Shown piece by piece: positions 1 to 64,000 of a DNA stretch of 64,000 bases (its first letter is position 1; each line of letters begins with the position of its first letter). A model generated the notes under the pieces. It did no database searches. It saw only the letters and a program-made list of their open reading frames with translations, and was not told the origin of the DNA. Position numbers and translations under genes: made by a program. The stretch comes from Bacillota bacterium (GTDB lineage Bacteria > Bacillota > Clostridia > Clostridiales > Clostridiaceae), in NCBI GenBank assembly GCA_030705885.1, contig JAUZPN010000001.1, forward strand, positions 1 through 64,000. Reading direction: 5' to 3'.

Positions 1-2537
1 GGTGTTGGTGTTGGTGTTGGTGTCGGCGTAACTCCACTTGTAAATTTGAACCAGTTAACATTAAATAAGTATCCGCTTCCTCCAGTAAATTTGAGATACA
101 AGTCATGAACTCCGCTTACTCCGCTAACACTACATGTTGCATTATCCCATGTCTGCCAACCTCCGGTTGCTGTAACAGGACAAGTTCCTACCAATTTACC
201 ATCAATACTATCAAGCCTTATTTCAATATTACTTCCACTAGTGGTACTAGCTACTCTAGCCTGAAAGTTTGCTGAACCACTGCCAAAATCTATATTTTTG
301 TAAACAGTATAATCACCATTCTCTATAAACCCAATATCCTGTCCGCCTTCGCTACAGCTTTCAGTCTGAATACCTGATTGGCTATTGAAACTTTCTGCTT
401 CAATCTGTGTATAGGCTGATATCGCTGACTGCGGTGTTGGTGTTGGTGTTATTTTCTGTGTTGGTGTTGGTGTCGATGTTGGCGTTGGCGTTGATGTTGG
501 CGTTGGCGTTGGTGTTGGTGTCGATGTCGGAGTTGGTGTCGGTGTTGTGCCACTGACAAATTTGATCCAATTAACGTTAAATAAGTATCCGCTTCCTCCA
601 GTAAATTTGAGATACAAATCATGAACTCCGCTTATCCCGCTAACACTACATGTTGCATTAGTCCAAGTCTGCCAGCCGCCGGTTGCAGCAACAGGACAAG
701 TCCCTGCCAATGTACCATTAATACTATCAAGCCTGATCTCAATATTACCTCCACTAGTGGCACTGGCCACTCTAGCCTGAAAACTTGACAAACCGCTGCC
801 AAAATCTACATTTTTATAAACAGTATAGTCACCATTCTCAATACACCCAATATCCTGTCCACCTTCACTACAGCTTTCAGTCTGAATTCCCGACTGGCTG
901 CTGAAACCTTCTGCTTCAATCTGAGTGGTACCATTTATTGTAGTATCATCTGGGTTGGTGCTCAAATGAAACCAATCCACGTCCACATAACCTGTTCCAG
1001 GATTTGAATTGGAATTATAACAAAACAAGGCGAACTTCTGTCCCTGAAATGTACCAACACTTATATCCATAGCCAGATCAAATTGCTGGCCTAGAGTCTG
1101 CCAGTTTGTTCCATCAAAACTGTAAGCACAAATTCCCTTATTGGTTTTAAAATCTAAATCTGTTCGTAGGTAAACATCTGTCCCTGTCACTGCCACATGA
1201 CCAGTGCTTGTCTGACTCACTGTGCCTGAAGAATCCGTAGGAACAATCAGATTCATGCTCAAATATTTGTTCCCGCTGCTGTCGCAGTTAACTGAAATTT
1301 GGCCATTGTATTTACCCAACGTACCTAAACCGCAAATGTCTCCAGGCTGCAAATGGCTTACATCCAGCTTCGCCTGCCCTCGACTCCATGGTGCCTGCCC
1401 TTTTTGCGTAATCGTGTTTCGGGCAACCCAAAAATTCTTTGCTGACATTGGCATTAACCTCAAATAACCTGGACGAGCAGTCAGTGACCAGTGTGCGTTT
1501 TCTGGATTATGGTTCCACTGCCACTGAAGTCCCAAAGTTGAATTAGTAAAATCATCAGATGTTGCTGGCTGCATGACAGGCTGACCCACTATAGGCTTTG
1601 GATATGTGTCTGCAATTTGATCACGTGCGGATGGAGTACCAAAAACTGGCCAATCATTTTCCCAGAAAACTGGCCCGATTCGCGGCATACGCCCAGCTGC
1701 ACCTTTGTCTTGATGAACAAATCCAAACCATTGATCGTTATCATTGATGTCAACTATCGAACCTTGATGTCCACCAGTGGTGGCAGTTAAACAAATATGC
1801 CCCGTTTCCCAAGGGCCAAAAATATTTTTTGCTCTTGAACATCTTAACTGAAACGGCCACACTCCTGGATTTGCATTAAACAAATAGTAATAGCTCCCAC
1901 GCTTAACTAAGTGCGAGCCCTCACCGCCTGAGTTAACTACATTGTCTTTCACTGACACAATTTGTGAAAAGTCTGGACTCAAGGTCATGATTGACTGAGA
2001 ACCGGAACCACAAACTATATATCCCGTTCCATCAGTATCAATAAATAATCCTGGGTCATAGACCGACCGGTTCAACTGGTAATATTTCCATGGTCCAGCG
2101 GGATTGGTAGAGTAATAAATCCTTCCATTAGCTCCCATTGGATTAGTAATAATGTAAAATGTGCCTTTATAATAACGGATGCCTGATGCCCAAAACCCAC
2201 CACGATATGCTGTCGAGCCGCCATCCATGTTGAATTTGCTTGACCAATCTAACCTATCTGCACAATGCGAGATCAGTTCCCAGTTAACCATATCTTTAGA
2301 ATGCAGCACATTGACAGCTGGAGCATCCACGAACGTAGTAGACACCATATAAAAATCATTTCCTACACGAATGATGTCCGGATCAGGATAATCAGCATTT
2401 ATGACTGGGTTAGTAAAAGTGCCGTTGCCGTTGTCTGACTGCCAAGCATTAACTTTTTTTGGACAAGGACTAAACGGGCAAAGCGAGTAAAGGATAATTG
2501 CTATGCTTGCTATAATTGCAATTACTCTATTTTTCAT
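1..2537 (-). CDS. Secreted GH43 glycosidase (beta-xylosidase / arabinofuranosidase type) with two CBM6 modules, partial (C-terminus outside window)
   Basis: Translated by hand on the minus strand from ATG at 2537, preceded by a GGGGGA ribosome site. Residues 1-31 form a signal peptide ending near VNA. The GH43 five-blade propeller follows, with the expected catalytic residues: base Asp52 in YPDPD, Asp161 in VYDPG, acid Glu206 in GGEGSHL. A concanavalin-like GH43 C-terminal domain is encoded at about 1000-1600. Two CBM6 modules follow, at about 550-933 and 30-421, each with the SGIQTESCSEGGQDIG signature. They are joined by a Thr-Pro/Ser-Pro linker (431-545), and a second linker runs off the window at 1-24. 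The enzyme likely trims xylose or arabinose from plant hemicellulose outside the cell. The exact substrate cannot be set from sequence. Line 1381-1440 is 29/60 G+C, far above the ~28 % of core genes, which suggests acquisition from elsewhere. Confidence 0.9.
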   Translation of the reverse strand, partial: MKNRVIAIIASIAIILYSLCPFSPCPKKVNAWQSDNGNGTFTNPVINADYPDPDIIRVGNDFYMVSTTFVDAPAVNVLHSKDMVNWELISHCADRLDWSSKFNMDGGSTAYRGGFWASGIRYYKGTFYIITNPMGANGRIYYSTNPAGPWKYYQLNRSVYDPGLFIDTDGTGYIVCGSGSQSIMTLSPDFSQIVSVKDNVVNSGGEGSHLVKRGSYYYLFNANPGVWPFQLRCSRAKNIFGPWETGHICLTATTGGHQGSIVDINDNDQWFGFVHQDKGAAGRMPRIGPVFWENDWPVFGTPSARDQIADTYPKPIVGQPVMQPATSDDFTNSTLGLQWQWNHNPENAHWSLTARPGYLRLMPMSAKNFWVARNTITQKGQAPWSRGQAKLDVSHLQPGDICGLGTLGKYNGQISVNCDSSGNKYLSMNLIVPTDSSGTVSQTSTGHVAVTGTDVYLRTDLDFKTNKGICAYSFDGTNWQTLGQQFDLAMDISVGTFQGQKFALFCYNSNSNPGTGYVDVDWFHLSTNPDDTTINGTTQIEAEGFSSQSGIQTESCSEGGQDIGCIENGDYTVYKNVDFGSGLSSFQARVASATSGGNIEIRLDSINGTLAGTCPVAATGGWQTWTNATCSVSGISGVHDLYLKFTGGSGYLFNVNWIKFVSGTTPTPTPTSTPTPTPTPTSTPTPTSTPTPTQKITPTPTPQSAISAYTQIEAESFNSQSGIQTESCSEGGQDIGFIENGDYTVYKNIDFGSGSANFQARVASTTSGSNIEIRLDSIDGKLVGTCPVTATGGWQTWDNATCSVSGVSGVHDLYLKFTGGSGYLFNVNWFKFTSGVTPTPTPTPT
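431..545 (-). repeat. Thr-Pro linker coding repeat between CBM6 modules
   Basis: Tandem hexanucleotide units of the ggtgtt/ggcgtt type on the plus strand encode alternating Thr-Pro and Ser-Pro on the minus strand. A second run sits at 1-24. Such linkers are flexible spacers in secreted cellulases and hemicellulases. The near-identical units make the tract prone to length change. Confidence 0.85.
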
Positions 2538-2774
2538 ATTTAATAATCCCCCTCTTAATAATCTTCTTTTAAAGTATAAAATATTGAAAATAACTCATGT
2601 AAAGCAATTTTTATTCATGAAGAATTATCAGACACATAAATCATACTGTTCACTCCTTTCTATTTTATATATCCAAAACCACTTCCTAAGTGAAAGCTTT
2701 TTTGCTATTTTTCTTAAAAACCTTTACACTTATTATACCAAAATAATATGTATTATTCTATATTTTACAATAGA

Positions 2775-2799
2775 TTAGAGGTTGCAAAGCAACCTCTAA
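2775..2799. repeat. Perfect 11-bp inverted repeat, hairpin
   Basis: TTAGAGGTTGC at 2775-2785, a 3-base loop, and GCAACCTCTAA at 2789-2799. It sits just before the transposase remnant and may be a terminator or an old element boundary. No clear T-run follows on either strand. Confidence 0.5.
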
Positions 2800-2800
2800 G

Positions 2801-3058
2801 TATTCTCAAGAATTAAGAGACTTCTGCGGTTTTCTTAAAGTTCGTGATGCCTCTAAATTCACACATTTCAAACAAGAATTTATTTTGGAATTACAATTGA
2901 TGTTTGATAATCTTGTTGATATTACTGAACCAATATGCCAATAAATTAATGAAAACCTTGCTTCCATGATTATATTTGATACTTCTGGCATTAAAGCTTT
3001 TGTCACTGAAAATAATTCTAAATATACTAACTGTATTATAAAACAACTTACAATTTAA
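2801..3058 (+). pseudogene. Transposase remnant (DDE type, IS1182/IS5-like)
   Basis: Frame 3 of the plus strand from about 2801 reads ELRDFCGFLKVRDASKF, then a Phe-rich helix region and LVDITEPICQ. An in-frame TAA stops it at 2942-2944. It continues INENLASMIIFDTSGIKAFV and TENNSKYTN up to TAA at 3056. This is the N-terminal pattern of a transposase family common in clostridia (substrate-binding helices, then FDTSGIE..VTENN). The catalytic domain and the upstream start are missing, so it is a dead fragment. The family name is from memory of the motif. Confidence 0.65.
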
Positions 3059-3255
3059 TCCAGTAGACTATTCTATAAATATTATAACGTATATAATATT
3101 TAAAATATATTGTTAATTTTTAAGGTTTAATTGTTCATTTTTAAGGTTTATGAATTCATTTTATTATGATATTTACTAGTAGTATTGTAATTTTTTTAAA
3201 ATACTTTTATAAAATGAGATGAATTTTCACAACCAACTATCCCTATAAATTAATT

Positions 3256-3306
3256 AAAAAATGCTGACAAATCTCCATATTTTTCGTATAGAAATTCATC
3301 AGCATT
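3256..3306 (-). terminator. Long-hairpin terminator after glnS
   Basis: On the minus strand AATGCTGA pairs with TCAGCATT. A second inner stem, allowing G-U pairs, closes the 31-base interior, and a T-rich run follows. It lies directly downstream of the glnS stop. Confidence 0.6.
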
Positions 3307-3316
3307 ATCTTAATTT

Positions 3317-4975
3317 TTATAACTTAAATGAGCTTTTTAATGATACAATTCTATTAAATACTAATTTTTCATCAGTAGTATACTTAGAATCTACTGAAAA
3401 GAAGCCATTTCTGATAAACTGGAACTTATCATTTGCCTCAGCATGCTCTACAGCTATTGGCTCAACAAATCCTTGTAACACTTCTAATGAATTTGGATTT
3501 ATTTGCTCTAAGAAATTTTTCCCTTCATTTTCTTCTATATCATCTAAAATTAAAGGCTCAAATAATCTAAACTCAGCTGTTTTTGCAGTAGATGATTCTA
3601 CCCAGTGAATAGTTGCTTTTACCTTTCTTCCTGTAAAGCCTGAACCCGATTTTGTTTCTGGATCATATGTACCATGTACTTCAATAACTTCACCCTTATC
3701 ATTTTTTATAACATCTGTACATTTAAGAAAATATCCACCCTTTAATCTTACTTCATTTCCAGGAAATAACCTAAAATATTTTTTTACTGGAACCTCCATA
3801 AAATCTTCTTGTTCTATATATAACTCTCTTGAAAATGGTACAAGTCTCTTGCCTTGACTTTCATCATTTGCGTTATTATCTATTTCTAGTAGTTCTGTCT
3901 GACCTTCTGGGTAATTTGTGATAACTAATTTAAGTGGTCTCATAACAGCCATTGCTGATGATGCTTTTAATTGCAAATCTTCTCTTATAAAATATTCTAA
4001 CATTTGAGAATCCACTAATGAATTAGCTTTTGAAACACCTATTGCTGTGCAAAAATTTCTTATAGCTTCTGGTGTATATCCTCTTCTTCTTAAGCCTGAA
4101 ATAGTAGGCATTCTTGGATCATCCCATCCATCAACCACTTTTTCATCAACCAGTTGTTTTAATTTTCTCTTACTCATAACTGTATTTGTCATGTTTAATC
4201 TTGCAAATTCATATTGTCTTGGAATATATTCCATTTCACATTCCTTTACGATCCAATCATATAATGGTCTATGATCCTCAAACTCTAAAGTACAAATTGA
4301 GTGAGTTACTCCCTCTATAGCATCTTCTAACGGATGTGCAAAATCATACATTGGATAAATACACCATTTATCTTTTGTATTATGATGTTCTGCATGAGCA
4401 ATTCTATAAATTATAGGATCTCTCATATTAATATTTGGAGAAGACATATCTATTTTAGCTCTTAATACTTTTTCTCCATCTTTAAATTCACCTTTCCTCA
4501 TTCTTTCAAATAAATCAAGGTTTTCCTGAACTGTTCTGCTTCTATAAGGACTCTCTTTTCCACCTTCAGTTAATGTACCTCTATATTCTCTCATTTCTTC
4601 AGGTGACAAATCACAGACATAAGCTAATCCCTTATTTATTAAAAGAACTGCTTTTTCATACATTGTATCAAAATAGTTTGAAGCAAAAAATATACCATCC
4701 CATTTTCCGCCAAGCCATTTTACATCTTCTTTAATTGATTCAACATATTCAGTATCCTCTTTAATAGGATTTGTATCATCAAACCTTAAATTAAATCTTC
4801 CTTTAAATTCTTCTGCTAATCCTGAGTTTAAAGCTATTGATTTAGCATGGCCTATATGTAAATATCCATTTGGTTCTGGAGGAAAACGAGTTATAACTTG
4901 GTTAGTTTTCCCAGCATTTAAATCTTCAATAATTATGTTTCTTATAAAGTTAGATGAATTAATTTCATTAGTCAT
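3317..4975 (-). CDS. glnS: Glutaminyl-tRNA synthetase
   Basis: 552 aa. Class I aminoacyl-tRNA synthetase of the GlnRS branch that charges tRNA-Gln with glutamine in the cytosol. The HIGH motif is seen as [12 protein letters not shown] (near residue 35) and the KMSKS-type loop as [11 protein letters not shown]. The [18 protein letters not shown] segment and the C-terminal beta-barrel anticodon-binding region are complete, and length matches the family. The start has GAGAGG 6 bases upstream. It has its own promoter (5014-5042) and terminator, so it is a single-gene unit between a transposase remnant and the nitrogenase-like island. Confidence 0.97.
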
Positions 4976-5013
4976 ATTGTTACCTCTCTTACTAATTATT
5001 TGTATATGTTTCT

Positions 5014-5042
5014 ATTATAGAAACTTATTAATAAAATTTCAA
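5014..5042 (-). promoter_or_regulatory. SigA-type promoter of glnS
   Basis: Minus strand TTGAAA (5042-5037), 17-base spacer, TATAAT (5019-5014), about 39 bases before the glnS ATG. Confidence 0.75.
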
Positions 5043-5072
5043 CTGCCAAAAGCTAAACAATATACTTAAAAT

Positions 5073-5115
5073 AAAAAACCTTTGAATATATTAAACTTAT
5101 ACTCAAAGGTTTTTT
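5073..5115. terminator. Bidirectional intrinsic terminator after the pair A operon
   Basis: AAAAAACCTTTGA at 5073-5085 pairs with TCAAAGGTTTTTT at 5103-5115. A-run and T-run on both sides make it work either way. On the minus strand it ends the nitrogenase-like operon that stops at 5210. Confidence 0.85.
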
Positions 5116-5209
5116 GCACTTTTCCTCAGTAAAATTTATTTTGTCTTAACTTTTAATTCTCTGAAAAAACTTATTTTAAAAATGCAAATTTACATTCAAT
5201 CTTGAATTT

Positions 5210-6598
5210 CTAAGCACTAGCACTTACCGTAGTCGTAAATATTTTTTCAAGCAGTGTAAGTGCTCCTCTATATCCAACATAAGATTTTGATAAAACTACT
5301 TCATAAGACGCTGGAAAACCTATTTCTACTATATAGCCTTTAAGCTCCATGACTAAATCTCTCTCCCATGTGGTACCAAAAATAATAGGTGGTTTGTTCC
5401 CAAAATCTGTTTTTCTCAATTTTTCATGAATTATATAACTATCCTCTTCAAATTCAACATCAATAGAAACATCTTCTGCTATATTTTTATATTCATTAAT
5501 TATAAGATTTCTATATTTTTCTGGAGGATTATCTGTAATAATATGTCTTGCAGGTATTATACCCAGTTGATTTACTAAAAATTTAGTTACTGCTAAATTA
5601 TAAGCACTATCACCTACAACAGCGAACTTTGCTGGGAGTCCCCAAAAATATTCTGCATAAAAATCTGAAAAGCCTTCTAAATAGTTATAATATTCTTTTC
5701 TTTCATCTTCAATAAACTTTTCTGCCTTAGATTTATCTAAACCAGCAAATTCAACTACTTTTCTCAAAAATCCGCTAGTTTCTTTTGCTCCAATAGGAAT
5801 TGTAGGAACATGTAGATATGGCTGACCATATTTTTCTTTTAAGTGTTCTGCAGTTTTTAATCCAAGCCATGGAGATAAAACTAAATTAAATTGTGCATTT
5901 TTAATATTTTTCCATTCTGAAACGCCATTACTTTTATTACCGAACAAAATATTAACCTTTAATCCTATTCCCTCTAAAATTCTCTTTATTTCTGTAAGAT
6001 CTCCTTTCCAGAAAGTATTATGGTATGGTAGAAGGGACCACACATTTACAAGTCCTTGTTCTTTTGGTCCATCATAATCACCTACATATTGATCAATAAT
6101 AGCTTTTGTCAAAATTTCATGACCAGTAAAATTATTGCCTTTAAAACCACCTGTTTCTGCGTATACAATAGGAAGACCTTTTTTTTGAAACTCACCTACT
6201 ACTGCTCCTACATCATCACCAACAATATCTGGAATACATCCTGTCATAACTACAAATAAATCTGCTTTTAGAACTTTAAAAGCAGATTCAATTAATTCCT
6301 TTAGCCTTTTTTCTCCACCAAATACAACCTCTTTTTCATTAATGTTAGAGCTTGGCAAAACAGAACCTCCACCATAACCTCCACCTTGAAATCCATTATA
6401 AAATGATATGCTTGTAACCTGCTTCTGTGCACATCCTGGTCCGCAATGTGTAATTGGTATTACTTTAGGAATAGCAAATGCACTATGGATTGCTCCAATT
6501 GCACATCCATATCTTATTTGTTCAATTGAATTTGACTTTTTAAAAGTATCACATTCTTTAATTATATCATTGGTATATTTTGTATCAAAAATTGCCAT
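5210..6598 (-). CDS. Nitrogenase component-1-like beta subunit (NifK/NifN-like), pair A
   Basis: 462 aa, oxidoreductase/nitrogenase component 1 family (PF00148). The three cysteines that would hold a P-cluster-type 4Fe-4S or 8Fe-7S centre are present: Cys32 (YGCAIGA), Cys56 (GPGC, with an extra Cys52) and Cys121 (TGCIPDIVGDD). The VVFGGEKRLKE segment after them is typical of the family. It starts 21 bases after the pair A alpha gene with a GAGGAG site, so the two are co-translated and should form an alpha2beta2 or alpha-beta complex. No NifH reductase is encoded nearby, so an electron donor must come from elsewhere. Expected in the cytosol and oxygen-sensitive. Substrate unknown. It is clearly related to the pair B beta (similar spacing of all three Cys) but differs widely outside the motifs. 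Confidence 0.88.
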   Translation of the reverse strand: MAIFDTKYTNDIIKECDTFKKSNSIEQIRYGCAIGAIHSAFAIPKVIPITHCGPGCAQKQVTSISFYNGFQGGGYGGGSVLPSSNINEKEVVFGGEKRLKELIESAFKVLKADLFVVMTGCIPDIVGDDVGAVVGEFQKKGLPIVYAETGGFKGNNFTGHEILTKAIIDQYVGDYDGPKEQGLVNVWSLLPYHNTFWKGDLTEIKRILEGIGLKVNILFGNKSNGVSEWKNIKNAQFNLVLSPWLGLKTAEHLKEKYGQPYLHVPTIPIGAKETSGFLRKVVEFAGLDKSKAEKFIEDERKEYYNYLEGFSDFYAEYFWGLPAKFAVVGDSAYNLAVTKFLVNQLGIIPARHIITDNPPEKYRNLIINEYKNIAEDVSIDVEFEEDSYIIHEKLRKTDFGNKPPIIFGTTWERDLVMELKGYIVEIGFPASYEVVLSKSYVGYRGALTLLEKIFTTTVSASA

Positions 6599-6619
6599 TA
6601 TGCCAGCTCCTCTTTAATA

Positions 6620-8125
6620 TTAATTCTTATTTGCAAGTATATATGGATCCTGTTGTTCAAGCCACCAATCTGTATATGGCAGTTCAACATTTTCTTTTAA
6701 ATCTGTATGGAATTTTTTACGGGCAAGTATTTCTAAAATAGTTTCTCCTAAATTTAGAATTCCTTGATATCCTATTGCATGATGACCATCTCCAAGAGGA
6801 GCAGCTGGAATACCCATTCGCGATGCTAAAGGAGCAAGTCCATTATGCCTTATAATTATAAAGTCAGGATTTATATTCTTAAGAAGCCCATAAAACTGAT
6901 ATTGCTGCCCATTACTTACACTAAATTGTGAAACATCACCATAATTTTCAACTAAAAATTTTAATGAATCCTTTTTATCTGCATCTTTACCATCAAATAT
7001 AGGTTCATGATGAAAAGTTAAGGATCCATCTATTTGGACTCCAAGATCTCTGAGTACAGCAATAACACCATGAGCATAAGAAGAACCTGTAGCAACATAA
7101 CCTACCTTACCTTTAAGTAATTTTCTGAGTTCCAATAACCTTTTATTTATTCTGTTATGTTCTTTTGCTATATAAGCCTCTGCTTTTTCTTCCCTGTTAG
7201 TGACTCTTCCAATTTCTCTTATCCATGCATCTGTAGCATGAATTCCATAAGGCTGTGGTGATTTAACATCAATAACTCCAAATTCCTGTTCTAAAGCTGC
7301 TGATAAATAAGATGACAATGTATAACAAAACGAAACGCTTGCAGCAGCTTCTGACATTTGTTCTAAATCCTCTACTGTTGCTAAATCTACAACATAGTTA
7401 ACCCTTAACCCTAATTCTCCAAGCATTGGTGTAAATATATCTTCACCCCATAAATCTATTACATTAACAAGATCTTCCTGTCTTTTAGGATCTTTGCGAG
7501 CTATCTGCCTTAAAATTCCATGATATGCTGCATCAAAACCAGTTGTCCAATGCTTTGACCTAAATCCTTCACAATATGTCGGAATAACAGGTATATTAAA
7601 CTCCTTCTGTAATTTATTTGTTACACTTTCTATATCTTCTCCTATAATTGCTGTTGCACACGAAGTTCCTACAAAAATAACTTTAGGTTTATACCTGTTC
7701 CATGCATCTCTAATAGATTGTTCAAGCTTCTTCAATGCTCCAAAAACCATATCTGATTCATATAAATTTGTATTAATAACTCTTACATTTTCAACTGGCA
7801 AGTCCCTTATTGCTAATCCATTCCTAAATAAAAAATTACTCAATACTTGTCCAGAACCGCAGCCTATTGGAGAATGCTGAATAAAAACAGCTCCTCTTAC
7901 ATTGCTGTATTGACATGCTACCATTTCTTCACTGCATTTTGATCCTTGAGTAAATGGTCCTCTAGCTTCACAAAGTTTTTTCCCACCATTTTCTTTACAT
8001 CCACCGCAAGTATATTCAGAATCTTTTAAAATTTCAGATGCCTTTCCCGTTTTCCATGCAATAATGGTTCCAAGTCTTTCTTCACGAGTTTTTACAATTG
8101 AATTATTTAAATTTAATTTCTTCAT
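6620..8125 (-). CDS. Nitrogenase component-1-like alpha subunit (NifD/NifE-like), pair A
   Basis: 501 aa from ATG at 8125, chosen because GGAGG lies 5 bases upstream. An upstream TTG would overlap that site. Cluster cysteines: Cys71 (VACQYSNVRGA), Cys89 (SPIGCG) and Cys156 (TSCATAIIGED). Cys267 (SFCYTLSSYL) matches the cofactor-binding Cys275 of Azotobacter NifD. At the NifD His442 position an ungapped match to the pair B alpha puts Gly438 (SRMGIP), so this ligand is missing, as in NifE-type scaffolds. Extra N-terminal cysteines 40, 43, 52 and 64 form a possible further metal site. The CEGFRSKHWTTGFDAAYHG stretch lacks the His195-type residue. It may assemble or hold a cofactor for pair B, or be a reductase with another ligand set. 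Function is inferred only. Confidence 0.88.
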   Translation of the reverse strand: MKKLNLNNSIVKTREERLGTIIAWKTGKASEILKDSEYTCGGCKENGGKKLCEARGPFTQGSKCSEEMVACQYSNVRGAVFIQHSPIGCGSGQVLSNFLFRNGLAIRDLPVENVRVINTNLYESDMVFGALKKLEQSIRDAWNRYKPKVIFVGTSCATAIIGEDIESVTNKLQKEFNIPVIPTYCEGFRSKHWTTGFDAAYHGILRQIARKDPKRQEDLVNVIDLWGEDIFTPMLGELGLRVNYVVDLATVEDLEQMSEAAASVSFCYTLSSYLSAALEQEFGVIDVKSPQPYGIHATDAWIREIGRVTNREEKAEAYIAKEHNRINKRLLELRKLLKGKVGYVATGSSYAHGVIAVLRDLGVQIDGSLTFHHEPIFDGKDADKKDSLKFLVENYGDVSQFSVSNGQQYQFYGLLKNINPDFIIIRHNGLAPLASRMGIPAAPLGDGHHAIGYQGILNLGETILEILARKKFHTDLKENVELPYTDWWLEQQDPYILANKN

Positions 8126-8157
8126 ACATGCCTCCAAATATAATAAATATAATAAAT

Positions 8158-8204
8158 AAAATAGATACAGATGTTAAATATCATCTATATCTATATCTAT
8201 TTTT
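8158..8204 (-). promoter_or_regulatory. Stem-loop between nitroreductase and pair A alpha genes
   Basis: A 15-bp stem with one wobble (8158-8172 with 8189-8203), loop of 16 bases. T-rich sequence follows on the minus strand. It could partly terminate or protect the transcript, setting the ratio of nitroreductase to nitrogenase-like protein. Confidence 0.5.
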
Positions 8205-8210
8205 ATACAT

Positions 8211-8771
8211 TTATTTAATTATTGTAACAGTATTTTCTTTTCTTGGAGCAGGCTTAGGTTTTTCTCCTGAGTTATACCCAAAAGCTCCAGAACCAAAAGG
8301 AACATATCCTTTAGGAATGCCAAGTTCTTCAAATAACTGTTTTCCTTCTTCTGTTGTATATAAAAAATTAACAGCATGAATCCAAACAGAACCAATTCCT
8401 AAAGCTTCTGCAGCGAGAAATAAATTACCTAATGCAAGAGCACTATCTGCCACTGGTGCAATAGCCGTTTCATCAGCAGACACTATTATATATGTTGGAG
8501 CATCATAAAATGCACTAAAGTTATCTGCTTTTGCTCTTTCTTTAAGTCTTTCATTCCCATATTTTTCAAAAGCAAATTTAGCTACTTCATTTATTTTTTT
8601 TAACACTTCTTTGTTTTGTATTACAGTAAAATGCCAAGATTGCTGATTCATAGCACTTGGAGCATATTTACCAGCCTCTAATATTTTTTGCAAATCTTCA
8701 GCTTTAATTTGTTCTGATTTAAAAGTTCTTACACTCCTTCTATTTAATATAGTTGTTAAAGCATCGCTCAT
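8211..8771 (-). CDS. FMN-dependent nitroreductase family protein
   Basis: 186 aa. RRSVRTF near residue 12 and APSAMNQQSWHF near residue 37 are the FMN-contact motifs of the family. The ALALGNLFLAAEALGIGSVW segment and the GSGAFGYNSGEKPKPAPRK end are also typical. GAGGGG ribosome site before ATG. It is the first gene of the left operon, 85 bases ahead of the pair A alpha gene, behind a good SigA promoter. These enzymes pass electrons from NAD(P)H or ferredoxin to small molecules. Here it may feed or protect the nitrogenase-like proteins, or act on the same substrate. That link is inferred from position only. Confidence 0.9.
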   Translation of the reverse strand: MSDALTTILNRRSVRTFKSEQIKAEDLQKILEAGKYAPSAMNQQSWHFTVIQNKEVLKKINEVAKFAFEKYGNERLKERAKADNFSAFYDAPTYIIVSADETAIAPVADSALALGNLFLAAEALGIGSVWIHAVNFLYTTEEGKQLFEELGIPKGYVPFGSGAFGYNSGEKPKPAPRKENTVTIIK

Positions 8772-8829
8772 TTTTATACACCCCTCTTAAATAAATATAA
8801 AATTATATTAAATACATATGTTTAATGTA

Positions 8830-8858
8830 ATTTTAAAGCAACTATAGTTTATTGTCAA
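8830..8858 (-). promoter_or_regulatory. SigA-type promoter of the nitroreductase-pair A operon
   Basis: Minus strand TTGACA (8858-8853), 17-base spacer, TAAAAT (8835-8830). It is about 60 bases before the nitroreductase ATG. Confidence 0.75.
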
Positions 8859-8929
8859 TATACAATAATAAAAGTAAAGTTGAATTTTATACTGCAGGAA
8901 ATTATAGTATATTATTAACAAAATTTTTA

Positions 8930-8958
8930 TTGACAAAATCATTATCAGATACTATACT
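8930..8958 (+). promoter_or_regulatory. Strong SigA-type promoter of pair B
   Basis: TTGACA (8930-8935), 17-base spacer, TATACT (8953-8958). A transcript would start near 8965 and carry a leader of about 180 bases before the ATG at 9146. Confidence 0.8.
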
Positions 8959-9030
8959 ATTTATAATACACAATATATATATGAATTAACGGTATTAGTT
9001 TGTGAATATATTTAGACTGACTTTAAATAA

Positions 9031-9070
9031 GAGAGGTCAAATTCGTTATTGAATTTGACCTCTCTTTTTA
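9031..9070 (+). terminator. Intrinsic terminator inside the pair B leader (attenuator-like)
   Basis: A perfect 14-bp stem (9031-9044 with 9051-9064), 6-base loop GTTATT, and TTTTTA after it. It lies between the promoter at 8930 and the first gene at 9146, so it would stop most transcripts unless something lets polymerase through. No competing antiterminator is obvious. Confidence 0.85.
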
Positions 9071-9145
9071 TAAAATTCATTAACAATTATATCTATATAA
9101 TAAATATATTATTAATTTAACCAATTATTTAAAGGGAGTGATTTT

Positions 9146-10639
9146 ATGTCAAACGAAAGCATTAATTTAAATGCTAACACCTGCCCTAATCGAGAATCTC
9201 GTATTCATTCTATCAAGGCATACTATGGAGATGCTGACACATTAATCGATGAAACTCTTAATAAAAAAGTTAAATGGCGTAACCGTGCCTTTCAGCAGAG
9301 CGGAGGATGTGTTCTTACTGCTGGAGTTCAAAGACTTAGTACTGTACGCAATGCAATCATATTAAATCATGCTCCAATTGGATGTGCGGGTCAGCTTTAT
9401 GGTTACCGTGAACTATATAAAAGCATTCCTCCTGAATTTGGTATTCCTCAAACAGATTTCAGATGGATAAGCAGTAATCTTAAAGAAGAAGATATTGTTT
9501 TCGGAGGGGAAAAAAAATTAAAAGATACTATCATAGAAGCTGATGAAAGATATAAGCCAGAAGCTATTTTTATAATCAATTCCTGTGCTTCAGGAATTAT
9601 GGGGGATGACATCGAAGGAGTTGTAACACACGTTCAGCCAAAAGTAAATGCAATATTAGTACCAATCCACTGTGAAGGCTTCCGTTCTCAAGTACCTCAA
9701 ACAGGTTTTGATGCTTTTTGGCATGGAATTTTAAAGTATATTGTACAGAAACCTAAGCAAAAACAAGAAGATTTAGTTAATATAATAGCACCTTTTAGTG
9801 TCACTTGGGGTGACCGCCGAGAAATTAAACGTATATTAGAAAAAATTAATATCAGAGTCAATTTTGTACCTGAACTATCTACAATAAGCGATTTAAAACA
9901 ACTTTCTGAAGCAGCACTTACATTAACTACCTGCGGAAGCTATGGAGATTATCTGCAAAAATCTCTATATCAAGAATATGGTATACCATACATTAGAAAT
10001 GAAGTTCCAATTGGAATTTCCCAAACTTCAGACTGGTTAAGGAAAGTGGCCAAAATAACAAATAGATCTGAACTAGCTGAAAAAGTAATAAAAGAAGAAG
10101 AAGAAGCATTAAAACCACAAATTGAAAACCTGCAAAAATTAATTGCAAATATCAACCCAAGAATTTTTATTAGTGCAGGACAGGCAAGAGCACTTGGTTT
10201 ACCACTGTTAGCTGCAGATTTAGGTATTGAAATCAGCGGAATAAGCACATTAGAACATGACGATTTATCTGTGGAAAATCTTCAAAAAATTAAAGAAAAG
10301 TGCGGAGGTAAATTTAAAATACATGTAGGTGAATACCAATCATTTGAACAAAGTGCTATAATTCATGAAATCAAGCCTCATATTTACACTGGATGTCCTA
10401 TGGGAGGATCTGTATATAAACGTGAAGCAGGTATAGGCAGAATGCATTCATTCCGTTCTGATTTTACTGTTCATGGTCAGCAATTTGGCTACCAAGGAGT
10501 CATAAATTATGGATTTGTTTTATTAAAAGCCTTAAGCAATCCATCTTTAAACAAAAAAATTGGTGAATTTACTCCATCTCCTTATAAAAAATGGTGGCAT
10601 GAAAAAGGAAATCCATTAACTTACGTCAAGGAGGCTTAA
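9146..10639 (+). CDS. Nitrogenase component-1-like alpha subunit (NifD-like), pair B
   Basis: 497 aa, PF00148 family. Cluster cysteines: Cys55 (SGGCVLTAG), Cys80 (APIGCAG) and Cys147 (NSCASGIMGDD). Cys263 (TTCGSYGDYL) matches NifD Cys275. His434 in RMHSF, with a second His exactly 9 residues on (His443), matches His442/His451 spacing in NifD (MHS...YHG). So both protein ligands to a FeMo-co-like cofactor are kept. The CEGFRSQVPQTGFDAFWHG stretch appears to have Phe where NifD has His195, which argues against N2 reduction. AAAGGGAGTG lies 7 bases before ATG. The pair B beta gene starts 4 bases after the stop. A homologue of the pair A alpha, but richer in G+C (line 9301-9360: 26/60). Likely the catalytic alpha chain of an uncharacterised reductase. 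Confidence 0.9.
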   Translation: MSNESINLNANTCPNRESRIHSIKAYYGDADTLIDETLNKKVKWRNRAFQQSGGCVLTAGVQRLSTVRNAIILNHAPIGCAGQLYGYRELYKSIPPEFGIPQTDFRWISSNLKEEDIVFGGEKKLKDTIIEADERYKPEAIFIINSCASGIMGDDIEGVVTHVQPKVNAILVPIHCEGFRSQVPQTGFDAFWHGILKYIVQKPKQKQEDLVNIIAPFSVTWGDRREIKRILEKINIRVNFVPELSTISDLKQLSEAALTLTTCGSYGDYLQKSLYQEYGIPYIRNEVPIGISQTSDWLRKVAKITNRSELAEKVIKEEEEALKPQIENLQKLIANINPRIFISAGQARALGLPLLAADLGIEISGISTLEHDDLSVENLQKIKEKCGGKFKIHVGEYQSFEQSAIIHEIKPHIYTGCPMGGSVYKREAGIGRMHSFRSDFTVHGQQFGYQGVINYGFVLLKALSNPSLNKKIGEFTPSPYKKWWHEKGNPLTYVKEA

Positions 10640-10643
10640 TAAT

Positions 10644-12008
10644 ATGGCTAGTAATTACTTTATAGAAGAAGATGCAACTTCTAAAGAATCAAAAAAGGGA
10701 AATTCAAAACCATTAGAAGCCCCAAGATATGCTTGTGCTTTTGGAGGAGCTTATGCTGCAGTTATTAACATTTCAAAAGCTATCCCAGTTGGTCACGCTG
10801 GAGGAGGCTGCATATTCAACCAAACCTTTGGAACTAATTTTGCCGGCGGTTATCAAGGAGTTGGTTATATTGGCGGCACTGCAAGTCCTTCATGTAACTT
10901 ATCTGAAAAAGAAGTTATTTTTGGAGGAGAAAAACGACTTAAAGAACAATTAACAAGCACTATAGAACTTGTTGAAGGTGACCTTTATGTAGTTCTCGGT
11001 GCCTGCATTCCTGCAATGATTGGCGATGATATTGAAGGTGTTGTAAAAGAAACTATTGATGAAACTGGTGCTAAAATACTTTATCTTAATGTTCCTGGTT
11101 TTTCAGGTAATTCATATCATGGCTACAACGTTTTTTTTGATGCAGCAATTAATCAGTTATTAGAAAAACCAAACGAAAAAATATCAGGTCTAGTAAATAT
11201 TATTGGAATACCACCTTGTTTAAATCCATATTGGAAAGGAACTGTTAAAGAACTTAGAAGAGTGTTCAAAAATTTAGGGTTGAAGCCAAATTTTGTTTTT
11301 GGATACAATGAAGGTTTAGAAAGTTTACTAAAGCTTTCTGCCGCAGAACTTACTATAGTTTTATCACCTTGGGTTGGTGTTTCAGCAGCAAAGCTTTTAA
11401 AAGAAAAATTTGATGTTCCTTATCTGATACATCCAAGTATTCCTGTAGGTCCAAAAGCAACAACTGAATTACTAAGAGAAGTATCAACAATTTTAAATAT
11501 TGATAAAAACTTAGTAGATCAAGTATTAGATGAAGAAGAGAAAGATAATTACTGGCTTTTAGATTTAGCAGCAGACACAGTTGGAATGCTTTCTCCTTCT
11601 TTACATGTTGCAATAGTTGCAGATTCTGCTACAGCAATTGGAACAATTAAATTCTTAGTGAATGATGCTGGCTACTATCCAGTTGTAGCCAGCATTACAG
11701 ATGATCCGCCAGAAGACGTTCGTAATCAAATCACTAAAGAATTTGAAAATCTTGCTTACAATCTTAAACCAGAAGTAATTTTTGAAGAAGATACTTATAA
11801 TATTCATAAGTTATTAAAAACATATAATTTTGGACTATTACTTGCTTCATCTCTTGAAAAATATCTAGCACCAGAGCTTCAAGCTATATATCTTAATGTT
11901 GCCTACCCAGCCACAGATAGATTTTTAATAGATCGAACCTACGCTGGCTACAAAGGTGCATTAACACTTTTAGAAGATATTCATGATAAATTTATACAAC
12001 CTTTTTAA
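10644..12008 (+). CDS. Nitrogenase component-1-like beta subunit (NifK-like), pair B
   Basis: 454 aa. P-cluster-type cysteines: Cys31 (YACAFGGA), Cys56 (GGGCIFNQ) and Cys121 (GACIPAMIGDD), the same spacing as the pair A beta. VIFGGEKRLKEQL and the C-terminal SLEKYLAP, Asp-rich and YAGYKGALTLLEDI segments are family-like. Its AGGAGG site lies inside the end of the alpha gene, so the two are made together. The operon ends at the strong terminator at 12036. It should pair with the 9146 alpha and take electrons from a NifH-type protein encoded elsewhere. Substrate unknown. Confidence 0.9.
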   Translation: MASNYFIEEDATSKESKKGNSKPLEAPRYACAFGGAYAAVINISKAIPVGHAGGGCIFNQTFGTNFAGGYQGVGYIGGTASPSCNLSEKEVIFGGEKRLKEQLTSTIELVEGDLYVVLGACIPAMIGDDIEGVVKETIDETGAKILYLNVPGFSGNSYHGYNVFFDAAINQLLEKPNEKISGLVNIIGIPPCLNPYWKGTVKELRRVFKNLGLKPNFVFGYNEGLESLLKLSAAELTIVLSPWVGVSAAKLLKEKFDVPYLIHPSIPVGPKATTELLREVSTILNIDKNLVDQVLDEEEKDNYWLLDLAADTVGMLSPSLHVAIVADSATAIGTIKFLVNDAGYYPVVASITDDPPEDVRNQITKEFENLAYNLKPEVIFEEDTYNIHKLLKTYNFGLLLASSLEKYLAPELQAIYLNVAYPATDRFLIDRTYAGYKGALTLLEDIHDKFIQPF

Positions 12009-12035
12009 AATTTATAAAAAACACCGCTATAAACA

Positions 12036-12066
12036 GAAAAATCAATGCTACAAGCATTGATTTTTC
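12036..12066. terminator. Bidirectional terminator between pair B and rnpB
   Basis: Perfect 14-bp stem, GAAAAATCAATGCT at 12036-12049, loop ACA, complement at 12053-12066, T-run on both strands. It serves pair B on the plus strand and rnpB on the minus strand. Confidence 0.9.
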
Positions 12067-12074
12067 ATAGTTTG

Positions 12075-12424
12075 TATGAGTAAGTCTATAAGCCGAGTTC
12101 TGTATTTGACAGTCATCTATCTAGACTTATTGTTTCCAATAAATTCAAGCGATGCACCCGGAGACGGGACGAGCAGCCCCATAAGTCTCCCTATTCGATC
12201 TTGCTCCAGATGGGGTTTACATAGCCGCAAAGTCACCTTTGCGCTGGTGAGCTCTTACCTCGCCTTTCCATCCTTACTCTGTAAAAAATACAGAGCGGTA
12301 TATTTCTGTTGCACTTTCCTTAGAGTCACCTCCACTGGGAGTTACCCAGCACCCTGCTCTACGGAGCTCGGACTTTCCTCTCCTGCTAAAAAAGCAGCAG
12401 CGACTGTCTGGCTTACTCAACGAG
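12075..12424 (-). ncRNA. rnpB: RNase P RNA (Bacillus/type B)
   Basis: The minus strand begins GTTGAGTAAGCCAGACAGTC and contains GAGGAAAGTCCGAGCTC, GGTAACTCCCAGTGGAGG and GTAAGAGCTCACC. It ends AACTCGGCTTATAGACTTAC. GAGTAAG at the 5' end pairs with CTTACTC at the 3' end as helix P1. These are the conserved core segments of the catalytic RNA that trims tRNA 5' ends. Ends are set by P1 and are good to a few bases. Confidence 0.95.
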
Positions 12425-12482
12425 AAATATAATACCATATAAACTAACAAAAATCAACTGTTAAATTTTGTATATACTAAAT

Positions 12483-12585
12483 TATACTTTCCACGGTCAC
12501 ATTTAGTTCCACTTAATTAATAAATGATAGCAAGGAGAAGCTTCTTTTAGAAATTTAGTGGAACTTTGTTACCGAGGATAGTATA
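12483..12585 (+). repeat. 103-bp palindromic repeat, copy 1
   Basis: Starts TATACTTTCC and ends GGATAGTATA, with inner TTAGTTCCACTTAATT and TTTAGTGGAACTTTG arms facing each other. It overlaps the end of yqfO: the repeat supplies the last few codons (about IYYPR) and the TAA stop. Confidence 0.9.
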
Positions 12586-13393
12586 TCTTATAAGGACTTT
12601 TACATACATTTGAAATAATAATTTCATTAGTAAATCCTAAATTTCTAATTTTATTTTCTAACTTAATTCCTAATTTTTTTACAGCAGGCCACTCTGTTTC
12701 AAAATGTCCTGCATCAATAACAGCAATACCTGTTTCTGAAAGGTCACTTACTCTATGATATGTAGTGTCTCCAGTAATAATGCAATCTGCTCCTAATTTC
12801 TCAGCTTTACTAAAATAATCTTGACCACTTCCATTGATTATGGCTATTTTTTTAATTTGTAAATTATCATTTCCACTATATCTTAAAAATTGGATTTCCA
12901 GCTTTTCTTTAATTTTTTCACAAATTGAAGATAATAATATAGGTTTATCTAAAGTTACAATACGTCCTATACCAACATTTTCACTTTTATTTTCATTTGA
13001 ATTAGATGGCTCTATTATTTTCCAATTATCATACCCTAATATTTCTGTTATTATGTCATTTACACCACCAAGTGTCATATCTAAATTTGTATGACTTGAA
13101 TATAGATTAATATTATTTCTAATTAATTCAATAATTTTTCTTCCTTGTAATGAATCTGTAGTTATATTCTTAGGTTTTATAAATAACAGAGGATGATGAG
13201 TTAAAATTAAATTGCATTCTTTCTCTTCAGCCTCCTTAATAGTTTCTAATGTACAATCTAAAGAGACCAATATAGACTTTACTTCATCTTCTGAATTTCC
13301 TACCATTAATCCTACATTATCATAATCTTCTTTTAAATAAGCAGGAGCAAATTCCTCAATTATTCTCATAATATCTTTAACTTTCAAAACCAT
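12569..13393 (-). CDS. yqfO: Nif3-like dinuclear metal-centre protein, GTP cyclohydrolase 1 type 2 family
   Basis: 274 aa. Metal-binding His residues are seen as LILTHHPLLF near residue 63, SSHTNLDMTLGG near 98, and VIDAGHFETEWP near 227. Length fits the short clostridial form without the inserted PII-like domain of Bacillus YqfO. It starts 2 bases after trmK, as in other Firmicutes (dnaG-rpoD-trmK-yqfO). Function is not settled: a role in NAD or GTP chemistry has been proposed. The name Nif3 has nothing to do with nitrogenase. The last residues IYYPR and the stop codon come from repeat copy 1. Confidence 0.92.
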   Translation of the reverse strand: MVLKVKDIMRIIEEFAPAYLKEDYDNVGLMVGNSEDEVKSILVSLDCTLETIKEAEEKECNLILTHHPLLFIKPKNITTDSLQGRKIIELIRNNINLYSSHTNLDMTLGGVNDIITEILGYDNWKIIEPSNSNENKSENVGIGRIVTLDKPILLSSICEKIKEKLEIQFLRYSGNDNLQIKKIAIINGSGQDYFSKAEKLGADCIITGDTTYHRVSDLSETGIAVIDAGHFETEWPAVKKLGIKLENKIRNLGFTNEIIISNVCKSPYKIYYPR

Positions 13394-13395
13394 AT

Positions 13396-14076
13396 CTAAG
13401 TCAACTCCTTAAGTTTGTTAATTTTATCAGTTAACTCTTTTTTCCTATCCAGTGAATTTATCGAAGTATCAGTAATAGTATTATATATTTTATTATATTT
13501 ATCAATTTTCATTTCTATATATTTTTTAATTAGTTCATGTTTCTTATCTATAAGTATTTTGCTTACTTCATAATAAATATCATCTATTTCTCTAGGCTTG
13601 TTTCCATACTTGACCTTAATAATCTCATAATATTTGCTTTCATCTATGCATAAATCTTCGTCAATAATTTCAAAACCTCTTTTATATATATACTCTCTTA
13701 ATACTTCAGGATTTTGAACAGGATTTAATATTGCATAATCAAAAGACTTAAAAATATCAATATTTTCTTCAATTATGTCCCTGATTAAATTCCCCCCCAT
13801 ACCAGCTATTACAGCACACTGAGTTTCTCCATTATGTATTGTACTTAAACCTGCTCCTAATCTGCATTCAATTTTATCACTAAGGCCTTGGAGCTTTATA
13901 TTTAATTTTGCTTTATTTACAGGTCCAATATTTATATCTGATGCAATTGCATATTTGCAAAAATTATTTTGAACTAGATAAATAGGCAGATAACCATGGT
14001 CAGTTCCAACATCTAAAATAGCATCACATTTGCTAATCATTAAAGCAATTTTGGTAAGTCTTTCATTTAACTTCAT
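13396..14076 (-). CDS. trmK: tRNA (adenine22-N1)-methyltransferase
   Basis: 226 aa. N-terminal Rossmann methyltransferase with the SAM-binding motif DVGTDHGYLPIYL near residue 22 and the catalytic-loop NPVQNPEVLR near 117. A C-terminal helical coiled-coil tail (about 165-226) is rich in Lys and Glu, as in Bacillus TrmK. It methylates A22 of tRNA. Its position beside yqfO and rpoD is the normal Firmicute arrangement. The start is preceded by GGGGGG. Confidence 0.93.
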   Translation of the reverse strand: MKLNERLTKIALMISKCDAILDVGTDHGYLPIYLVQNNFCKYAIASDINIGPVNKAKLNIKLQGLSDKIECRLGAGLSTIHNGETQCAVIAGMGGNLIRDIIEENIDIFKSFDYAILNPVQNPEVLREYIYKRGFEIIDEDLCIDESKYYEIIKVKYGNKPREIDDIYYEVSKILIDKKHELIKKYIEMKIDKYNKIYNTITDTSINSLDRKKELTDKINKLKELT

Positions 14077-14131
14077 TATTAATTTGTTACCCCCCCTAAT
14101 AAATTACTAAGGAATTTTCAAAAATTATACA

Positions 14132-15019
14132 CTATATATTCACAGATAAAGTTACAATCTGAAATAAAAGAAAACAAATTGAAAATACTAATGAAATATA
14201 TATTAATTTATGTGCATTTTTATTATCATATTTTGAATAAAAATACGATGCATAATAAATACAAAAAATTATTGCCATATTAAGTACTCCATAAATCATT
14301 TGATTGAATGCAAACTGCTTTCCTGTTCCCCACTGTACTGGTTGAAAAGATGCATCAAAATTCAATGGCATTTGTTTTTGCAGCTTGTTTAGAAGGTATA
14401 ATATAAAAGGGTTCAAAATGATAATTACTGTTATAATACTATCAATTAAAAATGGTATGAAAAACTTTTTATCCTTATAAACATGAACACTTTTCTTTTG
14501 AACTACATTCCAATCAGTTTGTTTAATACCAATTAAATTTAAATTTTTTTCAAAGTCATCAACATTATTAGGAGATATCGCAAAACACATTTCGTCTGTT
14601 TTTAAATATAGTACATTTTTATTTCTAGTAACATACATACTAGTATTTCCTATTTTATCTATAACTGATCTTCCAAAAGCAAAAGAATCTTTTACAAAAC
14701 CAGAAAGCCTGATTCCCTTTATTTTACCAGTGGATTTTTTATATCCTATAATGCTTTTTATAGGCATAGCCACTTTTTTAAGTCCAAAAATGCTTGATAT
14801 ATATATTTTATCATCATCAATTAAGTAATTTATTGATAAGCTATGTATTATATAATAAATTGCATAAATAGATACAATTATAATAGATATTTTTAATATA
14901 CTTAAAATAATATAGGAGTTAGTTATATAAATTAATAATCCTAATAAAACATCAAATAAAAGCATACTGGAAATTATATAATATACTCCAAATCCTTTGG
15001 CTGATTTATACGTTTTCAT
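14132..15019 (-). CDS. Membrane protein with PH-like domain (bPH family)
   Basis: 295 aa, function unknown. Two N-terminal membrane helices (about 12-32 and 38-60) are followed by a beta-rich segment with NYLIDDDKIYISSIFG, typical of bacterial PH domains (PF10882-like). Two more helices lie at about 187-210 and 243-262 and one at 272-292. It sits between rpoD and trmK but has its own intergenic gaps (55 bases to trmK; the repeat copy 2 gap upstream), so it may be a separate unit. Confidence 0.65.
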   Translation of the reverse strand: MKTYKSAKGFGVYYIISSMLLFDVLLGLLIYITNSYIILSILKISIIIVSIYAIYYIIHSLSINYLIDDDKIYISSIFGLKKVAMPIKSIIGYKKSTGKIKGIRLSGFVKDSFAFGRSVIDKIGNTSMYVTRNKNVLYLKTDEMCFAISPNNVDDFEKNLNLIGIKQTDWNVVQKKSVHVYKDKKFFIPFLIDSIITVIIILNPFILYLLNKLQKQMPLNFDASFQPVQWGTGKQFAFNQMIYGVLNMAIIFCIYYASYFYSKYDNKNAHKLIYISLVFSICFLLFQIVTLSVNI

Positions 15020-15337
15020 TTTATAATCCTCCTATTTCTACTATGGACTTATCTATGCTAAGTTAACCTCAAAATTTCACTAAATCTGTAAATATAATAT
15101 CATCGGCAACAAAGTTCCAATAAATTTCTTCTTGCTATCATTTACAAATTAATTGGAACTAAATGCGATGAGAAAAATATAAGTTTCTATATTTATAAAA
15201 TGTATCTAAGCAATTATAACTTAACTTATTTTATTTTATTATACCATATAATTAATATAATTTATATGCAATATAAAATTTTTTCCTATAATTGGATTTA
15301 ATAAAATTATAAATAATTTAAGCACCAAAATTGGTGC
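15020..15337. other. Intergenic region between rpoD and PH-domain gene
   Basis: 318 bases. It holds repeat copy 2 (about 15094-15182), AT-rich sequence, and the rpoD terminator at its right end. Nothing else seen. Confidence 0.6.
15094..15182 (-). repeat. Palindromic repeat, copy 2 (diverged)
   Basis: The inner arms AAGTTCCAATAAATTTC and TTAATTGGAACTAAATG are kept, and the outer TATACTATCC ends are eroded. About 75 bases upstream of the PH-domain gene start. Confidence 0.8.
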
Positions 15338-15340
15338 TTA
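15319..15340 (-). terminator. Terminator-like hairpin at the rpoD stop
   Basis: TAAGCACCAA at 15319-15328 pairs with TTGGTGCTTA at 15331-15340. The stop codon lies in the stem and an AT-rich tail follows. The U-run is weak. Confidence 0.6.
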
Positions 15341-16402
15341 ATCTAAATAATCTTTTAGTTTTTTGCTTCTGCTTGGATGACGCAGTTTTCTTAATGCTTT
15401 TGCTTCTATTTGTCTTATTCTTTCTCTTGTTACATTAAACTCTTTTCCTACTTCTTCAAGTGTTCTAGCTCTCCCATCATCAAGACCAAATCTTAATCTA
15501 AGAACTTTTTCTTCTCTAGGAGTTAAAGTATCTAAAACATTAATTAGCTGCTCTTTCAGCATTGTGAAAGCTGCTGCTTCTGCTGGTGCTGGTGCTTCAT
15601 CATCTGGAATAAAATCTCCAAGATGGCTGTCTTCTTCTTCTCCTATAGGAGTTTCCAATGAAACAGGTTCTTGAGCAATTTTCATAATCTCTCTTACTTT
15701 ATCTTCAGGCATTTCCATGAGCTTAGCAATTTCTTCTGCCTGAGGCTCTCTGCCTAATTCTTGCAAAAGCTGTCTAGAAACCCTTATAAGTTTATTTATA
15801 GTTTCAACCATATGAACTGGAATTCTTATAGTTCTAGCCTGATCTGCAATAGCCCTTGTAATAGCCTGACGAATCCACCATGTTGCATAGGTACTGAACT
15901 TATATCCTTTTCTATAATCAAACTTCTCTACAGCCTTTATAAGTCCAAGATTACCTTCCTGTATAAGATCTAGAAAAAGCATTCCTCTTCCTACATATCT
16001 TTTTGCAATGCTAACAACTAATCTTAAATTTGCCTCTGCAAGTTTCTTTTTAGCATAGGAATCATTATTTTCAATTCTTTGAGCTAATTCAATTTCCTCT
16101 TCAGGAGACAATAGTGGTACCTTTCCTATTTCTTTAAGATACATTCTAACAGGATCATCTATAGCAATACCTTCTGGAACAGATAAATCTAAATCTTCCT
16201 CCTGAACTTCAGTCTCTTGAATGTCTCCTATAACATCTATACCCATACTTTCAAGTACTTCATATATTTTTTCAATTTGTTCTGGATTTAAATCAATTTC
16301 CTCTAATTCATCCATTATTTCTTTATAAGTTAGTGTACCACTCTTTTTACCTTTATCAATAAGCTTTTTAACTAAAAGCATTTTTGCACTCTTATCTTTC
16401 AT
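15338..16402 (-). CDS. rpoD: Primary sigma factor SigA (RpoD)
   Basis: 354 aa. Region 1.1 is at the N-terminus. Region 1.2 begins [17 protein letters not shown], region 2 contains [20 protein letters not shown] and [15 protein letters not shown], and region 3 follows. Region 4 ends with the helix-turn-helix [20 protein letters not shown]. It directs core RNA polymerase to TTGACA/TATAAT promoters like those seen in this window. AAAGGAGG lies ahead of ATG. It starts 22 bases after dnaG, the classic macromolecular synthesis operon. Confidence 0.98.
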
Positions 16403-16424
16403 GTTTATGCCTCCTTTCGTAAAA

Positions 16425-18206
16425 CTATAAATTGTTTATTTCTTTTTTTAATGCCACAAGCTCCTTAGCAAGCTGCAATGATTCACTGATTAAGCCTTTG
16501 GTTTCATACTCTTTAATTTTTTTCATAACTTCTTCTTTCGACTCCTCTAACTTATATTTTTTCATTTCTTTTAAAAAATCATCGATATATTTTTGAATAT
16601 TGCCTTCATCAGCAATAACTTGTGTTTCCAAAATATTTACAAGTGCTTTTGAGATTTCTCCATCAGTACATTTTGTCTCTAAATATTGTTTTAATTCAGT
16701 TTGGTTTTCACTCTCACAAATTAATGAATATATTTTTTTATGATGCTCTGAAATAAAATCTTCCGAATTTATCTGATCTTTTATAATCAATGCACATCTG
16801 CTATCTAAAAACATTAATTTAATTATATTTCTTTCAAATTTAATATAAGAAGGTTCTAAATATAATTTATATCCAGTGTTTTTCAATATATTCATATCTC
16901 TTTCTATTCCTGAATTTTTTTTAATTTCTTCACTAATTAAATCATATAGTGACTGTTCTTTAATTTGAGTTTTTTCAGAAATTTCCTTTATATAAATATC
17001 TCTTTCAATTGAATTAAGATCTCTTAATATTAATGATACCTTTTTACCATATTTAATTAATTCGTCAGGATTTTTTAAATCTATACCTTCGTATTCATTT
17101 AAAAGTTTATAATCTATAAGTGGAAGGGCATCTTCAATAAGTTTAATAAATGCTTCTTTTCCTTCATTTCTGACATATTCATCAGGATCCTTTCCTTTAG
17201 AAACTTTAAGAATTCTAACATCAAAACCAGCTTCCTTTAATATTTCAAGACCTCTCATTGTAGCAGACTGACCTGCTGCATCTGAATCATAAGATATTAT
17301 TACTTTATCTGAATATTTTTTAAGAAGCCGTGCTTGATTTATAGTGAGTGCTGTACCTAATGAAGCAACAACATTTGTTATTCCAGCCTGATGAAGTGAT
17401 ATACAGTCCATATATCCTTCAACAATTATAAAAGTTCTTTCAGTATTGCCGCTTTTTAATGCAAAATTTAAACCATAAAGATTTGTACCTTTCTTAAAAA
17501 TAAGTGTTTCAGGTGAATTAAGATACTTTGGTTTTGAGTCATCTAATACTCTTCCTCCAAAACCAGTTAATCTGCCTTTATAATCAAATACAGGGAAAAT
17601 AATTCTATTTCTAAATTTATCATAATATGACCCCTTTGTACTTTTGCTAATTAAACCAGCACTCATAAGATCAAGATCACTATATCCTTTAATCTTTAAA
17701 TAATTAATTAACCCATCCCAGTCATCTAATGCATATCCTAATCCAAATCTCTTTATGGTAGTATTTGATATACTTCTTGCTTTAAGATAATTTCTTGCTG
17801 TACTGCTGTGATTTAAATTATTAAAAAAATATCTGGCAGCTTCAACATTAATTTTATATAATTTATTTTCTGTATTTTTTTTAAAAGAATTTTTGTCATC
17901 ATCAGTACTAATTTCAATATGTGCTCTGTCAGCAAGAACTTCAACTGCCTCAGTAAAAGGTATATTCCTGATTTTCATTACAAAATTTATTACATTACCA
18001 GCCTCTCCACAGCCAAAACACTTAAAAATCTGTTTTTCTGAAGAAACTGAAAATGATGGCGATTTCTCATTATGAAAAGGACATAATCCAAAATAATTTC
18101 TTCCAGATTTTTTAAGTTTAACTTTTTCAGATATTACATCTATAATGTCATTTTGTTCTAACACCTTTCTAATTATTTCTTCTGGTATATTCAATGAAGA
18201 AATCAC
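16425..18206 (-). CDS. dnaG: DNA primase
   Basis: 593 aa. N-terminal zinc ribbon (Cys42, His45, Cys63, Cys66), then the catalytic core with TOPRIM motifs [13 protein letters not shown] and [11 protein letters not shown], and a C-terminal helicase-binding domain. It makes RNA primers at the replication fork and binds DnaB. Length fits Firmicute DnaG. It forms the dnaG-rpoD operon. Repeat copy 3 sits 49 bases upstream of the start. Confidence 0.98.
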
Positions 18207-18603
18207 ACCCTTATTACCAGATTTTTATTTCAACTTTTGTTGTTTATTGAATGTTACATTGTCCTCAGTTACAAATTTCCAATAAATTTCTAAAAGAAGC
18301 TTTACCTCGCTATCATTCATAAATTAATTAGAACTAAATGTGATGAGGAAAATATACATAACAAATATATTATTATTCGACAAAAAAAGCTATATTCCTG
18401 CTAAAAATAAAAATTAATATTTTTTATTTTTAAATTATTAATAAATAACCAAAATAATTATTTTAATTTATATTAAATAAACTACAAAATACATTATATT
18501 TATTTATTCCTGCAAATATTATTTTACCCATATAATAACAAATTTTATTCCTATTTTTTATATTTCTTTTATTTTTGTAAATTTTTTTATTGATTTTTTA
18601 AAA
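18207..18603. other. Intergenic region between dnaG and dgt
   Basis: 397 bases. It holds repeat copy 3 (18255-18357). The rest (18358-18603) is very AT-rich with A and T runs and no feature I can support. Confidence 0.6.
18255..18357 (-). repeat. 103-bp palindromic repeat, copy 3
   Basis: CATTGTCCTCAGTTACAAA at the left, TTTCTAAAAGAAGCTTTACC in the middle and TTAATTAGAACTAAATGTG at the right. Reverse orientation, upstream of dnaG. Confidence 0.85.
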
Positions 18604-19632
18604 TTAATAGATAATAGTCTTTGGAACATATATATCATTAAATAAAATTAAGCAGTAATCATCACTCATTCCAGAAATATAATCTGCTACACCTTGATAT
18701 AACCCATCTTCTTCAACTATATGCATATAAAACTCAGGCATTTTATGCGGGTTCTTAAGATAATAATTAAAAACTTGTTCTAAAACAAATTTTGCTTTAT
18801 CCCTTTCAACTTTTAATTTTTCACCCCTATAAATATTTTCAAACATAAAATTTCTGAGATTAGTTAAACTAAATTGTATATTTTCACTTAAAGAAATTTC
18901 AAAAAAATTACTATTTATATTTTTTAATGAAGTATAAATACAATCTTTAACTAAAGTATCAATTCTCTTACTGTGAGTTTTCCCTAAATAATTAAGAATA
19001 TCCACTGGAAGCTCCTCTTCCTTTAAAAGTCCTGCTCTTATAGAATCATCTATATCATGATTTACATATGCAATTTTATCACTAAATTTAACAACCTGTC
19101 CTTCTAAAGTAAAAGCTTTTTCAGAAGAATCTGAAAAACCGCTGTGATATAAAATACCATTTAACACTTCCTTTGTAAGATTAAGACCTTTTCCTTGTTT
19201 TTCGATTTTTGTAAGTACTCTTACACTATTCTCATTATGTCTGAATCCATTTGGTAGAAGAGAATTTAATACTTCTTCTCCATTATGTGCAAAAGCGACA
19301 TGACCAATATCGTGCCCAAGTGAAATTGCCTCAATTAAATCTTCATTCAACCCAATTCCTTTACCTATTGTTTTAGCAATTTGATTTACTTCCAAGGTGT
19401 GTGTAAGTCTTGTTCTATAATGATCACCCCAGGTCTTAATATATACTTGAGTTTTATGTTTTAATCTTCTGAAGGATTTACTATGTATAATTCTATCCCT
19501 GTCAATCATATAATCCGTTCTGATTTCATCTAAATCTTCTTTTTTATCACGACCTTTTGATTTCGATGAAAACGATGCACAGGGCAACAATAAACTTTTT
19601 TCACTGCCTTCTATTTTATCCCTTATAGTCAT
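18604..19632 (-). CDS. dgt: dNTP triphosphohydrolase, Dgt family (HD superfamily)
   Basis: 342 aa from ATG at 19632, chosen because AGGAGG lies 7 bases upstream. HD metal motif in [19 protein letters not shown], with the family arginine/His patch [10 protein letters not shown] and [10 protein letters not shown] second Asp lies in [10 protein letters not shown]. It hydrolyses a dNTP to the nucleoside and triphosphate and so trims nucleotide pools. Clostridia often carry dgt next to dnaG, as here, but a 397-base gap with a repeat separates them. Confidence 0.92.
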
Positions 19633-19977
19633 AATTTTTCCTCCTAGCAAAGATTTATATAATTAATTATATTATTCTATATTAATTACAAATCTCCTTT
19701 ATTTTATACAATATTTTCGAAAAAATTATATGAATTTTGTAAATGACTATATTTTATGAAAAAACATAAATTATATCGGTCAAAGATAGTCATGGACTAA
19801 TACACTGTTCGAGAATGACTTTACGAAAGAGAATATATTAAATTGGTCATTAATCTGCATTAAATTTTTAAGGAAAGCTACTTAATAAAAATATTTTTTT
19901 ATTACTTAATATAATGTATATTACAATAATTCTGTTAATATCCTATAGTAAGATTTATTTTTAGGAGTGCTGTATTA
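19633..19977. other. Divergent intergenic region between dgt and the CotS-like gene
   Basis: 345 bases, AT-rich. A GGTCAAA-GAT-AGTCATG heptad pair at 19778-19794 is partly like a CtsR box, and TAGTC-ATG-GACTA (19787-19799) is a short palindrome. No SigA promoter of good quality seen for either gene; a sporulation sigma promoter is possible for the right gene. Confidence 0.4.
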
Positions 19978-21039
19978 ATGGAATCAAATAAGTTTAATAT
20001 AAATTTTCTATCAGAAGAAAATGTTAAAAAAAATGTATTGCCAATATATAATCTTGAAAATGCTAAAATAACAAAAATTAAATTTAAAGATTCAGACAAA
20101 CAGCGAGCTGTGTATAAAGTTGATTACATAAATACCTCCTACTGTTTAAAAAAAGTTTACTTTTCAATAAATGATTTGCTTTTTGTATATTCAGCTATTG
20201 AATGGTTTTTTAGGAATGGAATTAATGTACCAAGAATACTCCCTACTAAAGAAAAAAGCAGATTTGTAAACTATAAAAATATGCTTTTTATTCTCACTCC
20301 ATGGGTTAATGGATTAAAATGCGATTATGATAATACTAATCACATGATTTCTTCAATCAGCAATCTAGCATTAATGCATAAAGTCAGCACAAATTTTATA
20401 CCTATTAATGGCAGCAGTAATCGTAATGGATTTGAAAATTTATATTACTCAACAAGTAAACATTTAAAACAGCTTCTTCTATGTTCAAACTTAGCATTTA
20501 AATACAAAGATACATTTTCAAATATATTTCTTCAATATTTTAGTCAAAATATTGAACTTTGTCAAACTGCAGAAAAAATTGCTTCTACGATTAATACAAA
20601 AATGCTAAATAAGGCTTTGTGTCATTCAGATTATGTTAATAAAAATATAATTGTTGATGAAAGTAATAAAATATGGGTCATTGATTTTGATAAATGCAAA
20701 ATGGATTACGCAGTACATGATATTTCATATTTTCTAAGAAGATTTTTAAAAAGAGATAATACTCAATGGGATATTAAAACTGCGATTGATACACTAAATA
20801 ATTATGAAAGTATTAAATCTTTAAACATTAATGAATATAAAGCTATATTAGTATATTTAGCTTTTCCACAAAAATACTGGAAAATTTCTAAGGACTATTA
20901 TAATAATATAAATAAGTGCAATAAAAATTCTTTTATTGTATTAATGAAAAAAGCAAATGAACAAAATGAAAGTCACATACAATTTGTAAATGAAATGATA
21001 AAATATTTAGAAGATAAATTTAATGAAAAATTATTATAA
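19978..21039 (+). CDS. CotS-family spore coat protein (aminoglycoside phosphotransferase fold)
   Basis: 353 aa. The kinase-like fold is shown by CHSDYVNKNIIVD (HxDxxxxN catalytic-loop form) near residue 217 and WVIDFDKCKMDYAVHDIS near 236, the Asp of the metal-binding motif. CotS/YutH-type proteins of spore formers share this fold and localise to the spore coat. Whether this one still phosphorylates anything is unknown. AGGAG upstream of ATG, single gene, ended by a strong terminator at 21099. An ordinary small-molecule kinase is the alternative. Confidence 0.75.
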   Translation: MESNKFNINFLSEENVKKNVLPIYNLENAKITKIKFKDSDKQRAVYKVDYINTSYCLKKVYFSINDLLFVYSAIEWFFRNGINVPRILPTKEKSRFVNYKNMLFILTPWVNGLKCDYDNTNHMISSISNLALMHKVSTNFIPINGSSNRNGFENLYYSTSKHLKQLLLCSNLAFKYKDTFSNIFLQYFSQNIELCQTAEKIASTINTKMLNKALCHSDYVNKNIIVDESNKIWVIDFDKCKMDYAVHDISYFLRRFLKRDNTQWDIKTAIDTLNNYESIKSLNINEYKAILVYLAFPQKYWKISKDYYNNINKCNKNSFIVLMKKANEQNESHIQFVNEMIKYLEDKFNEKLL

Positions 21040-21098
21040 TCTATGAATTTTAAATCTAAACCTTAACATCAGCATAAAATGCATTAAGAACTATAAAA

Positions 21099-21123
21099 AG
21101 AGGCTGAATTCAGCCTCTCTTTA
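21099..21123 (+). terminator. Intrinsic terminator after the CotS-like gene
   Basis: A perfect 20-base palindrome, AGAGGCTGAATTCAGCCTCT at 21099-21118, followed by CTTTAT. Confidence 0.8.
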
Positions 21124-21239
21124 TAATATTATCTTGGATTATTAACATGTGATTGTACAGTTGCTATCATAAAAGACCAACCACTATTTTTTACTATTAT
21201 GAAACTTAACAGCATGATTTTTACATAATTTTCATGAAT

Positions 21240-22688
21240 TTATAGGCTATCTTGGAAGTCTTCTCTAAATTTCTTCACGAGCTTTTCTTGCCAGTTCGAA
21301 ACTGGTTCCAAACGTCCTACGAAAAAACGTAATGTTTTTGGTTCTTCTGTAAATCGAAGTCCACCGATGAGCTCCCTATTTTCCCAGAGCCAAGTGATTC
21401 TGTCAATTGCGTAATCCACTTGACTGAGTGTGAAGACACGTCTTGGCATTGCGCAACGCACAAGTTCCATAGATGCAAGGTGTTCACTACCATCTGGATT
21501 TCTGTCTTCGCTGAGTGTTCCTCTTTCCATAGAACGAATGCCTCCTGCAATGTAAAGTGCAGAGCACAAAGCTGCAGCTGGATACTCTTTTCCTGAAACA
21601 TGTGGAATAAATTTCATGGCATCTAAATGGCAACCGAGTCCACCAGCAGGTTTTACGACTGGAATTCCTCTTTTGTCGAGTTCATTAACCATGTACTCAA
21701 TAAATTGTGGTCCTTGTGATATCACTTCCATATCCAATGTTTCATCTAGTCCTACTGTAATAGCTGCCATTTCACGAACAGACATTCCGCCATAAGTTAG
21801 GAATCCTTCGTATAGGGTAACAGTTTCCTTCATAGAATCCCAAAGTTCTTTTGTTCTAAGACAAATACCGCCACCTCTTGCAAATCCAAATTTTCTAGCA
21901 GAGAAGTAGATTATATCAAAATTTGAAGCTACCTTTAGCATGATTTCTTTTATACTCAAATCCCTGCACTTTTCTTCTCTCAACTTCATGAAGTAAAGAT
22001 TGTCCTGCAGCAAGCTGGCATCAAGCAGCATCATAATGCCGTGTTCTCTACAAATATTCTTCACTGCTTCTATATTTTCTAGGGAGATTGGCTGGCCCCC
22101 AATGAGGTTTGTTCCTGCTTCCACCCTGACAAAAGGAATGTGTTCTGCACCAATCTCTTTAATTGAATTTCTTAATTTATTTAGATCAAAATTCCCTTTG
22201 AATGGGTCTGTACTGTTTGGAATTAGACTATCATCGCTGACTAATTCAATGACTCTTCCTCCATTTATTACAATGTGAGCTTTGGTCGTTGTAAAGTGAT
22301 AATTCATTGGTACAACGTCACCAGGTTTTACAAAACGTTTTGCAATGAGGTTTTCACATGCACGGCCTTGGTGAGCTGGCAAGAAGAATTTCATTTCTAA
22401 AATCTCTTGAATTTTTGCTTCCAATTCAAAGTACGTTCTAGATCCTGCATAGGCATCATCTGCGTTTATCATAGATGCAAGCTGATTGTCGCTCATGGCA
22501 TTGACTCCACTGTCTGTAAGCATATCCAGGAAAATATCATTATTTTTTAATAAATATAGATTGTTTCCAGCTTCATTTAATGCCTTTTGTCGATCTTCTA
22601 CTGGAGGCAAAAATAGTTTTTGTACTATTCTCACTTTGTGCATTTCTAATGGAATTTCTTTTCCACTAAAAAATTTAATTTTTTTCAT
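21240..22688 (-). CDS. Tyrosine phenol-lyase/tryptophanase family beta-eliminating lyase
   Basis: 482 aa from ATG at 22688, with GGAGAGG upstream; longer starts would run into the T-box terminator. Fold type I PLP enzyme. Lys266 (FSARKFG) is the Schiff-base lysine and Asp223 (LLDASL) binds the PLP ring nitrogen. Arg109 (HQGRACE) and the Arg in MPRRVF are kept from tyrosine phenol-lyase, as is Arg389 in RSMERG, which in that enzyme contacts the phenol side chain (tryptophanase has Ile there). Leu226 replaces the family Arg of DATR, and the KKD after the active Lys is changed, so this is a divergent branch. It is controlled by a tyrosine T-box, odd for a tyrosine-breaking enzyme. G+C is raised (line 21601-21660: 26/60), which hints at transfer. 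Substrate unproven. Confidence 0.8.
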   Translation of the reverse strand: MKKIKFFSGKEIPLEMHKVRIVQKLFLPPVEDRQKALNEAGNNLYLLKNNDIFLDMLTDSGVNAMSDNQLASMINADDAYAGSRTYFELEAKIQEILEMKFFLPAHQGRACENLIAKRFVKPGDVVPMNYHFTTTKAHIVINGGRVIELVSDDSLIPNSTDPFKGNFDLNKLRNSIKEIGAEHIPFVRVEAGTNLIGGQPISLENIEAVKNICREHGIMMLLDASLLQDNLYFMKLREEKCRDLSIKEIMLKVASNFDIIYFSARKFGFARGGGICLRTKELWDSMKETVTLYEGFLTYGGMSVREMAAITVGLDETLDMEVISQGPQFIEYMVNELDKRGIPVVKPAGGLGCHLDAMKFIPHVSGKEYPAAALCSALYIAGGIRSMERGTLSEDRNPDGSEHLASMELVRCAMPRRVFTLSQVDYAIDRITWLWENRELIGGLRFTEEPKTLRFFVGRLEPVSNWQEKLVKKFREDFQDSL

Positions 22689-22744
22689 ACTAACCTCTCC
22701 TTTTTTATTTTTATGATTTAATCTAAGTTTTATATGGAGAAGCA

Positions 22745-23057
22745 AAAAAACGCCCTCCTGTTTGTTCACAAGAGGACGAATACAATACCGTGTTACCACC
22801 TCAATTTACACTAATCTCGCGATAAAGTGCCTCAGCAGGTACATGTAGGAACGTTGTCATTACGGATACCCTGTCGCTATAACGGGCGAAATCCCGTAAC
22901 CAAATACTCAGAAGCAGATTTGCTACCTTTTAAAATTCTACTCAAAAGATGTATTCAGCCATCCTTGTTTTCTGCTACCTTTCACCAACCGGCAGTTCTC
23001 TAACAAAACTTTTGTATGACTTACTTATTCTTAATCATCGTATTTACGTTCTAATTA
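22745..23057 (-). promoter_or_regulatory. T-box riboswitch leader, tyrosine type
   Basis: The minus strand shows stem I (GAGAACTGCCGGTTGGTGAA) and the specifier loop TGAATACATC, with UAC (Tyr) at 22953-22951 followed by GAGTAG. The T-box AGGTGGTAACACGG has UGGU (22798-22795), which pairs with an ACCA tRNA end, consistent with tRNA-Tyr. A terminator stem follows at 22778-22751 (11 bp with two wobbles) and a T-run. Uncharged tRNA-Tyr would turn on the downstream lyase gene. Confidence 0.92.
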
Positions 23058-23063
23058 TTACTC

Positions 23064-23092
23064 ATGCTATCACATTTTATTTTCTTTGTCAA
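23064..23092 (-). promoter_or_regulatory. Promoter of the T-box transcript
   Basis: Minus strand TTGACA (23092-23087), 17-base spacer, TAGCAT (23069-23064). Confidence 0.7.
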
Positions 23093-23203
23093 ACGTTTCA
23101 AAAAAGAATTAATGAGATTAAGTTACAATACCTTATACTTTTTATACTGCAGATAGCCTCAAATGCCCATTGTATAAAGCTTTTCGAACTGTTTTTATAC
23201 TAT

Positions 23204-25849
23204 TTATTTTTGAGTTGGTCTTGGATTCTTTACCTGTGCTTGTGCAGCTGCAAGTCTTGCAAGTGGTACTCTGAATGGTGAGCATGATACATAGTTAAGT
23301 CCTGCATTATGACAGAATTCAACTGAAGATGGATCTCCACCATGTTCTCCGCATATACCAAGTTTAATATCAGGTCTAACAGATTTACCTAATTCAGCAG
23401 CCATTTTTACAAGTTTGCCAACACCAGTCTGGTCTAACTTTGCAAATGGATCTGATTCGTAAATCTTCTTTTCATAGTAATCCTTTAAGAATTTACCTGA
23501 GTCATCTCTTGAGAAACCAAATGTCATTTGAGTTAAATCATTAGTTCCAAATGAGAAGAATTGAGCTTCTTTAGCTATTTCATCAGCTGTAAGAGCAGCT
23601 CTTGGTATTTCTATCATAGTACCAACTTTATACTCAAGCTTTGCATTTCTCTCAGCTAATACTTTTTCAGCAGTTTTAACAACTATATCTTTAACATATT
23701 TTAATTCTTTAATTTCTCCAACAAGTGGTATCATTATTTCTGGAACTATATTCCAATCAGCATGTCTTGATATAACATCTAAAGCAGCTTCTATAACAGC
23801 TCTTGTCTGCATTTCAGCTATTTCTGGATAAGATACTGCAAGACGGCATCCTCTATGACCCATCATTGGGTTAAATTCATGTAATGAATCTACTGTTTCT
23901 TTAAGTTCATCATAAGTTATACCAAGTTCTTTAGCTATTGCTTCTATATCTTCATGAGCAGTAGGTAAGAATTCATGTAGTGGTGGATCCAAGAATCTTA
24001 TAGTAACTGGTCTATATTCCATAGCCTCGTAAAGACCTATAAAGTCTTCTCTCTGCATTGGTAATAATTTATCTAATGCTTTAACTCTTTGCTCAACAGT
24101 TTTAGCAACTATCATTTCTCTAACAGCTTTAATTCTGTCTTCTGCAAAGAACATATGCTCAGTTCTGCAAAGACCGATACCTTCAGCTCCGAATATTACT
24201 GCCTGCTTAGCATCCTTTGGAGTATCAGCATTTGTTCTTACTTTTAAGCTTCTAACTTCATCTGCCCAACCCATAAATGTTCCAAAGTATCCACTGATTT
24301 GTGGCATTTCAGTTTTGATTGGTTCTCCATAAACATTACCTGTATTACCATCTAATGATATGAAATCAACATCAGTATATTTCTTTCCGCCAACTTCAAA
24401 ATATCTTTCTTCTTCATTAACCTTTATGTCTCCGCATCCTGCTACGCAGCATGCACCCATGCCTCTTGCTACAACTGCAGCGTGAGAAGTCATACCGCCT
24501 CTAACAGTTAATATACCTTCAGCAGCAATCATTCCTTCTATATCTTCTGGTGAAGTTTCAAGTCTTACTAAAACAACTTTTTCGCCCTTAGCTTTTCTTT
24601 CCTTAGCTTCTTCTGCTGAGAAACAAACCTTTCCGCTTGCTGCTCCTGGAGAAGCTGGAAGTCCTTTAGCTATTATAGCAGCCTTTGCTAATTCGCTTGC
24701 TACAAATGTTGGGTGTAATAATGTATCTAATTGCTTTGGTTCAACCTTTAATAAAGCTTCTTCTTTAGTTAATAAACCTTCAGAAACTAAATCAACAGCA
24801 ATCTTTAATGCAGCTTGAGCTGTTCTTTTTCCGTTTCTTGTCTGTAAGAAGAATAATGTTCCATCTTCAATTGTAAATTCCATATCCTGCATGTCTTTGT
24901 AGTGATTTTCTAATGTATTTACTATATTTATAAATTGGTCATAAACTTCTTTATTTCTTTTTTCAAGTGTAGAAATATCTTCTGGAGTTCTAATACCAGC
25001 AACAACGTCTTCACCTTGTGCATTCATTAAGTACTCAGCATATATTTTCTTTTCTCCAGTAGAAGGGTTTCTTGAGAAAGCAACTCCTGTACCTGAAGTT
25101 TCTCCTTTATTACCAAATACCATTTGCTGAACATTAACAGCAGTTCCCCAGTTACTTGGAATATCGTTAAGTCTTCTGTAAACATTTGCTCTTGGGTTAT
25201 CCCATGATCTAAATACAGCAGTTACAGCTTCAATTAATTGAACTTGTGGATCTGATGGGAAATCTTCTCCCTTTTCTTTTTTGTAAAGTGCAAGGAATTT
25301 TTTTACTAAAGCTTTTAAATCATCTGCATTTAATTCAGTATCAAATTTAACACCTTTAGCTTCTTTAGCTTCATCTAATAAATGTTCAAATAATCTTTTT
25401 TCAACACCCATAACAACATCAGCAAACATTTGAATAAATCTTCTATATGAATCGTATGCAAATCTTGGATTGTTTGTTAATTTTGCCATAACTTCTACTG
25501 TTTCTTCATTTAAACCAAGATTAAGTATTGTATCCATCATACCAGGCATAGAAACTCTTGCACCAGATCTAACAGAAACAAGCAATGGATTTTCCATGCT
25601 TCCAAATTTCTTTCCAGTGATTTTTTCAAGTTCTACCATAGCATCAGAAATCTGCTTATTAACATCTTCAGAGATTTTCTTTCCATCATCATAATATTTG
25701 TTACATGCTTCTGTTGTAACAGTAAATCCCTGTGGAACTGGTATTCCTAATCTAGTCATTCCTGCTAAGTTAGCACCTTTACCACCAAGAAGGTTTTTAT
25801 CATTTTCTGAACCTTCACTAAAATGGTAAACATATTTTTTGTTTTCCAT
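23204..25849 (-). CDS. ppdK: Pyruvate, phosphate dikinase
   Basis: 881 aa from ATG at 25849 (AAGGAG upstream; the GTG 9 bases earlier overlaps that site). An N-terminal ATP-grasp domain is followed by the phospho-His swivel domain with GGMTSHAAVVARGMGACCV near residue 450. A C-terminal TIM barrel carries the PEP/pyruvate site (GTNDLTQMTFGFSRDD, CGEHGGDPSS). It converts pyruvate, ATP and Pi to PEP, AMP and PPi, or the reverse in PPi-linked glycolysis. Full length. A hairpin with a poly-T tail lies just ahead of the ribosome site. Confidence 0.97.
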   Translation of the reverse strand: MENKKYVYHFSEGSENDKNLLGGKGANLAGMTRLGIPVPQGFTVTTEACNKYYDDGKKISEDVNKQISDAMVELEKITGKKFGSMENPLLVSVRSGARVSMPGMMDTILNLGLNEETVEVMAKLTNNPRFAYDSYRRFIQMFADVVMGVEKRLFEHLLDEAKEAKGVKFDTELNADDLKALVKKFLALYKKEKGEDFPSDPQVQLIEAVTAVFRSWDNPRANVYRRLNDIPSNWGTAVNVQQMVFGNKGETSGTGVAFSRNPSTGEKKIYAEYLMNAQGEDVVAGIRTPEDISTLEKRNKEVYDQFINIVNTLENHYKDMQDMEFTIEDGTLFFLQTRNGKRTAQAALKIAVDLVSEGLLTKEEALLKVEPKQLDTLLHPTFVASELAKAAIIAKGLPASPGAASGKVCFSAEEAKERKAKGEKVVLVRLETSPEDIEGMIAAEGILTVRGGMTSHAAVVARGMGACCVAGCGDIKVNEEERYFEVGGKKYTDVDFISLDGNTGNVYGEPIKTEMPQISGYFGTFMGWADEVRSLKVRTNADTPKDAKQAVIFGAEGIGLCRTEHMFFAEDRIKAVREMIVAKTVEQRVKALDKLLPMQREDFIGLYEAMEYRPVTIRFLDPPLHEFLPTAHEDIEAIAKELGITYDELKETVDSLHEFNPMMGHRGCRLAVSYPEIAEMQTRAVIEAALDVISRHADWNIVPEIMIPLVGEIKELKYVKDIVVKTAEKVLAERNAKLEYKVGTMIEIPRAALTADEIAKEAQFFSFGTNDLTQMTFGFSRDDSGKFLKDYYEKKIYESDPFAKLDQTGVGKLVKMAAELGKSVRPDIKLGICGEHGGDPSSVEFCHNAGLNYVSCSPFRVPLARLAAAQAQVKNPRPTQK

Positions 25850-25864
25850 ATGTAACACTCCTTC

Positions 25865-25911
25865 AAAAAAAAAATTATATATTCTAACGAGGTTTTAAAA
25901 ACCCCTGTTAG
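25865..25911 (-). promoter_or_regulatory. Hairpin plus poly-T just upstream of ppdK (possible attenuator)
   Basis: On the minus strand CTAACAGGGGTTTT pairs with AAAACCTCGTTAG with a one-base bulge. After about 10 bases a run of ten T residues follows, then the ppdK ribosome site. It looks like a terminator placed in the leader. Confidence 0.45.
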
Positions 25912-26044
25912 TTATCAAAAATAAATACTAAGTACCAATTATACTTATATTTTCATAAATCACAATAACATTATATCATGTAAAATATAGAAATGGTATA
26001 TGTGTTTTATATTTTTTATTAATTTTATATTAACAACAAAAGAC

Positions 26045-26072
26045 AGTCAGTAATAATTTTCAAATACTGACT
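26045..26072 (-). terminator. Hairpin downstream of the DUF4342 gene
   Basis: AGTCAGTA at 26045-26052 pairs with TACTGACT at 26065-26072. TCTTTTG follows on the minus strand. Confidence 0.5.
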
Positions 26073-26075
26073 ATC

Positions 26076-26162
26076 TATACTTTCCTTGTCACATTTAGTT
26101 CCACTTAATTTATTAATGATAGCGAAGATAATTTCGTGGAATTTTTAGACCAAGGATAGTAC
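26076..26162 (+). repeat. Palindromic repeat, copy 4 (internally shortened)
   Basis: TATACTTTCCTTGTCACATT start and CCAAGGATAGTAC end are kept. About 16 bases of the centre are missing relative to the 103-bp form. Ends 8 bases from the DUF4342 stop codon. Confidence 0.85.
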
Positions 26163-26170
26163 AATGTTTA

Positions 26171-26767
26171 TTAATTATCTGTTTTAGATTCATCTAAATC
26201 TTCAAATTTAACAGTATATTTATAAACATTATCACTACTATTATCTTCTTCAGACGAAGCTTTATGAGTTATCTTTTCTTTAACACCTGCTGCAATATCA
26301 GAAATTACATCTTTAGCATTTGTTACTTTATCTTTCATATCAGTTACAGTATCTTTAATAATAGTATTTACTACTTCAACTGAACCATCATTTTTAGTTA
26401 TTTCTATAGAAAGCTTTAGCGCAAATACCGCTAATATGCTTCCTCCAAAAACTAATGGAGCAAGCCATAAAGTTAAGCCAGTTATAACTACACCAGCATT
26501 AACAGGGATATCTGCTAAAATTTTATTGTCTTTTTTAATTTTTATTCTTGTTACAGAACCTGTTTGTATTAATCCTTTTATCCAATTTAAAAACTCTTCC
26601 TTTGTAGTGCAAATTTCTTTTATTTTAGATTTTTTATTGTTTTCAGAATATATCAAAGCATCTACCAAATTTCCTTGAGCAGCCTCTAAAGCTTCTCTAG
26701 CTTCTGAATAAGTAACTCCAAGTCTCTCACGTATAATATCAATTTTTTCAAGTGTTATTTCTTCCAT
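26171..26767 (-). CDS. UBA-like domain and DUF4342 protein
   Basis: 198 aa, function unknown. Residues 1-42 resemble a UBA/TS-N three-helix domain (IIRERLGVTYSEAREALEAA, then GNLVDALIY). Residues 50-135 match DUF4342, including a hydrophobic stretch VVITGLTLWLAPLVFGGSIL that may enter the membrane. The C-terminus is a charged helix with repeated DVI/DKV units. It lies upstream of ppdK in the direction of transcription, with a terminator between, so the two are probably separate. Confidence 0.75.
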   Translation of the reverse strand: MEEITLEKIDIIRERLGVTYSEAREALEAAQGNLVDALIYSENNKKSKIKEICTTKEEFLNWIKGLIQTGSVTRIKIKKDNKILADIPVNAGVVITGLTLWLAPLVFGGSILAVFALKLSIEITKNDGSVEVVNTIIKDTVTDMKDKVTNAKDVISDIAAGVKEKITHKASSEEDNSSDNVYKYTVKFEDLDESKTDN

Positions 26768-26798
26768 ATTTTATAATCTCCTTTTTTAAAAATATTTG

Positions 26799-26899
26799 TA
26801 TACTATCCTCTATCACAAAATTTCTCCAAATTACTATAAAAAGTTTCTCTTCACAATCATTTATAATTTAATTGAAACTAAATATGATGAGTACAGTAT
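26799..26899 (-). repeat. Palindromic repeat, copy 5
   Basis: TATACTATCCTCTATCACAA at the left and ATTGAAACTAAATATGATG at the right, with moderate drift. It fills the gap between recO (stop 6 bases away) and the DUF4342 gene (start 32 bases away). Confidence 0.85.
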
Positions 26900-26904
26900 T
26901 ATTA

Positions 26905-27654
26905 TTAAATAAAACTGTCATTAAAATTTTTCAGGAATTCTAAACTTTTTGGTTTTCTTGAGTAGTTATGACATATAAATTCTGACAATATTTCATAAAG
27001 TTCTTTTAATATATCATCAGACAAAGAAAGACGATAAATTTTATCAGTTGTTACTTTTGTCAAAAATCTTAATGAATTATATGAAGCATTACTTATTTTT
27101 AAGCTTCCAAATTTACTGCAGCTATTACAAATTCCACCACTGTATTCAACATTAATATAGTTTGAGGATTTAATCTTTTTTTTACATATTGCACAATGTT
27201 CAAGATTCAATCCAAATCCAGTTAATTTTAATAATTTCACTTCAAAGTTTCTCATTAACAGTTCTATGCTGACCGCATTAATTTTCATAAAATAAAAGGT
27301 TGTTATAAATTCTTTAAACAGTTCCCTGTTACTTTCTTCTGAAATCATTGATATATCAATAAGTTCACATAAATATGAAGCATAAGTAAGAGTATTTAAA
27401 TCATTTAAAAATACTTGAAAAGAATCTATTACTTCAGCTTCTACTAAATTATACAGGTTTTTTCCTCTAAATACTACATAATTACAATAACAAAATGGTA
27501 ATGTTACTGAAAGAAATTTGCTTTTGCTTTTTTTAGCACCCTTGGCAACTGCAGTTATTTTACCCAGCTTTTCGCTGAAAAGACATACTAACTTATCAGA
27601 TTCATTTAAATCTTGCGTCTTAAGCACTACAGCTGGTGTCTTAAATGTTGCCAA
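26905..27654 (-). CDS. recO: DNA repair protein RecO
   Basis: 249 aa, TTG start at 27654 with GGAGATG upstream. An N-terminal OB fold (KTPAVVLKTQDLNESDKLV) is followed by a helical domain and a four-Cys zinc site: CAIC near residue 157 and CNSC near 179. RecO loads RecA onto SSB-coated single strands in RecF-pathway repair. It follows era, as in other Firmicutes. Confidence 0.95.
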   Translation of the reverse strand: MATFKTPAVVLKTQDLNESDKLVCLFSEKLGKITAVAKGAKKSKSKFLSVTLPFCYCNYVVFRGKNLYNLVEAEVIDSFQVFLNDLNTLTYASYLCELIDISMISEESNRELFKEFITTFYFMKINAVSIELLMRNFEVKLLKLTGFGLNLEHCAICKKKIKSSNYINVEYSGGICNSCSKFGSLKISNASYNSLRFLTKVTTDKIYRLSLSDDILKELYEILSEFICHNYSRKPKSLEFLKNFNDSFI

Positions 27655-27715
27655 AAAATCATCTCCTAAGTAATATTATATCCATTTTTCCTGCTGCAAT
27701 TCATAAATGTATCGA

Positions 27716-28597
27716 TTATTTGTAACCTAAATCATTTAATGTAATTAGATTATCTCTCCATTCTTTTTTTACTTTAACCCATATTTTAAGTTTAACTTTA
27801 GTATCAAAAAACTTTTCAATATCTTCTTTAGCATAGGAAGTAATCTTCTTCAACATAGTGCCAGACTTTCCTATAATTATTCCTTTATGAGAATCTTTTT
27901 CACAAAATATATTAGCTTCAATTTCATAATTATCTTTCTCATTTTTCTTCATTAGAACTATTTCTACAGCTATACCATGAGGTACTTCTTCATTTAATAA
28001 TCTTAATGATTTCTCACGAATTATCTCTGTAACAATAAATCTCTCCTGCTGATCTGTAATAATATCATCCGGATAATATTTAGGACCTTCTGGAAGATAC
28101 TTTACCATTAAATCTAGAAGAGTTTCAACATTTTTACCTTTCATAGCTGATATAGGCACTATTTCTGCAAAATTAAAATATTCAGAAAAATTTTTAAGTG
28201 TTTTTGCAATTCTTTCTTGAGTATTTTCATCAATTTTGTTAAGTACAAAAAATACAGGTACTTTAACATCTCTAAACTGATTTAATATAAATTCGTCACC
28301 CTTACCAATTATATCATCAGGAGTAGACAAAAAAAGAATTAAATCCACATCTTTTATTGAGTCTGAAGCTGACTTAACCATATATTCACCTAATTTATGT
28401 CTTGGCTTATGTATACCAGGTGTATCTACAAAAATTATTTGATAGTCTTCACCATTTAAAATAGCATTAATATTATTTCTTGTAGTTTGTGGTTTATTTG
28501 ATACTATAGATAATTTTTCTCCTAAAAGATAATTTGATAATGTTGATTTTCCAACATTAGGTCTTCCTAATATGGTAACGAATCCAGATTTAAACAT
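27716..28597 (-). CDS. era: GTPase Era
   Basis: 293 aa. G1 [10 protein letters not shown]3 DTPG, G4 NKID, and a C-terminal KH domain with [16 protein letters not shown]. It binds the 3' end of 16S rRNA and helps mature the 30S subunit. Part of the ybeY-dgkA-era-recO run. Confidence 0.98.
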
Positions 28598-28677
28598 ATT
28601 TATCTCCTCTTATGCAGATATTTAATTTCAATGATATAAATTATATCACTCTTTTTAAGTTTTGCAAATATTTATGA

Positions 28678-29376
28678 TTACATAAACACTTTATACAATA
28701 ATATAGTCAGCAAAGTACCAAAAGCGCCTCCAAAAAACACTTCTAATATTGAGTGAACTTTTGAATCTACTCGGCTTTGTGCCACAATAAAGGCTAATAA
28801 ATAGCTTAATGTAATTATTACAGGCTTTTCTGTAAGCAATGCTACAATAGTAGCAATAGAAAATGAAATTGCACTATGACCACTTGGCATTCCTCCCTTA
28901 AGAGGAGTACCTTCACCAAAAACAGCCTTCACAATTATTGTTGAAATGCATACTATTACTAATATTATAAAAATAATATATGAATTCGAGTTTTTTATTT
29001 TGCTCATAAAAACTAAGCTTATATACATAAGTTTATCCCAAAATATCACATAACCTACAACAACAGCTGTTACAGCTGTTACAAGCACAGCACCTGCTGC
29101 TACATTTTTAGCTATTTTTGCAAGAGGGTGATAATAATTTGTTGTAGCATCAATTGCACATTCAACTGCTGTATTTACCATTTCAGAAGTTATAACCATA
29201 GAAATTGTTAAAAGTACTATTAAAAATTCAATTTTAGTTAAATTATAAAAAAAACATGCTGTTAAAACCACCAATGCAGCTGTCATATGTATTCTCATGT
29301 TTCTTTGAGTTCTAACTGTGTGTATAAGTCCTTCTATTGCATAATTAAAACTATCTACCATATTTTTAATTTTCAT
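28678..29376 (-). CDS. dgkA: Diacylglycerol kinase fused to PAP2-type phosphatase
   Basis: 232 aa. Residues 1-115 are a DgkA-type undecaprenol or diacylglycerol kinase: FNYAIEGL, Glu in ITSEMVNTAVECAID, and three membrane helices. Residues 125-232 are a PAP2 domain with KGGMPSGHSAISF and SRVDSKVH, the catalytic His motifs. Kinase and phosphatase in one chain could recycle undecaprenyl phosphate both ways at the membrane. Bacillus DgkA is only about 125 aa, so this is a fusion, one also seen in other clostridia. Sits between ybeY and era. Confidence 0.9.
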   Translation of the reverse strand: MKIKNMVDSFNYAIEGLIHTVRTQRNMRIHMTAALVVLTACFFYNLTKIEFLIVLLTISMVITSEMVNTAVECAIDATTNYYHPLAKIAKNVAAGAVLVTAVTAVVVGYVIFWDKLMYISLVFMSKIKNSNSYIIFIILVIVCISTIIVKAVFGEGTPLKGGMPSGHSAISFSIATIVALLTEKPVIITLSYLLAFIVAQSRVDSKVHSILEVFFGGAFGTLLTILLYKVFM

Positions 29377-29411
29377 AAAACTGGCTCCTTATCAAAAGTA
29401 TAGTATATGAT

Positions 29412-29912
29412 TTATCTGGTTATGTTTAATCCATTTAAAATTTTTTCTTCTTCTGCACGCATAACTAATTTATCATTTTCAGCTATATGATCATATCCTA
29501 ATAAGTGTAAGACAGAATGAATAGTTAAATATGATATTTCTCTAATAAAAGAATGATTATACTCAACACTTTGTTCTTTTGCTCTTTCTAAAGATAAGCC
29601 AATATCACCAAGAACCAGCCTATCATCATCAAAATAGCTAACATCAAAGCTGTAATTTATATATATATCTTTGAAAGTCTTACCATTAGGATAATCTAAC
29701 ATAGGAAAAGATAAAACATCTGTAGCCTTATCAATATTTCTATATTCTTTGTTAAGCTTTCTTATTTGATAATTAGTTAAAAATGCCACACTTACTTCAG
29801 TTTCAATAGTGACTCCTTCATACTTTAAAGCATAATCTATAGTATTTGTAACCAAATCATATATTTGCTCATTCACATCAATAATATCCTGTCTGTTATC
29901 TATAAAAGTCAT
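29412..29912 (-). CDS. ybeY: Endoribonuclease YbeY
   Basis: 166 aa. Zinc motif H-x3-H-x5-H seen at His132, His136 and His142 ([12 protein letters not shown]). It takes part in 16S rRNA 3'-end maturation and ribosome quality control. It starts 5 bases after pgpH and is followed by dgkA. Confidence 0.97.
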
Positions 29913-29917
29913 ATTTA

Positions 29918-32017
29918 TTATCTCCCATCATTTTTAGCAGTTTTCCATTTATCTGTTGGATATTCAATTCTTTTATGATAAATACCCATCAAAACTTTAC
30001 AAAATGCCTGCTTTATCTTGGTCAAATCATTTAATGTAAGATAGCTGTCATCAAGCTGACCTTCGTCAAGTTTACCCTTAACAATGTTATTTACCATATT
30101 TTCAATATTTTCTGCTTCTGGATTATTTAAAGATCTAACTGCAGCCTCTACTGAATCAGCCATCATTATAATTGCTGATTCTTTACTTGTTGGAATTGGT
30201 CCCTGATATTTAAAATCTTCTTCATTTATATCATTAGGATTTTCACTAGAATTTTTTAATGTAATATAAAAATATTTTACTAAAGATGTACCGTGATGCT
30301 GCAAAATAACATCCTTTATGCACTGAGGAATCTTATATTCTTCAGCTAGCTCAAGTCCATCTTTAACATGTGAAGTAATAATTAATGAACTTAAATTTGG
30401 AGATATTTTATCATGAGGATTATCAGTACCAATTTGATTTTCTTTGAAAAAATATGGCCTTTTTATTTTTCCTACATCATGGTAATAAGAAGCCACTCTA
30501 GCTAATACTGGATTTCCATTAACTTCTTCTGCAGCAACCTCAGCTAAATTTGCAACTAGAATGCTGTGATGATATGTGCCTGGTGCTTCAAGTAATAATT
30601 TTTTCAATAAAGTATTATTAGGATTTGATAATTCTAATAATTTTATAGTAGTAACTATTTTAAAAGAACTTTCAAAAAATGGAAGAGCTCCAATAGTTAA
30701 TACTCCTGAAATAAGACTAGCTGCAGCTGTAAAACAAGATATTTTTAAAAGCTGTAAAAAATCATTAGTAATAAGTATTCCAATAACAAATGTCAGCATA
30801 AAATCAATTACTGCTATATAAATAGATGAAAACATTATATCATTTCTTTGCTGCAATTTATTTAGTGCTAACGCACCAAAAATTGAATTTACAATTGCAA
30901 TCATAATAAATTGTGAATTAAAGCTGACAGCTACTGATAATAACACACAATTTAATAAGCTTATTAAAATAGAAACATTTTTATCAATCAATAGTGTAAT
31001 CATCATTGGAACAAAAACGACAGGAATTAAAAATGGTGAAAATGTAGAAATTCCCCTTGATAATGCAATACTTATTATATTTAAAATACCTATTAATATA
31101 AGCTTACTTATATCATTAAAAATATTTAAGCAGTATTTCTTAAGATAAAACCACTGAATACTCATAATAACTAATATTAATACTGCTAATCCTATATATA
31201 ATGTCCATTCAAACTTTGAATTATTATTTAGTAAGCCTAAACTATTTAAAACATCAATTTGATACTTTGTAACCGGCTCTCCATCTTTTACTATAATTTG
31301 ATCCTTTTTAATCATAATAGGAGCAATTGTCTTCATTTTTTCTGTTTTTAATTCATCTGTTTTATCTTTATCATAATATGTATCAACTTTTACTTGTGAA
31401 GATACTATATGTGCAGCTACATCTTTTAATGGACCTGACAGCTGAGAATTATTTATTTTAATCGAAATTTCTGTTTGTGCTTTTGATAAATTAATCTGAG
31501 TTTTATCTATTGTAGATTGAGAATCATCTACTATATTATAATTCTGATAATAATCATCAACAGTTTTTACAAGAAAATTCTGAAGGTCTTTTAACTCATC
31601 TTTATTTAATTTTATTAATGTTGATAAATCATCATTTGATAATATAATAGGCGAATCACCTTTAAGTTTAGTTATTTTATCTTTATCCTCTAATGTTAAG
31701 TCTTTTATTTGTGTAACCTTAGGAAATAAACTATTTATATTGTTTAATGCATTATAGCTCACATCCATCTTCTTAGTAAATTGAGGCTGTATTAATGCAA
31801 GTTCTGATTGTATCCTAGCCTCAGTGCTAGAATCATCTTTAATTTCTCTAGGAGCACGTATATTGCCTTTTGCAATATCTCCCTCTTTTAAATCATATTT
31901 TTTATTAATTAATGCTGTGGTCAAAATTAGGAACATACAAAAAAAAGTAAGTATAAAAACCAATACATATTTTATTTTTTTACTTTTTAACACATTATTA
32001 ACTCTTGTATCTTCCAT
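29918..32017 (-). CDS. pgpH: Membrane HD phosphohydrolase, PgpH/YqfF (cyclic-di-AMP phosphodiesterase type)
   Basis: 699 aa. One N-terminal membrane helix (17-37) is followed by an outside 7TMR-HDED domain to about 265. About seven membrane helices span 270-455, and a cytosolic HD domain has [13 protein letters not shown] and [10 protein letters not shown]. Characterised relatives break down c-di-AMP. The neighbours yqfD and ybeY fit the Bacillus order, but phoH, normally between yqfD and pgpH, is absent here. Confidence 0.93.
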
Positions 32018-32060
32018 TAATAACCCACCTTTTGTTAATAGTATTCTAAGTACACATATA

Positions 32061-33200
32061 TTATTGATTCTTTTCCTGAACTGCTATATCTTCTTCAACA
32101 GTAACCCATACTCTAATATTGCAGCTATCTGTAAGCTCAGCAGTTTCCGTTTTTCTATCTAATATTTTTACACTTTTAGGTAGATCTTTCATTATATCAT
32201 TATACAATTCATCCTCTGAATCCTTAATAACTTTTTTTATATCAACACTATTATTTTCTTCTTTAACTTTATAATAAGTTTCTTTTTTTAACAATCCAAT
32301 ATTACTTATTATTTTATCATAATTATCATAGTTTTTTACACTATTTTTAAAATAAATTTTTTTATTATTTATTTCTATATAATAATTTGTAAAGCTTTCT
32401 CCTGTTCTTGTCCTTTTAGTTTCAACTAATGGTACTGTTTTAGTCTTTTCATAAAAAGTCTTAGCTATAACTTCACCTGAAGCATGAACAGGATAAACAT
32501 TTCCATCTTTACCTTGTTCACCTTTTACAAGGAGCTGACCTTTTGTTACAATATCACCAGCCTTTACAACTGATGTTCCTGCAGATGTATAAACTCTTGA
32601 AACTACTCCATCATTTTTTGCAACAATATTACAAGGTGTTTCATCCTTTAAAACATTAGGTGGGTCAAGTCTTTCTATTATCCTGACTTTAAGTCTTGAA
32701 CCATCTATTCTAACTCTTGCCCAAGAAATGTTATCATTAACTTTAATTAAATTTTCCTCAACAGATGTAACATTCACCATTTTTTTATTAATACCTGACT
32801 TAATTCCCATAGCAGATAGCTGCTGCCTAACTTCATATGGAGGAACTATTTTTTCCGTTTGTATATCGATTCCCCAAATAAATGTAGATAAGTAATACAA
32901 TACTCCTAAAAATAAAAATAGGCCGCAAAATAAAGCCGTCCTTTTTTTCATGTTTATAATATAAAATGACAATCCAATTCGTCCAGTTATTTTTATCTTT
33001 GTACTTGATTTTTGTGCTAAAATTTTAATTTTGTCAAAGTCAACTAACTTAACTTCCATAGACATAGTAGTAATATTTCTTTTGCTGATTTTCTTCACAG
33101 ATATATTATTTTTCCATAGTAAATTAACAAATTTTTCAGGATAAAAGGATTCAATCTCAATACATACAGTGCCTTTAATATATTTTTTTAAATTAAACAT
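32061..33200 (-). CDS. yqfD: Sporulation protein YqfD
   Basis: 379 aa if started at ATG 33200 (MFNLKKYIKG). This overlaps the yqfC stop by 8 bases, and the ribosome site is weak; ATG 9 bases upstream is an alternative. One membrane helix at about 82-102 (RTALFCGLFLFLGVLYYLS), then a large outside domain. SigE-controlled in Bacillus and needed for proper sporulation, exact role unknown. Confidence 0.9.
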   Translation of the reverse strand: MFNLKKYIKGTVCIEIESFYPEKFVNLLWKNNISVKKISKRNITTMSMEVKLVDFDKIKILAQKSSTKIKITGRIGLSFYIINMKKRTALFCGLFLFLGVLYYLSTFIWGIDIQTEKIVPPYEVRQQLSAMGIKSGINKKMVNVTSVEENLIKVNDNISWARVRIDGSRLKVRIIERLDPPNVLKDETPCNIVAKNDGVVSRVYTSAGTSVVKAGDIVTKGQLLVKGEQGKDGNVYPVHASGEVIAKTFYEKTKTVPLVETKRTRTGESFTNYYIEINNKKIYFKNSVKNYDNYDKIISNIGLLKKETYYKVKEENNSVDIKKVIKDSEDELYNDIMKDLPKSVKILDRKTETAELTDSCNIRVWVTVEEDIAVQEKNQ

Positions 33201-33477
33201 TTCTTTCATACACCACTGTTTTAAATTTACCACTTATGGTAAGGGTTTCTCCAACCATAAATAATATTTCAAATTTGCTTCCAATTATTGAGATTGATCC
33301 TAAATTTGTTTTTATTTTTACTTCTTTTTCATCAAAAAGTAATATTCCTTTATGATTTTCAATAGATATTTCATTATCTCCAATTATTGTTATTTTGGGA
33401 ATATCTAAAATAATATCTCTAGGAAACTCTAATTTCTGTGAAATTGCTTCTTTTGCTCTAGAAAACTTGCTATCCAC
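33193..33477 (-). CDS. yqfC: Sporulation protein YqfC
   Basis: 94 aa from GTG at 33477, chosen because AGAGGTGG lies 5-7 bases upstream; a longer frame would run into repeat copy 6. Beta-rich YabP/YqfC family: FPRDIILDIPKITIIGDNEISIENHKG in pattern, with the ILLFDEKEVKIKT strand. Co-transcribed with yqfD by overlap. Confidence 0.9.
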   Translation of the reverse strand: MDSKFSRAKEAISQKLEFPRDIILDIPKITIIGDNEISIENHKGILLFDEKEVKIKTNLGSISIIGSKFEILFMVGETLTISGKFKTVVYERNV

Positions 33478-33504
33478 ATTACCACCTCTTATACAATAAC
33501 ATAT

Positions 33505-33607
33505 CATACTTTCCTTAGTCACATTTAGTTCCACTTAATTTATAAATAATAGCGGAGAAAAGCTTCTTTTAGAAATTTAGTGGAACTTTGCGGCCAGGGA
33601 TAGTATA
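33505..33607 (+). repeat. 103-bp palindromic repeat, copy 6
   Basis: CATACTTTCCTTAGTCACAT start, GAGAAAAGCTTCTTTTAGAA centre, CCAGGGATAGTAT end. Lies 28 bases upstream of yqfC. Confidence 0.92.
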
Positions 33608-33654
33608 TATATATACTTTATGAAGTGCGTAATAAATAAATTACTAAAACAAGC

Positions 33655-33682
33655 AAAAAGACTTAGCATTTCTGCTAAGTCT
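33655..33682 (-). terminator. Intrinsic terminator after yqeY
   Basis: AGACTTAGCA pairs with TGCTAAGTCT around a GAAA loop. TTTTTG follows on the minus strand. Confidence 0.85.
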
Positions 33683-33717
33683 CTATATTGGTTCTCTCAA
33701 TCTATATAGTTTTTCAA

Positions 33718-34167
33718 CTATAATCGATTTAAATATTCTTTTACTATTTTACTTACAAGTTTACCATCAGCACACCCTTTTGTTTTTGATGTAACTGCTG
33801 CCATAACTTTTCCCATATCTTTTATGCTATTAGCTCCCACTTCAGTAGCTGCCTCTTGAACATATTTCGTAATTTCTTCTTCTGTTAACTGCTGAGGAAG
33901 GTAATTTAATAAGATCTCAATCTCTGCTTTCGCCTCATCAACAAGATCCTGTCTTTTCCCCTTTTCAAAATCCAGCATAGCATCGCGTCTTTTTTTAACT
34001 TCTTTAGACAAAATTACAATAATTTCATCATCGCTTAATTTTACATTATCTGTCTTCTCTACTTGAAGTACAGATGCTTTAGCCATACTTATAACATTAG
34101 CTTTAAATTTATCTTTTGCTTTTAAAGCTTCTTTCCAATCTTCTTGTAGTCTTTCCTTAAGAGACAT
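33718..34167 (-). CDS. yqeY: GatB/YqeY domain protein
   Basis: 149 aa from ATG at 34167; the upstream TTG overlaps the AAAGAGGG site. YqeY fold: a helical N-terminal part with LKERLQEDWKEALKAKDK, KVDNVKL-type Lys-rich core and the GatB-like C-terminal DMGKVMAAV segment. Role unclear, with a link to tRNA amidation suggested by the fold. Paired with rpsU as usual. Confidence 0.93.
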   Translation of the reverse strand: MSLKERLQEDWKEALKAKDKFKANVISMAKASVLQVEKTDNVKLSDDEIIVILSKEVKKRRDAMLDFEKGKRQDLVDEAKAEIEILLNYLPQQLTEEEITKYVQEAATEVGANSIKDMGKVMAAVTSKTKGCADGKLVSKIVKEYLNRL

Positions 34168-34195
34168 AATAACAAAACCCTCTTTCAAAGAAATT

Positions 34196-34372
34196 CTATT
34201 TAAATTTTCTCTTTCTTGCAGCTTCAGATTTCTTTTTTCTCTTTACGCTTGGTTTATCATAATGTTCTCTTTTTCTAACTTCTGATAAAACACCAGCACG
34301 AGCGCATTTTCTTTTAAATCTACGAAGTGCACTTTCCAATGTTTCATTTTCTCCAACTCTAATTTCTGACAT
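34196..34372 (-). CDS. rpsU: 30S ribosomal protein S21
   Basis: 58 aa, translated by hand: starts [20 protein letters not shown], then [17 protein letters not shown], and ends in a Lys/Arg-rich tail [19 protein letters not shown] site before ATG. It binds near the 3' end of 16S rRNA in translation initiation. It starts 28 bases before yqeY. Confidence 0.97.
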
Positions 34373-34496
34373 AATATATCCCTCCCTCCGCTAGTGCAAT
34401 ACAATTATAAAAATTAACTGCAACCAATGTGGGTTTATAGCACTTCTTTTATTATACAACATAATTTTACAATGTGTCAAGTGCTAAGACGCGTTT

Positions 34497-34841
34497 TTAA
34501 CATGGCGGCCAGCCTAAAACTCTTCCAGCCAGCATGTGAAAATGAATATGAGGTACAGTTTGACCTGCATCTTTTCCACAATTACTAACAACTCTATATC
34601 CATTTTCTGAAACACCCAATTTTGCTGCTATTTCCTTTGCAACAGTAAAAATATGTCCTAATAATAATTCATCTTCAGCAGTTACTTCATTAATGCTTGA
34701 AATATGTTTTTTAGGAATAATTACTACATGCACAGGAGCTTCAGGATTAATGTCCTTAAAAGCTAGAACCTTATCATCTTCATAAACTTTTTCACTAGGT
34801 ATTTCTCCATTAACTATTTTGCAAAAAATGCAATCTTCCAT
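34497..34841 (-). CDS. hinT: HIT-family nucleotide hydrolase
   Basis: 114 aa. HIT triad His98-x-His100-x-His102 (VPHIHFHM), and Cys4/Cys7 (DCIFCK) with later His for zinc. It cleaves AMP-lysine-type phosphoramidates and related adducts. GGGGG site, ATG start. It lies between mtaB and rpsU, a common clostridial placement. Confidence 0.95.
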   Translation of the reverse strand: MEDCIFCKIVNGEIPSEKVYEDDKVLAFKDINPEAPVHVVIIPKKHISSINEVTAEDELLLGHIFTVAKEIAAKLGVSENGYRVVSNCGKDAGQTVPHIHFHMLAGRVLGWPPC

Positions 34842-34870
34842 TTTTTCACCCCCTTTTAAGAATTATATTT

Positions 34871-36172
34871 TTACTCAATTATACCCTTCATTAATTCATT
34901 TGAACAGTATAGCAATTTTGTAGATATTATTTTTCCTATAATATTTTGTTTGCTTTCTGTAACTACTTTTATATAATTACTAGTATACCCTTCATATAAA
35001 TTTTTATCATTGTCACTATTTTTTTCATACAATACATCCATTTTCATATTATCAAACATCATGTAAAACTGGTCTTCAAGCTTTTTACTAAGTTCAATAA
35101 GCTTATTGCTTCTTTCATCTTTAACATGATTTTCAATTTGATTTTCCATAGATGATGCTTTTGTACCTTTACGTGGACTGTATTTAAATATATGCATTTT
35201 GGTTAATTTTATACTCTCCAAAAAATTATATGTTTTATTAAATTCTTCATCTGTTTCTCCAGGAAAACCAACAATTACATCTGTTGTTACAGATACATCT
35301 GGTATATTGTTCCTTAGATTTTCTGTAACAGTAATATATTCCTTTGAATTATAATGTCTATTCATTCTTTTTAATGTCTCATCACATCCACTCTGAAGTG
35401 AAAGATGAAAATGAGGACAAAGTTTTTTTATATTTTTAATTTTATAAATAACATCTTCAGTAAAGAAATTTGGATCCATAGATCCTATTCTTATTCTTTT
35501 AATACCTTCAATTTTATCAATAGCTTCTAATAAATCTAATAAATTAAATTTTTCATTAAAATCTATACCATATGAAGCAGTATGTATACCTGATAGAATA
35601 ACTTCTTGAAATCCGTGAAATGCTAATTTATTTACTTCCTCAATAACCTTTTCAGGCTTTTTGCTGCAAACAGCACCCCTTGCAAAAGGAATTAAACAAT
35701 ATGAGCAGAAATTATTACATCCATCCTGTATTTTTAAAAAAGCCCTTGTCTTATCTTGATATTCTTCAATATTAAGCTCTTCAAAGACATTATTTTTTAA
35801 TACTTCATTAACAGCTATCTGCTGCTTCTTTTCTTCTTTATATCTATTTATCCAATATATTATTTCACCTTTATTTCTAGTACCTAAAACTACATCTACT
35901 CCTTGAATCTTAGATACTTCCAAAGGTGCAATCTGAGAATAACATCCAACAACTGCTACAACCGAATCATTATTTAGCCTTCTAGCTCTTCCAATCATCT
36001 GTCTTGATTTTTTATCTCCCATATTTGTAACAGTACAAGTATTTATTACATACACATCTGCAAACTCATTAAAATGTACTATTTCATATCCTTCAGTTAT
36101 AAACTTCTCTGCCATAGCTTCAGATTCATATTGATTTACTCTGCAGCCCAACGTTGAAAAAGCTACTTTCAT
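34871..36172 (-). CDS. mtaB: tRNA t6A37 methylthiotransferase MtaB
   Basis: 433 aa from ATG at 36172 (MKVAFSTLGCRVNQ); GGAAGGATTGGG lies upstream and longer starts enter repeat copy 7. The N-terminal cluster ligands are Cys10, Cys46 and Cys77. The radical-SAM CxxxCxxC is Cys152-Cys156-Cys159. A C-terminal TRAM domain is present. It adds a methylthio group to t6A37 in tRNAs reading ANN codons. Next to rsmE and prmA as in Bacillus (yqeV). Confidence 0.95.
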   Translation of the reverse strand: MKVAFSTLGCRVNQYESEAMAEKFITEGYEIVHFNEFADVYVINTCTVTNMGDKKSRQMIGRARRLNNDSVVAVVGCYSQIAPLEVSKIQGVDVVLGTRNKGEIIYWINRYKEEKKQQIAVNEVLKNNVFEELNIEEYQDKTRAFLKIQDGCNNFCSYCLIPFARGAVCSKKPEKVIEEVNKLAFHGFQEVILSGIHTASYGIDFNEKFNLLDLLEAIDKIEGIKRIRIGSMDPNFFTEDVIYKIKNIKKLCPHFHLSLQSGCDETLKRMNRHYNSKEYITVTENLRNNIPDVSVTTDVIVGFPGETDEEFNKTYNFLESIKLTKMHIFKYSPRKGTKASSMENQIENHVKDERSNKLIELSKKLEDQFYMMFDNMKMDVLYEKNSDNDKNLYEGYTSNYIKVVTESKQNIIGKIISTKLLYCSNELMKGIIE

Positions 36173-36199
36173 TATTCCCAATCCTTCCTTAAACATCTA

Positions 36200-36302
36200 T
36201 ATACTATCCTCGGTCACAAAGTTCCACTAAATTTCTAAAAGAAGCTTCTCCTCGCTATCATTTACAAATTAATTGGAACTAGCTGTGGCCGAAGAAAGTG
36301 TA
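36200..36302 (-). repeat. 103-bp palindromic repeat, copy 7
   Basis: TATACTATCCTCGGTCACAA start, AAAAGAAGCTTCTCCTCGC centre, GCCGAAGAAAGTGTA end. It overlaps the end of rsmE and encodes its last ten residues and stop. Confidence 0.92.
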
Positions 36303-37045
36303 CCTGCCATATCACCAAGCTCATACATTAAAAAGCCAGCACATATAAAACCAGCAGTTTCTGTCCGCAGTATTCTAGGCCCTAATGTTACAATATGAGC
36401 ATTTATCTTTTTAAATTCTTCTATTTCTTCTTCTTCAAATCCACCTTCAGGTCCAATAATAACAGCTACATTTTTAATTGATTTTTTATCAATACTTTTT
36501 ATTAAACTTTTTATACCATAATTATCTGCATTTTCATATGGTACTACAATTAAGTCTTCATTTTTTAATGCATCTAATAATTCAAGGAATTCTATAGGTT
36601 TATTAATACTTGGTATTAGACTCCTTTTACTTTGCTTTGAAGCTTCTAAAGCAATTCTGTTCCATCTGTCAACTTTCTTAAATTCATTAATTTCACCTTT
36701 TGAAATAACTCTTGCAGTAATTATCGGAGTTATTTCTTTTACACCTATTTCTGTTGATTTTTGAACAATTAAATCCATTTTACTTGATTTAGGCAGTCCT
36801 TGGTATAAATGAATATCTATAGGGCTCTCATTATTTATTGGAAGTTTTTCTAGTAGTTTTACTATAACTTCTTCTTTATCTATTTTTAATATTTCTCCAA
36901 GATATTCCTCACCTATGCAGTTATTAATGCTGACATTATCTGAAGCCTTAAGTCTGAGCACTTTATAAATATGTTTTACATCTTCACCTTTTATAACTGC
37001 TGTATTATTTATTATATTTTCAGCAGGAACAAAAAACTTATGCAT
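36269..37045 (-). CDS. rsmE: 16S rRNA (uracil1498-N3)-methyltransferase
   Basis: 258 aa. N-terminal PUA-like domain, C-terminal SPOUT knot with VAVIIGPEGGFEEEEIEEF and LGPRILRTETAGF. It methylates U1498 in 16S rRNA. Its ATG overlaps the prmA stop by one base. The usual end after YELGDM is replaced by a tail, AGTLSSATASSN, read from repeat copy 7, which also gives the TAA stop. The knot is complete, so the enzyme should still work. Confidence 0.95.
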   Translation of the reverse strand: MHKFFVPAENIINNTAVIKGEDVKHIYKVLRLKASDNVSINNCIGEEYLGEILKIDKEEVIVKLLEKLPINNESPIDIHLYQGLPKSSKMDLIVQKSTEIGVKEITPIITARVISKGEINEFKKVDRWNRIALEASKQSKRSLIPSINKPIEFLELLDALKNEDLIVVPYENADNYGIKSLIKSIDKKSIKNVAVIIGPEGGFEEEEIEEFKKINAHIVTLGPRILRTETAGFICAGFLMYELGDMAGTLSSATASSN

Positions 37046-37992
37046 TAAAGTTTATCTCCTTTAGCTACAATACATACCCATTCACCCTGAGTATTTACTT
37101 CTTCGATTTTAAATCCTAAACTAATTAATTTATCCGTTACCATTTTTTCTCTTTCTTTTATTATACCAGAAGTTATAAAATATCCATTAGGCAGTAAAGA
37201 TTTTTTAACATCTTCACTTAAAACAACAATTATTTCTGCAATTATGTTTGCTACAATAATTTCAGCTTTGCCATTAACTACATCCATTAAATTTCCGTAT
37301 AATATTTCAATGTTATTTAATTTATTAAATGAAGCATTTTCTTTAGCTGAATCTACAGCAACAGGATCTAAATCTACACCAATAACTTTACCAGCACCAA
37401 GCTTTGCTGCAGAAATAGCTAATATTCCAGAACCTGTTCCAATATCAAAAACCGTAGTATCATTAGACACATATTTTTCAAGTGCTTCTATACACATTCT
37501 CGTTGTCTCATGAGTACCAGTACCAAATGCCATTCCTGGATCAATTTCTACTACAATCTCGCCTGCATTTTCTTTATATTCTTCCCAAATAGGCTTTATC
37601 ACGATTTTTTCACCTATTTTAGTAGGTTTATAATATTTTTTCCAATTATTAGCCCAATCTTCTTCATAAACTTCCTTTGAAATTACTCTGCCTTCTCCAA
37701 TGTCTATCCCCATATTCTTCAATTCTATAAGCTTATCATTTATATACTCAATAATCTCTGATAATTTATCTTCAGCACTGAAATATCCTGTAACAACAGC
37801 AGCTTTACCACCATATTCAAGTATATTTACATCAGCAAAATCCCACGTTAATGGACCTTGTTTTCTTCCATTTATATCATTAGGGTCTTCTATCGCTAAA
37901 CCTTTTACATCAAGAGCATAAAAAATTCCTGAAACAGGTTCAATAGCTTGAGTAGAGGTAACTACTTTTACTTCAATCCATTTTCCATCCAT
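37045..37992 (-). CDS. prmA: Ribosomal protein L11 methyltransferase
   Basis: 315 aa. SAM-binding motif VFDIGTGSGILAISAAKLGA near residue 181 and the NIIAEI motif (VANIIAEIIVVL). It trimethylates ribosomal protein L11. Between dnaJ and rsmE as in most Firmicutes. Confidence 0.96.
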   Translation of the reverse strand: MDGKWIEVKVVTSTQAIEPVSGIFYALDVKGLAIEDPNDINGRKQGPLTWDFADVNILEYGGKAAVVTGYFSAEDKLSEIIEYINDKLIELKNMGIDIGEGRVISKEVYEEDWANNWKKYYKPTKIGEKIVIKPIWEEYKENAGEIVVEIDPGMAFGTGTHETTRMCIEALEKYVSNDTTVFDIGTGSGILAISAAKLGAGKVIGVDLDPVAVDSAKENASFNKLNNIEILYGNLMDVVNGKAEIIVANIIAEIIVVLSEDVKKSLLPNGYFITSGIIKEREKMVTDKLISLGFKIEEVNTQGEWVCIVAKGDKL

Positions 37993-38093
37993 AATTGAAA
38001 TCCTTTCTAATAAGAAAACTTTTTTTGAAACATAATATATTATAGAGCTTTATAAAAATAAAAACAATAGTAAATTTAAAGTTAACAAATCAA

Positions 38094-38119
38094 AGGTCAG
38101 TACACTATAGCACTGACCT
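38094..38119 (-). terminator. Hairpin after dnaJ
   Basis: AGGTCAGT at 38094-38101 pairs with ACTGACCT at 38112-38119. The T-run on the minus strand is weak, so this may be partial termination. Confidence 0.45.
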
Positions 38120-38132
38120 AATCATACAACTC

Positions 38133-38235
38133 TATACTTTCCTCGAGCACATTTAGTTCCACTTAATTTATAAATGATAGCGGAGAGAAGCTTCTTTTAG
38201 AAATTTAGTGGAACTTTGTGATCGACGATAGTATA
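38133..38235 (+). repeat. 103-bp palindromic repeat, copy 8
   Basis: TATACTTTCCTCGAGCACAT start, GAGAGAAGCTTCTTTTAGAA centre, CGACGATAGTATA end. Ends 2 bases from the dnaJ stop codon. Confidence 0.92.
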
Positions 38236-38237
38236 TA

Positions 38238-39371
38238 CTATTTAAATATGTCTTTAATCTTGTCAGTAACAGTAGATTTTTTTCCACTGGACGGACTCTC
38301 TCCACATGCTTCCATGTAAGACCTTAAAGCATCTTTTTGTTTTTCATTCAATGATTTAGGAACATCTACAATAACATTAACAAACTGTTCTCCTCTTCCA
38401 TGACTGTTAACTCTAGGAACCCCTTTACCTTTTAATCTAAAAACAGTACCTGATTGAGTTCCAGAAGGTATTGTATATTTAACATCTCCATCTACAGTAG
38501 GAACAGTAATTTCAGTTCCAAGAGCTGCTTTTGGAAAACTTATATGAGTATCAATATAAATATCATTACCTTTTCTTTTGAAAACAGAATGAGATTTAAC
38601 ATTAATATTTATATAAACATCTCCTGATGGTCCTCCATTATTACCTGGTTCTCCCTGACCCCTAAGAGGCATAATATTACCCGAATCTACTCCTGCTGGT
38701 ATATTAACTTTTAATTTTTTGTGTATTCTTTCCTTACCTGTTCCACGGCAAACATTACATGGTTCAAGTATTAATTTACCTTTTCCGCCGCATTTATCAC
38801 ATGTAGTTATATTTACCATATTTCCAAGTATAGTGCTTCTTTGAACTTTAATCTGCCCTGTACCATTGCACCTATCACAGGTTTTAGAATTAGTTCCAGG
38901 CTTAGCTCCAGTTCCTGAACAATTTGTGCATTTTTCATGTCTATAAATAGAAATTTCTTTTTCTACCCCAAATACAGCTTCTTCAAAGGATAAATTCAAA
39001 TTTACTTCAATATCCTCACCTTTTTCAGGACCATTTCTTCTTCTTCCGGAAGAGAAACCACCGCCAAAAAATGATCCAAAAATATCGCCTAAATCTTCAA
39101 AGCCGCCCATATCACCAAATCCGCCAAATCCGCCGCTTCCTCCTGCATTAAAATCTGTAGTACCAAATTGGTCATATTGAGCTTTCTTCTGTGGATCTGA
39201 CAAAACTTGATATGCTTCATTTATCTCTTTAAATTTTTCTTCAGCCTCTTTATTTCCTTGATTCTTATCTGGATGGTATTTTATCGCCAATTTTCTAAAC
39301 GCTTTTTTTATATCATCATCACTTGCACCTTTTTGAAGTTCTAAAACTTCATAGTAATCCTTATTAGCCAT
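38238..39371 (-). CDS. dnaJ: Co-chaperone DnaJ
   Basis: 377 aa from ATG at 39371 (AGGTGG upstream). J domain with YHPDKN near residue 32, Gly/Phe-rich linker with many GGFGG units, four CxxCxGxG zinc repeats ([32 protein letters not shown]) and a C-terminal client-binding domain. It stimulates DnaK ATPase. Last gene of the hrcA-grpE-dnaK-dnaJ operon. Confidence 0.98.
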
Positions 39372-39400
39372 CCATATCACCACCTAACTGACTTAAAATT

Positions 39401-39425
39401 AAGGGATGGGTTAACCACATCCCTT
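39401..39425 (-). other. Hairpin between dnaK and dnaJ
   Basis: AAGGGATG pairs with CATCCCTT around a 9-base loop. No real T-run, so more likely a processing or stability element than a full stop. Confidence 0.45.
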
Positions 39426-39492
39426 ATAACATTCTTAATTTACTTCTTATTAATTTACTTCTTATCAATTTATTATTCTATCATAATAAATT

Positions 39493-41379
39493 CTATTTGT
39501 CATCCTCAACTTTGAAATCTGCATCAACAAAGTTATCATTGCTGCCTGCTCCAGAACCTGCATTTGCATTTGTATTTGCATTTGTATTTGTATTTGCACT
39601 TCCTGCATTATTTGGATCAAACCCTGCTGCACCTTGATTATCTGCATTAGCTTGATAAATTTTAGAAGATACTGCATAGAAAGCTTGAGTTAAATCTTCA
39701 GTTGCTTTCTTTATAGCTTCTAAATCATTGCCATTTTTAAGGTCACTAACAGTTTTTATCTTTCCTTCAATTTGAGCTTTATCTTCAGCTGAAACTTTAT
39801 CACCTAAATCTTTCAAAGCTTTTTCAGTTTGGAAAGCAACTTGATCTGCATTATTCTTTATTTCAATAGCTTCTTTTCTCTTTGCATCCTCTTCAGCAAA
39901 TTTCTCTGCTTCTTTAACTGCTTTATCAATTTCTGAATCTGATAGGTTAGTAGAGGCTGTAATTACAATATTAGCTTCCTTACCAGTTCCTTTATCTTTT
40001 GCAGCTACATTAACAATTCCATTTGCATCTATATCAAATGTAACTTCAATTTGAGGTATTCCTCTTGGTGCTGGTGCTATTCCTGATAATGTGAAGTTAC
40101 CTAATGTTTTATTATCTGCAGCCATCTTTCTTTCACCCTGAACTACATGAATTTCAACAGATGTCTGTCCGTCAGCTGCTGTACTGAATACTTGACTTTT
40201 CTTAGTTGGAATAGTTGTATTTCTCTCAATAAGAGCAGTTGCTATTCCGCCATAAGTTTCAATTCCAAGAGTTAATGGAGTAACATCAAGAAGTAATATA
40301 TCTTTTACATCACCAGTTAATACTCCAGCCTGAATAGCAGCTCCAACAGCAACACATTCATCTGGATTAACTCCTTTTGATGGATCTTTACCAGTAAAGC
40401 TCTTTACTGCATCAACTACAGCAGGAATTCTTGTTGAACCTCCTACTAAAACAACTTTATCAATATCATTTATTGATAAGCTTGCATCCTGTAGTGCTTT
40501 TCTCATAGGTTCTATAGTTGCATCAACTAAATCATGAGTTATTTCATTAAACTTTGCTCTTGTTAATGTCATATCAATGTGCTTTGGTCCAGTTGCATCT
40601 GCAGTAATAAATGGCAGATTAATATTTGATTGTGTTGAAGAAGATAATTCTATCTTTGTCTTTTCAGCAGCCTCTTTTAATCTTTGAAGTGCCATTTTAT
40701 CATTTCTAAGATCTATTCCATTCTCTCTTACAAATGTATCTGCTATATAATCCATTATTCTTTGGTCAAAGTCATCTCCACCAAGTTTTGTATTACCATT
40801 TGTTGATTTAACTTCAAATAATCCATCTCCAAGTTCAAGTACTGATACATCAAATGTACCACCGCCTAAATCATAAACAAGAATCTTATGATTTGTATCT
40901 GTTTTATCCATACCATAAGCTAATGATGCTGCAGTTGGCTCATTAATAATTCTTAATACTTCAAGTCCAGCTATTTTACCAGCATCTTTAGTAGCCTGTC
41001 TTTGACTGTCATTAAAATATGCTGGAACTGTGATAACAGCTTGAGTAACTTTCTCTCCTAAATAACTTTCTGCATCAGCTTTAATCTTTTGAAGTACCAT
41101 AGCAGATATTTCTTGAGGAGTATAATCCTTTCCATCTATAGTAGTTTTATAATTTGTTCCCATATGTCTTTTTATTGATGCTATTGTTTTATCAGGGTTT
41201 GTAATTGCCTGTCTTTTAGCAACCTGCCCTACTAATCTTTCTCCATTTGCCTGAAAAGAAACTACTGAAGGAGTAGTTCTAGCGCCTTCTGCATTTGCAA
41301 TAACAACTGGCTCTCCACCTTCCATTACAGCTACACAGGAATTTGTTGTACCTAAATCAATACCGATTACTTTTGACAT
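39493..41379 (-). CDS. dnaK: Hsp70 chaperone DnaK
   Basis: 628 aa. [17 protein letters not shown] at the N-terminus, phosphate motifs [15 protein letters not shown] and [12 protein letters not shown], linker [14 protein letters not shown], substrate domain and helical lid. Near the end is a low-complexity run of Asn-Thr/Asn-Ala pairs from a hexanucleotide tandem repeat (about 39555-39600), before the conserved DADFKVEDD end. AGGAGG site. Confidence 0.99.
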
Positions 41380-41491
41380 ATAAATGACCTCCTAATTATT
41401 CTTTAAAATTTAATTTACATTTTTGCTCATAAATATTAAGAAAGATACTACATTTTATTAAAAACCATTATAATATTCATTTAAAATGAAC

Positions 41492-42154
41492 TTAATTAAC
41501 AACTTTAACCATGCTGTATCTTATTACTTTATCTCCTCTTTTATATCCCTTTTGAAAGACTTCAATTATTTGATTCTTACCATAGTTTTCATCTTCAACA
41601 TGCATTACCGCATTATGAAAGTTTGGATTAAAACCTTCCTCTGTTGAAATTTCTTCAATTTCAAGCTTTTCAAGAGAACTTTGAAACATTTTTATTGTCA
41701 TTTCAATTCCTTTTTTAATATCTTCAGCATTTCCTTCTACATCTATAGCTTTTTCTAAGCTATCAAGTGCAGGTAAAACATTTTTTAACACATCAGAACA
41801 AGCATCATTATAAATGCCTTCTTTTTCTTTTATTGTTCTCTTCCTAAAGTTGTCATATTCTGCTGAAACTCTTGCTAATCTGTCTTTTATAACATCCAAT
41901 TCACTTGTGAGTTTTTTGTTTTCATCTTTTAATTTTCTATTAAACACTTCTAGCTCCTTTATTATAGAATCTGGTGTCATTTCATCTTCAGCATTTTCTT
42001 TAACTTCTTCTTTATCCTCACTCTCAATATTTAGTCCTTCAGTTTTTACACTTTCAATATCCTGATCTTCAATTTTAGCTGAATTCTCATTTTCAGAATT
42101 AGCTTCATTTTGAATGTCAGAATTTAAATCTTTAACATCGCTGCTATTATCCAT
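41492..42154 (-). CDS. grpE: Nucleotide exchange factor GrpE
   Basis: 220 aa. A long acidic N-terminal tail (1-70), then a coiled coil, then the GrpE beta domain with FNPNFHNAVMHVED and GYKRGDKVIRYSMVKV. It releases ADP from DnaK. GGAGG upstream. Confidence 0.97.
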   Translation of the reverse strand: MDNSSDVKDLNSDIQNEANSENENSAKIEDQDIESVKTEGLNIESEDKEEVKENAEDEMTPDSIIKELEVFNRKLKDENKKLTSELDVIKDRLARVSAEYDNFRKRTIKEKEGIYNDACSDVLKNVLPALDSLEKAIDVEGNAEDIKKGIEMTIKMFQSSLEKLEIEEISTEEGFNPNFHNAVMHVEDENYGKNQIIEVFQKGYKRGDKVIRYSMVKVVN

Positions 42155-42277
42155 TAATTATTTAATCCTCCTGATTCTCAGTATAAAACCAAAGCTTTAT
42201 ACTCTTTTTATTTTATTAAAATAATGCAATAAGCTTTATAGTATACTTTAAAATTTAACATAAAAAATTTATTTGAA

Positions 42278-43315
42278 TCATCTGTCATCTAAAAAGTTGT
42301 TTGAAATATTATCATTAATTTCATAAATTATCTTATTCATTATTGAAATTATTTTTGAATAAGGCATTCTAGTAGGTCCAATTACTCCAATAGTTCCAAG
42401 AGCGTTATCATTTAAAAAGTAAGATGCCCTTATAACACTGCAGTCTTTAGCTCCTTCTATGCCATTTTCCTCACCAATTCTAACAGATATTGTTTCATTA
42501 TTATCCAAAAGTCCTGATATACTGTTTCTGTTGTAAAGTAATGAAAGGATTTCTTTTGCCTTTGTAATATCATTATACTCAGGATAATTAAGTATATTTG
42601 CAGGACCTTCTAAATAAATATCAGAAATTTCTGTAGTATTTAAACTTTCGTAAAGCACAGGTATTATAGCATTATAAATCTCTTCATAACCTCTTAAATC
42701 ATTATTTAAACTATTAATAACTTCTAAATTTATTTCTTCAATAGTTAAGTTATCAAGCCTTTTATTAATTACTTGACCAAGCCTTGATAATATATCATCA
42801 GTAATGGCTTTTTTCAATCTTATAACTGTATTCTTAATATTATTTCTATCTGTAACAATAACAGTTAAAACATCATGTGTGTCAATATTGATAAGCTGAA
42901 TAGATTTAATTCTTTCTTTCCTTACAGATGGCTTTTTAACAATACATGTTAATTTAGTTAATTCAGAAAGAATTTCTGTTGCTTTCTTTACAATATTGTC
43001 CACTTCATACAAAGCAGCATTTAAAAGTTGATTTTTAATAATATACTCTTCTTCAACTGATAAATTAGTTACATGCATTAATTTATCAACATATAGCCTA
43101 TATCCTTTGTCTGATGGCTTTCTTCCAGATGAAGTATGAAGCTGCTCCAGATAACCCATTTCTTCTAAATCAGCCATTTCATTTCTTATAGTTGCTGAGC
43201 TTATCCCTAAATCGTATTTTTTAGCAATAGTTCTAGAACCCACTGGCTCTGCTGTATTAATGTAATCATCAATTATAGCTTCTAATATTTTTATTTTTCT
43301 TTCATCAATATTCAT
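42278..43315 (-). CDS. hrcA: Heat-inducible transcription repressor HrcA
   Basis: 345 aa. N-terminal winged helix (EPVGSRTIAKKYDLGISSATIRNEMADL in pattern), then the HrcA dimer domain. It binds the CIRCE operator, here 43332-43358, just upstream of its own gene, giving autoregulation of hrcA-grpE-dnaK-dnaJ with GroE-dependent activity. Confidence 0.98.
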   Translation of the reverse strand: MNIDERKIKILEAIIDDYINTAEPVGSRTIAKKYDLGISSATIRNEMADLEEMGYLEQLHTSSGRKPSDKGYRLYVDKLMHVTNLSVEEEYIIKNQLLNAALYEVDNIVKKATEILSELTKLTCIVKKPSVRKERIKSIQLINIDTHDVLTVIVTDRNNIKNTVIRLKKAITDDILSRLGQVINKRLDNLTIEEINLEVINSLNNDLRGYEEIYNAIIPVLYESLNTTEISDIYLEGPANILNYPEYNDITKAKEILSLLYNRNSISGLLDNNETISVRIGEENGIEGAKDCSVIRASYFLNDNALGTIGVIGPTRMPYSKIISIMNKIIYEINDNISNNFLDDR

Positions 43316-43331
43316 ACTATCACCTTCTTTG

Positions 43332-43358
43332 TTAGCACTCTATGTTGTTGAGTGCTAA
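43332..43358 (-). promoter_or_regulatory. CIRCE operator
   Basis: TTAGCACTC, 9 bases, GAGTGCTAA: perfect inverted repeat, the HrcA site. It overlaps the transcript start region of the operon. Confidence 0.98.
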
Positions 43359-43371
43359 TTGCTATGATTAA

Positions 43372-43400
43372 AAAATATCACTTACAATTATTTTTGTCAA
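43372..43400 (-). promoter_or_regulatory. SigA promoter of the dnaK operon
   Basis: Minus strand TTGACA (43400-43395), 17-base spacer, TATTTT (43377-43372), directly upstream of CIRCE. Confidence 0.85.
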
Positions 43401-43492
43401 TATTTTGTTATTGAAGAAATAAAATAAATTTTGATAATTACAGCCATTTAAATCTCATTTTCTTTAAATCTCTTTTTTTTTCGCCGTATTGC

Positions 43493-44629
43493 TCAAAGAA
43501 TGAAATCACTCATTACAGTATTTGATAATTCAATTCCTTTAGATGTAAGTTTAATATTATTTCCATCATCAATAAGTAAAGAATTTTGTATATGCTTTTT
43601 AATAGTTTTTTCGTATACATCATTAATATTCATGTCAAATCTTTGAAAAAATTCTATTTTAGAAATTCCTTCTATCTTTCTAAGACCTAGAAACATAAAT
43701 TCTTCAATAAAATCTTTATCAGTATTTTTATACTCTTCTATTTCAGCATTTCCATTAATATTAATTAACTTAATATATTCATTTATATCTTTTGAATTAT
43801 TATATCTTATGCCATCTACAAAGGAATGAGCTGCGGCTCCGCATCCAATGTAATCATCTAAATTCCAATAGGTTAAATTATGTCTGCATCTAAAACCAGG
43901 CAAAGAAAAATTTGATATTTCATATTGATTATATCCATACTTTTTTAACAATTCTATAGCAATATGATACATTTCTCTCTCATCATCTTCTTGAGGAAGT
44001 TCCAGCTCTTTACTGTTTTTATAAAAAGCTGTTCCTTCTTCTATTATTAATCCATAGCTTGAAATATGATCTGGTTTAAGTTTTATTACAGCTTGAAGAG
44101 TTTCTTTAAAATCCTTTATGCTTTGCTTTGGAAGTCCAAACATTATATCAATATTAATATTATTAAAGTTTAATTTTCTAGCATTATTGTAAGCTTCTTC
44201 AAACTGTTTTACATCATGAATTCTTCCAAGCTCTTTTAATAGTTTATTTTGAAAACTTTGAAGTCCTATACTAAGCCTGTTTACGCCCATGGACTTAAAC
44301 AGTAAAAGTTTTTCCATTGTTAAGCTGTCTGGATTACACTCTACTGTAAATTCTATATTTTCATCCTTATTTATCTTTAAAATAGTATTCTTTATCTTCT
44401 CCCACGCATCCAATGACAAATAGGTGGGAGTACCCCCACCTATAAAAATTGTTTTAATTTTTTTATTCTTAACTGCTTCATAAATTTCACAGCATAGAGC
44501 TTCTGCATAGGAGTTCATTAAATTTTCACTATTAGTATAAGATGGGAAATCACAATATAAACATTTTTTTTTACAAAATGGAATATGAATATATAGAGAT
44601 ATTCCCTTATTCTTATTTATAAAATTCAA
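43493..44629 (-). CDS. hemW: Radical SAM protein HemW (coproporphyrinogen oxidase-like)
   Basis: 378 aa, TTG start at 44629 with AGAGGATATAA before it. Radical-SAM Cys19-x3-Cys23-x2-Cys26 (FCKKKCLYCDF), GGGTPTYL near residue 67, and a HemN C-terminal domain. The HemN-specific N-terminal extension is absent and the position after lepA is that of HemW, a heme chaperone. True heme synthesis is unlikely. Confidence 0.93.
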   Translation of the reverse strand: MNFINKNKGISLYIHIPFCKKKCLYCDFPSYTNSENLMNSYAEALCCEIYEAVKNKKIKTIFIGGGTPTYLSLDAWEKIKNTILKINKDENIEFTVECNPDSLTMEKLLLFKSMGVNRLSIGLQSFQNKLLKELGRIHDVKQFEEAYNNARKLNFNNINIDIMFGLPKQSIKDFKETLQAVIKLKPDHISSYGLIIEEGTAFYKNSKELELPQEDDEREMYHIAIELLKKYGYNQYEISNFSLPGFRCRHNLTYWNLDDYIGCGAAAHSFVDGIRYNNSKDINEYIKLININGNAEIEEYKNTDKDFIEEFMFLGLRKIEGISKIEFFQRFDMNINDVYEKTIKKHIQNSLLIDDGNNIKLTSKGIELSNTVMSDFIL

Positions 44630-44645
44630 TTATATCCTCTCCAAT

Positions 44646-46451
44646 TTATTCTACTTTAAGTACAGACATAAATGCTTCCTGTGGAACTTCTACTGTTCCT
44701 ATCTGCCTCATTCTCTTTTTACCTTCTTTCTGCTTTTCAAGCAGTTTCTTCTTTCTTGTTATATCACCGCCATAGCATTTTGCAAGCACATCTTTTCTTA
44801 AAGCTTTTACAGTTTCTCTAGCTATAATTTTTGCACCCACAGCTGCTTGAATAGGTATTTCAAACTGCTGCCTTGGTATAATTTCCTTAAGCTTTTCTGC
44901 AATACCTCTGCCTTTATTGTATGATCTCTCTTCAGGCACTATCATAGAAAGAGCATCTACAACATCTCCATTTAATAATATATCAAGCTTAACCAGCTTT
45001 GTTTGAATGTATCCTTTAAGCTCATAATCTAGAGATGCATATCCTCTAGTTCTAGACTTTAATGCATCAAAAAAATCATATATAATTTCATTTAATGGTA
45101 TATCATAATGAAGCATTGCTCTTGTAGTTTCAATATATTCCATGTTTATATATGTTCCTCTCCTGTTTTGACAGAGTTCCATAACTGGACCTACATATTC
45201 TGTAGGAGTTATAATTGATGCACTGACAACAGGTTCCTCCATATACTTAATTACAGTTGTTTCTGGCAGATTAGTAGGATTCGTTATTTCAATTAATGTA
45301 TCATCTGTTTTTGTAACTTTATATATTACCGAAGGAGCCGTAGTTATTATATCCAAATCAAATTCACGTTCTATTCTTTCCTGAATAACCTCCATATGAA
45401 GCAATCCTAAAAAGCCGCATCTGAACCCAAAGCCTAAAGCTATTGATGTTTCCGGCTCAAAAGAAAGAGCAGCATCATTAATTTGAAGTTTCTCAAGTGC
45501 TTCTTTAAGCTCTATGTATTTAGCTCCATCTACAGGATATATTCCACTGAATACCATAGGTATAGCTGGTCTATAGCCATCTAATGGCTTCTCTGCAGGT
45601 CTTTCACTATATGTTATAGTATCTCCAACTCTTGCATCTCTTACATTTTTAATAGAAGCTGTTAAATAACCAACATCTCCTGCCTTTAATTCACTTATAG
45701 GTGTAAAGCCAGGTGAAAAAACACCAACTTCAGTTACATCATATATTTTATTTGCTGCCATAAGTTTAATCTTTGTGCCAGCCTTTACAATACCTTCTTT
45801 TAATCTTATATAACAAACAACACCTTTATAACTGTCATAATATGAATCAAAAATCAAGGCTTTAAGTGGAGCATCTTCATCACCAGTTGGAGCAGGTATT
45901 TTCTCAACTATAGCTTCAAGAACCTGTTCAATATTTAGTCCTGACTTTGCTGAAACCATTGGTGCATCTTCAGCTTCAATACCAATAACATCTTCAATTT
46001 CACTTTTAACTTCCTCAGGTCTGCTGCTTGGCAAATCAATTTTATTAATAACTGGAACAATTTCAAGATTATGATCTGAAGCTAAGTAACAGTTTGCAAG
46101 AGTCTGTGCCTGAATTCCTTGAGTTGCATCAACTACAAGTACAGCACCCTCACATGCCGCTAAACTTCTTGAAACTTCATAATTAAAATCAACATGACCA
46201 GGGGTATCGATAAGATTTAAAATATATTCTTCGCCTGAAGGCCTTTTATAAATAAGCCTTGCAGCCTGTGACTTTATTGTAATACCTCTCTCTCTTTCAA
46301 TATCCATATTATCTAGTATTTGCTCTTCCATTTCCCTTTTAGCAATTGTTCCTGTTTTTTCTAAAAGTCTGTCAGCTAATGTTGATTTACCATGATCTAT
46401 ATGTGCAATTATTGAAAAATTTCTTATATATTTCTGCCTATTACTTTGCAT
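44646..46451 (-). CDS. lepA: Elongation factor 4 (LepA)
   Basis: 601 aa from ATG at 46451, with GGGGGA 7 bases upstream; the earlier ATG lies in that site. GTPase motifs [17 protein letters not shown] and NKID, and the LepA-specific C-terminal domain with [20 protein letters not shown]. It acts on stalled ribosomes. Followed by hemW after 16 bases. Confidence 0.98.
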
Positions 46452-46477
46452 TTGTTTTTCCCCCATTTATAAAATCA

Positions 46478-46831
46478 TCAAATAAAATAAATTATACCAT
46501 AAGTTGATGTAGATGTGTCAACAAATATGATATTGGATATTAAAAGAAAATTTCTTATTTTATCAGTGATATAATTTTTTTCATCAATAATTTTTTTATA
46601 TAAATAATTAAATGTGTTTACTATACTGTTTTTTATATTTGTAAGTGCCTGATTATTTAAATAAATTATATATTTTGATGTTTCAAATTTCAAATTAAAA
46701 GGTTTTGAATTATAAGTTACCTTTATAGATGATTTATCTTTAATAAAATCAGGCAGTTCACTGCTTATTTTTACAAATCCTGTGAAAATTACTAATAACC
46801 ATATTAAAATTAAAAAAACATATTTTTTCAT
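46478..46831 (-). CDS. Small hypothetical protein with N-terminal membrane anchor
   Basis: 117 aa, not recognised. Residues 1-21 (MKKYVFLILIWLLVIFTGFV) look like a signal anchor. The rest is a Lys/Asn/Ile-rich outside domain with no motif. GGAGG 12 bases ahead of ATG, inside the spoIIP terminator stem. It lies between spoIIP and lepA, so it may be a forespore or membrane protein of that sporulation operon. Confidence 0.6.
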   Translation of the reverse strand: MKKYVFLILIWLLVIFTGFVKISSELPDFIKDKSSIKVTYNSKPFNLKFETSKYIIYLNNQALTNIKNSIVNTFNYLYKKIIDEKNYITDKIRNFLLISNIIFVDTSTSTYGIIYFI

Positions 46832-46835
46832 AAAT

Positions 46836-46884
46836 AAAAAGTACCTCCATTATAAAATATATATTTATAATGATGTACTTTTTT
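46836..46884 (-). terminator. Long hairpin after spoIIP
   Basis: AAAAAGTAC (46836-46844) pairs with GTACTTTTT and the inner CATTATAAA with TTTATAATG. The ribosome site of the next gene (46831) is inside the stem, so folding could also hide it. Confidence 0.55.
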
Positions 46885-46896
46885 ATATTTTTTTAT

Positions 46897-47958
46897 TCAA
46901 TTATTACTATTAATATATTCTGAAAATACTTTTGCTAAGAATTTTCCTGTTGTTTTTGTTTCTGTAATAGTATTAGATTCATTCCCTACTTCTATTAAAA
47001 CTGAGTTATTGCTTTTAGTTTGATTAAAACAATATATTCCATGATTATATTCTAAATTACCCTTGCAAAGGCCTGGAAAATCTTTATTTAAAATACTAAT
47101 AAGTTTATTAACTACATCAACATTTTTTTGATAGTGAGGGTTATTTTTTGCAGTTACAAACATTGTTTTTGCTGCACTAGCGCCATTAATTATAACAGAT
47201 TCAGGATGTTTTCCATCATAAGAAGAATCTCTATGAAGATCTACTACAAGTTTAAAATCTCCATATTGGCTAAGATACTTGTCCACGGTTACTGATGAAC
47301 GGCTGTAACTGTTATTGTATACTTCATCATGAATAGTTTTATCATGAACAACTGAAATACCATAAGTATTTTGAAGTTCACTTGCTATAGCATCTCCAAC
47401 TGCACATACATTTTGTGTCTGATCTTCATTATCAGGCTTTCCAGGCAGATAGCTTTCCCCAGTATGTGTATGATAAATTAATATTTGAGGTTTACCATCA
47501 GTAACCTTTGGAACTTGTGTAGGTGTCACAACTGCATTTACAGCTACACTGCTGTCATCACTATTTTTAATAACTTCATTAGCAGCTAATTGATAGGAAT
47601 CAATATTACTTTTATATTGTATTGTTTTTACTTCACTATTTTTTGCACAAGCAATTTCCTTGCTAATAATTACATCAGGTTCATTTACATTAATTCCAAG
47701 AAAATTCAAAATACTATTTTTAATAGAAAATGTATTTTCAACCATATCTTCAGGATCTAAAGTTGACACCTTAGCGGACGGTACAGAATAGTTTAAAATC
47801 TGTAAATACAATAAATTTGTTCTCAAATTATTAGCTGAAGTAGATGCTTTAACAGTAAAAGGTATAATCATGGTAAACATAATTATTATCATTATTACTA
47901 ATATGCTTAGTTTTAAAATAAAACTATTACTTATTTTGTTAGTATCTACAATTTTCAA
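46897..47958 (-). CDS. spoIIP: Stage II sporulation protein P (peptidoglycan amidase)
   Basis: 353 aa from TTG at 47958 with GGGGGGA 6 bases upstream; a longer frame runs into repeat copy 9. One N-terminal membrane helix (about 15-37). C-terminal amidase with ILIYHTHTGESYLP and VVDLHRDSSYDGKHP metal-ligand segments and Glu in VLIEVGNES. It cuts septal peptidoglycan during engulfment with SpoIID/M. Next to gpr, as in Bacillus. Confidence 0.96.
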   Translation of the reverse strand: MKIVDTNKISNSFILKLSILVIMIIIMFTMIIPFTVKASTSANNLRTNLLYLQILNYSVPSAKVSTLDPEDMVENTFSIKNSILNFLGINVNEPDVIISKEIACAKNSEVKTIQYKSNIDSYQLAANEVIKNSDDSSVAVNAVVTPTQVPKVTDGKPQILIYHTHTGESYLPGKPDNEDQTQNVCAVGDAIASELQNTYGISVVHDKTIHDEVYNNSYSRSSVTVDKYLSQYGDFKLVVDLHRDSSYDGKHPESVIINGASAAKTMFVTAKNNPHYQKNVDVVNKLISILNKDFPGLCKGNLEYNHGIYCFNQTKSNNSVLIEVGNESNTITETKTTGKFLAKVFSEYINSNN

Positions 47959-47991
47959 TACTAATCCCCCCCATATTTTGCTTAAGTAAAA

Positions 47992-48094
47992 TATACTATC
48001 CTCGGTCAAAAAGTTCCACTAAATTTTTAAAAGAAGCTTCTCTCCGCTATCATTTATAAATTAATTGGAACTAAATGTGCCCAAACAAAGTATA
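47992..48094 (-). repeat. 103-bp palindromic repeat, copy 9
   Basis: TATACTATCCTCGGTCAAAA start, AAAAGAAGCTTCTCTCCGC centre, CCAAACAAAGTATA end. Lies 34 bases upstream of spoIIP. Confidence 0.92.
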
Positions 48095-48153
48095 TAACAT
48101 TATAATTTATTTAAATTTACATAACATTATATGAGGTGATTAATATAAATATA

Positions 48154-48172
48154 ACCTGCTTATGCAGGCTAT
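48154..48172 (-). terminator. Short hairpin after gpr
   Basis: CCTGC-TTAT-GCAGG stem, with AT-rich sequence after it on the minus strand. Weak. Confidence 0.4.
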
Positions 48173-48175
48173 AAA

Positions 48176-49147
48176 TTAATTTAAATATTTGTTTATTTCA
48201 TCTAAGTTTAATGCTGGCTGCAAAGCCATATTTATACCTGATGATATTATTTTTGATAATGAATCAATTACCATATCAACTTCTTTTGGTGTAACCATTA
48301 AATTACCAACACTAGGCGGAAGTATTTCTTCAATCATCTTCTGCTTTTCTTTTCTATTAATTGATTTCAGCATATTATAAAATTCAGAACCGCTGCTCGC
48401 TTGATTAGCCATTTCATCTATTACTAAATCTATTGTATCATTAGCCATCGTTGCTGCATCTACAACTGTGGGAACTCCTACAGCAATAACAGGTACCCCT
48501 AAAGTCCTTTCGCTTATTTCCATTCGCTTGTTTCCAACTCCAGAGCCAGGAGAAATTCCTGTATTACCAATTTGAATTGTATTATTAACTCTTTCCATTT
48601 TTCTTGATGCTAAAGCATCTACACAAATTATTAAGTTAGGTTTTATTTTTTCTACAATTCCTTTAACAATTTCTAAAGTTTCTATTCCTGTTATTCCAAG
48701 AACACCAGGAGCTATAGTACAAACAGGTCTTATGCCTTCATCTATACTATCAGGAACCAATTGTTTTAAATGCCTTGTAACCATAATTTTTGATACTACT
48801 TTAGGTCCTAAAGCATCAGGAGTTACATTCCAATTTCCAAGCCCAACTACCATAGCAGTCATGCTGTCTTCTAATTTAGTGATTAGTCTTAATTCATTAC
48901 ATAATACTTTGCTCACATCCTCCATTGAATATGAATCATAATGAGCAAATTCAGGCAGTTCGATTGTGATATATGTACCTATTGACTTTCCCATGGTTTT
49001 TTCTCCAATTTCATCAATAATTCTTACATTTGATATTTTTATATCACCATCATTATATTCTTCTATTTTAACTCCAGGAATTTCTCCATTTTTATCTTTT
49101 TGGCATAATTCCCTTGCTTCAATTGCTAAATCAGTTCTTATACCCAT
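48176..49147 (-). CDS. gpr: Spore protease GPR
   Basis: 323 aa. It starts MGIRTDLAIEARELCQK, the short pro-region and cleavage region typical of GPR. Downstream VVGLGNWNVTPDALGPKV and NTGISPGSGVGNKR are family hallmarks. It degrades small acid-soluble proteins at germination. AAAGGGCGG site. Divergent from rpsT with repeat copy 10 between. Confidence 0.97.
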   Translation of the reverse strand: MGIRTDLAIEARELCQKDKNGEIPGVKIEEYNDGDIKISNVRIIDEIGEKTMGKSIGTYITIELPEFAHYDSYSMEDVSKVLCNELRLITKLEDSMTAMVVGLGNWNVTPDALGPKVVSKIMVTRHLKQLVPDSIDEGIRPVCTIAPGVLGITGIETLEIVKGIVEKIKPNLIICVDALASRKMERVNNTIQIGNTGISPGSGVGNKRMEISERTLGVPVIAVGVPTVVDAATMANDTIDLVIDEMANQASSGSEFYNMLKSINRKEKQKMIEEILPPSVGNLMVTPKEVDMVIDSLSKIISSGINMALQPALNLDEINKYLN

Positions 49148-49169
49148 AATAACCGCCCTTTCTATAACT

Positions 49170-49272
49170 TATACTTTCCTTCGCCACATTTAGTTTTAAT
49201 AAATTTATAAATCATAACAATATGAATCTTCTTTCAGAAATTTATTAGAACTTTGTGACTTATGACAATATG
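49170..49272 (+). repeat. Palindromic repeat, copy 10 (diverged)
   Basis: TATACTTTCCTTCGCCACAT start is clear. The arms have drifted to TTTAGTTTTAATAAATTT and AATTTATTAGAACTTTG. The end is near GACAATATG. 22 bases upstream of gpr. Confidence 0.85.
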
Positions 49273-49352
49273 TTTCATATATTTTCATAATTACTTTTGA
49301 TAGTATTACCAATTATTTTATCAAATATACCAATAATAATTTTAAATTTTAC

Positions 49353-49381
49353 TTGAAGTGACTAGAAATAAATGCTATAAT
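49353..49381 (+). promoter_or_regulatory. SigA promoter of rpsT
   Basis: TTGAAG, 17-base spacer, TATAAT; 82 bases before the ATG. Confidence 0.8.
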
Positions 49382-49463
49382 ATGCTTTGTTGAATAATAG
49401 GTATATATATGCACTTATCCCCATAGCTGCATTATCCTATAAAACCACAAGGGGGTGAAAATA

Positions 49464-49730
49464 ATGGCAAATATTAAATCCGCTCAGAAAAGAATAAAAG
49501 TAACTGAGACAAAAACTCTTAGAAATAAGATCATTAAATCAGCACTTAAAACTATTATTAAAAAGTTTGAAACTGCTGTAGCAAGTGGAAATGCTGAAGA
49601 AGCTAAAGTTACATATTTAAGCGTAACTAAATCTTTAGATATGGCTGCTTCAAAGGGTATTATCCATAAGAATCTAGCTGCCAGAAAAAAATCAAGATTA
49701 GCAGTTAAGTTAAAAGCATTATCAGCTTAA
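49464..49730 (+). CDS. rpsT: 30S ribosomal protein S20
   Basis: 88 aa from ATG at 49464 (GGGGGTGA upstream; GTG at 49455 is inside that site). [13 protein letters not shown] start, long helices and a Lys/Arg-rich end [20 protein letters not shown] are S20. It binds 16S rRNA. Opposite strand to its neighbours, as in Bacillus. Confidence 0.98.
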
Positions 49731-49746
49731 CTTTTCTCAATAAATT

Positions 49747-49777
49747 AACCGGTGTATAATACCGGTTATTTATTTTT
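49747..49777 (+). terminator. Intrinsic terminator of rpsT
   Basis: AACCGGT, 7-base loop, ACCGGTT, then ATTTATTTTTT. It runs up to the holA stop codon on the other strand. Confidence 0.85.
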
Positions 49778-50799
49778 TATAAAATAACATTAATAATAAG
49801 CAGTTCCATTTGAATTTTTAGATTTACTGAAGAACTTTTTATAATTTTCTCAGTACTAAGGCATTTATCTAATGCATTTTTAAGCTGTTTTACTGTAAAT
49901 TTCCTGCTTTGCATTATCATTTTATCACAAATATATGGATTTAGTTTTAGCTCAGAAATCAAGTTCTCTTTTTTCTTACCATCTTCAATTCCTGCCTTAA
50001 TGTTAAATAGAAGCCTAAACTGCCTTTCTATCATAAATAAAATCATAGGTATTTTTTCACCTTTAAAAATCAATTCATTTAAAATATCAAGTGCTTTTTC
50101 AGGCTTTTTTTGTGCTAAAGAATCTACTAAATCAAAAATATCATTATCAGATTTTTGAGGCAGCATAAGTAAAATATCATTTTTAGTTATTTCCCTTTCA
50201 TCTGTAAATGAGCACAGCTTTTCTACCTCATTAAAAATAATATTCATATCTGGATCTACATTTTCACAAAAAAATTTAAGTTCTACTTTACCAATATCTT
50301 TTTTATTATCATCAAAGATCTTTTTTACCTTTTTTTCAAGATACATTCCTTTTAATTTATCAAATTTAATACAGTAAGCTTTTTTTTCAAGCTTCTTAAT
50401 CTTACTGCTTACTTTTTCTCTTTCATCTTCAAAAACATAATAAACTATTAATATAGTATATGGAGCTGGATTCTCCAAATATTTATATAATACATTAAAT
50501 TTATTGTTTCCTTCTTTTTCATTGCTGTCTCCGCCTTTTAAAAAGCTGCTTCGATATACTACTACTATTTTCTTATCACTCAAAAAAGGAGCTGTTTCAC
50601 ATACATTTATAACTTCTTCTAAGCTTGATGAATTTCCATCAAACTGAATATAATTTAAATCTATAAAATTCTTATCTAAAACAGTTTTCTTCATTTGACT
50701 TATATTTTCTTTCATCAATTGTTCTTCAATTCCATAAAATATATAGTTTCCATCTATATTACCCTTGTTTATTTTATTTTGCATCTCATCTATATTCAT
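49777..50799 (-). CDS. holA: DNA polymerase III delta subunit
   Basis: 340 aa. AAA+ delta fold: an N-terminal module with YIFYGIEEQLMKE, the KIVVVYRSSF strand and a C-terminal helical domain (FIERQFRLLFNIKAG in pattern). It opens the beta clamp in the clamp loader. 18 bases after comEC, as usual in Firmicutes. Confidence 0.93.
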   Translation of the reverse strand: MNIDEMQNKINKGNIDGNYIFYGIEEQLMKENISQMKKTVLDKNFIDLNYIQFDGNSSSLEEVINVCETAPFLSDKKIVVVYRSSFLKGGDSNEKEGNNKFNVLYKYLENPAPYTILIVYYVFEDEREKVSSKIKKLEKKAYCIKFDKLKGMYLEKKVKKIFDDNKKDIGKVELKFFCENVDPDMNIIFNEVEKLCSFTDEREITKNDILLMLPQKSDNDIFDLVDSLAQKKPEKALDILNELIFKGEKIPMILFMIERQFRLLFNIKAGIEDGKKKENLISELKLNPYICDKMIMQSRKFTVKQLKNALDKCLSTEKIIKSSSVNLKIQMELLIINVIL

Positions 50800-50817
50800 A
50801 AAAACACTCCATTATAT

Positions 50818-52596
50818 TTAACTTAAAGAATATACTTTATTTGAAATAATCATATACTTTATAAAATCTTTATCTGATAAAATTAAACTATTATTATTTC
50901 CAAAATACTTTTTCTTAGGTAGTTCAATTATAACACATTTTTCATCTAAATCCTTTAACTTATCAGAATATCTGGTAAAAACTATTTTTCTATTATTAGA
51001 ATGTAAATTTAAATCAATAGCTTTATATTTTTTACCATAGTCTGAAGAAACCGAAAATATTAAGTTATTATTAAACTTTATAGTACATCCATTTTGAAAA
51101 TTGTTTATCACCTTGTCTGCACCATACTTACTGCAAAGATTAGACTTTTTATCTTTTGTATCATTTGTAAGTAAAATAGTTTCGGAGTGATATTTTAATA
51201 AGATATTATCATAAGATCCAGAATTTAAGACTTGAACTTCAGGGAAAACATAATAATTTTTAAAAATTATTAATACAAACATTAATGCAGGAACTAAAAT
51301 AAATTTCTTATGATTATATTTAACTAAGATATAACTAACAATAACAGAAAGTAATACAATTCCATCCAAAAATCCTGCACTAACAACAGGAGGTGAAAGC
51401 TTTAAAAGAATATAATCTGCTCCATCTAAAGCTATTAATAAATTCTTTAATAAAAAGTTTAAAAACTTAAAAATAAAATTTATTTTCATAAATATAAGTG
51501 CTGAATTTCCTATAATTACAATAGCTGAATATATTGGAGCTAAGAAAATATTTCCTAAAATAAATCCCCAGCTTATATTACCAAATGTCATAGCAGCATA
51601 TGGCATAGAAAAAGTCTGTGCACTAAATGTTAAGCTGATAGATTCATTAATTTTCGTTGGCAGAAAGTAAAAAAATCTTTTTAGTTTTTTATAAAATAAT
51701 ATTATTCCAAGAGTCGCCAGTATAGTTAAGATAAAACCAGAATTTAAAACATAAAATGGCTTATAACAAAGAATTATCATAGCTGAAAGGCTCAATGATG
51801 ATAAACCATCATACTTTTTACAGAATTTTTTTGATAATTTTAATGTAATTATCATTATAAAGGATCTTATAGTTGCTGGCTGAAGTCCTGTAAAAATAAT
51901 GTATACAATTGAAATTAAAGATGCAGGTATCATACCTAACAAACATTCAATTATTTGAAATATAAGTGCAATATGAAATCCAGATACACTAACTGCATGA
52001 ATTACACCTAACTGCTGAAATTGGTTTTTCTGATTTTGAGTTAGATTTTTAGTATCACCAAAGCAAAGAGACATAACTATAGCTGATTTTTCACTACCTA
52101 AACTTTCAGAAAACTTACTACTGATTTTTCTTTTAATATCATAAAGATAATATATATAATCTTTATTACATTTTTTGATTTTATAAGCATTAAATTGACC
52201 AACAATACCATTAGCATAATCCGCTTTTGGCTTGAAGGTGCCATATGCAGTTATATTTCTTCCTTCTTCTAAATTAGCTTCATTACTATACAGCAAAATA
52301 TCTTTTCCATTAAACTCTGCAATTGAATAATTATTTTTATTCTGTATAATCCTTAATTTTATACTATTAGATTTATAACTTATATCAAAATAAAGCATAA
52401 AAGTAACAATACCAATTAAATAAAAAAATAAAATAATTATAAAAAATCTTTTATTAATTGTAAAAAAAATTATAAGTAAAAAAGATGCAGCTAAAATTAA
52501 AGCTGCACCCTGCATAAAACTATCTTTAATCATATAAGAGGAAAGGCATCCTAAAAAGATTGAAACAGCAAAATAAACTAAAGGTTTTTTCATCAT
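50818..52596 (-). CDS. comEC: ComEC/Rec2-type DNA uptake channel, without a canonical metallo-lactamase domain
   Basis: 592 aa, shorter than the 750-800 of typical ComEC. About three N-terminal membrane helices and an OB-like DUF4131 region are followed by the competence domain with VIHAVSVSGFHIALIF near residue 200 and about seven more helices. The last ~120 residues have the strands of a beta-lactamase-like domain (VQVLNSGSYDNILL) but none of its HxHxDH metal ligands. The channel could still carry single-stranded DNA inward; the nuclease-like part is lost. It overlaps the preceding small gene by 4 bases (ATGA). Confidence 0.85.
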   Translation of the reverse strand: MMKKPLVYFAVSIFLGCLSSYMIKDSFMQGAALILAASFLLIIFFTINKRFFIIILFFYLIGIVTFMLYFDISYKSNSIKLRIIQNKNNYSIAEFNGKDILLYSNEANLEEGRNITAYGTFKPKADYANGIVGQFNAYKIKKCNKDYIYYLYDIKRKISSKFSESLGSEKSAIVMSLCFGDTKNLTQNQKNQFQQLGVIHAVSVSGFHIALIFQIIECLLGMIPASLISIVYIIFTGLQPATIRSFIMIITLKLSKKFCKKYDGLSSLSLSAMIILCYKPFYVLNSGFILTILATLGIILFYKKLKRFFYFLPTKINESISLTFSAQTFSMPYAAMTFGNISWGFILGNIFLAPIYSAIVIIGNSALIFMKINFIFKFLNFLLKNLLIALDGADYILLKLSPPVVSAGFLDGIVLLSVIVSYILVKYNHKKFILVPALMFVLIIFKNYYVFPEVQVLNSGSYDNILLKYHSETILLTNDTKDKKSNLCSKYGADKVINNFQNGCTIKFNNNLIFSVSSDYGKKYKAIDLNLHSNNRKIVFTRYSDKLKDLDEKCVIIELPKKKYFGNNNSLILSDKDFIKYMIISNKVYSLS

Positions 52597-52880
52597 TTTG
52601 TACTGCTTAAAATATTTGGAACACTGTAAGGTTCAAGCTTAAAATCTCTATTATTGCTTACTTCTAATGTTATCTGAACTAATTTTACGCTTGGGTCAAA
52701 ATTTATTTCCTTAACAGCAGGTATTCCATCTTTACCTTTCATTTTAAAATATAAATCTGTAATTTCTTGTGCAGCTTCCTTTGTCAGCTTATCATAGCTA
52801 AAAAAGTAATCCTCTTCTGGAATGTTTAAAAACTCCGTTGTACTGCCTTTAATAACAGTTTCAAATATGTTTTCAAACAC
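52593..52880 (-). CDS. Small hypothetical protein ahead of comEC
   Basis: 95 aa from GTG at 52880, with GGAGGTGG 5 bases upstream. Not recognised. No membrane helix. Mixed charge with a C-terminal beta pattern VKLVQITLEVSNN. It overlaps comEC by 4 bases, so it is translationally coupled and probably serves the same operon. Confidence 0.65.
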   Translation of the reverse strand: MFENIFETVIKGSTTEFLNIPEEDYFFSYDKLTKEAAQEITDLYFKMKGKDGIPAVKEINFDPSVKLVQITLEVSNNRDFKLEPYSVPNILSSTK

Positions 52881-52945
52881 AAATACCACCTCCATAATTT
52901 ATTTTATCCAAATTGTATTGATTTAATCATGGAGAAATGAGGATA

Positions 52946-55546
52946 CTAATTTTTATCTTTTTTTAATTTAAAATAAGTAATTAATGAGACTTCAATTATT
53001 ACAAAAATAAGAATTACTATTATATCAGCTATTTTTAAGGAATCTGAAAAATGTACAATTTCTTTTGATATAAAAATCATAGAAAATTGTATAATTGAGC
53101 CAAATAAAATAAATAAATTAGATTTTCTATTTTTAAATATAGAAGAATCAAAGAAAGCATAAATTAAAAATAATTCTGAAAGCGAAACTAATTCAAAAAT
53201 AGTAAATTTGCTAAAAACGCCATAATTACTAATAATAAGTATTAAAAATGATGATATTATCATGTAACATATTTGTATTATAATTTTTTTATCTATAAAG
53301 TTCTTAAAAATATATTTATCAATTGAAAAACTTTCAAAACTTTTAGGATCACTTTTTATTTGATGATATAATACAATTGAACTTAACATAATGCTGTATA
53401 TATTAAACCATATAATTTCAATAAAGGTAAATACAGCTTTTTGACAAAACAGCAGTCCTAAAATTGATAAAGAACCTTGTATAATATTGCAAACTATATA
53501 ATAGGAAATTATTGTAAAAATAATAAATAAAGCTTTTTTACTATTTTTAAATATATTTATTATATTTAAAAAAATCGTATTTTTCAAATAAATATCAGAA
53601 GTATTTTTAATGACATCACTGCAATTATCTCCAACTGCAATGCTTACATTACTTTTTCTAAGTGCTGATATATCTGAAAGTTTAGTTCCTCCAAAAGCAG
53701 ATTTATATCCTTGTTCCATAAACATTTTACTAATTCTTAATTTCTGTTCAGGTTTTACTTTTGAGAAAATATTATAATTTTTAATATTTTTTTCAAGCTC
53801 ATCATCTGTAATATTATCTAATTCAACATTTGAGATAACGTTCTCATCACTGAAAATTAAATTATCAGCTTTTCCAAAAGCAGTTGCAGTTAATTTGTTT
53901 TCATCAGTAAAAATTACTGGTTGTATATTATTATTTTTACAAAATTCTATACTTTCAGCTAAGCCTTCATTAATTGGATTTTCAACAGCTGCAATGCCAA
54001 CAAAAACAAGATTACTCTCTATATTCTCTGATAAACTTGGCTTATATGTAAAATTTCTATAAGCATAAGCTATAACGAAAAAACCTTCACAGCAGAATGA
54101 ATTATCTATTTCTTTATACTTTTCAATATCTTCTGTTGCAATTGCTTTTTCTATGCCATTTTTCAAAATATGTGTACATTTAGTAAGTAAATTTTCTACT
54201 GAACCTCTTGTATATGATCTGTAACTAATATTTTTAAATTTATATAATCTTGTTACTACAGTCATCATATCTCTATCTGAATCATATTGTATCTGAAATA
54301 TTCTAGGATTTTCTTTTAGAATCTCTGACTTAATAACATTATATTTTTCTCCCAGTTTTATAAAAGCTCTTTCTGAAATTTCATTAATAGAATTAGGATG
54401 CTGTATATACTCTGAAATAGAGTCATTACATATAAGCGCAATTTTAAGCATACTATATGTAATTTCATCTAAGCCTTCCATATCCGTTAAATTAATTAAT
54501 TTTTCACTAGAATACATTTTAACAACATTCATTTCACTCTTACATAGTATTCCAATTTTATCTAAACACAATACATTAATATCTGTAAACTCTTTAACTA
54601 CAGATAAATCTTTAAAAACAGCTCCATTTTTCTTAAATTCCTTTAAAATTAAATATGAAATCATAACAATTAATATAATACCAATAACAGGCATCACGGA
54701 AAGTGCAATAATATCAGCATTAATTAGTACTTCATTCATATGTTTATTTAAAATAAGTCCAAAAATTATAGAAATAATAAAAATACCTGCAGAAATTTTA
54801 CTTAGAATATCAATAATTTTATATAAGCTTGTCTTAAAAGTATTGTCATTTTCATTCTCTTCGATAAACATATTAATAACATTATCAATTTGAGTATCCT
54901 TACCTTCAGCTATTACAATTCCTGTTGCACTTCCATTAACTACCACAGAAGATTTAAAAAGAATATTCTTCATCTCTGATAAAGAAAGCTCATCTTCATC
55001 TATTTTAGCTTCATACTTTTCAGAAACATAAATTTCTCCTGTAACAGCTGTTTCCTTAACTTTTAAATTATCACTTTCAATTATCCTTAAATCTGCAGCA
55101 GCAGATTCACCCTTGTCCACAAATACAATATCTCCAATTACTAATTCTTCAGAAGATATCTTCATTATTTTTCCTTCTCGAACTATTTTGGCATATCTAG
55201 GATTCAATTTTTCTAACTCATTAAGTTTTTTAGAATTTTTAAATTCATTTATGAACATAAGAAAAGTATTAACAAATAAAATTAGGAAAACAACAATTGA
55301 TTCAATAATCATATTATTGATTAAAAAAATGCATGATATAAGAACCATAATTAATATAAAAAGCCAAACTTGTTTAATCAGGCTTTTTATATTATTATTT
55401 AATGTTTTATTTTTAGAATTTATAACAGCTTTTTCATTTTTGTTTTTTGAAAGCATTTCCACTTGGCTTAAGCTTAACCCATTCCTTGCATCACTGTTCA
55501 ACTTTTCTACAACATCACTCCAAGAATTGCTATACCATTCTTTCAT
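52946..55546 (-). CDS. P-type ATPase-like membrane protein with degenerate catalytic motifs
   Basis: 866 aa with the layout of a P2-type (Ca/Na-like) ATPase: N-terminal cation-ATPase domain, membrane helices near 61-100 and 252-303, a C-terminal six-helix part, and A, P and N domains. The key motifs are damaged. DKTGT becomes DKIGI (Asp329 kept), TGES becomes TGEI (169-172), the PEGL-type ion site is MPVIG (285-289), GDGVND becomes GTKLSD, and the KGAPE nucleotide motif is RGSVE. It is full length and in frame, so it is not a fresh pseudogene. It may work as a sensor, lipid binder or partner subunit. No ion can be assigned. Confidence 0.85.
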   Translation of the reverse strand: MKEWYSNSWSDVVEKLNSDARNGLSLSQVEMLSKNKNEKAVINSKNKTLNNNIKSLIKQVWLFILIMVLISCIFLINNMIIESIVVFLILFVNTFLMFINEFKNSKKLNELEKLNPRYAKIVREGKIMKISSEELVIGDIVFVDKGESAAADLRIIESDNLKVKETAVTGEIYVSEKYEAKIDEDELSLSEMKNILFKSSVVVNGSATGIVIAEGKDTQIDNVINMFIEENENDNTFKTSLYKIIDILSKISAGIFIISIIFGLILNKHMNEVLINADIIALSVMPVIGIILIVMISYLILKEFKKNGAVFKDLSVVKEFTDINVLCLDKIGILCKSEMNVVKMYSSEKLINLTDMEGLDEITYSMLKIALICNDSISEYIQHPNSINEISERAFIKLGEKYNVIKSEILKENPRIFQIQYDSDRDMMTVVTRLYKFKNISYRSYTRGSVENLLTKCTHILKNGIEKAIATEDIEKYKEIDNSFCCEGFFVIAYAYRNFTYKPSLSENIESNLVFVGIAAVENPINEGLAESIEFCKNNNIQPVIFTDENKLTATAFGKADNLIFSDENVISNVELDNITDDELEKNIKNYNIFSKVKPEQKLRISKMFMEQGYKSAFGGTKLSDISALRKSNVSIAVGDNCSDVIKNTSDIYLKNTIFLNIINIFKNSKKALFIIFTIISYYIVCNIIQGSLSILGLLFCQKAVFTFIEIIWFNIYSIMLSSIVLYHQIKSDPKSFESFSIDKYIFKNFIDKKIIIQICYMIISSFLILIISNYGVFSKFTIFELVSLSELFLIYAFFDSSIFKNRKSNLFILFGSIIQFSMIFISKEIVHFSDSLKIADIIVILIFVIIEVSLITYFKLKKDKN

Positions 55547-55591
55547 AAAGGAAACCCCTCCTGTAACAAATAATAATTACTGAATTTTTAA

Positions 55592-55942
55592 CTAGAACAT
55601 TCCTCCGTTCCAGCCCCAATTACCCTGTGCTACCTCAGTAAATATAACATAAATATTTTCTCCAGAAATGGACAACTCCTTGGTAAATGTTTTGCAAACC
55701 TCTGATGTAAAAGTTTCCTTCTCTTTATTTGATTTTATACCTAAAATCTTAACTTCAATAACAGCGGCCTTTTCTTTTTTTTCACCTTTAAAATAAATCG
55801 TTTCTTCTTCATTAAAGCCTACAAAAAGCCAGTCTTCACTTTTCCCAAGAACATCCTGCATAAGCTTACCAAGCTTTGCTTTAAGTATATCTTTCTTTTC
55901 ATCTGATAATTTCATTGTTATTGTTGAACTAATATAAGGCAT
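55592..55942 (-). CDS. MIF-like tautomerase
   Basis: 116 aa. Pro2 after the start Met is the catalytic base once Met is removed. The C-terminal ENIYVIFTEVAQGNWGWNGGMF follows the animal MIF end (…NVGWNNSTF). The fold is beta-alpha-beta twice and the length matches MIF. Probably a phenylpyruvate-type tautomerase; the physiological substrate is unknown. Followed by the P-type ATPase-like gene after 45 bases. Confidence 0.85.
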   Translation of the reverse strand: MPYISSTITMKLSDEKKDILKAKLGKLMQDVLGKSEDWLFVGFNEEETIYFKGEKKEKAAVIEVKILGIKSNKEKETFTSEVCKTFTKELSISGENIYVIFTEVAQGNWGWNGGMF

Positions 55943-56064
55943 TTTAAAACACTCCTTTTAATTTTTATTATTATATAATGCATTATGTTTATTAAATATA
56001 TAAATTATATCATTTCCATAAATAAAGGTAAATATTTTTGTCAAATTAACTTGAATTATTATAA

Positions 56065-56165
56065 TATACTATCCTTGTCACATTTAGTTCCAATTAATTT
56101 GTGAATGATAGCGGAGAGAAGCTTCTTTTAGAAATTTATTGGAACTTTGTGACGAGGATAGTATA
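56065..56165 (+). repeat. Palindromic repeat, copy 11 (best terminal match)
   Basis: 101 bases. TATACTATCCTTGTCACA at the left and TTGTGACGAGGATAGTATA at the right match as terminal inverted repeats. Ends 5 bases from the helicase stop codon. Confidence 0.93.
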
Positions 56166-56170
56166 AAATC

Positions 56171-58528
56171 CTATTTCCAAAATTCCCTTAATTGTTTTTT
56201 TAGCATCATCATATTACCTACTCTAAAACTCGGAAACCACTCTTTAGGAAATAACTGCATATAACTTTTACTAGTGAACCTCTCATCTATAAGCAATATA
56301 ATTCCTCTATCAGTTTCTGTTCTGATTACCCTTCCAGCTGCTTGTAATACTTTGTTCATTCCTGGATACATATACGAATATTCATATCCTGAATTATTCT
56401 TTTTGTTAAAATAGTCTTTAATAATATTTCTTTCAAAGCAAATTTGAGGCAGCCCGACACCTACTACAATAGCTCCTATCAATCTATCATGTTTTAAGTC
56501 TATTCCTTCAGAAAATAAACCGCCTAATACACAAAAGCCTAAAATTCTATCGTTTATATTTTGCTTAAATGATTCTAAAAATTTATCTCTTTCTTCTTCA
56601 GTCATATTATTAGATTGTATTGTTGTATTGATATCTGGATATCTATCTATAAAAACAGTATAAACTTCATTCATATACTTATATGATGGAAAAAACACTA
56701 TATAATTACCATGTTTCTGTTCTAAAACTACTTTTATATAATCAGCTATTATTGAATATGTTTTGTCTCTATTATTGTATTTTGTTGATATATTATCAGC
56801 AATTAATATAGCCCTATTCTCTATATCAAAAGGCGAAGACAGCCTTATTGTATAACTGTCTTTTCCACCGCCTAAAATATCCGAAAAGTAGTCAATTGGC
56901 ATTAATGTTGCAGAAAAAAATACTGCTGATTTTCCTCTCTTTACTGCTTCACTTAACAAGTATGATGGATCAAGACAAAACAATTTAATCTTAGTATCAT
57001 CTTTGCTGTTTTCGACATATGTAATGTATCTTTCATCATACAATTCTGCTATTCTCATAAATGTTAGTACACTAAAATACATTTCAAGCATTTTTTCATG
57101 CAATTCGCTCTCTTCATTCCTTACAAGCCATTCCTCAGATTCACTTATAAATTGATTAATTAATGGATATATGTCTTTAGGTTCATTTTCTTGAACATAA
57201 TAACTATCATCATTACATTGTTTTTTCATAGAAATCATAAATTGATTTATTTTGTTCAAAGATTTAGCAATTCTTGGTTCTTTATCTTTTAACAATTTCT
57301 TTAATTCCAAAACAGGCTTTTTATAAATTTCAGCAGAAAACATTTCTCTTGCTCTATCTACAAGATTATGTGCTTCATCTATAAGAAAAGTGAATTCACC
57401 TGAATTGTCAGTAAAAAACCTTTTAAGATATACCCTAGGATCAAAAACATAATTATAATCACAAATTACACAATCAGCCCAAAGAGTCAAATCTAATGAA
57501 AATTCAAATGGACAAATTTTATGTTTTCTAGAATAACTTTCAATTACTGACCTTGTAAAATAATTTTCCTGCTGAATTAAATCAAGGATTGCATTATTAA
57601 CTCTGTCAAAATGTCCTTTTGCAAATTCACAATACTCAGGATTACAGATAGACTTTTCTTTAAAGCATATTTTATCCTTTGCAGTGAGTGTTATTGTCTT
57701 AAACTCAAGACCTTTTTCTTTCATTTTAATAAATGCTTCTTCAGCCACATCTCTAATAATAGTTTTTGATGTAAGATAGAAAATCTTTGATGTATGTCCT
57801 TCAGCTATTGCCTTTATTGTTGGAAATAATGTTGATATAGTCTTTCCTATACCTGTTGGAGCTTGAATAAATATTTTTTTATTTTGGACAATAGTCTTAT
57901 ATACTGAAACAGCCAATTCCCTCTGACCTTTTCTGTATTTTTCAAAAGGAAATTTCAATTCCTTTATTGAATCATCTCTCTTATTAATCCAATCACTTGT
58001 AACTGATGCCCAAATTAAGTATTTATCAATCAAACAATAAAAGGACTCTCTTATTTCATCATAATTAATAATTTTTATAAACCTTTTGATTTCATAAGTT
58101 TCAATTTGATAATATGTTAATTGAATTCCTATTTGATCAAGATTATTCTGCTCACAATAAATAAAGGCATAACATTTTGCTTGTGACCAATGTGTCTCAT
58201 TATAATTTTCATCTATATATTCTAAAGGTCTGCTTGTAGTCTTAATTTCGTCAATTGTAATTATATCAGCACTTGAGATAATACCATCTGCACGTCCCTC
58301 TATAATAAAATTAAAACCTTTATATTCTAAAGGATACTTTAAAGATACTTCTGATATATAACCTTTATCCTTATCTTTATTTTCCTTTTGAATCTTTTGA
58401 TGAGCTTTAGTTCCCTCAAGTGCTCTAGAACTGCCCATAAATTTTGAGTCTATGTCACCAGACCTCATAATAAATTCGACTAAATTCCTAACAGATATTT
58501 TTATTTTATTTTTTTCTAAGTCTTTCAT
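56171..58528 (-). CDS. DinG/XPD-family helicase with N-terminal Cas4/RecB-like nuclease domain
   Basis: 785 aa. Residues 1-130 carry a PD-(D/E)xK nuclease signature: His43, Asp81 (EGRADG), Glu94-x-Lys96 (IDEIKT), and QxxxY-like SQAKCYAF. The helicase follows with Walker A QAPTGIGKT (about 222-230), an iron-sulfur site of Cys288, Cys295, Cys300 and Cys339, and DEAH (384-387). The C-terminal part holds motifs V-VI (GLFSEGIDLKHD, QAAGRVIRTETDRG). It is a 5'-3' DNA helicase of the superfamily 2 iron-sulfur type. Probably repair or recombination-intermediate processing; no phage or CRISPR genes are nearby. Confidence 0.9.
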   Translation of the reverse strand: MKDLEKNKIKISVRNLVEFIMRSGDIDSKFMGSSRALEGTKAHQKIQKENKDKDKGYISEVSLKYPLEYKGFNFIIEGRADGIISSADIITIDEIKTTSRPLEYIDENYNETHWSQAKCYAFIYCEQNNLDQIGIQLTYYQIETYEIKRFIKIINYDEIRESFYCLIDKYLIWASVTSDWINKRDDSIKELKFPFEKYRKGQRELAVSVYKTIVQNKKIFIQAPTGIGKTISTLFPTIKAIAEGHTSKIFYLTSKTIIRDVAEEAFIKMKEKGLEFKTITLTAKDKICFKEKSICNPEYCEFAKGHFDRVNNAILDLIQQENYFTRSVIESYSRKHKICPFEFSLDLTLWADCVICDYNYVFDPRVYLKRFFTDNSGEFTFLIDEAHNLVDRAREMFSAEIYKKPVLELKKLLKDKEPRIAKSLNKINQFMISMKKQCNDDSYYVQENEPKDIYPLINQFISESEEWLVRNEESELHEKMLEMYFSVLTFMRIAELYDERYITYVENSKDDTKIKLFCLDPSYLLSEAVKRGKSAVFFSATLMPIDYFSDILGGGKDSYTIRLSSPFDIENRAILIADNISTKYNNRDKTYSIIADYIKVVLEQKHGNYIVFFPSYKYMNEVYTVFIDRYPDINTTIQSNNMTEEERDKFLESFKQNINDRILGFCVLGGLFSEGIDLKHDRLIGAIVVGVGLPQICFERNIIKDYFNKKNNSGYEYSYMYPGMNKVLQAAGRVIRTETDRGIILLIDERFTSKSYMQLFPKEWFPSFRVGNMMMLKKQLREFWK

Positions 58529-58567
58529 ACCTGCAAATCCTCACTCTGAATAAAAAATATTAATTTC

Positions 58568-58612
58568 TATACTATCCTCAGTCACAAAATTCTAATAAAT
58601 TTCTAGGAAAGC
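58568..58612 (-). repeat. Palindromic repeat, copy 12 (truncated)
   Basis: TATACTATCCTCAGTCACAA and the first inner arm AATTCTAATAAATTTC are present. The right half is lost in AT-rich sequence. 40 bases upstream of the helicase gene. Confidence 0.75.
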
Positions 58613-58628
58613 TTAACCTTATATATTA

Positions 58629-58656
58629 TTGCTTTATTTTAATTAACTGATATAAT
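58629..58656 (+). promoter_or_regulatory. Putative SigA promoter of the PF06541 gene
   Basis: TTGCTT, 16-base spacer, TATAAT. Moderate match. Confidence 0.45.
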
Positions 58657-58714
58657 CTAATTATACCATTTATTTTAATTTATTTTTTTTATTTATGAAA
58701 GGTAATATACAATT

Positions 58715-59641
58715 ATGCTGATTAATGAACAAATACTTAATAATATTCATTATTATATTTATGTTTTTACTGTTTATTCATTTATTGGATGGAGCTTAGA
58801 AACACCTTTTCACTCTTTCTATGCAAAAAAATTTATAAATAGGGGCTTTTTATATGGTCCATTCTGTCCTATTTATGGTGTAGGCTGCATGCTCCTCGTT
58901 AAATTTTTAAGTCCGCTTAAGTATAATATAATTATTTTATTCGTTACATCTGTTGTAGTAGCCTCAACTCTTGAATACTTTACTGGACTTGCAATGGAAA
59001 AATTATTTGACAGTAAGTGGTGGGATTACAGTGATAATAAATTTAATTTTCAAGGAAGAATATGCCTTCAGTACTCATTGTTTTGGGGTTTAGGCTCTGT
59101 ATTTGTAATAAAAGTACTTCATCCTTTTGTAAAAAAAATGCTTAACATGATTCCACTGCAATACTCAATATACATATGCTTAATAATAATTATTTACTTT
59201 ACTATTGATTCAATTTTTACGCTTATATCTGTTATTCAGCTTAAAAATTACTTAGAGCAGCTTTCTCAATTATCATCAGAAATTAAAGAAAGACTTGGAA
59301 ACATGACTGCAATTGCAATAGATAAAGTTGGAGACATAAAAAGCAGTGCTGCAGACAAAGCTTCTGAATTAAGAAGCTCAGCATCACATAAGGTTGGTGG
59401 ACTTAAAACCTCTGCTACAGAAAAAGTTGATGTTATAAAAAATTCAGCATCAAATAAAGTTACTGAATTTGAAAAAGCAGTACAGGATTTAAAAGTTAAA
59501 TATGAAAATTTACTTCATAAAGCAACAAGCAATTCAGCAAGACTTATAAAAGCGTTCCCTTATTTAACTTCTAAAAAATTCAATCAATCAATAAAAGATA
59601 TTAAAAAAAGTATAAATAAAAATTTTAAAAACCCAAGATAA
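58715..59641 (+). CDS. PF06541-type membrane protein with 11-residue-repeat tail
   Basis: 308 aa. Residues 1-178 form a five-helix membrane domain of the putative ABC-transporter type IV (CmpB) family: FIGWSLETPFHSF, GFLYGPFCPIYGVG, and the WWDYSDNKFNFQGRICL loop. Residues 204-258 are five perfect-length 11-residue repeats, each K-x-x-x-(I/L/F)-K/R-x-S-A-x-x or close, then a Lys-rich end. Such 11-mers make a long amphipathic helix like those of perilipins and synucleins, likely lying on the membrane. Function unknown. Ribosome site GAAAGG. Confidence 0.8.
   Translation: MLINEQILNNIHYYIYVFTVYSFIGWSLETPFHSFYAKKFINRGFLYGPFCPIYGVGCMLLVKFLSPLKYNIIILFVTSVVVASTLEYFTGLAMEKLFDSKWWDYSDNKFNFQGRICLQYSLFWGLGSVFVIKVLHPFVKKMLNMIPLQYSIYICLIIIIYFTIDSIFTLISVIQLKNYLEQLSQLSSEIKERLGNMTAIAIDKVGDIKSSAADKASELRSSASHKVGGLKTSATEKVDVIKNSASNKVTEFEKAVQDLKVKYENLLHKATSNSARLIKAFPYLTSKKFNQSIKDIKKSINKNFKNPR
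59324..59488 (+). repeat. Five 33-bp tandem units in the PF06541 gene
   Basis: Codes for residues 204-258: units starting KVGDIKSSAAD, KASELRSSASH, KVGGLKTSATE, KVDVIKNSASN and KVTEFEKAVQD. The DNA units have diverged, so the protein period, not the DNA, is conserved. Confidence 0.8.
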
Positions 59642-59660
59642 AAATTCTTGGGTTTTATTA
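59628..59660 (+). terminator. Terminator overlapping the PF06541 gene stop
   Basis: AAAACCCAAGA at 59628-59638 pairs with TCTTGGGTTTT at 59646-59656. The TAA stop is in the loop. T-rich tail. Confidence 0.85.
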
Positions 59661-59708
59661 TTGTGAACTGATTCACTTATAGAAGATTTTAGAATTCTGC
59701 TATTTTTG

Positions 59709-61208
59709 TTAAATTTTCTTCTCTATAGCATCAATAACTGTTTTAAGAGCCTTAATTCTAGAATACATCTTTGAATTTGATTCTATTATAGTCCAAGGTG
59801 CTCTTGTGGTACTGGTTTTAATTAGCATATCATTAGCAGCATCCTCATACCTTTCCCATTTTTCCCTGTTTCTCCAGTCTTCATCGGTTATTTTCCACTG
59901 TTTTTCAGGAGTATTCATTCTTTCATTAAATCTAGCAAGCTGCTCATCCTTATCAATTTGAAGCCAGAATTTAATTACAACTGCTCCAAAATTAATAAAC
60001 TGTTCTTCCATCTCATTAATTTCTTTGTAAGCTCTATTCCATTCTTCATATGAACAAAAACCTTCAACTCTTTCAACAAGCACTCTTCCATACCAGCTCC
60101 TGTCAAATATAGTTATGTGGCCAGCTTTAGGGAATTCGTTCCAAAATCTCCATAAATAATGATGAGATTTTTCAACTACATTAGGTGCTGCTATAGGTAC
60201 AACCTGATAACCCCTTGGATCTAAATTCTCAGTAATTCTTTTTATATTTCCTCCTTTACCAGCAGCATCCCAGCCTTCATATACTATTACAACAGGAATA
60301 CGCCTTGTGTAAAGTTCATGTTCAATTACACGCATCTTATTCTGATATTTTTTTAACTTTTCTTTATATTCCTCTTTTGAAATTGAAACTGATAAATCAA
60401 TATTACGAAGTATAGATGACTTTACAAGATTGTCTCCATTACATTGAGTATTATTTTGCAGGATGCTTGAAGTTGATGGTGCTTCAGCCTTCTCTTTTGC
60501 TGCATTTATTGCATTTTCTAAATTTAATATAATACTTGTAAATACTTTTACCTCTGCAAATTTTCTGTCATTACCTTCAATTATAGTCCATGGTGCATAA
60601 TCTTTATCTGTCTTTTCTATCATCTCTTCTGTTATTTTAATGTACTTTTCATACTGTTCATGATGTTTCCAATCATCCTTAGTAACTCTCCAAGCTGTAG
60701 AAGGATTGCTTTCCAATTCTAAAAATCTTTCCTTTTGTTTTTCTTTACTTATATGTATAAAAAATTTCATAATGATATTTCCATCATCAGATAATTGTCT
60801 TTCAAAAGAATTTATATCTTCAAATGTACTTTTTATCTCATTTCCCTCTATATCATTATCAATTCTTTCTACAAGAGTTCTTCTATACCAGCTTTTTTCA
60901 AAAATAGCTATTCTGCCTTTTGCAGGCGTTTTAACCCAAAACCTCCAAAGGAAAGGTCTCATCATTTCATCTTGATTTAAATAATTTGTTGTATAAACAT
61001 TAAATCCTCTAGGATCTAATGGAAGTATTAATTCATTAATTAATGTTCCCTTGCCTGAAGCTCCCCAACCTTCAAAAACTAACATGATAGGAATATTCAA
61101 CAATTTAGCTTCTCTTTGAAGCTCTCCAAGCTTAATCCTTAAGTCAGCCATTATTTCTTCGTATTCCTTTTTTTTAATTTTTTGAGATAAATCTAATTCT
61201 GAAAGCAT
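59709..61208 (-). CDS. Polyphosphate:AMP phosphotransferase (two-domain PPK2, class II)
   Basis: 499 aa with two PPK2 domains. Domain 1 has Walker A FEGWGASGKGTLINEL near residue 45 and domain 2 YEGWDAAGKGGNIKRI near 305. Both have the lid Arg/Trp segments (FWVKTPAKGRIAIFEKSWY and FWNEFPKAGHITIFDRSWYG). In studied class II enzymes AMP is converted to ADP with polyphosphate. The unlike P-loops suggest one domain does most of the chemistry. Ends about 65 bases from the plus-strand gene; its own terminator is not obvious. Confidence 0.9.
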   Translation of the reverse strand: MLSELDLSQKIKKKEYEEIMADLRIKLGELQREAKLLNIPIMLVFEGWGASGKGTLINELILPLDPRGFNVYTTNYLNQDEMMRPFLWRFWVKTPAKGRIAIFEKSWYRRTLVERIDNDIEGNEIKSTFEDINSFERQLSDDGNIIMKFFIHISKEKQKERFLELESNPSTAWRVTKDDWKHHEQYEKYIKITEEMIEKTDKDYAPWTIIEGNDRKFAEVKVFTSIILNLENAINAAKEKAEAPSTSSILQNNTQCNGDNLVKSSILRNIDLSVSISKEEYKEKLKKYQNKMRVIEHELYTRRIPVVIVYEGWDAAGKGGNIKRITENLDPRGYQVVPIAAPNVVEKSHHYLWRFWNEFPKAGHITIFDRSWYGRVLVERVEGFCSYEEWNRAYKEINEMEEQFINFGAVVIKFWLQIDKDEQLARFNERMNTPEKQWKITDEDWRNREKWERYEDAANDMLIKTSTTRAPWTIIESNSKMYSRIKALKTVIDAIEKKI

Positions 61209-61268
61209 AGTTCTTCTCTCCTTACCAAAAAAATTATAAAATCATTATACCATTTATTTTTACATAAA

Positions 61269-61342
61269 TATACTATCCCCTCTCACAAAGTTCCACTAAA
61301 TTTCTAAAAGAAACTTTTTTCTGATATCATTTACAAATTAAC
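61269..61342 (-). repeat. Palindromic repeat, copy 13 (truncated)
   Basis: TATACTATCCCCTCTCACAA start and TTTCTAAAAGAAACTTTTTT centre. The right arm breaks off after TTTACAAATTAA. It sits between the phosphotransferase gene and the spoVR terminator. Confidence 0.8.
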
Positions 61343-61346
61343 ATAA

Positions 61347-61368
61347 AAAACTCCGGCAAAAGCCGGAG
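61347..61368 (-). terminator. Intrinsic terminator after spoVR
   Basis: CTCCGGC (61351-61357), AAAA loop, GCCGGAG (61362-61368). TTTTTT follows on the minus strand. Confidence 0.9.
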
Positions 61369-61372
61369 TAAA

Positions 61373-62740
61373 TTAGCTATTATATATTTTTTTATTTTCA
61401 TCACATGTTATACTAATGCTTCTTCCACTAATAAAAGTATTTAATATAACCTTATGTCCCCACAAATCTACAATGTATTTTAATGTTGATTCGGCATATG
61501 CCATATTAAGCTCCTTACCATCATACACATGCTCTAATGTAAGAGTCTTATCGCTCTTTGACATATCCGAGATTCTTATGTACGGAATAGTTCCCATGCC
61601 GCAGGAACTGCTTAAAGTATTTCTAACCTCTATCCATCCATCTTCGTCAGATATATTTTTTATTATATAATCATTATCTTTTTTAAAATATTCAAATAAA
61701 TTCAATTCTTCACATAAATCACGTGTCAAATATCTTCTGATAAATGATTCATCTCTTTCCATATACCTGACTTCAAATATTTTCTTTTCTCCATACCTTT
61801 CCATAAGGGATTTATATATTTCAAATCCTATATAATATGGATTTATACTGCCTGGAATTGGAGTTATAACATCATTGTGGCGTTTAATAAATTCAAGATA
61901 AAGCTGACTATCAAGGTTAAGCTTTTTCAAAATATTGTAATGCCAAAAGCTTGCCCAGCCTTCATTCATTATTTTTGTTTCAATCTGAGGAATAAAATAC
62001 TTTGTTTCCTCTCTTACAATGTCTAGGATATTTCTCTGCCACTCAGCAAGCTCACCATATTTAGAAATAAAATATAGTATATCATCCTCTGGCTTTAAAG
62101 GAATTTTTGTAATATCAGCCATATCTATTGGAACATTTGGCACTAATATATCCCTATTGCTGTTTTTCTCTTTATAATCATCAACTATTCTCTTCTTGAT
62201 TTCAGAATTACTTATCCTTTTTTCACCAATTACTCTTGATGTCTGAAACCTTATTGAATGAGATGCATCAAGAACTTTTTCAACGCCTTCATAACCTATA
62301 CTAGGATCATTTACATAGCTTCTTATAATATCAGCATGATTTTTAAACATTTCTACAGTATATTTTGCATCAGTGCCCTCTCTAAAAAGCCTGTTATTTT
62401 TAAAGAAATCATTATGACCATAAACATGAGCTATAGTAAGTATCTGCAAAAGCAGCGTATTATCTTTCATCAAATAGGCAATACAAGGATCTGAATTAAT
62501 AACCATTTCATAAGGCAGACCTGTCAAATTATATTTATGAAGGGTTTTTAGTTTTTCGTAAGCCTTTCCAAAACTCCAGTGAGGATATCTGGAAGGCATT
62601 CCAACATAGACTTCATAAGCTATCATGTCGTTATAATTAATTATCTCGAATTCCTGAGGATAAAAATCAAGTCCTACATTTACTGCCATAGCCTCAATTT
62701 TTTCACTCCAGTCTTCCAAATCCTTTAACATATACTCCAC
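61373..62740 (-). CDS. spoVR: SpoVR family protein
   Basis: 455 aa from GTG at 62740, with GGGGGTGA 6 bases upstream. SpoVR hallmarks: DFYPQEFEIINYNDMIAYEVYVGMP-type N-terminus, HVYGHNDFFKNN, and EGWASFWHY in the middle. In Bacillus it is SigE-controlled and affects spore cortex formation. It starts 13 bases after yhbH, the usual prkA-yhbH-spoVR order. Confidence 0.95.
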   Translation of the reverse strand: MEYMLKDLEDWSEKIEAMAVNVGLDFYPQEFEIINYNDMIAYEVYVGMPSRYPHWSFGKAYEKLKTLHKYNLTGLPYEMVINSDPCIAYLMKDNTLLLQILTIAHVYGHNDFFKNNRLFREGTDAKYTVEMFKNHADIIRSYVNDPSIGYEGVEKVLDASHSIRFQTSRVIGEKRISNSEIKKRIVDDYKEKNSNRDILVPNVPIDMADITKIPLKPEDDILYFISKYGELAEWQRNILDIVREETKYFIPQIETKIMNEGWASFWHYNILKKLNLDSQLYLEFIKRHNDVITPIPGSINPYYIGFEIYKSLMERYGEKKIFEVRYMERDESFIRRYLTRDLCEELNLFEYFKKDNDYIIKNISDEDGWIEVRNTLSSSCGMGTIPYIRISDMSKSDKTLTLEHVYDGKELNMAYAESTLKYIVDLWGHKVILNTFISGRSISITCDENKKIYNS

Positions 62741-62753
62741 TAAAATTCACCCC

Positions 62754-63986
62754 CTATACGCATTTTACATCAGCAGTAAGCATATCCTTTAATGCTTTCC
62801 ACAAGTCTTCCTTACCTTTTATATTTACAGAAACAAAATTATCATTTTTTATTTCATCATCAAATCTTTTCTTGATTGTATTATAATAAGATACAGCCAT
62901 TATTTCAGCATAACCAAATAAGTTACTTACCTCACAGAGCTCCCTGCCATATTTTACAGCCTTATCATTATCCTCACTCCAATTGTCGCCATCTGTAACA
63001 TCAAAGGTGTAAATATTCCAAAAGCTAGGATTGTATTTTTCTTGAATTATTTCTAATGCCTTTATATAACCACTTGAAATATAAGTTCCGCCAGATTCAA
63101 CCTTGTGAAAAAACTCATCTTCATTAACAATCTTTGCTTCAGTTGAATGTGAAATAAAAACAACCTCCACATTTAAATACTTCATTTTAACAAATTGATA
63201 TAGCAAAAAGAAAAATGAACGGGCTAAATACTTCTTAGTCTGATCCATAGAACCTGAAGTATCCATTATACAAATTACAACAGCATTAAACTCTTTCTTT
63301 GTAGTCTGCTTAATCCTAAAAAATCTAAGATCATCTTCTTTAAATGGAAATCTTGAAATTCCATTTTCCTTTCTAAACCCTGCTTTCTGTTCAATGTCAT
63401 TTGTATTTAATAAATCATTATCCTGTGCTTCCTCCTGCTTTTCTCTTAATGCTTTTAAAGCTCCCTGCTTTCTTTTAAGCTTTTCAATTACAGAACGCTT
63501 TTTAGCAAATCTAGGTTTAATACCATGTTTTTTATAACCTGACCTCTTAGTTGAATTTTCAGACAAAACCTCAGACATTTTTTTCTTATTCAAATTAGGA
63601 AGATTTAAGTCTTCAAAAACATAACTTATTATATCCTCAATAGTTACTTCAGTTTCATATATATCTTCTCCTTCATCATTACCAGCACCTTTACTTCCTT
63701 TTCCTTTAGCATCATCGCCATCTGAACCTATTTTATCTCCTTTTTTTTCCGAGCCGTCACCGCTGCCTACTCCAGGAACATTTTTATCAAAAATAAATTG
63801 ATATTCCTTAAGTCCCTTAATTGGTATCTTAACTTTTTTACTTTTTGTCTGACCAATAATACTTTCTTCGGATAAAATATCTGCTAAATTCTCTTTAATA
63901 GCCTTTTCAACTATTTGATTATGCCTTCTCTTATCCTCTACAGCTCTTTCATGTCCAATAGGATTAAAACCCCTTAAAATTGCCAT
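62754..63986 (-). CDS. yhbH: YhbH-type DUF444 protein with VWA domain
   Basis: 410 aa. Starts [23 protein letters not shown], a family signature. A low-complexity Gly/Lys/Asp region follows at about 75-105. The C-terminal von Willebrand A-like domain carries the metal-site motif [13 protein letters not shown] near residue 243. In Bacillus it works with the PrkA kinase and SpoVR; prkA should lie just past the window edge. GAAGGATTGAT site before ATG. Confidence 0.93.
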
Positions 63987-64000
63987 ACTATCAATCCTTC

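Follow-up and report, generated by a model that had tools for sequence, protein, structure and literature searches.

The window, the whole 64-kb stretch of DNA that was analysed (part of contig C1), carries two divergent pairs of genes for nitrogenase component 1-like proteins and one gene for a nitroreductase-family protein. The locus is made up of the following features:

3317-4975, minus strand: glnS-like open reading frame (from the open reading frame list), one flank of the PF00148 pairs
5210-6598, minus strand: beta chain of pair 1, MarK orthologue of 462 aa; 74% identity to Rhodospirillum rubrum MarK (PDB 9D9U/9FMG chain C), 758 bits; within the MarK clade (100/100)
6620-8137, minus strand: alpha chain of pair 1, MarD orthologue of 501 aa; 66% identity to R. 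rubrum MarD, 760 bits; hallmark residues kept; within the MarD clade
8161-8194, minus strand: terminator-like hairpin in the gap between the nitroreductase and alpha-1 genes (-18.7 kcal/mol, z -5.7); the stem is A+T-rich and the hairpin no more than suggestive
8211-8771, minus strand: nitroreductase-family flavoprotein (PF00881, family match), probably no component of the reductase
8772-9145, no strand: intergenic region of 374 bp separating the divergent start codons
9026-9069, plus strand: terminator-like hairpin, a 19-nt inverted repeat plus a subsequent T run (-25.8 kcal/mol, z -7.7), 76 nt 5' of the pair 2 start codon
9146-10639, plus strand: alpha chain of pair 2, a divergent MarD-like protein of 497 aa from an undescribed subfamily; 34% identity to MarD; six-member clade (100/100); best fold match 9FMG chain A
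10644-12008, plus strand: beta chain of pair 2, a divergent MarK-like protein of 454 aa; 36% identity to MarK; six-member clade (100/97); three P-cluster-type cysteines
12073-12419, minus strand: RNase P RNA (rnpB), the other flank of the PF00148 pairs

All five open reading frames between 5210 and 12008 are intact, ribosome-binding sites are present for each pair, and the four large ones match PF00148 with 231-266 bits (cut-off 28.6). For alpha-1 the ATG at 8125, which follows a GGAGG, is a likelier start codon than the TTG at 8137. A previous sequence-only reading had described two intact alpha/beta pairs with six P-cluster-type cysteines each, back to back around a 374-base region and located between glnS and rnpB. 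The alignment recovered all 12 cysteines, and both the intergenic region and the two flanking genes were confirmed at the positions listed. No family reached its gathering score in an Rfam scan of the 374-bp region, and weak miRNA/sRNA matches below that score were put down to chance. The hairpin at 9026-9069 lies in the leader of pair 2 and is a possible attenuator. The glnS gene of this locus is matched in the relatives G175 and G172 and has no match in G029 and G187 at E 1e-100. Elsewhere in the window, a T-box leader (22769-23047, minus strand) was observed upstream of the open reading frame 21240-22799.

Comparison of pair 1 with the PDB by phmmer revealed the methylthio-alkane reductase of R. 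rubrum (PDB 9FMG) as its match, with 760 and 758 bits and identities of 66% (D) and 74% (K), whereas the next families scored below 100 bits. The R. rubrum active-site residues named in PMC12552129 were used as the reference for a comparison of hallmark residues, and all of them are kept in alpha-1 (C66/C91/C158, C270, H194-W195, H375 and R428-H429). This residue set, including Arg428-His429, is common to all 29 sequences of the Mar clade in the alignment. The P-cluster cysteines are present at positions 66, 91 and 158 of the D chain and 32, 56 and 121 of the K chain. In maximum-likelihood trees of PF00148 proteins, pair 1 is nested with R. rubrum MarD and MarK in an alpha clade of 21 rows and a beta clade of 18 rows, both supported at 100/100. 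Because of its identity, tree position and hallmark residues, pair 1 is judged to be the methylthio-alkane reductase MarDK. The dN/dS of about 0.06 against its 88% orthologue indicates purifying selection and excludes chance. MarD orthologues with 65-88% identity occur in about 30 of the 207 sampled genomes of the clostridial family, which makes these organisms testable hosts.

In relatives, most of the 20 marDK loci are NifB-NifH-MarD-MarK clusters (marB-marH-marD-marK), which often carry O-acetylhomoserine sulfhydrylase (OAHS), CysK, SAM synthetase and SsuABC/MetNIQ-type transporters, the SAM synthetase and MetNIQ-type genes being assigned by eye from sequence. Neither MarH nor MarB is encoded beside pair 1, so that an adjacent marBHDK operon is lacking; the candidates for these partners are the NifH proteins of contigs C79, C90 and C173, the NifB of C49 and the NifB-like proteins of C20 and C79. 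Linkage in a marBHDK operon is usual and not essential for the enzyme. In the relative G169, two marD-like alpha genes (505 and 503 aa) stand in tandem and are followed by a single marK (L142 12377-15426).

The assembly is a 3.0-Mb draft in 249 contigs with 78% completeness, and a profile search of all contigs detected 37 PF00148 open reading frames. Eight of these were assigned by gene arrangement to one nif and one anf/vnf cluster; the remaining 29 resemble Group IV and form 14 pairs (one truncated by a contig end) plus one lone alpha. Three full or nearly full NifH genes are present (C79, C90 and C173, the C90 copy being cut by the contig end), together with a NifB over the cut-off on C49, NifB-like genes on C20 and C79, and two OAHS matches over the cut-off. 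The proposal that nifH, nifB and all other nif genes are missing is correct for the 64-kb window, in which profile searches found no NifH, NifB or further component 1 match, but not for the genome. The idea of an accessory reductase system distinct from nitrogenase, with its Fe-protein donor encoded elsewhere, is supported by these data. The relative G029 (4.35 Mb, one contig) has a comparable nitrogenase-like gene set.

Further component 1 genes were observed in this survey. On C173 (L038 3528-17402), a corrinoid methyltransferase-like cluster includes NifH, and two Group IV pairs, a CysK gene and one for a NifX-like protein come after it; the cluster resembles the type I MGCs of PMC10418091. 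Lone component 1 alpha genes with no adjoining beta gene occur in this genome (L034 4907-6397) and in G029 (L049 7315-8781). Two component 1 pairs that adjoin anf/vnf-like clusters (L031 5101-7955 and L046 13845-16702) fall between the nitrogenases and Group IV on branches of great length. Four Group IV pairs without the Arg-His motif (L037 6297-9065, L033 3949-6694, L038 14097-17023 and L056 6799-9691) represent two more deep lineages.

The nitroreductase gene precedes alpha-1 in the same orientation, with 73 bp between them. Its orthologues in G029 and G187 (78-79% identity) adjoin genes for a P-type ATPase, a permease and an NMT1/SsuA-like binding protein; genes of these kinds are also found in the vicinity of Mar-like pairs. 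These observations would fit one uncharacterised reductase system of five genes in which the nitroreductase takes part, as had been proposed from the sequence. However, such a system is very unlikely: a nitroreductase adjoins marDK in none of the 20 relatives' loci, pair 2 and marDK are neighbours in no relative examined, and pair 1 already corresponds to a characterised enzyme. The five genes do not form a conserved block in the relatives' loci. Since the nitroreductase is absent beside marDK in these relatives, its orthologues sit elsewhere although G029 and G187 both have marDK, and the terminator-like hairpin lies between its gene and that of alpha-1, it is probably best regarded as a neighbour and not as a component of the reductase.

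The best solved relative of pair 2 is likewise Mar (260 and 288 bits), at an identity of 34% for D and 36% for K. An AlphaFold model of alpha-2 (pLDDT 85, pTM 0.88, with low confidence for the cofactor loop around 421-440) matched 9FMG chain A best, with Foldseek TM scores of 0.86/0.92 and a VIA-align Z of 42.2 (457 residues, 2.1 A); outside Mar, NifEN matched best, with a VIA-align Z of 33.5. Pair 2 is nevertheless not monophyletic with MarD/MarK. The trees, which fix its clade membership and not the deep branching order, place it in a separate six-member clade (alpha 100/100, beta 100/97). This clade belongs neither to the Mar clade nor to the larger group of sequences that carry the Arg-His motif, and it lies apart from the NifD, AnfD and NifE clades. 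The other five members come from three clostridia (Clostridium luticellarii, Clostridiaceae BL-3 and G169) and from one MAG each of the Synergistaceae and the Syntrophomonadaceae, and a class-wide search of 391 genomes found no relative of pair 2 beyond C. luticellarii. No description of this subfamily was found in the literature searched, which does not prove that none exists. As judged from the trees and searches, pair 2 belongs to a small, rare and undescribed sister subfamily of Mar. The label "divergent, uncharacterised" given to both pairs in the sequence-only reading therefore holds for pair 2 but not for pair 1, which lies inside a characterised clade whose gene set is found elsewhere in the genome.

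Other known functions of the PF00148 family were rejected for both pairs. The equivalog scores for NifDK, NifEN, VnfDK and AnfDK were below the cut-offs (nifD 122 and 157 vs 653.55; nifE 137 and 170 vs 505.1), as were those for a role in bacteriochlorophyll (BchNB/BchYZ; DPOR_bchN 53 and 43 vs 419.95) or F430 synthesis (CfbD; methan_mark_13 51 and 52 vs 268.4).

Comparison of the predicted active sites revealed that pair 2 alpha keeps the P-cluster-type cysteines C55, C80 and C147 as well as the cofactor cysteine C263, the equivalent of Cys270 in Mar. In contrast, His194-Trp195 of Mar is replaced by Val-Pro (Ile-Ser in the relatives) and His375 by Glu370, and the Arg428-His429 motif is gone, pair 2 having Gly-Cys-Pro around C417. 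The residues C55, C80, C147, C263, C417 and H434-S435-F436 are invariant in all six sequences of the clade; since about 40% of all positions in the clade do not vary, such conservation by itself is weak evidence. Both phmmer (against C. pasteurianum NifD) and hhalign aligned H434 to the histidine of the His-Ser-aromatic motif of NifD, which we take to be AvNifD His442. The cluster of pair 2 is probably anchored differently from that of Mar. A more specific proposal is put forward tentatively, as a possibility that we hold with less than even confidence: pair 2 may represent a new Group IV subfamily with a Mar-type scaffold, in which the complex Fe-S cluster would be held by the conserved cysteine and the loop-II residue H434 (His442 equivalent), perhaps also by C417, instead of the loop-I His429 of Mar, and which would attack an imported organosulfur compound.

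The gene neighbourhood of pair 2 in its relatives bears on this substrate. Genes for an SsuABC/TauABC-like importer lie beside pair 2 in all five relatives, the Syntrophomonadaceae contig ending after the permease. The binding protein belongs to PF09084 and reaches 84.5 bits for SsuA_fam, under the cut-off of 163.5; nitrate and thiamine precursors are among the other substrates of this transporter family. A NifX-like gene and a NifH gene are each found near pair 2 in four of the five relatives (NifH in all but G169). CysK occurs in the Syntrophomonadaceae locus only, an HMA P-type ATPase in the Synergistaceae locus, and ThiW (PF09512, 159.6 bits) in the operon of C. luticellarii, the one relative to have it. 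The C173 NifH of this genome shares 82-83% identity with the NifH encoded in the Synergistaceae and Syntrophomonadaceae operons, while the NifH of the clostridial operons resembles the C79 protein more closely (79-80%); both C173 and C79 are candidate electron donors for pair 2. Since the importer genes are conserved in the relatives, the substrate of pair 2 is predicted to be imported and, going by the type of importer, may be an organosulfur compound of small size and polar, sulfonate-like character. In this genome, neither an importer nor NifH adjoins pair 2, which shares 48% identity with the relatives, so their context may not transfer.

The NMT1/THI5-like nature of the relatives' binding protein and the ThiW of C. 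luticellarii would also be consistent with pair 2 reducing a sulfur-free or thiamine-related compound that is no ordinary organosulfur source. We consider this unlikely, as ThiW is found in one relative only and the CysK and NifX-like neighbours as well as the Mar-like scaffold favour sulfur. The retained cofactor cysteine and the histidine aligned with nitrogenase His442 could be read as signs of an enzyme that reduces N2 or another small molecule, like the Group IV-A NfaDK of Endomicrobium proavitum, for which N2 reduction has reportedly been claimed. This function is very unlikely for pair 2, since the relatives' conserved importer genes point to an imported substrate and the genome already holds nif and anf/vnf clusters. 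Finally, the two pairs are adjacent, and a scaffold role has been proposed for linked Group IV pairs in Syntrophobotulus (Dos Santos et al., 2012; PMC3464626); pair 2 might on these grounds be a NifEN-like assembly scaffold that builds the cofactor of pair 1. However, in five other genomes pair 2 has the importer and, in most cases, a NifH of its own beside it instead of marDK, marDK relatives occur without an adjacent pair 2, and the NifE score of pair 2 is 170 against a cut-off of 505, all of which makes a scaffold quite unlikely. The best reading of pair 2 remains an ATP-driven organosulfur C-S reductase, which probably attacks an imported compound different from that of Mar.

Altogether, the locus is likely to encode two separate Group IV catalytic components for sulfur scavenging, pair 1 being MarDK and pair 2 a paralogous sister-subfamily reductase acting on another imported organosulfur substrate. 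In the proposed mechanism, whose steps are drawn from the protein families, a NifH dimer would pass ATP-driven electrons to the P-cluster, and these would then reach a complex Fe-S cluster of the alpha chain, the predicted site of C-S cleavage. Pair 1 would assemble as a (DK)2 heterotetramer that contains a P-cluster as well as an [Fe8S9C] cluster with Cys270 and His429 as its ligands. Its ATP-driven electrons would come from one of the NifH-type proteins of other contigs (C79, C90 or C173), and its cluster precursor from NifB or NifB-like proteins that are also encoded elsewhere. It would split methylthio-alkanes to methanethiol, which OAHS would convert to methionine. Pair 2, its paralogue, would likewise be a (DK)2 reductase that has a P-cluster and a complex cluster of its own and acts by the same mechanism on a different imported organosulfur substrate.

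Mar-type enzymes explain how ethylene and methane arise from organosulfur compounds under anoxic conditions. The known part of this locus is pair 1, by sequence the clostridial version of a C-S-cutting sulfur-salvage enzyme, and the new part is the pair 2 subfamily. In a published reconstruction of the ancestor of Mar and nitrogenase the cofactor cysteine was inferred; the second ligand was not inferable, as the loop that provides it in Mar is not the one used in nitrogenase (PMC12552129). If there is indeed a Mar-like lineage that has a histidine at the nitrogenase position, the question of the second ancestral ligand would become directly testable.

Compared with R. rubrum MarDK (Group IV-C, 9FMG/9D9U), pair 1 has all ligands of the P-cluster and the [Fe8S9C] cluster and falls in the same clade, but does not adjoin marB/marH. 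Pair 2 shares with MarDK the fold, the P-cluster ligands and the Cys270 equivalent, whereas it lacks His194-Trp195, His375 and Arg428-His429, has only 34%/36% identity and stands outside the clade. With NifDK and NifEN both pairs have the fold, the P-cluster cysteines and the cofactor cysteine in common, and the His-Ser-aromatic motif of pair 2 aligns with the NifD His442 region, yet both are far below the equivalog cut-offs and outside the NifD/AnfD/NifE clades. Mar and Isr assign function to parts of Group IV (PMC12552129, PMC11423573). The isethionate reductase IsrBHDK of Rhodobacter capsulatus, a Group IV enzyme of organosulfur assimilation, has an SsuABC-type importer and NifH as neighbours, as in the relatives of pair 2; IsrD keeps one of the three P-cluster cysteines and misses the cofactor cysteine (PMC11423573). 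With C55, C80, C147 and C263 all present, pair 2 is set apart from IsrD by this published description, and its identification as IsrDK was rejected. Genomes with multiple Group IV pairs, and their links to OAHS, CysK and ABC transporters, were already noted in 2012 (PMC3464626) and in heliobacteria (PMC9147875). Syntrophobotulus glycolicus and Heliophilum fasciatum likewise have many paralogous pairs, some linked to sulfur genes (PMC3464626, PMC9147875), and the Group IV set of this genome, with 14 pairs and a lone alpha, is larger than the nine pairs of the former and the five of the latter.
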